Shown here: positions 1 through 27,534 of the stretch, in pieces
Layout: every line of letters begins with the position of its first letter
How positions within the stretch are numbered: position 1 is the stretch's first letter
Virus record (IMG/VR): IMGVR_UViG_3300049459_000259
Coordinates: 1-27,534 of that record
Length of the DNA stretch: 27,534 nt
Reading direction: 5' to 3' (one strand)
Source of the DNA: a virus
Made by a program: the position numbers and the translations under genes
The notes under the pieces: generated by a model
What the model was told of the DNA's origin: nothing
Databases searched by the model: none
Seen by the model: only the letters and a program-made list of their open reading frames with translations

Positions 1-60
1 GATAAATACCAAGGAGGGAGTGATATAAATCCGGAACACTCCGGGATAAAACGGTCCATG
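1..60. other. Non-coding sequence beyond the early operon, possible phage left-end region
   Basis: No convincing gene is seen between base 1 and the end of the mor-like gene at 171. The stretch holds three short related words, GATAAAT at 1, GATATAAAT at 22 and GATAAAAC at 45, spaced about 21-23 bp, and a small dyad CCGGA-ACAC-TCCGG at 31-44. Repeats phased by about two helical turns are common at transposase-bound ends of Mu-like and Tn552-like elements. That this is the left end is inference only: no host gene, target duplication or terminal dinucleotide can be identified. Confidence 0.3.
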
Positions 61-100
61 GTGGGCGGGGTTTTGGAATAGAGTTGCAGCCGGTGCAATT

Positions 101-135
101 AGAAAAGCCCCAGTCAACCGCCACTGACTGGGGCT
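101..135 (-). terminator. Rho-independent terminator of the leftward early operon
   Basis: A perfect 11-bp inverted repeat (AGCCCCAGTCA at 106-116 and TGACTGGGGCT at 125-135) has an 8-nt loop. On the minus strand the stem is followed by TTTT at 105-102. It lies 35 bp past the stop codon of the last early gene (mor-like, ending at 171) and is oriented to stop the leftward early transcript. Confidence 0.85.
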
Positions 136-170
136 AGGATACCTCTGGCGGGAGGCCGCTGTCCCGCGTG

Positions 171-527
171 CTACTTTCCCCCGTGCGACGGGAACAGGTC
201 GAGCTGGTTACGGGCGATGCTAGCCAGGCGCATCTGTTTGACGACTTTGTAGACCAGCTGCACGCAAACCCCATGCTTGGTTGCGACCTCATGATGATTG
301 CGGCCGTTCCAGTCGTCGTAAATCCGCAGGTGCAGCTTGGATGTCTGGATGCTGACGCCCTTGGGGATGTAGACCACTTGGCCGCCCCAGAGGTGAGCAA
401 ACAGCGTTGTGATTTCGATGCTGGTGGCCTCGGCAATCTCAGCACTGATCCCCAGGCTTTCCTGGATCACCTTAGCCACGGGTTCAATCGTTTCGCTCAG
501 AAGGTCAGTGCCTCGGATGGTGCTCAT
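171..527 (-). CDS. mor: Mor/C-family transcription activator
   Basis: A 118-residue protein of the Mor transcription activator family, the DNA-binding activators of middle (Mor) and late (C) transcription in Mu. The N-terminal half is helical (dimerisation region in the family). It is followed by the family's strand-forming linker (GGQVVYIPKG, about residues 48-57) and a C-terminal helix-turn-helix (about 70-102, with NHHEVATKHGV). The ATG at 527 overlaps the stop of the upstream gene (ATGA) and has a purine-rich GGGAGAG upstream; a longer start at 548 is possible but less likely. It is the last gene of the early operon, just before a strong terminator, so it is made only when the lytic programme runs. 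It is the natural candidate to act on the three repeated elements before the late gene blocks (9964, 18690, 24304); that link is inference. Confidence 0.88.
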   Translation of the reverse strand: MSTIRGTDLLSETIEPVAKVIQESLGISAEIAEATSIEITTLFAHLWGGQVVYIPKGVSIQTSKLHLRIYDDWNGRNHHEVATKHGVCVQLVYKVVKQMRLASIARNQLDLFPSHGGK

Positions 528-964
528 GATTCGACTCTCCCTATCCATTGCTTCAGTTGCTCAATTACCCGGCTGGCTTGCGCTGTGGTAAGCCATTGCA
601 GCGCGGAGACCTTGGTCATGCTCAATACAAACTTCGCCAGGGCTTGCTCCGACGGGTCCCGAACCGCGCCCAGGTCATGCAAGGTCAGCCAAAGCGAGCG
701 GATTTTTCTTGATTGTTCATCGTCCGCCAGCGGGCGCTTCTGTGCCTTCGTGGGGCGAACCTTGAAGCCGCGCAGCTTGAGTTGTTCCAGGACCTTCAGC
801 AGGCTTGGAACGCTCAGGTCTGCGGTCGAGGTCACCCTGCCCAGGCCCTTCATCGTGGTCAGCATCAAGCGGTAGGTGTCGTCATCCATGCCCAGCTCGC
901 GCCGGGCGACATGGATTAACTTGATATATCGAAGCCGGTCAGGATGGGCGCTCGCTGCATTCAC
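524..964 (-). CDS. DUF1018 protein, Mu gp16-like
   Basis: A protein of about 146 residues with the DUF1018/Mu gp16 signature: a short basic N-terminus, then RYIKLIHVARRELGMDDDTY and MLTTMKGLGRV, followed by a region rich in basic residues and a helical C-terminus ending in a QLKQW segment. The family occurs in early or middle regions of Mu-like phages and has no firmly assigned function. I chose the GTG at 964 because GGGAGG stands 6 nt upstream on the minus strand; an upstream GTG at 1009 has no comparable ribosome binding site. The start overlaps the end of the preceding gene by about 26 bp, and the stop overlaps the start of the mor-like gene (ATGA). This indicates translational coupling within the early operon. 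Confidence 0.82.
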   Translation of the reverse strand: MNAASAHPDRLRYIKLIHVARRELGMDDDTYRLMLTTMKGLGRVTSTADLSVPSLLKVLEQLKLRGFKVRPTKAQKRPLADDEQSRKIRSLWLTLHDLGAVRDPSEQALAKFVLSMTKVSALQWLTTAQASRVIEQLKQWIGRVES

Positions 965-1223
965 TGTGCGCCTCCCAGGAAGTGAATTGCGGAAAATTCG
1001 CAGCTTCACCTGATAGTGCGACGACGGAGCGGATGAAGCGGGTAGACGCGGCCCGCTCGGCCTCCAGCGCGCTATTGGCTTTTAGCCGTGCCCATCTGGC
1101 GGAGATATATAGCTCCATCACTCGCTTCGTTTCGACCAGTGTTTTGAGGTCAGGTATGGCGTCAGCGACGCTGACGTGCAGAGCTACGTCGTCGTTAAGG
1201 GTTGGCAATCGATTGTTGTTCAT
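939..1223 (-). CDS. Hypothetical early phage protein
   Basis: A 94-residue protein without a family I recognise. It starts MNNNRLPTLNDDVALHV and has a central, mostly helical region (VETKRVMELYISARWARLKANSALEAE) and no cysteine pairs or membrane segment. The ATG at 1223 has GGAGA about 7 nt upstream, and that site lies inside the last codons of the preceding gene. This tight packing within the leftward early operon is the main support that the gene is real. Function unknown. Confidence 0.7.
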   Translation of the reverse strand: MNNNRLPTLNDDVALHVSVADAIPDLKTLVETKRVMELYISARWARLKANSALEAERAASTRFIRSVVALSGEAANFPQFTSWEAHSECSERPS

Positions 1224-1224
1224 A

Positions 1225-1914
1225 TCAAATCTCCATTGTTAGGCGAGCGCGGGGCTGATGGTTCACAGCCTGATGTAACTGAGCCGACTGGCCTGCTCGG
1301 TAACCTGCGTCCGACGCGACCTCATCGCGAGCTTTCAGCTTGCGGCGTTTGAGTTCAGTCGTTTGCAGGTCCGGGTAATGCCGTTCCATGTAGGCGTCAA
1401 TGGCCTCCGCGATAGTGTCTTCGACGCCCGCAAAGGCATCGATCTTGTGGTACACCGCATCTATCCAAGCATTGGCGAATGCATCGCCGCGGGCGACCTT
1501 TGTCGACCGCTTACAGCGTTTCTGCGTCTTCAAATACTCACGCCGAGCTTTCTGTAACTGACGTTCCAGCACCTGATAGGCGTAGCCCGTCAATTCCGGC
1601 GCAGCCGCGCACCCGACAAAAATGAATCGGGCAACAAACGGTCCACCGCCCGATATCAATGAGCGCGTGCCAAAGGCGTGGGCACAGACGTCGGCAAGGC
1701 GTACGCGCCATGCCGGCGGCGGGCCATCGGAACCGGCCAGCACCGATACATTCCCCGCCCTACTGGCCAACACATCGCCCAGCTCCAGGTTGTAGGCCTC
1801 CATCAGCTTGTGCGCCTGGCGCAGGGCAATTTCGGCCTCATTCGGGTTGCTGGTTTTGGACTTGGCCATCGCCAGGCACTTCTTGATTCGTTCCAGAGTG
1901 CGGTTGTTGTCCAT
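1225..1914 (-). CDS. DUF2786 domain protein
   Basis: A protein of about 229 residues. The N-terminal 40 residues match the DUF2786 pattern (RIKKCLAMAKSKTSNPNEAE, then a helix ALRQAHKLMEAYNLE), a small domain frequent in phage and plasmid proteins. The remainder (about 60-200) is an uncharacterised domain often attached to DUF2786, containing FVGCAAAPELTGYAYQVLERQL and a basic tail-like segment. No catalytic motif is evident and the molecular role is unknown. The ATG at 1914 is preferred because GGGGG lies about 9 nt upstream; an in-frame ATG at 1923 directly abuts that run. The stop codon of the upstream gene ends 1 nt before this start, consistent with one leftward early transcript. Confidence 0.8.
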   Translation of the reverse strand: MDNNRTLERIKKCLAMAKSKTSNPNEAEIALRQAHKLMEAYNLELGDVLASRAGNVSVLAGSDGPPPAWRVRLADVCAHAFGTRSLISGGGPFVARFIFVGCAAAPELTGYAYQVLERQLQKARREYLKTQKRCKRSTKVARGDAFANAWIDAVYHKIDAFAGVEDTIAEAIDAYMERHYPDLQTTELKRRKLKARDEVASDAGYRAGQSAQLHQAVNHQPRARLTMEI

Positions 1915-1915
1915 A

Positions 1916-2203
1916 TCACTCATCCCCCGCGTCAGTACCGTCGTTGACGGTCTTGATCATCGTCAGCGGGAACTGACCAAAGAGTTCCAGTGCCGTGGCG
2001 CAGCCAGCTTTAAACCCGATACGTTCGTCGCCCTCCATTAGCACTCGCTGTCCATTTGGGCCCTGCAGTACCAGCTCGGTATCCGCTGGCGCCTGCACAA
2101 TCATTTGCAGCTTTTGGACGCGCTTGGCGTGCCACTCCTGAAGCAAGCCGATGATTTGCACAACCGCAGGGTCGTGGGTGTTTGCCGTGGCTTTATTTTT
2201 CAT
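1916..2203 (-). CDS. Hypothetical early phage protein
   Basis: A 95-residue protein that I cannot assign. It starts MKNKATANTHDPAVVQIIG, has an amphipathic helix (LLQEWHAKRVQKLQMIVQ) and a small acidic C-terminus. A segment at about 37-60 (PADTELVLQGPNGQRVLMEG) looks like a beta-rich region. The reading frame extends upstream to 2287, but the ATG at 2203 lies 1 nt after the stop of the preceding DUF3164 gene, which makes it the likely start. The downstream stop overlaps the ribosome binding region of the DUF2786 gene. No function can be inferred beyond membership of the early operon. Confidence 0.68.
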   Translation of the reverse strand: MKNKATANTHDPAVVQIIGLLQEWHAKRVQKLQMIVQAPADTELVLQGPNGQRVLMEGDERIGFKAGCATALELFGQFPLTMIKTVNDGTDAGDE

Positions 2204-2204
2204 A

Positions 2205-2822
2205 TCACACCACCGCCAAATCGAGAGGGATTGCTTTGTAACTATCCGATTCGCCAATGCGCTCATAAACGCGCAGATACACCGCACTGCCCGTCACCAG
2301 AATGGAATCCCTCACCGCCTGCATCGCGGCCTCCCAGCGGTCGTCATTGATGTCCAGGCGCAGTAGATCAAGCACGTCAGCGGTTTTGATCTGGCCGTTA
2401 CGGCCTGGGCTGAATACTCGGTCGACAATGGCCAGCAGGTGATCATCCGCCCCCTTGCTCCAGGCCCGGATGCAGTCATAAACCATGGCCTTCGCCACCT
2501 CCATTTCCTCTGTAAACGTCAGCCGGTCGGCGTAGCAGCGCTGCACTTTGTACTGGCCGTCGTAGGTCGCGATGGTCACGTTGCCTTTCTTGCCGCCCAT
2601 TTGAACGCCGTAGCGCTCGCCGGCAATGCTGATGAGGTCGGCTACATCGCCGAGGGATTTTTTCTTAAAGTTTTTCAGCGCCCGGCTCAGGGTTTTAGCT
2701 TCCTCAGCCAGTTCACGCGCCACCTGGTCACGCAATTTGTCCTGCTCGCGCACCTGATCCATAGGAACCAGGTGGCCCATCGCGTTGCGGACAAAGCCCT
2801 CCGGAATGATGAGATCAGGCAT
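2205..2822 (-). CDS. DUF3164 family protein
   Basis: A 205-residue protein recognisable as DUF3164, a family almost confined to Mu-like phages. It is found near the transposition genes and its biochemical role is unproven. Visible hallmarks are the start (PEGFVRNAMGHLVPMDQVREQD), a central segment (GGKKGNVTIATYDGQYKVQ) and the helical part (LTFTEEMEVAKAMVYDCIRAWSKG is split here as LTFTEEMEVAKAM and YDCIRAWSKG) with VDRVFSPGRNGQIKTADVL. The ATG at 2822 has AGGGG about 7 nt upstream and overlaps the end of the preceding gene by 8 bp. The frame remains open upstream to 2936, but that extension overlaps the neighbour deeply and lacks family character. Related proteins suggest a host-takeover or DNA-metabolism role, but nothing here demonstrates it. 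Confidence 0.86.
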   Translation of the reverse strand: MPDLIIPEGFVRNAMGHLVPMDQVREQDKLRDQVARELAEEAKTLSRALKNFKKKSLGDVADLISIAGERYGVQMGGKKGNVTIATYDGQYKVQRCYADRLTFTEEMEVAKAMVYDCIRAWSKGADDHLLAIVDRVFSPGRNGQIKTADVLDLLRLDINDDRWEAAMQAVRDSILVTGSAVYLRVYERIGESDSYKAIPLDLAVV

Positions 2823-3231
2823 GGTCGGTCCCCTCAGCAAAGGCACGAAGTTGCCGCGTGGCCGCCTGGCAGGTGTCATCCGTGCGCAGCCCCTCGGCCT
2901 GCACCGCGACTCGCTCAACGCCAGCCGCCTTGTCATAGACGGTGATCATCCAACCGCTGACCCGGTTGTAACCGATCTCCAGCCCCAGGAAGGGCTTGAA
3001 CTCCAGCGCCGCTTCAAAGGCCACGAGCAAGCCAGCCAATTGGATGACATGCTCACTGCATTCGGCGTGCAGGCAGTTCATGACATAGTGCAGGTGTCCG
3101 ATAGCGTCGGGAAAACGCTCCTCAGCAATGGCCGTATGAGCGGCCTCAAGCGCCTGCGCTGAGTCGGGCGCCGGCTCAATCGTGTCGTAGCGTGCGGCGC
3201 CATCCAGCATTTGGTCCTGGAATGATTTCAT
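2815..3231 (-). CDS. Hypothetical early phage protein
   Basis: A 138-residue protein of unknown function. It is mostly helical, with an Ala/Glu-rich segment (AQALEAAHTAIAEERFPDA), a centre containing HYVMNCLHAECSEH, and a beta-rich C-terminal half (EFKPFLGLEIGYNRVSGW, then MITVYDKAAGVERVAVQ). The Cys and His residues in the centre are not arranged as a standard zinc motif. The ATG at 3231 overlaps the stop of the 19-residue upstream ORF (ATGA) and has GGGG about 8 nt upstream. The 3' end overlaps the DUF3164 gene start by 8 bp. This overlap chain supports expression as part of the early operon. Confidence 0.72.
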   Translation of the reverse strand: MKSFQDQMLDGAARYDTIEPAPDSAQALEAAHTAIAEERFPDAIGHLHYVMNCLHAECSEHVIQLAGLLVAFEAALEFKPFLGLEIGYNRVSGWMITVYDKAAGVERVAVQAEGLRTDDTCQAATRQLRAFAEGTDHA

Positions 3232-3287
3232 GAGCTTTTCCCCACCTTGTAGACGTAGACATAGGTAAACCAGCAGAGCGCGATCAT
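3228..3287 (-). CDS. Putative 19-residue hydrophobic microprotein
   Basis: Reading leftward from an ATG at 3287 gives 19 codons and a stop at 3228: MIALCWFTYVYVYKVGKSS. Its start shares an ATGA overlap with the stop of the gene at 3284-3601, and its stop shares an ATGA overlap with the start of the gene at 2815-3231. It therefore fills the gap between two coupled genes exactly. The first 13 residues are hydrophobic and aromatic, and the tail is basic, as in small single-pass membrane peptides. Whether it is a functional peptide or a coupling device that carries ribosomes across the gap cannot be told from sequence. Confidence 0.5.
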   Translation of the reverse strand: MIALCWFTYVYVYKVGKSS

Positions 3288-3601
3288 TGGTCTTGCTCCT
3301 TCGCCAGGCTGAACCAAACCACGTCCACGCCGCGAATCGTCACGCTGTTGCAGGTCCGGCGCCCGACAGTGCAGTAGCGCACCCCGCGCAACTCGTGGCC
3401 GAACCAGCGCGTGAGCAAGGCAACGCTCAAGGGGTCGATGTAGATCGTGTTGTCGGCCAGCGCCAGATGCTTGATGTGGATTTCGGCGCCCCGCAGGGCT
3501 CGGGTCAGCTCATTAAAGGCGCAAAGCCTGAGCGGAAAATCCTCAGCCAGAATGCTTTGCGGCAATGGCGGTTGGACGGGAGAGAGGCAAGCGATACGCA
3601 T
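3284..3601 (-). CDS. Hypothetical early phage protein
   Basis: A 105-residue protein that I cannot assign to a named family. It begins MRIACLSPVQPPLPQSIL and includes a central segment (HIKHLALADNTIYIDPLSVALLTRWFG split here as HIKHLALADNTIYID and SVALLTRWFG) followed by a short beta-rich stretch (GVRYCTVGRRTCNSVTIRG). The start at 3601 lies 1 nt after the stop of the ATPase gene, and the stop overlaps the start of the 19-residue ORF. Position just after the transposition ATPase suggests an accessory early role, but no function is supported. Confidence 0.7.
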   Translation of the reverse strand: MRIACLSPVQPPLPQSILAEDFPLRLCAFNELTRALRGAEIHIKHLALADNTIYIDPLSVALLTRWFGHELRGVRYCTVGRRTCNSVTIRGVDVVWFSLAKEQDQ

Positions 3602-3602
3602 C

Positions 3603-4784
3603 TCACACCCCCTTCACAACGTCGGCGGTCACCATCGGCGCGCCCAACTGCGTCGCAAGGTTCATCGCGGCAATCATCAAGTTGCCGATAGCCAGCGGGT
3701 ATAGCAGCGAGATGATTTCATCCCGGCCGCCGCGCCGGTCCGGTTGCGACAGGCGCGCCGCAATGGCCTGGATGCCGCTGTCGTCAATCACTTGCGCCAG
3801 CGCCTTGCCCGCCCGTTCGAAGCGAAACTTCAGGAACTCCTCCAGGCGGGCGCCCTCGATGGGGGGCAGCGTGACCCGCTCGCAGCGCTGCACCACTTCG
3901 CGCACATCGGCGTTGCGCTCGCTCAGCTTCACGCTCAGCTCGGGCTGGCCAATCATGATGATGCTCACCAGTTTGGTGAAACCCGTCTCCAGCTCCATAA
4001 AGCGCTTGAGGTGTTTAAGTGTCGGGATCGGCAGGCTGTGGGCCTCCTCGATCAGCAGGCAGTGACGAAAACCGGCCGCGTGGGACTCTTTGAGCGCCTT
4101 ATGCAACTGGGCAAAACGCGCCTCGGGACTGCTCTTGGGTTTCGACAGGGGCGCGACCGCCGCCATCATCGACTCGGCAATGTGGGTGCTCTTCAGCGAT
4201 TTGCCTTTGACATCGTTGTCCTCGGACGCCAGCACATAGGGCTCGATGATCAATACGGGGTCGTTGTGCTCCGCGATCCGGTTCACCAAGTCGCGGCGCA
4301 GCGTGCTTTTCCCGGCCCCCGATTCAGCCTCCACGGCCAGGAACCCGCCGTGCCGTGCGGTCTGGTACATCACCTCGCGCACGTAGCGAATATCCGGACT
4401 GACCCACATATCCTGGGCGCAGGAAACCTCATCGAAAGGATTACGAAACAGGCTGAACGCCTGGCGGGTTGATGGCAGTAACGTCTGCTTTGGCAGTAAC
4501 ATAGGTTCGTCCTCCCCGGACGGCTCATTGATTTGGGCCGGATCTGCCGTGTTGGCGCACGGCAGGTCCACTTCTTCAAAGGCGCTGGCGATGTCCGCAT
4601 CGTTGGCGCCTGACTCATTCAAGAACGCACGAATGCGCCCCTGTAACGCCTCACAGTCCAGGCTGCGCGGCCACAGGCCGTGGTTCAGCAATTGAGCGAT
4701 AGCGGCCCCGCTGAGCTTCAGCGACTCGGCCAGCGCCGACTGCGGCCGGCCTACCCCCTGTAAAACGTGTTTGAGCTTCAACAT
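3603..4784 (-). CDS. AAA ATPase, transposition protein B (MuB/ExeA-like)
   Basis: A 393-residue AAA+ ATPase that should act as the target-DNA-binding partner of the transposase, as MuB does for MuA. The N-terminal 45 residues form a helix-turn-helix (SALAESLKLSGAAIAQLLN), as in MuB. After a variable linker comes the ATPase core with Walker A (ESGAGKST, about 154-161), Walker B (CLLIEEAH, about 242-249) and a sensor I strand (IIMIGQPE, about 275-282). The C-terminal helical lid continues to the end. The core resembles the ExeA/TniB branch more than a chaperone. The ATG at 4784 is preferred to the GTG at 4787 because AGGAGG lies 6 nt upstream. The start overlaps the transposase stop (TGATG), a typical arrangement for these partners. 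Confidence 0.9.
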   Translation of the reverse strand: MLKLKHVLQGVGRPQSALAESLKLSGAAIAQLLNHGLWPRSLDCEALQGRIRAFLNESGANDADIASAFEEVDLPCANTADPAQINEPSGEDEPMLLPKQTLLPSTRQAFSLFRNPFDEVSCAQDMWVSPDIRYVREVMYQTARHGGFLAVEAESGAGKSTLRRDLVNRIAEHNDPVLIIEPYVLASEDNDVKGKSLKSTHIAESMMAAVAPLSKPKSSPEARFAQLHKALKESHAAGFRHCLLIEEAHSLPIPTLKHLKRFMELETGFTKLVSIIMIGQPELSVKLSERNADVREVVQRCERVTLPPIEGARLEEFLKFRFERAGKALAQVIDDSGIQAIAARLSQPDRRGGRDEIISLLYPLAIGNLMIAAMNLATQLGAPMVTADVVKGV

Positions 4785-6559
4785 CACTCGCCTCCTGCCG
4801 CGGCCCGCACCAGGCTGAGCGGCTTATGGGTGACCTCGACGGGCCGTTTTAGCTCGGCCTCTACGGCGTCAAGCTGCTCTAGGGCAATGCCCCGGGGGTA
4901 ATGCTGCTGTAACCATCTGAAGGCCTCGGCCGACCAGGTATCGGCCATGCGCGGGCGCAACAATTTCGCCGCCTCAACATGGGTCAATAACGCGTGCTCG
5001 ACGGTCGGCGCGTTGACGCTCAAGGACGTGCCTCGGCGCGGCAGGTAGGCCGGCAGCACGGTGTCGGTAACGTGTTTGTGCGGGTCGATCCGGCCGCCGA
5101 ACGGAATCGCTTTCGCCTTGCGGGCGGCTTCGGCCTGCGCCGCGCTGGCGGTGCCGGTGGCGACCTGCTCCAGCAACTGGCGCGAGACTTGTGCAGGGGT
5201 TTGCCCGTGGCGCTTGTACTGCTCGCCGATGGTGGCCGAGGTGTCGGCGAAGCCGAACTGATCCCGGCCGATGCGCTCGACGACGTGGTAATACTCCCGA
5301 CCGTCCTCGCCCGTTAATACGACGCTGGCTGAATCCTTATCCCGCCAGCAGTTACGGGCGATCAGCAGCTTTTCGCCGACCATCACCTGCGGCACCGCGC
5401 TGACGTCGAACTGATCCCCGCGAAACGAAACCCGCAACAGGTTGCTGACCTTGCGGTATTCCGGCGTACTGACCGCCAGCTCCCGACACACCTCGGCGCT
5501 CGGCGCCAGCCGTAGCTCGTTCGGCTTAATTAGTTGCCACACCCCGTAGCGGCTGCGGCCGGTGCGGGTATGGATCGCGGTGGCGTTGAAGTAGCGCATC
5601 CACTCGCCGGCCCAGCCGTTAATCTGCCCCAGGCTGTGAGCCGCCTGCAATTTCAGGGCGCTTTCAAACTCCCGCTCAACGATATTATGGGCCTGCTCCA
5701 CCTGGCCTTTAGCCCGGGCGTTGCCGACCTGGTTAATGATCAGCTCGATGGACATCGCCCGGCACAGGTTGCGAAAGATCCCGCTGGTCATCGCCGCCCC
5801 GGGGTCGGTCATCAGCATCCAGGGCACGCCGTGGAACGGGTCAGACGCGTGGCGTTTCTGCATGGCATTGATCAACACGCCGCACAGGTTCTCAGCCGAT
5901 TCCGCGCCCAGCACGTACTCGACATACAGCGTGCCGCTGGTGTGGTCGGTGATCACGTACCGCCACAGCCGTTGGCGCTCGATCTTCTTCAGGTTGCCCG
6001 GTTTCCCGTCATAGAACTCGGCCTGTTTCATCACCCGCACGCCGTCATCGGCCAGGTAAAACTGCGTTGAGATCGACGCGTCCACCTGCCACACGTGGTT
6101 GGGGTGTTTGCTGGCCAACGACACCGCGGGGGCATCCTGCAGTAGTTGTTCGGGGTGCAGCTTGTAGCCGCGCAAGGCGCGGCTGATGGCGCCGTTGGAA
6201 AGTGGGCGAAACTCGCCCGTGGCCTCATCCAGACGGCCCGCCGTGATCAGGTTGTTGCTGCGCAGGCGCTCGACCGCCCGCTCGATAGTCGACAGCTGCT
6301 TGTTATTCGCCCGGGTCGACTCCAGCAGCATGGCCGAGATCAGCCGGGCTTCGTGTAAAGGCAACATGCTGTTACCCGCGTCACTGCGGCGCTTACGGGG
6401 TTTACTCACCGAAACCTCCTTTAGCTTTCGTTGCAGGGTTTGAAGGGAAACGCCTAGCTCGGCGGCGCCCGCCTTATAAATGGCGGTGCGCTGCCCGTGG
6501 GGCGCATTGGCTGCGCGCCGGGCGATTTGGGCCAGTTGCTGGGTCTGCACCGGGTTCAT
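4784..6559 (-). CDS. Phage DDE transposase (transposition protein A)
   Basis: A 591-residue transposase for integration and replicative transposition. An N-terminal DNA-binding region (about 1-140) has a helix-turn-helix-like segment (YKAGAAELGVSLQTLQRKL) and a second one near 70-130. The retroviral integrase-type core shows D160 (VWQVDAS), D252 (LMTDPGAAM) and E288 (KGQVEQAHN), a D,D(35)E arrangement in which all three catalytic residues are present. A Mu-type C-terminal domain follows (about 370-470, with RVSFRGDQFDVS and YYHVVERIGRDQFGF). The lineage fits the Tn552/IS1604-like transposases of the BcepMu family rather than Mu A itself; this comes from family knowledge and a search would settle it. 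Its stop overlaps the ATPase gene. Confidence 0.93.
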   Translation of the reverse strand: MNPVQTQQLAQIARRAANAPHGQRTAIYKAGAAELGVSLQTLQRKLKEVSVSKPRKRRSDAGNSMLPLHEARLISAMLLESTRANNKQLSTIERAVERLRSNNLITAGRLDEATGEFRPLSNGAISRALRGYKLHPEQLLQDAPAVSLASKHPNHVWQVDASISTQFYLADDGVRVMKQAEFYDGKPGNLKKIERQRLWRYVITDHTSGTLYVEYVLGAESAENLCGVLINAMQKRHASDPFHGVPWMLMTDPGAAMTSGIFRNLCRAMSIELIINQVGNARAKGQVEQAHNIVEREFESALKLQAAHSLGQINGWAGEWMRYFNATAIHTRTGRSRYGVWQLIKPNELRLAPSAEVCRELAVSTPEYRKVSNLLRVSFRGDQFDVSAVPQVMVGEKLLIARNCWRDKDSASVVLTGEDGREYYHVVERIGRDQFGFADTSATIGEQYKRHGQTPAQVSRQLLEQVATGTASAAQAEAARKAKAIPFGGRIDPHKHVTDTVLPAYLPRRGTSLSVNAPTVEHALLTHVEAAKLLRPRMADTWSAEAFRWLQQHYPRGIALEQLDAVEAELKRPVEVTHKPLSLVRAAAGGE

Positions 6560-6562
6560 GGG

Positions 6563-7447
6563 TCAGGCCTCGGCCTGGCTCATCCACACCGGCGCATCGC
6601 CCTGGTGTTCAGGCAAATGAAATTCGCTGCGCACCTTCGCCAGCGTGATTTCAAGTTGGCGGATCAGATCCGCCTGATAGGTGCGGTGGTCCTGCCCCAG
6701 TTCTGAGGCGTGCTCCGCCATCTTGGAAAAGCCTTCGCGCAGTTCGCCGAGGATCTTGGACTCGATCTCAAAGTGCAGCCCGACCACCTCCGTGCGCAGT
6801 TGCTTAATCACTTCATCGGCGGGTAGGCCGTGTATGCGCTTGCGGACCACGTCCAACTCATCTTTGGTTTTTTGAAGATCCCCGGAACGTTTGGTCAATA
6901 CTTCGCCCTGGGCCTTATAGTCTTCTCGAACATCACGTAACGCGGCACGTAGCTCTCGACAACTCATACGGTCAATTTCATCAATGGTTAAGCCGACCAG
7001 CGTCCCACCTTCCGCAAGAGCTGCAAGCTCCTCATCGTCTTCAAGCATGAGGTCATAGAGCTTGGATTTGCCTAAATGCGAAAACGTTTTCGCATTTGAA
7101 AGAAGTGCCGGGGAAAGAAACTTTGCCGCAGCCTGAGCCATTTTCTGAGCAATACGTGGATCCAGGCCCAGTTGCTCTTGAATAATTTTCAGAAACTCAC
7201 CGTGACCTTCAATCTCTTTAAGAATGATCAACCGCTTCCCCGCCTCAAGCATCGCTTCAGCGCTTTGAGCCATGTAAAAGCGAGTTTCGTTCACCAGGCG
7301 GGTGCGGTCGTATGGAAGGCCGTCGCCGAAACGGGCCATCACTTCGGCGCTATTGCCGGCCATCAAGTTCTGATTGGCGGTGAGTACATCCCCGTCCAAT
7401 ACAGGCAATTCAATGGGGGTCGCCGCGGGGGCTTTGGTACGTGCCAT
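6563..7447 (-). CDS. DUF3102 family protein
   Basis: A 294-residue protein of the DUF3102 type, commonly encoded just upstream of the transposase in BcepMu-like phages. The N-terminal half holds the family region (about 45-130, including YDRTRLVNETRFYMAQSAEA, a helix, then KEIEGHGEFLKIIQEQLGLD), which resembles the DNA-binding part of some plasmid partition and Mu-like proteins. The C-terminal half (about 165-270) is long, charged and probably coiled coil. The ATG at 7447 has AGGAG about 6 nt upstream. Codons around 6850-7250 are less GC-rich than in neighbouring genes. A perfect 24-bp palindrome lies inside the gene at 7074-7097. A DNA-binding accessory role in transposition or partition-like organisation is plausible but unproven. 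Confidence 0.82.
   Translation of the reverse strand: MARTKAPAATPIELPVLDGDVLTANQNLMAGNSAEVMARFGDGLPYDRTRLVNETRFYMAQSAEAMLEAGKRLIILKEIEGHGEFLKIIQEQLGLDPRIAQKMAQAAAKFLSPALLSNAKTFSHLGKSKLYDLMLEDDEELAALAEGGTLVGLTIDEIDRMSCRELRAALRDVREDYKAQGEVLTKRSGDLQKTKDELDVVRKRIHGLPADEVIKQLRTEVVGLHFEIESKILGELREGFSKMAEHASELGQDHRTYQADLIRQLEITLAKVRSEFHLPEHQGDAPVWMSQAEA
7074..7097. repeat. Perfect 24-bp palindrome inside the DUF3102 gene
   Basis: The half-sequence AAATGCGAAAAC is followed directly by its exact reverse complement, with no loop and no mismatch over 24 bp. It lies in coding sequence (residues S-N-A-K-T-F-S-H) in an AT-richer part of the gene. A gapless palindrome of this length suits a dimeric protein binding site better than a hairpin terminator, since no T-run follows. 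Confidence 0.8.
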
Positions 7448-7457
7448 GGTGATCTCC

Positions 7458-7760
7458 TTAAATAATCGAGCCAGCGGCTATGCGCTGATTGACTTCCTGA
7501 ATACGCCCGGTCAGCCGGGCGACGTGTTCGGCGTGCGCCTGGGCGATCTGCAGCATCGCCACCGAGTGGGCGAAACGCCCGTTTTCCAACTTCACGGCCA
7601 ACCCTTCTTCAATCAGGGCCTGAACGGCGCGGGTGATGTTGCTGGGGCTGTCGTTGGTCAAATGGGCGAGTTCGGTATTGCTCAAGCCGGTCACGGTGTG
7701 CCCCTTCAGGGCTTTGAGTACGCGCAACACCCGGGCGGCGGAGGAAAAAGTCTGAGTCAT
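7458..7760 (-). CDS. Winged helix-turn-helix DNA-binding protein
   Basis: A 100-residue protein with a winged helix of the IclR/MarR N-terminal type: a helix (AARVLRVLKALKGH), the HTH (LSNTELAHLTNDSPSNITRA, about 26-46) and the wing (LIEEGLAVKLENGRFAHS, about 50-68). It ends in a short helical tail. There is no effector domain, so it is a minimal DNA binder, probably regulatory or architectural within the early programme. It starts at an ATG at 7760, 12 nt after the stop of the HTH gene at 7773-8024, and precedes the DUF3102 gene. Its operator is unknown. Confidence 0.82.
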   Translation of the reverse strand: MTQTFSSAARVLRVLKALKGHTVTGLSNTELAHLTNDSPSNITRAVQALIEEGLAVKLENGRFAHSVAMLQIAQAHAEHVARLTGRIQEVNQRIAAGSII

Positions 7761-7772
7761 CGGGTACTCCCG

Positions 7773-8024
7773 TTACGCGGCAGCGGATTGGCCGTCGGCC
7801 GGGCTAGCCTTCAGGCCCAGCGCGACGGCGGCCCGGTGGGCCTCGCCGCGAAACCCCTTCAATCGCCCGCGCAGCAAGTCGACGACGGTCATGCGGTCAA
7901 CCCCCAGGGCTTCTGCCCAACGGGTCTTACAAACGCCGTGACGGATAAACCAAGCGTTTGCGCTGGTCGGGGTCTGTGGGTACGGCAGTGGCGTCGACTC
8001 GGGTGACGCTGTGGTGCCATTCAT
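7773..8024 (-). CDS. Ner/Cro-like HTH DNA-binding protein, first gene of the early operon
   Basis: An 83-residue protein. After a Pro/Thr-rich N-terminus (about 1-22) a compact helix-turn-helix is visible (HGVCKTRWAEALGVDRMTVVDLL split as HGVCKTRWAEALGVDR and MTVVDLLRGR, about 29-55), followed by GFRGEAHRAAVALGL. Proteins of this size and position are early regulators in Mu-like phages, comparable to Ner, which dampens early and repressor transcription. It has a strong ribosome binding site, AGGAGG about 5 nt before the ATG at 8024. It is the first gene downstream of the early promoter at 8139-8167 and diverges from the repressor gene. An imperfect dyad overlaps its start codon (8014-8030). 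Confidence 0.8.
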   Translation of the reverse strand: MNGTTASPESTPLPYPQTPTSANAWFIRHGVCKTRWAEALGVDRMTVVDLLRGRLKGFRGEAHRAAVALGLKASPADGQSAAA

Positions 8025-8030
8025 GGCGCC
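8014..8030. promoter_or_regulatory. Weak operator-like dyad over the first early gene start
   Basis: Reads GTGCCATTCATGGCGCC and matches the main operator-like dyad at 8145-8161 in 12 of 17 positions. By itself it is a near-perfect inverted repeat (GGTGCCAT and ATGGCGCC, one mismatch). It overlaps the ATG and ribosome binding site of the gene at 7773-8024, where bound protein could block transcription or translation. Confidence 0.35.
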
Positions 8031-8138
8031 TCCTATGTGGTAAATTGCGGCTTTATTTGGTAGTTGGCGTAATCGCCTTTCGGTTATTCGGGCTCATCGC
8101 TATGGTTTTGTGCGGTGATCAGCTGTTCTTTGTGGTGA

Positions 8139-8167
8139 ATAATGGTGCCATAAAATGCACCTGTCAA
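8139..8167 (-). promoter_or_regulatory. Early (lytic) promoter, leftward
   Basis: On the minus strand there is a perfect -35 box TTGACA (8167-8162), a 17-bp spacer and a -10 box CATTAT (8144-8139, 4 of 6 to consensus). Transcription would begin near 8132, giving a leader of roughly 105 nt before the ATG at 8024. The spacer is filled by an operator-like inverted repeat. Location between the repressor and the early operon is where the lytic promoter is expected. Confidence 0.7.
8144..8161. promoter_or_regulatory. Main operator-like dyad in the early promoter spacer
   Basis: GGTGC-CATAAAAT-GCACC is a perfect 5-bp inverted repeat with an 8-bp centre, lying between the -35 and -10 of the early promoter. 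Binding of a repressor dimer here would exclude RNA polymerase. The TAAAAT at 8151-8156 could in turn be a -10 for the rightward repressor gene, though no good -35 is seen. Confidence 0.65.
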
Positions 8168-8176
8168 GGAAATAAA

Positions 8177-8193
8177 GTGCCAAAAACTACACT
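8177..8193. promoter_or_regulatory. Second operator-like site over the repressor start codon
   Basis: GTGCCAAAAACTACACT begins at the repressor GTG and matches the main dyad in 13 of 17 positions, with a degenerate right half. Occupancy would interfere with repressor expression, consistent with autoregulation. Confidence 0.35.
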
Positions 8194-8626
8194 CGGCGAA
8201 CGCCTGAAAGAAGAGCGTGAGCGGTTGGGGTATACCCAGCCTGATTTTGCTGCCTTGGTGGGGGCTTCAAAACGCTCGCAAATCGGCTGGGAGCAAGGCC
8301 GCACAAGCCCCGACGCCTCGTCTCTTGCCCGGTGGGTGGAGATTGGCTTGGACGCGGTTTACGTCTTGAGTGGAGAGAAACCGGACGCCGGAAAAGTGCC
8401 AGAAAAAGCACCTTCAGACGGGGCGGAGCCGACACATTTAGTCGATGTTCAGCGATTGATCAGCATTGGCGAGATGCTAGAGGCTGCTGCCAAGCAGGCC
8501 GGTAAACGTTGGCCTGCCCGACAGCTGATCTCCAAAACAGCAGAGGTCTACAACTTTCTGGCCCAGGAAAAGGAGCTTGATAAGGCCCATGTAGACAGGG
8601 TGCTGAAATTGGTGGTCAGTCACTGA
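8177..8626 (+). CDS. XRE-family phage repressor (cI-like)
   Basis: A 149-residue protein with an N-terminal XRE/cI helix-turn-helix (about 5-62: LGERLKEERERLGYTQPDFA, then ASKRSQIGWEQGRTSPDASS and a helix ending in YVLSGEKP). A linker and a helical C-terminal part (about 85-149) follow, which probably mediate dimerisation. There is no LexA-type peptidase domain, so RecA-stimulated self-cleavage is not expected. The GTG at 8177 is chosen because AAGGA (8166-8170) lies 6 nt upstream; the open frame runs back to 7958 only because no stop intervenes. It diverges from the early operon and should maintain lysogeny by acting on the dyads around the early promoter. One dyad covers its own start codon, suggesting autoregulation. 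Confidence 0.88.
   Translation: MPKTTLGERLKEERERLGYTQPDFAALVGASKRSQIGWEQGRTSPDASSLARWVEIGLDAVYVLSGEKPDAGKVPEKAPSDGAEPTHLVDVQRLISIGEMLEAAAKQAGKRWPARQLISKTAEVYNFLAQEKELDKAHVDRVLKLVVSH
8396..8412. promoter_or_regulatory. Operator-like dyad inside the repressor gene
   Basis: GTGCCAGAAAAAGCACC matches the main operator-like sequence (8145-8161) at 15 of 17 positions, including both half-sites GTGCC and GCACC. It lies about 250 bp downstream within the coding region. An intragenic site at this distance could allow DNA looping between repressor dimers. A chance match is possible because it encodes ordinary linker residues. Confidence 0.4.
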
Positions 8627-8643
8627 AAAAAATAAGGAGCCGT

Positions 8644-9147
8644 ATGCGCAGTAAGGATGACGACTTGGTCCAGGATCTTTCCGCCCGCCTTACGGAGGAG
8701 ATCGGGAACTTGCCCGATGACGGTGAAGATCATGAATTGCGGATCAAGATAAAAGGCAGGGGCAATAAAACCAATATCAACCTGGGAAGCCAGACTTTTG
8801 AGATAAAGTCCGGGAAAGAATCCCCGCCGCGAAACAGCGACCGAGCCAAGCAGTGCCCTCAGTGCGGAAAATGCACTTGGCGATATACTCAATTGTGTAT
8901 GCATTGTGACTACGACTTACACCGCCACGACCAGATTGAGGCAGAAGAGCTCGCAGAGATTCAAAAAAACCAACATAACGCACGCCTGCTGAAAATAGGT
9001 GCGGCCTGCACTGTCGTAGCAATCGGCGGCTTCTCCCTGAGCAGCTATATTCCGGAAGGGCTTAAGAACTGGGCTATTGGGGCCGCCGCGGGAGCTGGCC
9101 TGCTGGCGTTTCTAATTATCCAGGGAATGGATACGAAATCTTCTTAA
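8644..9147 (+). CDS. Zinc-ribbon membrane protein, probable prophage cargo
   Basis: A 167-residue protein that I cannot place in a named family. The N-terminal ~65 residues are charged and soluble, with a short beta-rich segment (LRIKIKGRGNKTNINLGSQ). A zinc ribbon follows (CPQCGKC at about 72-78 and CMHCDYD at about 88-94, two CxxC knuckles), then a charged helix rich in Glu, Gln and His (HDQIEAEELAEIQKNQH). Two hydrophobic segments near the C-terminus (about 118-134 and 141-160) probably form a membrane hairpin. AAGGAG lies 5 nt before the ATG at 8644. It sits 17 bp after the repressor stop, on the same strand, so it could be expressed in the lysogen. Superinfection exclusion or another conversion function is a reasonable guess only. 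Confidence 0.75.
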   Translation: MRSKDDDLVQDLSARLTEEIGNLPDDGEDHELRIKIKGRGNKTNINLGSQTFEIKSGKESPPRNSDRAKQCPQCGKCTWRYTQLCMHCDYDLHRHDQIEAEELAEIQKNQHNARLLKIGAACTVVAIGGFSLSSYIPEGLKNWAIGAAAGAGLLAFLIIQGMDTKSS

Positions 9148-9203
9148 CACTCATACGCACCGGGCCTGCGTACACATAGCACATCACTCAAGGAGTAACT
9201 TAA

Positions 9204-9920
9204 ATGGATGTTCTGGCTATCATTATCCAAATCGCCGGCTGTGTTTTTATATTGATAACAGTCTTGGGCGTACTTGCTCCGGCGTTATTCAAAGACAAAA
9301 AAACAGGGGCGGTACCAAAGCGTCAAGAGTTTTTGATTGGTGGTATCGCCCTGACCGCATTGTTATTCAGTGTCGCGTGGGTTATTGCACCCGTTACACC
9401 TAAGCGGGAAGCCAATGTGGCGGTAAGCCAACCCGCGACCGAAACCGGCGCCGCCGTTCAATCTCCGTCGTCCAAGTCGTTTCAGGTATCCCCCGAGGCT
9501 TTCCGGCAGTCTTTCAACAGCATCGTTGGCACGATTGGCAGTCACTACAGGGCCCCTGAGTTTGTCATCGACAAAGGCGAAGTCAACGACACGTTCAAGC
9601 ATTTGTTTGGGGATGAGGTCGGCCTGCTCGGCGTCGTAAACAAAAACGACGGAACGCTTCGAAGCATTATGGTCATGATGACGGGCGGCGGTAAGGACAT
9701 GGCCAAGCCCTTGGCCGTTTTGTTGGCTGCGACCGAGGCGCTGAACGCTAAAGTGCCAAGGGAGGAGAACACCAAGGTTATCGTCGAGATGTTCAAGCAA
9801 TCTCTCGCTGAAATCGAAACCAGCAAGACGTTTGAAAATGTCGTCGGCAATGTCCGCTATACCGCTGTCGCCAGCCGCGAGCTGGGGCTGTGGTTTACCA
9901 TTGACCCGGAAGAAAGCTAA
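9204..9920 (+). CDS. Membrane-anchored hypothetical protein, probable prophage cargo
   Basis: A 238-residue protein of unknown family. Two N-terminal membrane segments are visible: about 4-28 (VLAIIIQIAGCVFILITVLG) and about 44-63 (FLIGGIALTALLFSVAWVIA). A low-complexity Ser/Thr/Ala/Pro linker (about 70-95) leads to a soluble domain (about 95-238) of mixed alpha/beta character, with FVIDKGEVNDTFKHLFGDEV and MVMMTGGGKDMAKPLAVLL. There is no lipobox and no catalytic motif that I recognise. The ATG at 9204 has AAGGAG about 8 nt upstream. It follows the zinc-ribbon membrane gene by 56 bp in the same direction and precedes the first late regulatory element. The pair looks like an accessory insertion between repressor and lysis genes. 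Confidence 0.75.
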   Translation: MDVLAIIIQIAGCVFILITVLGVLAPALFKDKKTGAVPKRQEFLIGGIALTALLFSVAWVIAPVTPKREANVAVSQPATETGAAVQSPSSKSFQVSPEAFRQSFNSIVGTIGSHYRAPEFVIDKGEVNDTFKHLFGDEVGLLGVVNKNDGTLRSIMVMMTGGGKDMAKPLAVLLAATEALNAKVPREENTKVIVEMFKQSLAEIETSKTFENVVGNVRYTAVASRELGLWFTIDPEES

Positions 9921-9963
9921 CGGCTCCCCCAGATAAACGCGTTCGCAAAGCGCGGCCCCCATC

Positions 9964-9983
9964 TCTTTAAACCTGATTAAAAG
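9964..9983 (+). promoter_or_regulatory. Late regulatory element, copy 1 (lysis/packaging block)
   Basis: The sequence TCTTTAAACCTGATTAAAAG is repeated at 18689-18708 and 24303-24322 with one variable base in the middle (T or C); the last base of each copy is G at 9983, 18708 and 24322. The outer parts form an imperfect dyad (CTTTAA and TTAAAAG). It lies in the non-coding gap 9921-10067, 84 bp before the endolysin ATG. No standard -35/-10 pair is obvious beside it, as expected for an activator-dependent promoter. Its position corresponds to the Mu lys promoter. Confidence 0.75.
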
Positions 9984-9996
9984 CCTTCCCGCCGCC

Positions 9997-10016
9997 CGCC
10001 GCCAATCATGGCGGCG
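9997..10016 (+). repeat. Hairpin in the leader of the lysis block
   Basis: CGCCGCC at 9997-10003 and GGCGGCG at 10010-10016 form a perfect 7-bp GC stem with an AATCAT loop. It lies between the first late element and the endolysin start. No T-run follows, so it is more likely an mRNA 5' structure than a terminator. Confidence 0.5.
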
Positions 10017-10067
10017 TGTGTATTTCTGGCGCCCCAAACCGTAGAGGCGCCGAAACAGGAGGCGCCC

Positions 10068-10574
10068 ATGCGAACCACTTCACCGTTGCCCCGCGGCATC
10101 CGCAACTTCAACCCCGGCAATATCCGCCACGCCGGCGGCGTGCGTTGGCAAGGCCAGTCCGTCATCCAGGGCGACAGCGCGTTCGTGCAGTTTGAAAGCC
10201 CGCGCTGGGGCATTCGCGCCATAGCCCGCGTGCTCATCACCTACCAGGACAAACGTCTGGCCGCCGATGGCAGCCGCATCGACAGCGTGCGCGAAATCAT
10301 CGAACGCTGGGCGCCCCCCCATGAAAACGACACCGAGGCCTATACCCGAAGCGTGGCCCGCATCCTGGGGTTGGCCCCTGATTTTGAAGGCCTCGACGTC
10401 TATGACTTCGACACCATGCGCGACCTGGTAAGGGGCATCATCCGCCATGAAAACGGCGCCGGCCCGCTGCCCCTGGGCCGCTGGTACGGCGATGCCCTGA
10501 TTGCCGACGGCCTGGCGCTGGCCGGGATCGAGCGCGGTATCCGCCACGGGCGCAGCGTCGGGGTGCCGGCATGA
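10068..10574 (+). CDS. Endolysin candidate (P5-like virion/lysis protein, lysozyme-like)
   Basis: A 168-residue protein of the group often annotated as structural protein P5 or as a phage lysozyme-like protein. It starts with RGIRNFNPGNIRHAGG and has a core with FVQFESPRWGIRAIARVL and TYQDK. Near the C-terminus is a segment containing GIIRHENGAG, whose Glu is a candidate catalytic residue. There is no signal peptide. The ATG at 10068 is chosen because AGGAGG stands 5 nt upstream; the frame is open back to 10008. It is the first gene after the late element at 9964 and overlaps the holin gene by 4 nt (ATGA). Its neighbours are a holin candidate and Rz/Rz1, so peptidoglycan cleavage during lysis is the likely role. 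A structural role in the virion remains the alternative. Confidence 0.75.
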   Translation: MRTTSPLPRGIRNFNPGNIRHAGGVRWQGQSVIQGDSAFVQFESPRWGIRAIARVLITYQDKRLAADGSRIDSVREIIERWAPPHENDTEAYTRSVARILGLAPDFEGLDVYDFDTMRDLVRGIIRHENGAGPLPLGRWYGDALIADGLALAGIERGIRHGRSVGVPA

Positions 10575-10789
10575 AACTGATCGGTGACTGGCGGTGCTGC
10601 TACAAGCTGTACAGCGTTCAACTCGGGGTATTGATCGCGTTGTTCGGCTTCGTGCAACTGGAGGTGCTGCCGCTGTGGCAGGCGCAGCTCTCGGACAGGG
10701 CCTATGCCGCCTGCAACAGCGCGTTGGGTTTGATCGTATTTATCGCCCGCCTGATCAAGCAAGGCCCTTCCCAAGAGGGGCGGCCATGA
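10571..10789 (+). CDS. Holin candidate
   Basis: A 72-residue membrane protein with two hydrophobic segments, about 18-36 (GVLIALFGFVQLEVLPLW) and about 50-63 (ALGLIVFIARLI), separated by a short polar loop and followed by a Lys/Arg-containing polar tail. Size, topology and position between the endolysin candidate and Rz agree with a two-segment holin that permeabilises the inner membrane. Similar small proteins are annotated in this place in many Pseudomonas Mu-like phages. The start overlaps the endolysin stop by 4 nt, and the stop (TGA) overlaps an ATG at 10786 that opens an 18-codon ORF. Confidence 0.75.
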   Translation: MKLIGDWRCCYKLYSVQLGVLIALFGFVQLEVLPLWQAQLSDRAYAACNSALGLIVFIARLIKQGPSQEGRP

Positions 10790-10828
10790 CACTGAACCGG
10801 TTCAACAGCCGCCGGCAACGGCGCTTCC

Positions 10829-11443
10829 ATGGGCGTGCTTGACCAAACGCTCTGGCCGCTGCCTGCGCGCCTGGCCACCGTCGGGTTCGCCTGCGCCCTC
10901 AGCGCTACGGCGGGCGCCGTCTTCGCCGGCGGCTTCGCGTTTCGCTACGCCGAGTCTCAGGGCGCAACGGCGCTGGCAGACCTCAAATCCAAACACGCCG
11001 TCCAGGCACTGGAAGCCGCGAACGCCAACCGCCTGCGACTGCTGCGGCAGGTTTCCAGGGCCCAGGAAAGCGAGTCCCTGCTGTTCAACTTGATGAACCA
11101 GTACGCCCAGGAAAAACAACAGCTCCAGGAGCGCATCCGCCATGTCACGACTCAATACCGGCCCGCGCCTGGCGCAGCGGCTGAGCCTATCCCTCGCTGC
11201 GTGTTCACTGCTGGCTGGCTGCGCGACTACAACGCCGCCCTCGGCGTGCCCGCCCCAAGACCAGGCGCCGCTGCCGCCCAACCTGCGCCAGCGCCCTGGG
11301 CCGCCCCCGGCGCTGACGCCGAACTACTGGAAAGCGGCGTTACCCCCGCGGACATCCTGGCGCACGCCCAAGCCTACGGCCTGTGGGCGCGCAACAACCG
11401 CGCTCAGCTCAACGGGCTGCTGGACCTACTGGAAAAGGACTGA
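10829..11443 (+). CDS. Rz-like inner-membrane spanin
   Basis: A 204-residue protein. One N-terminal membrane anchor is visible (about 15-38: LATVGFACALSATAGAVFAG), followed by a long helical, coiled-coil-prone periplasmic segment (about 44-105, with ALADLKSKHAVQALEAANAN and QYAQEKQQLQERIRH). The C-terminal part is Pro/Ala-rich with a final helix. This is the architecture of the Rz i-spanin that, with Rz1, fuses inner and outer membranes in the last step of lysis. The gene is longer than most Rz proteins because it continues past the Rz1 overlap. The ATG at 10829 has only a weak ribosome binding site. An 18-codon ORF (10786-10842) reading across this start may carry ribosomes to it. Confidence 0.82.
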   Translation: MGVLDQTLWPLPARLATVGFACALSATAGAVFAGGFAFRYAESQGATALADLKSKHAVQALEAANANRLRLLRQVSRAQESESLLFNLMNQYAQEKQQLQERIRHVTTQYRPAPGAAAEPIPRCVFTAGWLRDYNAALGVPAPRPGAAAAQPAPAPWAAPGADAELLESGVTPADILAHAQAYGLWARNNRAQLNGLLDLLEKD

Positions 11444-11459
11444 CGCCCCATGGACGTAG
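11142..11459 (+). CDS. Rz1-like outer-membrane lipoprotein spanin, out of frame within Rz
   Basis: A 105-residue frame within and beyond the 3' part of Rz. It has a basic N-terminus, a hydrophobic signal segment and a lipobox ending SLLAGC, with lipidation predicted on C27. A Pro-rich mature part (TTTPPSACPPQDQAPLPP, then GPPPALTP) follows. A nested, out-of-frame Rz1 lipoprotein is the classical embedded spanin arrangement. The mature protein would be anchored in the outer membrane and bind the periplasmic Rz domain. The frame runs 16 nt past the Rz stop and overlaps the zinc finger gene start at 11450. Confidence 0.8.
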   Translation: MSRLNTGPRLAQRLSLSLAACSLLAGCATTTPPSACPPQDQAPLPPNLRQRPGPPPALTPNYWKAALPPRTSWRTPKPTACGRATTALSSTGCWTYWKRTDAPWT

Positions 11460-11647
11460 CCGAACACGTTCCCGCGCCGCCCGACGATGAGGCTCACCCC
11501 CGCGGCGGCGTGCATTGGCGCTCCGGCCCCTCAGTCCCGCGCTGTGACGCCTGCGGCGATGCCATCCACCCGGCCGAGGCCGGCACCGAACACTGTTTTG
11601 ATTGCATCGAAGCCTTGAAGCGCCTGGCCGAGCGGAGTTTCAGATGA
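11450..11647 (+). CDS. DksA/TraR-type C4 zinc finger protein
   Basis: A 65-residue protein. The C-terminal half contains the four-cysteine zinc finger typical of DksA/TraR (CDACGDAIHPAEAGTEHC split as CDACGDAI and HCFDC; cysteines at about 32, 35, 49 and 52). The acidic, Pro-rich N-terminus replaces the long coiled coil of DksA. TraR-like short forms bind the RNA polymerase secondary channel and change promoter choice without ppGpp. Whether this one does so is inferred from the family. It lies among late genes, overlaps the Rz1 frame by 10 nt, and its stop overlaps the start of the next gene (ATGA). Confidence 0.82.
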   Translation: MDVAEHVPAPPDDEAHPRGGVHWRSGPSVPRCDACGDAIHPAEAGTEHCFDCIEALKRLAERSFR

Positions 11648-11949
11648 ACTTGGAAGAACTGAATTTTAGTTTCACCGCCATGCAGTGGGTGGTGCTGACC
11701 GTGGTGGCCATCCACTCCTGGTTCGTCAGCCGCCAATCAGCCAGCGCCCGGGAAATGCTGGAGTTGCGCACCCGCATCGTCGCCCTGGAGGAGCACGTCA
11801 AGCATCTGCCCGACCAGTCCGCGGTGACCGACCTGCGCGGCGACATGCGGGCGATTCGCGCCGAACTGACGGGGGTCAAGGACGCGCTGGGCCCTTTAGC
11901 CCGCTCGCTGGACCGGATCAATGACTATCTGTTGAGAGAAAAAGCATGA
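11644..11949 (+). CDS. DUF2730 family membrane-anchored coiled-coil protein
   Basis: A 101-residue protein: one hydrophobic segment near the N-terminus (about 12-30: TAMQWVVLTVVAIHSWFV), then a heptad-rich helix (about 35-60: EMLELRTRIVALEEHVKHL) and further charged helices (RAIRAELTGVKDALGPLARS). It fits DUF2730, found between the lysis genes and the terminase in Mu-like phages (Mu gp25 position). Function unknown. The ATG overlaps the zinc finger gene stop by 4 nt, and its own stop overlaps the next start by 4 nt. Confidence 0.8.
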   Translation: MNLEELNFSFTAMQWVVLTVVAIHSWFVSRQSASAREMLELRTRIVALEEHVKHLPDQSAVTDLRGDMRAIRAELTGVKDALGPLARSLDRINDYLLREKA

Positions 11950-12239
11950 GCCAATATTCCGATTTTTTACGCCAGGACATCCGCCTGGTGGTGCTGCGCC
12001 TGCTGGCGGAGATGACCGCTTACCGCGCCAACAGCTCGGTATTGACCATGGCGCTGGATACCTACGGCCACAGCCTGACCCGCGACCAGGTGAAAACCGA
12101 ACTGCACTGGCTGGCCGAGCAAGGCGCCCTGACCCTGGAGGATGTGGGGCCGGTGATGGTCGCCACCCTGACCGAACGCGGCCAGGACATCGCCGCCGGG
12201 CGCGCGCGGGTGCCCGGCATCAAGCGGCCGGGGGCCTGA
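11946..12239 (+). CDS. Winged-helix phage protein, Mu gp26-like
   Basis: A 97-residue protein with an ArsR-like winged helix: an N-terminal helix (FLRQDIRLVVLRLLAEM), a recognition region (SLTRDQVKTELHWLAEQGAL, about 42-62) and a wing (LEDVGPVMVATLTERGQD). It ends in a short basic tail. Proteins of this kind (known as VpaChn25_0724 family) regularly sit just before the small terminase in Mu-like phages, at the position of Mu gp26. A packaging or DNA-binding role is inferred from location. ATGA overlap with the preceding gene; the next gene begins 3 nt after the stop. Confidence 0.78.
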   Translation: MSQYSDFLRQDIRLVVLRLLAEMTAYRANSSVLTMALDTYGHSLTRDQVKTELHWLAEQGALTLEDVGPVMVATLTERGQDIAAGRARVPGIKRPGA

Positions 12240-12241
12240 CC

Positions 12242-12793
12242 ATGGCGGGAAAATCCTCCATCAGCCGCCTGCCGCCGATGGTCAAAGCTTACATCCAGAA
12301 GCTGCTGCGCGAAGACCGCATGACCCTGGATGACATGCTGGCCGATATTCAGGCGCGCTTTCCCAACGAAAAGACGCCCAGCCGCAGCGCGTTGAGCCGG
12401 TTCAAGGTGGGCTTCGAAGAACTCACCGACAAGGTTCGGCAACAGCGGGAAATGGCCGAAGCCTTTGTGGGGGCGTTCGGCGAAGACGCCTCGGACAAGA
12501 CCGGCGTGCTGCTGGTCGAGGCCATCTCGACGCTGACCTACCAGGCGGCCATGGGCGCCCATGAAAAGGACGCGGTCACCATCGCCGAAGTTTCGGCCCT
12601 GGCCCGCGCGGCAAAAGCCACCATGGAGGCGCGGACGCTGAGCGTGAAGGAGCGCCAAACCATTGAGAAGGCGGCCCGTGACCGGCTGCTTCAGGAGCAG
12701 GCCGCCGAGCTGGACAAAGCAGTACAGGCCAAGGGCATGACCGAAGATCAGGCCATGTACTGGCGTCAAACATTCCTGGGCGTGAAGCAATGA
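12242..12793 (+). CDS. DUF3486 protein, small terminase subunit (Mu gp27-like)
   Basis: A 183-residue protein of the DUF3486/Mu gp27 family. Its N-terminal region (SISRLPPMVKAYIQKLLRED, then TLDDMLADIQARFPNEKTPSRSA split across residues about 25-48) is an HTH-like DNA-binding segment. A long helical region follows with TYQAAMGAHEKDAV and AKATMEARTLSVKERQ. In Mu-like phages this family pairs with the gp28-type large subunit and acts as the DNA-recognition part of the terminase. The stop overlaps the large terminase start (ATGA), supporting stoichiometric expression. Confidence 0.88.
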   Translation: MAGKSSISRLPPMVKAYIQKLLREDRMTLDDMLADIQARFPNEKTPSRSALSRFKVGFEELTDKVRQQREMAEAFVGAFGEDASDKTGVLLVEAISTLTYQAAMGAHEKDAVTIAEVSALARAAKATMEARTLSVKERQTIEKAARDRLLQEQAAELDKAVQAKGMTEDQAMYWRQTFLGVKQ

Positions 12794-14397
12794 AACCCTC
12801 GGCCAGCACGCTGCGCGTCATCGAGTGGGACGAACTGCCGCCGAGCGTTAGGGAGATTCCGGCGGGCTACAACCCATTGGTTGAAGGGATCCTGATGGCC
12901 CACCAATCGGAATGGTTGGGCATCGACGCGCAAATCAAACTCTGTGAGAAAGGCCGACGCACCGGCATCACCTTTGCCGAGGCCCTGGACTCGGTCATCA
13001 CTGCCGCCTCGCAAAAAGCCGCGGGCGGTATGGACTGCTTCTACATCGGTGATACCAAGGAAAAGGGCCTGGAGTTCATCGGCTACAGCGCCAAGTTCAG
13101 CCGCGTGATAGCCGAAGCCCAGGCTTCGGGCGTCAGCGAGATTGAAGAGTTTCTATTCGATGACCAGGACGAGGCCGGCAACACCCGGCAAATCAACGCC
13201 TACCGCATCCGCTACGCCTCGGGGTTCAAGATTGTCGCGCTGTCCAGCAACCCGGCCGGCGTGCGCGGCTTGCAGGGCAAGGTCATCATTGACGAGGCGG
13301 CGTTTCACCGTGACGTTTCGGCCGTGCTCGATGCCGCCACGGCGCTGCTGATTTGGGGCGGGCGCATCGTCATCATCAGCACTCACAACGGCAAGACCAA
13401 CCCCTTCAACCAGATGGTCAGCGACATCCGCGACAAGCGCTACGGCGACAGCGCGGTGGTCTACCGGGCCACATTTGACGACGCGGTGGCCAACGGGCTG
13501 TTTGAACGGGTTTGCTACATGGCCGGCAAGCACGCCACGGCCGAGGACAAAGAGGCCTGGTACAAGAAGATCCGCAACGCCTACGGCCCGCGCAAGGCGC
13601 AAATGCGCGAAGAGCTGGACGCCATTCCCCGCGACGGCAATGGCGTTTGCATCCCCGGCGTGTGGATCGATGAGGCCATGCGGCCGGGCCGGACCGTGTT
13701 GCGCCTGGCGCTGGATGATGATTTCACCCTGCAACCGGTTCACCGCCGTGACGCCTATGTCGATGACTGGATCGGGCGCTACCTGACGCCCCTGATGCAG
13801 CAGGCATTGGCGCCTGACCTGCGGCATTTTCTCGGCATGGACTACGCCCGGCACCGTGACTTTTCCATCATCTGCCCGATGTCGGTCGATCAGGCCCGTC
13901 ACCGCGATGTTCCCTTCGTGGTAGAGATGCACAAGATCCCGACCCGGCAACAAAAGCAGGTCCTGTTTCATGTCCTGCGCGGCCTGCCTTGTTTTGTCGG
14001 CGCGGCGTTGGACGCCACCGGCAGCGGCGAAACGCTCGCCGAGGAAACCGCCGATGAGTTCGGCCGCAACCGCATTCACCAGGTGAAGATCAGCCGCGCC
14101 TGGTACGGCGCCTGGATGCCAAAGTTCGTGCAGTTGTTCGAGGACACCGCCATCACGTTGCCGCTTGATGATTCACTGCACCAGGACGTGCGGGCTATCG
14201 AAACGGTGGACGGCATTCCGATGATCGTTAAAGCCCGCTCACAGGACCTGAAAGACCCGGACCTCTACCGCCACGGCGACTTCGCGGGGGCCGGCGCGCT
14301 GGCTAACTTCGCCACGCTGGAAGTCACCTCCGGCCCGGTCTCCGTCAAATCACGCCGCCCACGCCAGGGCAAACGCATCACCCAGGGGTACGCATGA
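12790..14397 (+). CDS. Large terminase subunit (Mu gp28-like)
   Basis: A 535-residue DNA-packaging motor protein. The N-terminal ATPase shows a degenerate Walker A region (EKGRRTGITF, about 53-62), a clear Walker B (KVIIDEAAF, about 164-172) and a coupling motif (IISTHNGKTN, about 195-204). The C-terminal nuclease-like domain includes GMDYARHRDFS (D351) and GAALDATGSGE (D408), candidates for metal-binding acidic residues. Length and motifs match the gp28 terminases of Mu-like phages, which package by the headful and cut in flanking host DNA. It overlaps the small subunit and portal genes by 4 nt each. Confidence 0.92.
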   Translation: MKPSASTLRVIEWDELPPSVREIPAGYNPLVEGILMAHQSEWLGIDAQIKLCEKGRRTGITFAEALDSVITAASQKAAGGMDCFYIGDTKEKGLEFIGYSAKFSRVIAEAQASGVSEIEEFLFDDQDEAGNTRQINAYRIRYASGFKIVALSSNPAGVRGLQGKVIIDEAAFHRDVSAVLDAATALLIWGGRIVIISTHNGKTNPFNQMVSDIRDKRYGDSAVVYRATFDDAVANGLFERVCYMAGKHATAEDKEAWYKKIRNAYGPRKAQMREELDAIPRDGNGVCIPGVWIDEAMRPGRTVLRLALDDDFTLQPVHRRDAYVDDWIGRYLTPLMQQALAPDLRHFLGMDYARHRDFSIICPMSVDQARHRDVPFVVEMHKIPTRQQKQVLFHVLRGLPCFVGAALDATGSGETLAEETADEFGRNRIHQVKISRAWYGAWMPKFVQLFEDTAITLPLDDSLHQDVRAIETVDGIPMIVKARSQDLKDPDLYRHGDFAGAGALANFATLEVTSGPVSVKSRRPRQGKRITQGYA

Positions 14398-15890
14398 ACA
14401 AGAGAGGCCTGTGGGTCAGCCCCACCGAATTTGTCAGCTTTGCCGAGGCCAAACGCAATTCGGCGCTTGAGCAACACATCGCCACCCGCAACCGTTCTGC
14501 CGCGGGCGGTTTCAGCGGCGCCAACCTGCCGAACCCTGACCCCATCCTCAAGGCCCAGGGCAAAGACATCACGGTCTACCGCGACCTGCGCAGCGCCGCG
14601 TTGGTCGGCGGCAACGTCCGCCGCCGCAAGGCCGCAGTGCTGTCCCTGGAGCGCGGCATCAAACGCGGCGACGCGCCGCTCAAAATCGAACGCTTCATTC
14701 GCGATTGGCTCACCGACCTCGACCTGGACCGCATCATTCGCGAGCTGCTGGACGCGCCGTTGTTCGGTTATCAGCCCGTCGAACTGATGTGGCAGCCGCT
14801 GGGCATGCACCTGGTGCCGCAGGATCTGCTCGGCAAGCCCGCCGAATGGTTCTTCTACGACAAGGACAACGCGCTGCGCTTTCGCGCCAAAGAGGCCGGC
14901 CAGGACGGCGAGCTGTGCGACCCGCAACGGTTTATCGTGGCCCGGCAAGACGCGACCTACGCCAACCCCTACGGCTTCCCGGACCTGAGCATGTGCTTTT
15001 GGCCGGCGACGTTCATGAAAGGCGGCCTGAAGTTCTGGGTGCAGTTCACCGAGAAATACGGCAGCCCTTGGGTCATCGGCAAACACCCCCGCGGCGCCAC
15101 TGACGGCGAAACCGATTTGCTGCTCGATAGCCTGGAGGCCATGGTGCAGGACGCGGTAGCGGCCATCCCGGACGATTCCAGCGTGCAGATTATTGAGGCG
15201 GCGGGCAAAGCCGGCAGCGCCGAGGTCTACCGCGAACTGCTGGAGTACTGCCGCAGCGAAATCAACGTGGCCATGCTCGGCCAGAACCAAACCACCGAAA
15301 AAGACAGCAACCACGCTAGCGCCACGGCCGGGGCCGAAGTCACTAAGGACATCCGCGACGGCGATGCCGGGATCGTGGCCGCCGCGTTGAACGCCTGCAT
15401 TCGCCTGGTCGTCGACCTCAACTTCGGCGCCGACGTCGCCGCGCCGCTGTACGAGTTATGGGAACAAGGGGAGATCGACAAGACCCTGGCCCAGCGCGAC
15501 AAGGCGTTGACCGAGTCCGGCGTAAAGTTCACCGACGCGTACTGGAAACGCACCTACAACCTGCAGGACGGCGACCTTGCAGCGGCGCCGGCCGGCGCTG
15601 ACTCGCCGGCGTTCGCCGAGGCGAGCGTGCGCCCCCTGCTGGATCAAATCGCCCTCGACCAGGCCATCGACAGCCTGCCCGCCGAGGCGCTGCAACAACA
15701 GGCCGAACAGGCCGTGGCCCCGTTCATTGAAGCACTCCAGCGCGCCCGCAACGACGCCGAGGCCCTCGGCCTGCTGGCCGAAGCGTTCCCACACATGGAT
15801 GACCAAGCGCTCCAGGAACAGCTCGCCAATCTGTTGTTCATCGCCGACACCTGGGGCCGCCTGAGCGCTAGCGCCGACCGGGAAAACTGA
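14394..15890 (+). CDS. Portal protein, DUF935 (Mu gp29-like)
   Basis: A 498-residue protein of the DUF935 family, the portal of Mu-like phages that forms the ring at the capsid vertex and docks the terminase. Typical stretches are VYRDLRSAALVGGNVRRRKA (about 59-78), QPVELMWQPLGMHLVPQDLL (about 125-145), FTEKYGSPWVIGKHPRG (about 219-235) and MLGQNQTTEKDSNHASATAG (about 295-314). The C-terminus is Ala/Gln-rich and helical. Full-length for the family. It follows the large terminase with a 4-nt overlap and precedes the gpF gene by 1 nt. Confidence 0.92.
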   Translation: MNKRGLWVSPTEFVSFAEAKRNSALEQHIATRNRSAAGGFSGANLPNPDPILKAQGKDITVYRDLRSAALVGGNVRRRKAAVLSLERGIKRGDAPLKIERFIRDWLTDLDLDRIIRELLDAPLFGYQPVELMWQPLGMHLVPQDLLGKPAEWFFYDKDNALRFRAKEAGQDGELCDPQRFIVARQDATYANPYGFPDLSMCFWPATFMKGGLKFWVQFTEKYGSPWVIGKHPRGATDGETDLLLDSLEAMVQDAVAAIPDDSSVQIIEAAGKAGSAEVYRELLEYCRSEINVAMLGQNQTTEKDSNHASATAGAEVTKDIRDGDAGIVAAALNACIRLVVDLNFGADVAAPLYELWEQGEIDKTLAQRDKALTESGVKFTDAYWKRTYNLQDGDLAAAPAGADSPAFAEASVRPLLDQIALDQAIDSLPAEALQQQAEQAVAPFIEALQRARNDAEALGLLAEAFPHMDDQALQEQLANLLFIADTWGRLSASADREN

Positions 15891-15891
15891 C

Positions 15892-16722
15892 ATGGCCGCC
15901 CCACAAAAACGCCTCAACCCGGCCGACCTCAAAGCCGTCTTCGGCCTTGAGCCCGCGAAGGCCATCGCCTACCTCAAATCCAAGGGCTATGCGGTTACCT
16001 GGAACTGGCAGGACATGCTCGACCAGGCCCATGACCAGGCCTTCACCGTGGCGAAGGCCATGCGCCTCGACCTGTTGTCGGACATTCGGGCGGCGCTGGA
16101 AACCGCGCTGCAGGACGGCCAGACCCTCAAGCAATTCATCACCGGCATGCAGCCGACCCTGGAGGCCCAAGGCTGGTGGGGGCGACAGGTCATCGTCGAC
16201 AGCGACGGCGTCGGCGAACTGGTCCAACTCGGCAGCCCGCGCCGGCTCAAAACGATCTACCAAACCAACCTGCAAAGCGCCTACATGGCCGGCCGCAAGG
16301 CCGAGATGGAGCAAACCGCCGAGACGCACCCGTATTGGATGTACGTGGCCATCCTCGACGGCAAGACCCGGCCGAGCCACCGGGCGCTTCACGGCCAGGT
16401 GTTCCGCCACGATGACCCCATCTGGTCGGCGATCTTCCCGCCCAACGGCTTCAACTGCCGCTGCCGCGTGGTCGCGTTGTCCGAGGCGGCCGTCAGGCGC
16501 CGGGGCCTGAGCGTTGTATCGAGCGCGGGACGGATGTTCACCGAAACCGTCGAGACCGGAACCGACAAACGTACCGGGGAAGTCAGAACCGCCACCGTCA
16601 CCGGCCTGCGTACCACCGACGCCGAAGGCCGGGTCGCCACGTTCCGTACCGATCCGGGCTTCAATCACGCGCCCGGGGCCGGTTTGGCCGCGGCGTTGAA
16701 ACGCAAAGCAGCGGCCGCTTAG
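15892..16722 (+). CDS. Minor head protein F (Mu gp30-like)
   Basis: A 276-residue protein with the Mu F-like / SPP1 gp7 head morphogenesis domain. The N-terminal part is helical (DLKAVFGLEPAKAIAYLKSKG). The signature region (about 115-205) includes IYQTNLQSAYMAGRKAEMEQ, ILDGKTRPSHRALHGQVF and PPNGFNCRCRVVALSE, with the CRC pair near residue 190. Homologues are minor capsid proteins needed for head assembly and possibly for DNA ejection. The ending is Ala/Lys-rich. It lies between portal and gpG, the standard Mu order. Confidence 0.9.
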   Translation: MAAPQKRLNPADLKAVFGLEPAKAIAYLKSKGYAVTWNWQDMLDQAHDQAFTVAKAMRLDLLSDIRAALETALQDGQTLKQFITGMQPTLEAQGWWGRQVIVDSDGVGELVQLGSPRRLKTIYQTNLQSAYMAGRKAEMEQTAETHPYWMYVAILDGKTRPSHRALHGQVFRHDDPIWSAIFPPNGFNCRCRVVALSEAAVRRRGLSVVSSAGRMFTETVETGTDKRTGEVRTATVTGLRTTDAEGRVATFRTDPGFNHAPGAGLAAALKRKAAAA

Positions 16723-16733
16723 GAGGGCTCAAT

Positions 16734-17210
16734 ATGTTCACCGTTGAATTGGATCATCAGCGTCTGCAGGACGCGTTGCGCAAAGTTGAGTGGGCCGTCG
16801 GGGACCTCGCGCCGTTGATGCGCGGCATTGCGGCCGAGTTGCTAAGCCAGACAGAGGAGAACTTTGAAAAAGAGGGGCGGCCCGAGTGGACGGGTCTGTC
16901 GGATACGACCATCGAGCGCCGGGCGAAAAACGGCAACTGGCCCGGGCAGATGTTGCAGGTCAGCGCCGCCGGGTTGGCGGCGTCGGTTACCAGCCTGGCG
17001 ACTGACAGCTTGGCGCTGGTTGGCAGCAATAAGCCTTATGCGGCGATGATGCATTTTGGCGGGGCGAAATCGGACTTTCCGCACCTATGGGGTGATATTC
17101 CGGGGCGGCCGTTTTTGCCGATGGATACAGAGGGTGTGATTCAGCCCGAGGCGGAGGAAGCGATTCTAGAATTGGCGTTGCATCACCTCGAAAAAGCGGC
17201 CCGCCTGTAG
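16734..17210 (+). CDS. Virion morphogenesis protein G (Mu gpG / P2 gpS-type)
   Basis: A 158-residue protein of the phage virion morphogenesis family (Mu gpG, related to P2 gpS tail completion protein). It has an N-terminal helix (LDHQRLQDALRKVEWAVGDL), the motif GRPEWTGLSDTTIERRAKNG (about 47-66), LVGSNKPYAAMMHFGGAKSD (about 96-115) and a C-terminal IPGRPFLPMDTEG. GGAGG lies about 8 nt before the ATG. It ends the first late head block, as in Mu, where gpG precedes the I promoter. Here a minus-strand cargo gene is inserted after it. Confidence 0.88.
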   Translation: MFTVELDHQRLQDALRKVEWAVGDLAPLMRGIAAELLSQTEENFEKEGRPEWTGLSDTTIERRAKNGNWPGQMLQVSAAGLAASVTSLATDSLALVGSNKPYAAMMHFGGAKSDFPHLWGDIPGRPFLPMDTEGVIQPEAEEAILELALHHLEKAARL

Positions 17211-17323
17211 CCCCCTCAGAAGCATTTTGCCGCTGCTGTGGCTGCGGTGCATTGGGCCTTATCACTAAAAGTTGTCGTAAACGCTTTATAAAGCCCTTCG
17301 TATGAATGAAAACGCCTTAGTCG
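17211..17323. other. Intergenic gap between convergent gpG and RES genes
   Basis: No gene is seen. The gap becomes AT-rich toward the RES gene and contains a perfect 12-bp palindrome GCTTTATAAAGC at 17283-17294. No hairpin with a T-run clear enough to call a terminator is visible on either strand, although convergent transcripts must end near here. Confidence 0.5.
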
Positions 17324-18589
17324 CTACCTTCTTTCGTAGTAGGCGTCGATATCGGACTCAAGCTGGCCGTCTATGACCCTCTCATCTTCAACAGTGAATT
17401 TTACTTCCGAGACTGTGTGCTGAGTTATTGAGTTGGGAACGAACTCTAATGCCGGCTTTCTTTCGCTGCGTTTACGCCCTTTAGCGCCGCGTTCACCGTC
17501 ACTGGCTATCGCGTGGGAGAACAACACAATGTTCTTGCCACCTTTGTGCTGCGACGACGCGTAAATCACCCCATCCACCGGAGGCTCGCATTCCGTGGCA
17601 AGAAATCCTGCGATGACCTGGGTTTTGAGATAATCAAGCTCCCCGCCAGGCAACACGGGCTGACTGATAAGGTTATGGAAAGTACGTAGAAACTTTCGCC
17701 GCTCGCTTTTGCTCCGATAGTCAGGATCGAAGTAGCTAAGGGTGTGACGTTCATAGGCGACTTCAAGAGCTGTGAAATCGAAGACCGAAATTTCACGCGT
17801 CAGCTTGAACTCTCCACTTATGACAACTCCCCCAACCGCCGGCCTAAGTTCGTAGATGCAGGTTTTGGGGGTCTCTAATGCACCATAGAAGGCGGGTATC
17901 CCCTTCGGACTCATTCGCCAATCTTTCGTAAGCTCTCGAGGAGGCGCAGCTAACTGCTTGGAGGGTTCATCGATAATCGCCTGGCCCTCTCGGGGCGATG
18001 TGGGTTTACGCGCTCGAAATATCTTCGTTTTATCATCGGGGCCCAAAGAGCGTAAGACACTAGTGCTGTGCCGGCCCGCGACCCTAAGATCAGAAATCCC
18101 AGTGAATAGTGAGCTTAGGTACTCTTCCGCCTTGCGGTTGAAGAAACGGTTTCTATGGGTGACACCATCAAGAAAATCAGCCCAGTCACGTTCTGCCCCT
18201 ACCGGCGCCAGCTCTTTGCGTACATAGGTCTCGGAATCAAAAAAACCTGCATCCCAGGCAGAAGCGTCGACAAGTTTGTCTTGAATTGCCCGGACAAGAT
18301 CATGATCTTCATTGAGCTGTAAAATTTCCCCGATGTAGAAAGCTTGCGAGTCACCTACGGGGTGATAGTAGGCGATGCGGTCTTTTTCCGGGTCCCATAC
18401 TTCGATCTCACCCCCCATTTCAAAGTAGTCCTGGAAGATCACAGCAACGTCCTGGACGAGGCTATCCAAGTTCATCGACTTTCGCCTTCCCCCGCAGATC
18501 GAGCATTCGGCGCTGCGCCTTGACTTCTTAATGACAGCCTTGAGGTACTCATCGCCCACGCATTTGTAGCAAACCGCTTCTTCGTCCAT
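17324..18589 (-). CDS. HEPN/RES N-terminal domain and RES domain protein, candidate toxin or phage defence cargo
   Basis: A 421-residue two-part protein on the strand opposite to the late genes. The N-terminal region opens with a zinc ribbon (C7-x2-C10 and C29-x2-C32) and continues with the helical HEPN/RES N-terminal domain 1, ending in DWADFLDGVTHRNRFF (about 135-150). The C-terminal RES domain (about 187-365) shows the three expected signature sites: Arg in KIFRARKP (R192/R194), Glu in YELRPAVGG (E247) and Ser in IYASSQ (S345/S346). RES domains degrade NAD and act as toxins in toxin-antitoxin pairs. No Xre/Xis antitoxin gene is next to it, so the HEPN part may sense infection or restrain activity. 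It is visibly AT-richer than its neighbours. The ATG at 18589 (GGGGA upstream) is preferred to 18601. Confidence 0.88.
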   Translation of the reverse strand: MDEEAVCYKCVGDEYLKAVIKKSRRSAECSICGGRRKSMNLDSLVQDVAVIFQDYFEMGGEIEVWDPEKDRIAYYHPVGDSQAFYIGEILQLNEDHDLVRAIQDKLVDASAWDAGFFDSETYVRKELAPVGAERDWADFLDGVTHRNRFFNRKAEEYLSSLFTGISDLRVAGRHSTSVLRSLGPDDKTKIFRARKPTSPREGQAIIDEPSKQLAAPPRELTKDWRMSPKGIPAFYGALETPKTCIYELRPAVGGVVISGEFKLTREISVFDFTALEVAYERHTLSYFDPDYRSKSERRKFLRTFHNLISQPVLPGGELDYLKTQVIAGFLATECEPPVDGVIYASSQHKGGKNIVLFSHAIASDGERGAKGRKRSERKPALEFVPNSITQHTVSEVKFTVEDERVIDGQLESDIDAYYERR

Positions 18590-18689
18590 TGATTTCCCCA
18601 TTGATCGCTAAGGCCATAGCCGTGAAAGGATCATCGCATCTACCGTTTGGTGGCCCAAATGATTTAGCACTTTCACTTTGGAGGGCACT

Positions 18690-18708
18690 CTTTAAACCCG
18701 ATTAAAAG
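18690..18708 (+). promoter_or_regulatory. Late regulatory element, copy 2 (protease/capsid/tail block)
   Basis: CTTTAAACCCGATTAAAAG, identical to copies 1 and 3 except for C instead of T at the central position. It ends 56 bp before the ATG of the gpI-like protease gene, in the gap between the divergent RES gene and gpI. It corresponds to the place of the Mu I promoter. The following CCGGGCCAC (18711-18719) also follows copy 3 (24329-24337). Confidence 0.75.
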
Positions 18709-18764
18709 CCCCGGGCCACCCATTCGCCCAGTCTGTGCGCATCACCTCCACGCAGCGCACAGCC

Positions 18765-19784
18765 ATGAAACCACTGCACATCATCAAACCCGGCACGCAC
18801 ACCGCCATGAGCGGCGCCCGTGTCGAGTTCCGCGAATCCGACCTGGCCGCCACGGTGGCCGCCTATGACCCGGCGCTGCACGAGGCCCCGATGGTCATTG
18901 GCCACCCCAAGCACGACGCGCCGGCCGCCGGCTGGATCAAATCACTGACGGCCACCGCGCAAGGGCTGATCGCCGAGCCGCAGCAGGTCGACGCCGCCTT
19001 CGCCGAGCAGGTCGCCAAGGGCCGCTACAAAAAAATTTCCGCCACCTTTTACCACCCCGACGCCGCCAACAACCCGGTGCCCGGCGTGTATTACCTGCGC
19101 CACGTCGGCTTCCTCGGCGCCCAGCCGCCCGCCGTGAAAGGCCTGCGCCCCATTGAATTGGCCGACGGCGAAGACGGCGTTATCGAGTTCGGCGATTACG
19201 GCCACGAGCTCAACTCCGACATGTGGCGCCGTTTCCGCGAATGGTTGATCGGCAAGTTCGACAAGGAAACCGCCGACCAGGTGTCCCCGTCCTGGGTGAT
19301 CGACAGCCTCGCCGAAATCGGCCACCGCCCCCAGCAGCCCCTGCAAACCGCTTTCGCTGAGCCCACCCGTCCCGCCGAGGAACCTGCCGTGAACGAACAA
19401 GAAAGAGCCGCCCTGGAGGCGGAGAACAAGCGCCTAAAAGCCGATATCGCCAAGCGGGACAAGGCCGCCCGCGCCTCGGCCCAAAAGAAGGTCCACGCCT
19501 TGAATGTCGAGTTTGCCGAAAGACTGGTGGCCGCGGGCATGAAGCCGGTTCACGCCCCGGTGGTGATTGCCGCCCTGGACTACGCCGATTCCAGCGAAAC
19601 CCCGTTGGAGTTCGGCGAAGAGGACGCCCGCGAGCCGTTGAGCGATGGCCTGAAGGCGATCTTCACCGACCTGGCCGGCGGCGTCAGCTTCGCCGAGGTC
19701 GCCACCAAGTCCCGGGCCGGCAAGGCCGCCAACCCACCCGTCAACCCCTTGCTGGCTGACGCTGAAATCCGCGCCCAACGATAG
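18765..19784 (+). CDS. Head maturation protease with scaffold region (Mu gpI-like)
   Basis: A 339-residue protein. The N-terminal half has the Mu gpI protease signature: MKPLHIIKPGTHTAMSG at the start, PMVIGHPKHDAPAAGWI (about 44-60), YKKISATFYHP (about 88-98) and LRHVGFLGAQPPAVKGL (about 110-127). The C-terminal half (about 209-339) is a charged helical region typical of an assembly scaffold, with a coiled-coil segment EQERAALEAENKRLKADI. The protease processes head proteins during maturation. The ATG at 18765 matches the family N-terminus; a GTG at 18735 in the same frame is less likely. A nested in-frame start at 19389 probably makes a separate scaffold. Confidence 0.9.
   Translation: MKPLHIIKPGTHTAMSGARVEFRESDLAATVAAYDPALHEAPMVIGHPKHDAPAAGWIKSLTATAQGLIAEPQQVDAAFAEQVAKGRYKKISATFYHPDAANNPVPGVYYLRHVGFLGAQPPAVKGLRPIELADGEDGVIEFGDYGHELNSDMWRRFREWLIGKFDKETADQVSPSWVIDSLAEIGHRPQQPLQTAFAEPTRPAEEPAVNEQERAALEAENKRLKADIAKRDKAARASAQKKVHALNVEFAERLVAAGMKPVHAPVVIAALDYADSSETPLEFGEEDAREPLSDGLKAIFTDLAGGVSFAEVATKSRAGKAANPPVNPLLADAEIRAQR
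19389..19784 (+). CDS. Nested in-frame scaffold protein (Mu gpZ-like)
   Basis: Within the gpI-like gene, a GTG at 19389 in the same frame has GAGGAA 6 nt upstream and would give a 131-residue protein beginning MNEQERAALEAENKRLKAD. This start falls at the junction between protease and scaffold regions. Mu makes its scaffold Z from such an internal start in gene I, so the same arrangement is likely here. The sequence shows the start signals; production of the short form is inference. Confidence 0.55.
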   Translation: MNEQERAALEAENKRLKADIAKRDKAARASAQKKVHALNVEFAERLVAAGMKPVHAPVVIAALDYADSSETPLEFGEEDAREPLSDGLKAIFTDLAGGVSFAEVATKSRAGKAANPPVNPLLADAEIRAQR

Positions 19785-19792
19785 GAGGCCCC

Positions 19793-20161
19793 ATGGCCAC
19801 GTTCAAGCAGCCCAAAGACCTGGGCGATTTACTGCTGGTCGAGGTCCGCCCGGGCTGGACCAAGGAAAAGGCCACGCTGTTGGCCGGAACCGATTACCCG
19901 TTTGGGCAGGTGCTAGCCAAGGTGGCCGGCAAGTACCAGGTACTCGACCCAGCCGGGGCCGACGGGGCTGAAAAGGCCGCCGCCGTGCTGGGCGAACCGG
20001 TTGACGCGACAGCGGCCGATAAACCCGGCGTTGTCATCGCACGCGGCGCCGTTGTAGCCCAGGCCGAACTGACATGGCCGGCCGGCGTCACCGAAGACCA
20101 AAAAACCGCCGCCCTGGACGAACTCAACGCCCTGGGCATCGTCGCCCGTGCGGCCCTCTGA
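19793..20161 (+). CDS. Head decoration protein (lambda gpD-like)
   Basis: A 122-residue protein of the head decoration family. It begins with FKQPKDLGDLLLVEVRPG and has a beta-rich core (DYPFGQVLAKVAGKYQVLDP, then VVIARGAVVAQAELTWPAG) and a C-terminal helix (KTAALDELNALGIVAR), matching the lambda gpD-like fold pattern. Such proteins bind as trimers on the expanded capsid and stabilise it after packaging. An AGGAGG stands about 5 nt before the ATG at 19793. It lies between the scaffold and the major capsid gene, the usual order. Confidence 0.85.
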   Translation: MATFKQPKDLGDLLLVEVRPGWTKEKATLLAGTDYPFGQVLAKVAGKYQVLDPAGADGAEKAAAVLGEPVDATAADKPGVVIARGAVVAQAELTWPAGVTEDQKTAALDELNALGIVARAAL

Positions 20162-20175
20162 ATCGGGAGTACTTA

Positions 20176-21156
20176 ATGAATCTGCAAGATATGTTCAGCA
20201 TCGCCAACCTGACCGCCGCCGTTAACAAGCTTCCGGCCATCCCCGGCAAGGTCGGCGCCATGGGCCTGTTTGATGAAAAAGGCGTGACCAGCACCAGCGT
20301 CGTCATCGACGAGCGCGAGGGCCGTCTGGTCCTGGTGCCCAATACTTCGCGCAATGATGACGCCGCACAAATCAAAGGCTCCAAGCGCAAGCGCCGCACG
20401 TTTGAAACCCTGCACCTGCCGCTGAACCGGCCGATCCTGCCAAGCCAATTACAGGGCATCGCCGCGTTCGGCCAGGAAGACGCTACCGCGCCGGTGGCGA
20501 CAGTGATCAACGACAACCTGCAGGAGCTGAAAAACAGCATTGAGGCCACTCGTGAATTCCAGCGTGTGGGCGCACTGCGCGGCAAGTTGCTGGACGCTGA
20601 CGGCACGGTCCTCACCGATCTCTTCAGAGAGTTTGACGTCAGCCAGAAAAAAATCACGGTGGCCCTCAGCAATGCCAACACCAACGTGCGCAAGGCCTGC
20701 CTCGACGCCAAACGGTATTCCGAATCCAAGTTGGGCGGCGTGATGGTCACGGGTTTCCGTGCCCTTTGCGGGCCGGATTGGTTCGACGCGCTGGTCGATC
20801 ATGAAAAGGTCAAAGCCGCGTTTGCCAACTATCAGGAGGCGCAGGACCGCCTCGGCGGCGATGTGCGCTCGGGCTTCACCTTCGGCGGCATCGAGTACAT
20901 CGAATACGACGTCACGGTCAGCGGCCAGCGCTTCATTCCCGCCGACATCGCCCAGGTGTTCCCGGTGGCCCGCGGCGTGTTCCGCATGTTCAACGCCCCG
21001 GCCAACTACAACGAGACGGTCAACACGTTGGGCCAGCCGTTCTACAGCAAGGCCGAGGAACGCAAGTTGGGCAAAGGCTGGGACCTGGAGGCTCAGGCAA
21101 ACCCGTTGGCCATGTGCCTGTTCCCCGAGGCCCTGGTCGAGATGAAGGCGGGCTGA
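20176..21156 (+). CDS. Major capsid protein (lambda gpE family)
   Basis: A 326-residue protein of the phage capsid E family. Characteristic stretches are TSTSVVIDEREGRLVLVPN (about 37-55), LHLPLNRPILPSQLQGI (about 80-96), VGALRGKLLDADGTVL (about 133-148) and the C-terminal NYNETVNTLGQPFYSKAEER and LEAQANPLAMCLFPEAL. It would form the icosahedral shell with the HK97-like fold. This is not the Mu gpT type, which suggests an exchange of the capsid gene together with the decoration gene. The ATG at 20176 has GGGAG about 9 nt upstream. Confidence 0.9.
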   Translation: MNLQDMFSIANLTAAVNKLPAIPGKVGAMGLFDEKGVTSTSVVIDEREGRLVLVPNTSRNDDAAQIKGSKRKRRTFETLHLPLNRPILPSQLQGIAAFGQEDATAPVATVINDNLQELKNSIEATREFQRVGALRGKLLDADGTVLTDLFREFDVSQKKITVALSNANTNVRKACLDAKRYSESKLGGVMVTGFRALCGPDWFDALVDHEKVKAAFANYQEAQDRLGGDVRSGFTFGGIEYIEYDVTVSGQRFIPADIAQVFPVARGVFRMFNAPANYNETVNTLGQPFYSKAEERKLGKGWDLEAQANPLAMCLFPEALVEMKAG

Positions 21157-21159
21157 CCC

Positions 21160-21591
21160 ATGCGCTACTGCACCCGCGCCGACATCGGCAACGCCATTCC
21201 CGAAATAACGTTGATCCAGCTTTCCAATGATGACCCGGCCGCCGAGCAGCCGAATGAAAACGTCATTGGTGACGGCGTGCGTCAGGCTGAGGAGTTGGTG
21301 GATGGCTACCTGCGCGGGCGCTACAACCTGCCGCTCCACCCGGTGCCGACCGTGCTGCGCGATGCGGTGATCTACCTGGCCCGGCATTGGCTGTACCAGC
21401 GCCGCCCGGAGGGCGCGTTGCCCGAGGCGGTGAAGGACAGCCGCAAGGACACCGTCAAATTGCTGGAAAGCATCCGCGACGGCGTGGTCACCCTGGGCAT
21501 GCCCTCGGGCCAGGCCGCGCCGGAGCCGGGCGAAATCCGGGTACGGGCGCGCCCACAGCAGTTCGGCAGCGAACTTTGGGAGAAATACTGA
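21160..21591 (+). CDS. DUF1320 protein (Mu gp36-like head-tail connector)
   Basis: A 143-residue protein of DUF1320. It opens with MRYCTRADIGNAIPEITLIQ, then AEELVDGYLRGRYNLPL and DAVIYLARHWLYQRRPEG, the typical helical pattern of head-completion/adaptor proteins at the Mu gp36 position. A role at the head-tail interface is inferred from family and location. The stop overlaps the following ATG (TGATG). Confidence 0.88.
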   Translation: MRYCTRADIGNAIPEITLIQLSNDDPAAEQPNENVIGDGVRQAEELVDGYLRGRYNLPLHPVPTVLRDAVIYLARHWLYQRRPEGALPEAVKDSRKDTVKLLESIRDGVVTLGMPSGQAAPEPGEIRVRARPQQFGSELWEKY

Positions 21592-22073
21592 TGGCAGCCC
21601 TTAAAACCCAAACGGAGCAACTGCTGGACGCCCTGCGGGACCGGCTCAAGGAAGTCTTCGACCGGGAGCTGATGGTCGAGCTGTTCCCGGAGAACCCGGC
21701 GCAGTACCGCCTCAGCCACCCCTGCGGCGCGATCTTGCTGGCCTACGGCAAATCGACCTTCGGCGGCTCCGAAGGCACCGACGCGGTGTTCCAGGCGCGT
21801 CATATCGTGCTGCGTTTGACCCTGGCGTTTCGTCAGCTCAACGGCCGAAACGGCGTCATCGGTTACCTGGACCGCATTCGCGCCTGCCTGACCGGCTGGT
21901 ACCCGCCGCACTGCGACCAGGCCTGCCGCCCGGTGTCCGAACAATTCATCGGGCACATGAGCGGCGTTTGGCAGTACGCCCAAGACTTTTCCGTCCGCGC
22001 CACCGAGCTACAAAGCATGACGCCCCCCGTGGGCGCGCCCCTGGATTCAATCACCTTTGAGGCAAGCCCGTGA
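21591..22073 (+). CDS. Mu gp37-like (DUF1834) tail/connector protein
   Basis: A 160-residue protein of the gp37/DUF1834 type. An N-terminal helix (QTEQLLDALRDRLKEVFDRE) is followed by mixed alpha/beta sequence with RLSHPCGAILLAYGKSTFGG, VLRLTLAFRQLNGRNG and YLDRIRACLTGWYPPHCDQA, and a beta-rich end (MSGVWQYAQDFSVRATEL). Members sit between DUF1320 and the sheath in Mu-like genomes and probably help join tail to head. The start at 21591 overlaps the previous stop; the open frame back to 21387 is only a shadow of the DUF1320 gene. Confidence 0.82.
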   Translation: MAALKTQTEQLLDALRDRLKEVFDRELMVELFPENPAQYRLSHPCGAILLAYGKSTFGGSEGTDAVFQARHIVLRLTLAFRQLNGRNGVIGYLDRIRACLTGWYPPHCDQACRPVSEQFIGHMSGVWQYAQDFSVRATELQSMTPPVGAPLDSITFEASP

Positions 22074-22312
22074 ACCTGACTCGATACCTCTACACCGGCC
22101 CTCAAAGCGCCGCGTGCCTGCGCGTTGGGACATCCGCCGAATTGCTCGACGTGCAGCTGCTGCCGGGGCAGCCGGTGGAGCTGCCCGCCGAACACGATTA
22201 CACCTTGGTGTTGTTGGCGCTCAAGCATCTGCTGCCCACGCAATCCGCGGCAACGTTCATTGCCGACAGCCTGCCCCCTGAGAAAAAAGGAGCCAAATCC
22301 AATGCCAGCTAA
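22070..22312 (+). CDS. DUF2635 protein (Mu gp38-like)
   Basis: An 80-residue protein that fits DUF2635, found immediately before the tail sheath gene in Mu-like phages. It has a beta-rich middle (LLDVQLLPGQPVELPAEHDY) and a helix (TLVLLALKHLLPTQ), ending in a Lys-rich tail. It starts with a GTG at 22070 that overlaps the stop of the gp37-like gene, and its end overlaps the sheath gene by 11 nt. Function unknown; no catalytic or membrane features. Confidence 0.78.
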   Translation: MNLTRYLYTGPQSAACLRVGTSAELLDVQLLPGQPVELPAEHDYTLVLLALKHLLPTQSAATFIADSLPPEKKGAKSNAS

Positions 22313-23726
22313 CTACTTGCACGGCATCGAAACCACCGAGGTCGAGCGCGGCCCGCGGGCGATTCGGGTGGTCAAGTCGGCGGTTATCGCCCTGGTCGGC
22401 ACCGCGCCGATGGGGCCGGTCAACAGCCTGACCCTGTCGCTGAATGAGGTCGACGGCGCCCAGTTCGGCCCTGACTTGCCGGGGTTCAGTATCCCCGAGG
22501 CGCTTGACGGGATTTATGACTTCGGCGCCGGTACGGTGCTGATCATCAATGTCCTGGACCCCGCCGTCCACCGCACCAGCCTGACCGACCAAGCCCGGCA
22601 ATTCGATGACAACGATGCCCTGACCCTGCTGCACGGCGTGGTGCAAACACTAGAACTCAAATCGGAGGACGGCGAGACCACCTACGCGGCAAACACCGAT
22701 TACAAGGCGGACCTGCTTACCGGCCGGGTGACACGGATGGTGGCTGGGACGATTCCGGCCAAGGGCAAGGTCAAGGCCGACTATACCTACGCCGACCCGA
22801 GCAAAGTGACGCCGGCCGAGATCATCGGCACGGTGAACGCGGCAGGCCTGCGCACCGGCCTGAAAGCATTCCAGGACAGCTACAACCAGCTGGGCTTTTT
22901 CGCGAAAATCTTCATTGCGCCGCGCTTCAGTTCCCTGAACGCGGTCAGCGTGGAGCTGATTGCCGAAGCCATCAAAGTAGGCGGCGTGACCTACATCGAC
23001 GCGCCGATTGGCTGCACCGTGCAACAGGTGATCGCCGGGCGCGGGCCTGCCGGCACGTTGAACTTCAACACCAGCAGTGACCGGGTGCGGCTGTGCTACC
23101 CGCACGTCAAGGTGTACGACGCCGCCACCAACGGCGAACGCCTGCAACCGCTGTCCATTCGCGCGGCGGGCTTGCGCGCCAAGGTGGATTACGACCTGGG
23201 CTACTGGTGGAGCAGTTCCAATCAGGAACTGCTCGGCGTGATCGGCCTGGAACGCCCCCTGACCGCACGAATCGACGACCCCAACAGCGAGGTCAACCTG
23301 CTCAACGAGAACGGCATCACCACCGTCTTCAACTCGTTCGGCACCGGCCTGCGCCTGTGGGGCAACCGCACGGCGGCCTGGCCGACCGTGACCCACATGC
23401 GCAACTTTGAAAATGTGCGCCGGACCAAAGACATCGTCGACGAATCGATCCGCTACAGCTCGCTGCCGTTCGTGGATAGACCCGTCACCACCGCCCTGAT
23501 CGACAGCATCACCGAAAGCGTCAACCAGTTCTTTCGCAAGTTGATCGGCGATGAGGCGTTGCTCGGCGGCGAATGCTGGTACGACCCGGCACGCAACCCG
23601 CAGACCGAACTGGAGCTGGGGCATGTGCTGTTCAACTACAAACTGACCGTGCCGCTGCCGTTTGAGCGCGGCACCTTTGAGACTGAAATCACCGGGGAAT
23701 ACCTGGTCAACCTGGGAGCAGCCTAA
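22302..23726 (+). CDS. Tail sheath protein (P2 FI-like)
   Basis: A 474-residue contractile tail sheath subunit. Recognisable parts are the N-terminal LHGIETTEVERGPRAIRVVK and VIALVGTAPMG, a central region with GLKAFQDSYNQLGFFAKIFI and APRFSSLNAVSVELIAEA, and the C-terminal sheath domain with GTGLRLWGNRTAAWPT, FENVRRTKDIVDESIRY and LIGDEALLGGECWYDPARNP. The type resembles P2 FI rather than Mu gpL. The ATG at 22302 has AGGAG about 9 nt upstream. It is followed directly by the tube gene. Confidence 0.93.
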   Translation: MPANYLHGIETTEVERGPRAIRVVKSAVIALVGTAPMGPVNSLTLSLNEVDGAQFGPDLPGFSIPEALDGIYDFGAGTVLIINVLDPAVHRTSLTDQARQFDDNDALTLLHGVVQTLELKSEDGETTYAANTDYKADLLTGRVTRMVAGTIPAKGKVKADYTYADPSKVTPAEIIGTVNAAGLRTGLKAFQDSYNQLGFFAKIFIAPRFSSLNAVSVELIAEAIKVGGVTYIDAPIGCTVQQVIAGRGPAGTLNFNTSSDRVRLCYPHVKVYDAATNGERLQPLSIRAAGLRAKVDYDLGYWWSSSNQELLGVIGLERPLTARIDDPNSEVNLLNENGITTVFNSFGTGLRLWGNRTAAWPTVTHMRNFENVRRTKDIVDESIRYSSLPFVDRPVTTALIDSITESVNQFFRKLIGDEALLGGECWYDPARNPQTELELGHVLFNYKLTVPLPFERGTFETEITGEYLVNLGAA

Positions 23727-24251
23727 ATGGCCGGTTTTAGCGCACACCGCATCACCAACGCGGCGATCTACCTGGACGGCGCCAGTTTCTTCGGCCGCGC
23801 CGAGGAGATCGACCTGGGCTCGATCAAAGCCGTGATGAGTGACTTTCAGGGGCTGGGCATGGTCGGCCTGGTCGAACTGCCGGACGGCATCGATAAGCTC
23901 GAGGGCAAGGTCGTTTGGAACAGTCTCTACATCGACGCCGCGAAAAAGATGGCCACGCCGCTCAAAACGGTGCAGCTGCAGTGCCGTTCCAACGTCCAGG
24001 TGTTCAACAGCACGGGCCTGCAGGACGAGATCCCGCTGGTCACGCTGATGACCGTGATGTTCAAGGAGTACGCCCTGGGCGGCTATAAGCCGAGGGACCC
24101 GAGCAAGTTTGAAACGCCGTTCTCCGCCACCTATGTGCGGCAGATTCTCAACGGCGAAGAAGTGGTGTTGCTGGATTACTTGGCGAATATTTTCAAGGTC
24201 GGCGGGCAGGATCAGTTGATCAAGTACCGGCAGAACATTGGGCAGGCTTGA
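23727..24251 (+). CDS. Tail tube protein (P2 FII-like)
   Basis: A 174-residue major tail tube subunit of the P2 FII family. It contains FSAHRITNAAIYLDGASFFG, GMVGLVELPDGIDKLEGKV and the beta-rich region up to LVTLMTVMFKEYALGGYKP, ending in the conserved helix and strand (NGEEVVLLDYLANIFKVGG). It stacks as hexameric rings inside the sheath. Its ATG follows the sheath stop directly, with GGGAG about 9 nt upstream. It is the last gene of the second late block, before a terminator at 24281-24298. Confidence 0.93.
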   Translation: MAGFSAHRITNAAIYLDGASFFGRAEEIDLGSIKAVMSDFQGLGMVGLVELPDGIDKLEGKVVWNSLYIDAAKKMATPLKTVQLQCRSNVQVFNSTGLQDEIPLVTLMTVMFKEYALGGYKPRDPSKFETPFSATYVRQILNGEEVVLLDYLANIFKVGGQDQLIKYRQNIGQA

Positions 24252-24279
24252 GGCCTGAGCCGCCGTAACAACAACCAAA

Positions 24280-24308
24280 GCCCCGCCGTCGTGCGGGGTA
24301 CTTCTTTA
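24280..24308 (+). terminator. Probable terminator after the tube gene
   Basis: CCCCGC (24281-24286) and GCGGGG (24293-24298) form a 6-bp GC stem with a 6-nt loop, extendable by one G-T pair, followed by the T-rich TACTTCTTT. It stands in the 148-bp gap between the tube gene and the tail assembly gene, directly before the third late element. The T-run is short and overlaps that element. Confidence 0.55.
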
Positions 24309-24322
24309 AACCTGATTAAAAG
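24304..24322 (+). promoter_or_regulatory. Late regulatory element, copy 3 (tail assembly block)
   Basis: CTTTAAACCTGATTAAAAG, identical to copy 1 over 19 bases. It ends 77 bp before the ATG of the tail assembly gene at 24400, directly after a hairpin that should end the previous transcript. It corresponds in order to the Mu P promoter, which starts the distal tail genes. Confidence 0.75.
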
Positions 24323-24399
24323 AACGCGCCGGGCCACGGCGTGATGCTTAGGGCTCTTCGATAGACGCCGATCCGAGCGATCAACCTGGAGCATCAACG

Positions 24400-24729
24400 A
24401 TGGCCGACAAACTCAGCTTTACCCTCAAATTCCCCTTCAAAACCGCCTCCGGCGTGTTGCTGCAAACGCTGCCGGTCAGGCGCCTGAAACGCAAAGACAT
24501 CAGTGCCGGCCAGGCCGCCACCAAAGACGAAGGCGTCTTGGAAGACATGCTCATTGCCAAGATGTTTGGCCTGACGCTGGAGGACCTCGGTGAATTCGAC
24601 ATTGCTGATTCAAAGTCAGCCAGCGAGGTGCTGCGGGAAATGTCCAATGGACGAGACCTGTCTGAAATCCTGGGACGAGGCGCTGCTGCTGGTGCTGCGG
24701 ATGCAGCCCTCGGAGATAGCCCAACTTGA
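24400..24729 (+). CDS. Tail assembly chaperone (P2 gpE-like)
   Basis: A 109-residue protein of the phage tail assembly chaperone E type (Mu gp41-like). A beta-rich start (KLSFTLKFPFKTASGVLLQT) is followed by RRLKRKDISAGQAATKDEGV and the conserved helical centre (LIAKMFGLTLEDLGEFDIAD), ending in a Gly/Ala-rich tail. It precedes the tape measure gene, as tail chaperones always do. A second overlapping frame follows, so an extended product by frameshift is likely, as for P2 E+E' and Mu 41/42. Confidence 0.87.
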   Translation: MADKLSFTLKFPFKTASGVLLQTLPVRRLKRKDISAGQAATKDEGVLEDMLIAKMFGLTLEDLGEFDIADSKSASEVLREMSNGRDLSEILGRGAAAGAADAALGDSPT

Positions 24730-24808
24730 TATGGAGGACTACCTGTTTTGGGTCGAGGCGTGCGGGCGCGAAATGGACCGCCGTCTTGAGCAATTGAACA
24801 GGCAGTAG
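24647..24808 (+). CDS. Overlapping tail assembly frame (P2 gpE'-like)
   Basis: A reading frame open from 24590 to 24808, in the +1 (or -2) frame relative to the chaperone gene. It contains LRMQPSEIAQLDMEDYLFWV and EACGREMDRRLEQLNRQ, resembling the short gpE' segment of P2-like phages (a pattern around P-x-E, L-x-L/M-x-D and W). In related phages this part is made as a C-terminal extension by ribosomal frameshift. Here an ATG at 24647 (product 53 residues) could also allow independent initiation. I do not see a classic slippery heptamer in the overlap. The mechanism is undecided, but the conserved-looking segment supports that it is translated. Confidence 0.68.
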   Translation: MDETCLKSWDEALLLVLRMQPSEIAQLDMEDYLFWVEACGREMDRRLEQLNRQ

Positions 24809-24829
24809 GTCTCCCGCTTCGCCACGCCC

Positions 24830-24850
24830 GCCGCCCGCCGATTGGGCGGC
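24830..24850 (+). repeat. Hairpin before the tape measure gene
   Basis: GCCGCCC (24830-24836) and GGGCGGC (24844-24850) form a perfect 7-bp stem with a 7-nt loop, in the gap between the E' frame and the tape measure gene. No T-run follows. It may be a transcript structure affecting expression of the long downstream gene. Confidence 0.45.
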
Positions 24851-24876
24851 ACGTCCCCCAACACGCAGAGCCCCCC

Positions 24877-27441
24877 ATGGCCAATGAAATCCTCGTCGGG
24901 TTAAAGATCGGCGCCACGGTTGCAAGCACCCTGAGTGCAGCCTTCGGCTCGGCCAAGTCCACCGTTACACAACTGGGGCGCGCCACCGACGGGCTGACGG
25001 CCAAGCAAAAGCAGATTGGCGCCGGCCTGGCGGCGTCATTGGCCCGCGGCGGCAGCGGCATCGAGCGCATGCGCCGCCAGTATGACCTGGTCGGCCGCAC
25101 CATCGATCAATTGGGCACAAAGCAGGAACGGTTGAACACCAGCATTGCCCGTGGCGCGCGCCTGAAGGACGAACGCAAGGACCTGCGCGGCCAGGCGGTG
25201 GAGACCGGCGGCACGGCGGTGGCGGTGCTGGGGCCGGTGGTGAAAAGCCTGCGCACGGCCGTCGACTTTCAGGATCAACTGCGGGATATCTCGATTACGG
25301 CGGACTTTAGCCCGGCGGCTGAGGCCGAGTTGGGGAAGATGATCCGTGGTACTGCAATCAGGGCCAACCAAACGCAAACGGATATCGGCATTGGGGTCGG
25401 TGAACTCGTCGCCGGCAACTTGGGCAGCCTTGAGCAACTGAAAATGTTTACCCCCGTCATGGCTGAAGTGGCGACCGCCACCAAGGCCGGCATGGAGGAT
25501 TTGGCGAAGACGACCATCGCCCTGAGCAATAACATGGCGATTCGCGGGGAGGACTATAAAAGCGTCATGAACATGCTGGCCGCTGGGGGCAAGGCCGGGC
25601 AATTCGAATTGCAGGACATGGCCAAATGGCTCCCGGCGTTGGCCTCATCCTACGGCAACGCGGGGCAGACCGGTAAAAGCGCGGTCGCCGAGCTGACTGC
25701 CGTCCTGCAGGTTGCACGTATGGGCGCCGGCAGCAGCGACGAGGCGGCCAATAACTTTAAAAACTTTCTGTCCAAGCTGACTTCCCCCGACACCCTCAAA
25801 GCGTTCGAGGACGCGGGGGTGGATTTGGAGGCATCCATGAAGTCGGGGGCTGCCGCCGGCCTGTCTCCGGTAAAGTCCATGATGAACATCGTTACGACTC
25901 ATCTGGGCAGCACGGGCCCGGAAGCCGCCGAAAAATACCGAAGCGCGTTGGCCCTAAAGGACACTGAAGAACGCGAAATGGCGGTGCAGCGCCTGGATGA
26001 GGCCTACAAACTGGGCGAATTGTTTCGGGACCAGCAAGTCCTGGCCTTTCTGCGTCCGGCGCTGGCTAACCAGGACAAGATGGCCGCCATCGAAGCCGAG
26101 GCGATTGCAGCCGCCGACCAAGACGTCATCGGCCAGGACTTCGCCAAACGCATGGACACGGCCAAAAGCACGGTCGGCGCGTTCAAGATCGGCGTCACCG
26201 AACTGGCGCTGTCGGTGGGCGATGCGCTGTTGCCGGCCGTCAATGACCTGCTCAAAAGCGTCATTCCCGTTGTGCAGCGGTTCTCGACCTGGGCCGGCGA
26301 AAACCCCGGCCTGGTCAAGGGCGTCGTGACCCTGGTGGCGGGCCTCTTCGCCACCAAGTTGGCCTTTATCGGCGTGGCCTACGGCGCCAACCTGATCATG
26401 TCTCCGTTCGTTTCCATCTACGCCACCGTAAAGAAACTGTCGGCCAAGTGGACCCTGTTACGCGCCGCCTGGCAGATGGGCAAGTTTGCGCCGCTGATTG
26501 GCGGGCTGCGCAAGGTCGGCGGCGGGATGCTCACCGTTGCCCGCTACGGCGGCCTGCTGTTACGTGGCACCCTCATGGCCTTTGCCGCGCCGCTCATGGC
26601 TGTTGCCCGGGGCGGCTTGTTCCTGGGCAAGATCCTCGGCGGCACGCTGTTGTACGGGCTGAAACTCGCCGGCCAGGCGGTATTGTGGTTGGGCCGGGGC
26701 TTATTGATGAACCCGATTGGCCTGGCCGTCACCGGCATCGCCCTCGGCGCGTACCTGATCTACAAGCACTGGGCGCCCATCAAAGGGTTTTTCGGCGGGT
26801 TGTGGGCCGAGATCAAAGCCGGCTTCGACGGCGGCCTCTCCGGCATCCTGGGGCTGCTTGTCAACTTCTCGCCGCTGGGTTTGTTCTACCGGGCCTTCGC
26901 CGGGGTGATGAACTACTTCGGGTTCGAACTGCCGGGTAAGTTCAGCGAGTTCGGCGGCCTGCTCATCAGTGGCCTGGTGAGCGGCGTCACCTCGATGGCC
27001 GGCGAGTTGAAAGAGAGCGTGCTGGGCATCGGCTCGTCCATCAAGGACTGGTTCACCGACACACTGGGCATCCAATCGCCCAGTCGCGTCTTTATCGGCT
27101 ACGGCGCCCACATCAGCGAAGGCGCGGCCCTGGGCATCACCGCACAGGCGGGCCTGGTGCGCCAGGCCGCCCTGGGGATGGCCGCGCAATCGCGGGTTGA
27201 CCTGGCGCCGCCCAACCCGGCGGCGATGTCCATGGCCGGCATGATGGGCGGCGGCGCTGCCGGCGGAAAAATGGAGTTCAATTTCTCGCCGCACATCAAT
27301 GTGCCGGCCGGGGGCGCCGTGGTTGAGCAGGTCAATCAAGGCCTGCAAGCCAGCTACACCGAATGGGTACGGATGATGGAGCGCTTCATGCACGACAGGA
27401 AGCGTAGGAGCTTCGGCGGGCCTAACACGGGAGGCTTTTGA
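24877..27441 (+). CDS. Tail tape measure protein (TP901 type)
   Basis: An 854-residue tape measure protein, which sets tail length and is ejected with the DNA. A helical N-terminus is followed by the TP901-type minor tail region (about 120-330), with LAKTTIALSNNMAIRGEDYK, MNMLAAGGKAGQFELQDMAK and ARMGAGSSDEAANNFKNFLS. Several hydrophobic segments follow (about 480-505, 555-600, 605-630: VTLVAGLFATKLAFIGVAYG, LMNPIGLAVTGIALGAYLIY). Near the C-terminus is the common element GIQSPSRVFIGYGAHISEG (about 730-748). If one residue spans about 1.5 angstrom, 854 residues would predict a tail near 125 nm. The stop overlaps the gpU start (TGATG). Confidence 0.93.
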   Translation: MANEILVGLKIGATVASTLSAAFGSAKSTVTQLGRATDGLTAKQKQIGAGLAASLARGGSGIERMRRQYDLVGRTIDQLGTKQERLNTSIARGARLKDERKDLRGQAVETGGTAVAVLGPVVKSLRTAVDFQDQLRDISITADFSPAAEAELGKMIRGTAIRANQTQTDIGIGVGELVAGNLGSLEQLKMFTPVMAEVATATKAGMEDLAKTTIALSNNMAIRGEDYKSVMNMLAAGGKAGQFELQDMAKWLPALASSYGNAGQTGKSAVAELTAVLQVARMGAGSSDEAANNFKNFLSKLTSPDTLKAFEDAGVDLEASMKSGAAAGLSPVKSMMNIVTTHLGSTGPEAAEKYRSALALKDTEEREMAVQRLDEAYKLGELFRDQQVLAFLRPALANQDKMAAIEAEAIAAADQDVIGQDFAKRMDTAKSTVGAFKIGVTELALSVGDALLPAVNDLLKSVIPVVQRFSTWAGENPGLVKGVVTLVAGLFATKLAFIGVAYGANLIMSPFVSIYATVKKLSAKWTLLRAAWQMGKFAPLIGGLRKVGGGMLTVARYGGLLLRGTLMAFAAPLMAVARGGLFLGKILGGTLLYGLKLAGQAVLWLGRGLLMNPIGLAVTGIALGAYLIYKHWAPIKGFFGGLWAEIKAGFDGGLSGILGLLVNFSPLGLFYRAFAGVMNYFGFELPGKFSEFGGLLISGLVSGVTSMAGELKESVLGIGSSIKDWFTDTLGIQSPSRVFIGYGAHISEGAALGITAQAGLVRQAALGMAAQSRVDLAPPNPAAMSMAGMMGGGAAGGKMEFNFSPHINVPAGGAVVEQVNQGLQASYTEWVRMMERFMHDRKRRSFGGPNTGGF

Positions 27442-27534
27442 TGTTTGCGATCCTGGGCGAGATCGAATTCACCGTGGCCGGCGGCATCAGCGGCATGGAG
27501 TACACCGGCACGGCTGACTGGGTTGAGCACCCAC
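27441..27534 (+). CDS. Tail protein U (P2 gpU-like), 5' part only
   Basis: The first 31 codons of a gene that runs off the window: MFAILGEIEFTVAGGISGM and EYTGTADWVEHP. This matches the start of P2 gpU-type tail completion proteins (beginning with a short strand and a hydrophobic, Gly-rich stretch). GGAGG lies about 5 nt before the ATG, which overlaps the tape measure stop. In P2 the order tape measure (T), U, D is the same. Confidence 0.8.
   Translation, partial: MFAILGEIEFTVAGGISGMEYTGTADWVEHP

Follow-up and report, generated by a model that had tools for sequence, protein, structure and literature searches.

A palindrome conserved in symmetry, not in sequence, within DUF3102-like genes of transposable phages is very probably a DNA site for the protein of the same gene

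Why should a protein-coding gene of a phage contain a long perfect palindrome? The window studied here, the whole 27.5-kb stretch of an IMG/VR record of a B3-like (Mu-like) phage, carries a gapless perfect palindrome of 24 bp inside a DUF3102-like gene (Table 1), exactly where a first-pass annotation had placed it. The accompanying claim that such a palindrome is very unlikely by chance is borne out by an expectation of 0.003 gapless 24-bp palindromes per window from base composition, and no other perfect palindrome in the window is as long, the runner-up having 14 bp. The palindrome covers the end of codon S117, codons N118-H124 and the start of L125, and when these codons were recoded synonymously the observed pairing was matched in 0.2% of 2000 draws. 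With one more base on each side it becomes a 26-bp site, CAAATGCGAAAAC/GTTTTCGCATTTA, whose outermost pair is a C/A mismatch. The expectation that coding constraint would disfavour a palindrome was only partly right, in that the variable linker following the HTH appears free to host one. A further copy elsewhere in the phage, which the annotation had raised, was not found in the window with up to 3 mismatches allowed.

The gene belongs to a Mu-like early operon on the minus strand, where it immediately precedes transposase A; the operon runs from an IclR-type HTH gene through the DUF3102-like gene to transposase A and transposition protein B, an order as in Pseudomonas phage B3. Its product matches the PHROG 1748 profile with an E value of 8e-93 and Pfam DUF3102 with an E value of 0.002, under the gathering score; B3 ORF13 scores above that threshold, and 63 of the 68 family members match (best 5e-8). 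The predicted HTH lies about 15 codons ahead of the palindrome, and AlphaFold2 models this domain with a pLDDT of 94.6 and the full-length protein with 92.5. Foldseek searches with the whole protein and with the domain returned no related structure below E 1, and we found no paper on DUF3102 function or on this palindrome. Elsewhere in the window, within the late structural gene region and on the opposite strand (17324-18601, minus), is a gene for a RES-domain protein with a HEPN/RES N-terminal domain, a toxin- or defence-like cargo.

Table 1. Features of the window with their positions, and sites of related phages; a slash marks the centre of a palindrome
Feature	Position	Strand	Sequence	Remarks
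Palindrome	7074-7097	-	AAATGCGAAAACGTTTTCGCATTT = AAATGCGAAAAC/GTTTTCGCATTT	24 bp, gapless, perfect; within ORF 6563-7447 (-)
DUF3102-like gene, PHROG 1748	6563..7447	-		294 aa; HTH domain and long coiled coil; probable site reader
Predicted HTH recognition helix codons, aa 97-110	7118..7159	-	PRIAQKMAQAAAKF	AlphaFold2
Q101, co-varying with half-site	7145-7147	-
K102, co-varying with half-site	7142-7144	-
Transposase A, rve domain	4784..6559	-		directly downstream of DUF3102-like gene, same operon; homologous to B3ORF12 by gene order
Transposition protein B, AAA ATPase	3603..4787	-
IclR-type HTH protein	7458..7760	-		upstream of DUF3102-like gene; alternative reader, unsupported
Divergent repressor-like gene	8178..8626	+	GERLKEERERLGYTQPDF...	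start codon estimated
B3 in-gene palindrome			CAAAACGGACAAC/GTTGTCCGTTTTG	same codons as window site
Ps59 in-gene palindrome, arm			CAAAAGCGCCAAC/	same codons
KP12 in-gene palindrome, arm			CAAAAGCGCAAGC/	same codons
PhiKM in-gene palindrome, arm			CAAAACGCTCAGC/	same codons
Mae-JY22 in-gene palindrome, arm			CAAAACGGGCGGC/	same codons
Ps60 site			CAAATGTG...CACATTTG	helix A, GTG; in repressor gene; no in-gene site
L275 site			CAAATGTC	helix V, GTC; no in-gene site; fits
L276 site			CATATCGG	helix R, CGG; no in-gene site; fits
L281 site			CAAATGCG	helix Q, GCG; no in-gene site; fits
L274 site				helix K, GGT; new class; no in-gene site
L277 site				helix G, TCG; new class; no in-gene site

In homologous DUF3102-like genes of transposable phages the palindrome is kept as a palindrome and not as a sequence. 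The homologues carry 24-26 bp palindromes of the form CAAAN9/N9'TTTG at equivalent codons and in a constant reading frame, many of them with arms that differ and are nevertheless complementary, and both position and frame are orthologous among proteins down to about 33% identity. A profile search added about 80 IMG/VR phage loci, and in nearly all of them 11-13 of the 13 pairs form at that place. Across 67 distinct in-gene palindromes the mean pairing was 12.2 of 13 versus 5.6 under synonymous recoding, each case lying below 1%. A search of IMG/VR with the pattern CAAATGCGN10CGCATTTG hit at least 120 stretches, compared with a chance expectation of about 10 that rests on a rough guess of the collection size; among the matches listed, at least four of the five free pairs were complementary in 108 of 126 places, and 72 places lay in DUF3102-like genes. 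The same pattern occurred three times in 299 Pseudomonadota genomes, once in a DUF3102-like phage gene. The first-pass annotation had proposed nucleotide-level conservation beyond the amino acids as a sign of function, and loss by synonymous changes in close relatives as a sign against it; such loss was not seen in the relatives. What is conserved is the symmetry, and where the arms vary both change together.

The identity of the bases in the arms follows the protein. In more than 100 relatives the DUF3102-like protein and the palindrome co-vary, and the half-site triplet occupying positions 8-6, counted from the centre, varies with the recognition-helix residue at the position of window Q101: Q goes with GCG (72 cases; rarely ACG), R with CGG or CGC (21 cases), V or A with GTG (6 cases for V, which has ATG once) and H with GTC. 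The next residue (window K102) tracks position 4, which is mostly C with R, mostly A with L, V, M or H, and either with K. An apparent helix class A proved to be partly a parsing error of RAAR and RAAQ, which by eye are R and Q. With a tree built from the C-terminal part of the protein alone, phylogenetically independent pairs agreed in 8 of 8 supported pairs for R/Q versus C/G (p 0.008), in about 6 of 8 for V/A versus T (p ~0.03) and in about 9 of 12 for R at the next residue versus C (p 0.004), the last two comparisons having no opposite pair. All columns of the DUF3102, IclR, TnpA and TnpB proteins at 62 loci were also scanned for normalised information with the site. The helix column reached 0.82, the columns encoded by the palindrome itself 0.88 and 0.40, and the remaining DUF3102 columns at most 0.31. 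No column of IclR, TnpA or TnpB tracks the site (best 0.16), for which reason these three were rejected as site readers. Of the binding partners that the annotation had offered, the product of the gene itself is thus strongly supported by the co-variation of HTH and site, and the HTH protein encoded upstream is not supported. The other roles it had offered, an internal transposition enhancer or a centromere-like site, would be compatible with these data.

Two features of the data bear on how this code is to be read. Since pattern searches that fix GCG select for Q, the unselected cases are only Ps60, L275, L276 and L281; and since the HTH and the site lie close together, block recombination inflates their co-variation. 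The second concern is addressed by five cases in which the code held with the site kilobases away from the HTH codons, namely these four and L010, a contig of 86 kb that was retrieved solely through an exact match and whose distant DUF3102-like protein has the Q/L that the code predicts. Where the gene has no palindrome of its own (Ps60, L274-L277 and L281), the coding sequence of the repressor holds the site, at a distance of about 2-3.6 kb from the HTH codons. Four counterexamples, all with GCG, have A (L197), T (L221), E (L236) or R (L235) in the helix, and L235 directly contradicts the rule.

Being separated by about 70 bp within a single gene, reader and site also move between phages together. 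When the B3 and Ps59 genes are compared by 60-nt blocks, identity is 95-100% for most blocks and 85-90% at two edges, and it falls to 63% over nt 241-420, the segment that holds the HTH (nt 291) and the palindrome (nt 349-374). Relatives of KP12 show the same dip.

We infer from these patterns that the palindrome is very probably a double-stranded DNA site bound by the protein of the same gene. A DUF3102-like dimer would place one HTH recognition helix on each half-site, CAAA would be the constant outer part, and Q101 and K102 would read positions 8-6 and position 4 from the centre, respectively. Reader and site would then be swapped jointly as a specificity cassette. A different HTH may have a comparable partner in the JBD18-like subfamily (L023/L146 and 17 other genes), in which an odd-centred palindrome, NNAC(G)GTNN, lies in the linker at a fixed distance before a GTWEEF HTH. 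The recognition-helix residues that its arms appear to follow are M/L, R, E and Q, with GAAC accompanying ...A[DN][ML]D, GCAC ...VDRD, GAC ...[DN]ED and AAC ...A[DN]QD. Pairing is 6.7 of 8 versus 4.0 under synonymous recoding, with the centre chosen by best score, which is support for a second reader/site system and not proof of one. Separately, the transposase B genes of JBD18 and Ps60 have covarying 12-bp GC-rich hairpins in the same place, with the loop TTGGCG in both (L146:5964-5993 and L145:5406-5435).

Sites occur mostly once per genome, within the DUF3102-like gene. Ps60-like phages have theirs in the repressor gene, on the divergent repressor strand, and the equivalent repressor-like gene of the window has none; in an enterobacterial-type group (L192, L216, L260, L261) the site falls at the A/B junction, right after transposase A. 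Most near-complete contigs with a site outside the DUF3102-like gene nonetheless encode a DUF3102-like protein, which was undetectable in three site-bearing contigs of 33-39 kb; no site was found in the stretches scanned of Bise, L139, L141 and L142. Mae-JY22 has three identical palindromes.

Several further arrangements were seen. The two additional Mae-JY22 copies (L147:8585-8608 and 8629-8654) each encode KRAAPPVL, both in the linker at the N terminus of a staphylococcal-nuclease-like (SNase) protein. Between a phage repressor gene and its neighbour, the record of L111/L177 (L150, 1100-1560) has about 11 short palindromes of two designs, five or six of them of the CAAA...TTTG design and the others resembling NGAGYCNC...AAAATT... 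stems. A small metagenome contig (L237:347-790) has four CAAATGCG palindromes in about 450 bp. In L009 (6706-6731) and L011, where no DUF3102-like gene was found, an exact CAAATGCGAAAAC/GTTTTCGCATTTG is nested in a longer stem followed by a T-run. The exact 24-mers of L009-L011 were considered as chance terminators; this was dropped as the full 26-mer is present and L010 encodes the distant protein with Q/L.

The purpose of binding we infer solely from where the sites lie. Their position varies by group and stays within the early region, which suits a loading or architectural role better than a single fixed regulation of the promoter type. We tentatively favour a loading site of the ParB/parS kind, by analogy, at which the coiled-coil protein would assemble in the early region while the phage transposes replicatively, so as to pair, condense or self-mark the phage DNA. 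Transposable phages may possess a centromere-like module independent of ParB, a proposal that we hold with similar reserve: a coiled-coil HTH protein would load on a palindrome in its own gene, the repressor gene or the A/B genes and organise or self-mark the DNA in replicative transposition, with cassette swaps giving rise to classes of site specificity.

A possible, somewhat less likely purpose is mainly transcription control: the bound protein would act as a roadblock, either autoregulating DUF3102-A-B from a site within its own gene or shutting off the repressor from a site within the repressor gene. The DUF3102-like gene, the repressor gene and the A/B junction are all transcribed switch regions; however, sites in these three locations would regulate different genes, the conserved position is in a coding linker far from promoters, and several genomes have their sites in unrelated genes or arrays. 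Even so, transcription control would still be compatible with binding as such. A transposition enhancer-like element, where the DUF3102-like protein would aid transposase synapsis as the Mu internal enhancer does with MuA, is an unlikely role for the site. In all groups seen the DUF3102-like gene shares an operon with A and B, and the site never lies outside the early region near A; the Mu enhancer, which is bound by MuA, adjoins the repressor gene (PMC5977238); yet no TnpA column tracks the site, and the B3 half-sites are absent from the phage ends. A related candidate, a transposase-end site, was rejected since the half-sites of B3, Ps59, PhiKM and Mae have no match (up to 2 mismatches) at the phage ends. 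The half-site does resemble part of the MuA end consensus.

An RNA hairpin in the early mRNA, with pairing selected for an attenuator, terminator or processing site, would also preserve complementarity through sequence change, the A-run and T-run arms recall terminators, and the 26-mer of L009 and L011 is within a terminator-like stem. Against this, 51 sense-strand mismatches included 16 G·T or T·G and 15 A·C or C·A, so wobble is not favoured; the two central pairs, which would be the loop, are 87% and 97% complementary; the arms follow HTH residues; and other genes, as well as the strand of the divergent repressor, carry sites too. As G·T and A·C mismatches are about equally frequent, a double-stranded DNA site is preferred and the hairpin is very improbable. 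A mobile palindromic element inserted in frame and functionless for the phage, which the two extra Mae-JY22 copies in the SNase gene and the L150 array after the repressor gene might suggest, is the least credible reading of all, given that position and frame are orthologous at low protein identity, that the copies share symmetry and outer bases rather than sequence and follow the reader protein, and that hosts are without copies apart from the three pattern matches noted above.

If the palindrome is a site for the protein of its own gene, an unstudied family adjoining the transposase in very many transposable phages can be assigned a probable biochemical activity, and its amino acid-to-base specificity becomes readable as a code. 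Ordinary alignment would miss cis-acting DNA sites of this sort, which lie inside coding sequence and conserve their symmetry. The old question of extra factors for the replicative transposition of B3-like phages becomes testable by binding and mutation.

The closest known parallel is ParB/parS (chromosomal Spo0J, F SopB, P1 ParB and RK2 KorB), which likewise pairs a dimeric HTH protein with a palindromic cis site near its gene, the pairing being suggested here by co-variation. In Bacillus subtilis a parS lies inside the spo0J (parB) gene itself. Some replicons have several parS sites (PMC5002424). RcapMu has a ParB_N protein in a similar slot near the transposase (RcapMu13 matches ParB_N), and in Roseobacter Mu-like phages an annotated ParB occupies a slot near transposase A (PMC5488378). 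The first 16 kb of RcapMu, which has a real ParB near its transposase, contain no comparable palindrome. The window protein differs in its long coiled coil, and its site sequence varies from phage to phage; neither it nor its relatives match the ParB_N (CTPase) domain, and no ParA gene was recognised in the window's early operon. An hhalign comparison of DUF3102-like proteins with the Pseudomonas ParB HTH, for which the ParB set was of low diversity, gave no match, and in fold comparison with HTH-DNA complexes SopB (Z 4.7) and P1 ParB (Z 3.4) both scored low. The DUF3102-like protein may work like ParB/parS, but we do not file it as a ParB because the fold Z scores are low and ParB_N is absent. 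KfrA-type plasmid proteins, which combine an HTH with a long coiled coil and have operators at promoters, are alike in layout, whereas the DUF3102-like site is in coding sequence. The Mu enhancer/operator region offers another case of a transposable phage with a cis site internal to its early control region, but the DUF3102 site changes in step with a separate protein, whose gene in most cases contains it. Finally, in the specificity classes of phage operators and repressors, site and recognition helix also change together to give classes; here, in contrast, a single gene holds both reader and site, which travel together as a block.

Follow-up and report, generated by a model that had tools for sequence, protein, structure and literature searches.

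An antitoxin-less RES gene as exchangeable cargo in the gpG-gpI slot of Mu-like prophages, with a predicted role in abortive infection

Between its homologues of the Mu genes G and I, a Mu-like phage carries a gene whose single protein joins a zinc ribbon, a domain of the HEPN/RES N-terminal domain 1 (NTD1) type and a RES domain. A survey of the same slot in related phages strongly supports the view that this gene is optional cargo rather than a structural gene. Domain, residues and fold all predict that its product is an NAD-consuming enzyme, which we regard as very probable, and an anti-phage function is predicted with fair confidence. The reading that accounts best for these observations, and that we hold to be moderately likely, is that a Mu-like Pseudomonas prophage carries here a single gene, without antitoxin, for an abortive-infection protein that consumes NAD; abortive infection is a plausible role in view of the genomic context.

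The window analysed here is the whole of a 27,534-base IMG/VR record and represents part of a Mu-like phage. Pfam searches of the window identified a Mor activator (171..548, minus strand; Pfam Mor, E 3.3e-27), GemA, Mu F, gpG, gpI, the major capsid protein, the tail tube and the tail assembly chaperone, as well as a transposase match (rve, 27.8 bits) that falls under its cut-off. Relatives retrieved through gpI belong to Pseudomonas in 9 of 10 named genomes, and the nearest phage record, Komp_PAO1_1, is 76% identical over 24% of the query. The RES gene occupies 17324..18601 on the minus strand, with an ORF of 425 aa. It converges with the gpG homologue on its left (16734..17210, plus strand; Phage_tail_S, E 4.8e-21) and diverges from the gpI homologue on its right, a protease/scaffold gene (18735..19784, plus strand; Mu-like_Pro, E 9.6e-9) whose true start may be 18765. 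Translation of the RES gene probably begins at 18589 (Met5, 421 aa), because 7 of 10 aligned relatives start at the Met5 column and a GGGGA Shine-Dalgarno-like stretch, recognized by eye, precedes this codon. The GC content across the gene is 0.50-0.53, versus 0.61-0.67 on both sides, in agreement with the initial annotation, which had described a minus-strand gene AT-richer than its surroundings. A promoter scan detected no sigma-70-like promoter near the gene.

The cargo status of the gene is established by comparison with other loci. We examined 61 stretches, 41 of which contained both gpG and gpI, leaving 36 loci after merging of near-identical ones; one stretch with a partial gpI match (L057) and 19 stretches without gpG or gpI were dropped from the counts. 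As the survey was anchored on gpI similarity to the window, it is biased towards close relatives. The gpG-gpI gap is empty in 14 of the 36 non-redundant Mu-like loci, with 232-237 bp to the second gpI start, and occupied in 22, namely by a zinc ribbon-NTD1-RES gene in 12 and by other AT-rich genes in 10. All 12 slot NTD1-RES genes lie on the minus strand relative to gpG, and each of the occupied gaps listed has a lower GC content than gpI. When the window is set aside together with three loci that came from RES searches (L084, L111 and L112), 32 sites are left, 14 empty and 18 occupied, 8 of them with RES. Some further stretches, which end short of gpG, likewise have an NTD1-RES gene next to gpI (for example L016, L017 and L069). 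With 14/36 gaps empty and 10/36 filled by unrelated genes, we reject the possibility of a structural gene of this phage group, an objection that the initial annotation had raised against its own proposal of a cargo gene at a boundary between late transcription units; the proposal itself is strongly supported.

The alternative cargo in the ten other loci consists of 270-aa, 367-aa, 339-aa (with 133-aa), 219-aa and 281-aa proteins, and those scanned among the 270-aa, 367-aa, 339-aa and 219-aa proteins had no Pfam match. A single one of 10 scanned cargo proteins exceeded the Pfam cut-off, an FRG protein in a stretch without gpG (L022), which also matches the PADLOC candidate PDC-S15. The 270-aa family is the second commonest in the slot (L006:4128-4940; L036, L040, L041, L045), and its L006 and L041 members match neither Pfam nor PADLOC. 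The same holds for the 367-aa family, encoded on the minus strand (L002:2154-3257; L048:3774-4865). In L008:3441-4627, an ORF pair that resembles a transposase by eye lies inside a cargo gene of the 270-aa family. Elsewhere (L114:8258-10618), an NTD1-RES gene stands next to a 270-aa cargo gene that shares 85% identity with its L006 counterpart; a 4.3-kb stretch around this RES gene (L083) contains none of the Mu genes searched, and the locus is perhaps a prophage remnant.

Cargo in the slot is swapped independently of its flanks. Near-identical flanks can hold different cargo, as in L002, whose gpG and gpI are 97% and 95% identical to those of the window and which nevertheless carries the 367-aa family. 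Two pairs of loci with gpI proteins 97% and 95% identical (L026/L031 and L017/L016) have RES proteins sharing 46% and 44% identity, respectively, while in another pair (L043/L005) the RES proteins are 99% identical and the flanks 93-94% (gpG 93%). In a tree of 52 proteins, from which a sequence cut short (L068) and the weakest match (L135) were omitted and in which we assigned the slot labels ourselves, 6 gains or losses are required to account for the slot copies, and well-supported branches force at least 5 of these; some of the 6 changes could be losses. The ratio dN/dS could be computed for 5 of 66 pairs, all between relatives: it is 0.05-0.09 in four (dS 0.89, hence unsaturated, in one and 1.9-3.1 in three) and 0.23 in a near-identical pair, while dS is saturated in all 11 pairs that involve the window's own gene.

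Two conserved elements border the slot. On the gpI side, immediately beyond the RES gene, lies a late-promoter-like element, CTCTTTAAACCCGATTAAAAG (18688..18708, plus strand), upstream of gpI and kept in empty and occupied sites alike. It is one of three copies in the window of a 21-bp element, CTCTTTAAACYYGATTAAAAG, each ahead of a late operon, the second (9963..9983, plus strand) standing before an operon that starts near 10008 and the third (24302..24322, plus strand) before the tail-assembly-chaperone gene at 24400. This pattern, which was read from one of the three sites, had no occurrence in 100 shuffles; it is present in 54 of the 57 loci L002-L058, two of the exceptions having no gpI start and the third (L058) being a distant relative. 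In Mu, the activator C is required at the late promoters lys, I, P and mom (PMC4461284), and by analogy CTCTTTAAACYYGATTAAAAG probably serves this phage group as the site at which its late promoters are activated; the Mor homologue would then be a candidate activator of the late elements. On the gpG side, 66 bases after the gpG stop, the element GTAAACGCTTTATAAAGC (17277..17294, plus strand), with its 12-bp palindrome, is found as one copy in the window and, within 4 mismatches, in 39 of 41 loci, 35 of them at an offset of 62-66 from the gpG stop. In four stretches that carry additional cargo (L006, L007, L111 and L112), this distance grows to 1.2-8.8 kb. A leader like GGCTCCGGTTCATC precedes it by about 37 bases in most loci, and in L006 and L111 this leader stands beside the displaced element, both having been moved together by the extra cargo; in L112 no leader was found. 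A gyrase site, like the central one known from Mu, and a regulator site are our guesses for GTAAACGCTTTATAAAGC. Both elements are also present between the gpG and gpI matches of Komp_PAO1_1. As CTCTTTAAACYYGATTAAAAG and GTAAACGCTTTATAAAGC are conserved on its two sides, the RES cargo is located between them, antisense to the late operons and outside them. Two further regions of the window adjoin late-promoter-like elements. At 8644-9920, ahead of the lysis-side element, are two AT-richer plus-strand ORFs without a Pfam match, one of 167 aa with Cys pairs and one of 238 aa with a hydrophobic N terminus, as judged by eye. At 24251-24400 is a second variable gap, from tail tube to tail assembly chaperone, whose length ranges from 141 to 882 bp among the nine stretches in which the two genes could be located.

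The three-part architecture of the protein, with the Arg, Glu and Ser of a RES domain, had been read from the sequence by the initial annotation and is confirmed by profile searches and alignments, with a marginal match for NTD1 in the window protein. These used 34 aligned members drawn from prophages, chromosomes and plasmids, the window protein counted. The zinc ribbon (C11-x2-C14 ... C33-x2-C36; 18494..18571, minus strand) retains its cysteines C11, C14, C33 and C36 in 11/11 members of a first alignment and in 33/34 of the wider one, where the remaining row was read without the N-terminal end. HEPN/RES-NTD1, at residues 28-159 (18125..18520, minus strand), matches PF18870 with E 1.4e-5 and 25.8 bits, just under the curated cut-off of 27.4; this profile is matched at E <=0.01 by 23/34 aligned members, with 7.9e-12 as the best value. 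The RES domain, at residues 224-364 (17510..17932, minus strand), matches PF08808 with E 9.4e-13 and 48.9 bits versus a cut-off of 23.2, and all 34 members match this profile at E <=0.01. Its candidate active site comprises R229, Y239, E251, S349 and N357, with R196 and R198 located just ahead of the domain. Across the 34 members, R196, R198, R229, E251, S349 and N357 are invariant and Y239 is kept in 33.

An hhalign comparison with the toxin of a RES-Xre pair aligned its GRWNPKG..VY..E segment with R229, Y239 and E251 (38 columns, probability 57%, E 1e-4). For NatT, the published active-site residues include R23, R82, Y93, S184 and N193 (PMC11535050), and S349 and N357 were matched to S184 and N193 by pattern only. 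As sequence searches of the PDB returned no RES chain at E <=10, the residue mapping rests on this short hhalign match and on pattern. Accounts of the key RES residues differ, one giving R-E-S (PMC12457610) and another R, with Y and N replacing S and E (PMC9503650); the window protein has both sets. HEPN/RES-NTD1 takes its name from the HEPN or RES domains next to which it occurs, and we also considered a HEPN RNase. The R-x4-6-H motif of that type is absent from the window protein at the best candidate position, H149, and ends at this position in 3/34 aligned members; a count over 16 proteins gave scattered matches, some of them ending at H149. The HEPN RNase was thus rejected.

Structure prediction is consistent with a RES enzyme. 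The AlphaFold model, built from 11 sequences, is of moderate confidence (mean pLDDT 73.8, pTM 0.65). Its top fold matches in VIA were MbcT (Z 10.0 over 160 residues at 3.8 A) and NatT (Z 8.3), followed by diphtheria-toxin chains (Z <=8.2), ParT (7.3), the P. putida RES protein (6.9) and VPA0770 (6.7), all of which belong to one fold superfamily; according to the tool's own warning, Z values <8 may mean little. Foldseek gave no PDB match to the model at E <=0.001. The predicted fold matches best that of the RES toxins, which is ADP-ribosyltransferase-like, and the NAD-consuming activity put forward at the outset is supported, as a prediction, by the Pfam domain, the conserved residues and this resemblance to MbcT and NatT. 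The N-terminal part modelled alone (pLDDT 78) produced winged-helix-like matches over about residues 43-126; these are weak, with a Z of 6.1 at best in VIA, so that a nucleic-acid-sensing module there is only a guess.

No antitoxin accompanies the gene. The free space beside it amounts to 113 bp towards gpG and 133 bp towards gpI, which leaves no room for an adjacent antitoxin, and no gene for an Xre/MbcA/ParS-type antitoxin adjoins it on either flank, as the initial annotation had observed. Among the neighbours common to at least three compared loci, we found no antitoxin-like family, and a toxin-antitoxin pair was rejected on these two grounds. The neighbours that are shared include the 270-aa cargo family (5 loci), Gabija genes (3 loci) and a TetR-like gene that, with others, is common to one clade of six loci at apparently one chromosomal site. 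A 271-aa family (L067:8881-9696; L072:7154-7930) occurs in differing orientation near NTD1-RES genes of two distant branches; it was found near L067 and near the near-identical L072, L073 and L075, and its L067 member matches neither Pfam nor PADLOC. We read none of these shared neighbours as antitoxins.

Several relatives stand in the vicinity of defence genes, although these are picked examples, taken without a background control. A gap of about 10 kb in a Pseudomonas fluorescens H24 prophage (L111:1500-13256) contains two NTD1-RES genes and a RES-Xre pair, which indicates that the two kinds of RES gene coexist as separate genes, along with a putative AbiC protein, an Mrr-type nuclease and a pyocin-S domain protein. 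In the gap of L112, an AbiC-like protein accompanies two NTD1-RES genes. These slot islands, together with the Hachiman-linked copy described below and the anti-CRISPR gene of D3112, provide the contextual support for a role in abortive infection. In L069, a protein matching the PADLOC candidate PDC-S25, and more weakly ThsA, is encoded 3.1 kb past the RES gene, away from gpI. A phage contig without the Mu genes searched carries an NTD1-RES gene 0.3 kb from Hachiman HamB/HamA (L065:5010-10271), and Gabija genes are found near two chromosomal copies, at distances of 0.1 kb (L128) and 1.4 kb (L117). No model of PADLOC-DB 2.0.0 matches the window protein or any of the 34 aligned members.

A single-sequence pattern search of genome and viral contigs returned no relatives; these were found with an alignment as query. 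Relatives are present in 301 of 72,556 plasmid records, 256 of them matching over at least 80% of the query, and in 2 of 50,697 phage records, one being a 501-kb Salmonella contig. Within the genus of G001, the Pseudomonas genome of L049, the A1 profile has matches in 46 of 298 genomes, some of them partial. The DNA of an E. coli copy (L133) is present in 42 of 5,426 E. coli genomes, always on plasmids.

How such a protein might act can be outlined from its family, fold and location. In the lysogen, the RES gene would be transcribed leftward from a promoter of its own that is no part of the late operons. The zinc ribbon and HEPN/RES-NTD1 would hold the RES enzyme inactive until they met a product of the infecting phage, in line with the 'sensor plus effector' design suggested by the initial annotation, which we infer as well. 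The RES domain, with its ADP-ribosyltransferase fold, would then consume NAD(P)+. Phosphorolysis, the reaction of NatT and MbcT, would be the most likely route, though some RES enzymes ADP-ribosylate targets instead; described RES activities comprise phosphorylase, ADP-ribosyltransferase and predicted glycohydrolase (PMC12457610). Growth of the cell would stop and replication of the rival phage would be aborted, thereby protecting the host population of the prophage. A finding that counts against an anti-phage reading is that NatT, a well-studied RES toxin, is reported to have no effect on >50 phage isolates (PMC11535050).

Other roles have to be weighed against this one. The RES protein may be triggered by prophage loss or induction or by stress, and serve as an addiction or persistence factor in the manner of RES-Xre toxins. 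This explanation, which we consider unlikely, gains from the implication of RES toxins in persistence, plasmid stability and stress (PMC11535050) and from the frequency of the family on plasmids, both in the plasmid records at large and for the E. coli copy. It is opposed by the lack of an antitoxin beside the gene or recurring among its relatives, as addiction normally requires a labile second component, and by the AbiC-like and Mrr-like genes that the slot also holds.

A still less likely role would be to benefit the phage that carries the gene, for instance through interference with NAD-using immunity or with metabolism of the host during lysis. That AcrF2 is encoded in the homologous slot of D3112, and that the anti-CRISPR genes of Mu-like phages of P. 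aeruginosa reside in a plasticity region of low GC (PMC4378225), would fit with counter-defence; the orientation of the RES gene, antisense to the late operons, does not, nor does the presence of relatives on plasmids and in parts of chromosomes with none of these Mu genes close by, and the loss of NAD would probably be damaging to replication of the phage as well. Finally, we think it very improbable that the gene is inert or decaying cargo, acquired without a present function. The empty promoter scan and the saturated dS of the window copy, which precludes a dN/dS estimate, leave some room for this, but the 425-aa frame is intact, the candidate catalytic residues are invariant, dN/dS is low among relatives and the tree indicates repeated entry into the slot. 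Abortive infection by NAD consumption remains our preferred reading.

Parts of this picture were already known. Fusions of HEPN/RES-NTD1 and RES, some with a further N-terminal Zn ribbon, were described in 2013 by Anantharaman et al. (PMC3710099), who treat them under abortive infection and predict a conflict role; these proteins (PF18870 plus PF08808) have the same three-part architecture as the window protein. The RES domain was predicted there to be an RNase, whereas the RES toxins studied later act on NAD. The initial annotation had called the design little studied, which holds for experiments, none on the zinc ribbon-NTD1-RES architecture being found in the open-licence literature, but not for the architecture, in view of that 2013 description. 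With the RES-Xre modules (NatT, MbcT, ParT, P. putida RES) the window protein shares the RES fold and the R/E/S/N pattern; it differs from them by the lack of an Xre antitoxin and by the fusion of RES to a zinc ribbon and NTD1. Phage-borne RES-HTH pairs were suggested to inhibit superinfecting phages in a computational survey of 2022 (PMC9503650).

The slot itself also has a precedent. In D3112, acrF2 lies between homologues of Mu G and Mu gp32, the product of gene I. In Mu-like phages of P. aeruginosa, the anti-CRISPR genes were assigned by a 2014 study to plasticity region G, of low GC (PMC4378225). The D3112 anti-CRISPR slot thus shares with that of the window the G-I position, low GC and variable content, but the cargo ORFs of the surveyed relatives are mostly large (133 to 436 aa) and include toxin-like genes; the records of JBD25 and JBD67 have no gene annotated in the gap. 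In sum, the architecture, the suggested action of phage-borne RES proteins against rival phages and the slot are known; what appears to be new is that NTD1-RES is the commonest slot cargo in this Pseudomonas Mu-like group, that it is swapped and that two boundary elements enclose the slot.

NAD-depleting abortive-infection systems based on TIR and SIR2 share the proposed logic, in which infection triggers NAD loss, but their catalytic domains are unrelated to RES. A 2024 study (PMC11535050) names TIR and SIR2 as the known NAD-targeting immunity and states that no RES toxin-antitoxin system had been implicated in bacterial immunity; our search of the open-licence literature likewise turned up no experiments in favour of a RES immune effector. 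With roughly even confidence, we propose that RES would constitute a third class of NAD-targeting immune effector beside TIR and SIR2, that zinc ribbon-NTD1-RES would combine sensor, inhibitor and effector in one polypeptide and that Mu-like phages would exchange such genes through the anti-CRISPR slot. One and the same slot, used for zinc ribbon-NTD1-RES and for anti-CRISPRs, would then serve both sides of the phage-bacterium conflict. As RES proteins are widespread, a RES gene that has been repeatedly acquired and swapped in a conflict-gene slot offers a sharp, one-gene test case for RES in immunity, and a slot with recognizable elements on both sides provides a way to mine further candidates, such as the 270-aa, 367-aa, 339-aa and 219-aa proteins.
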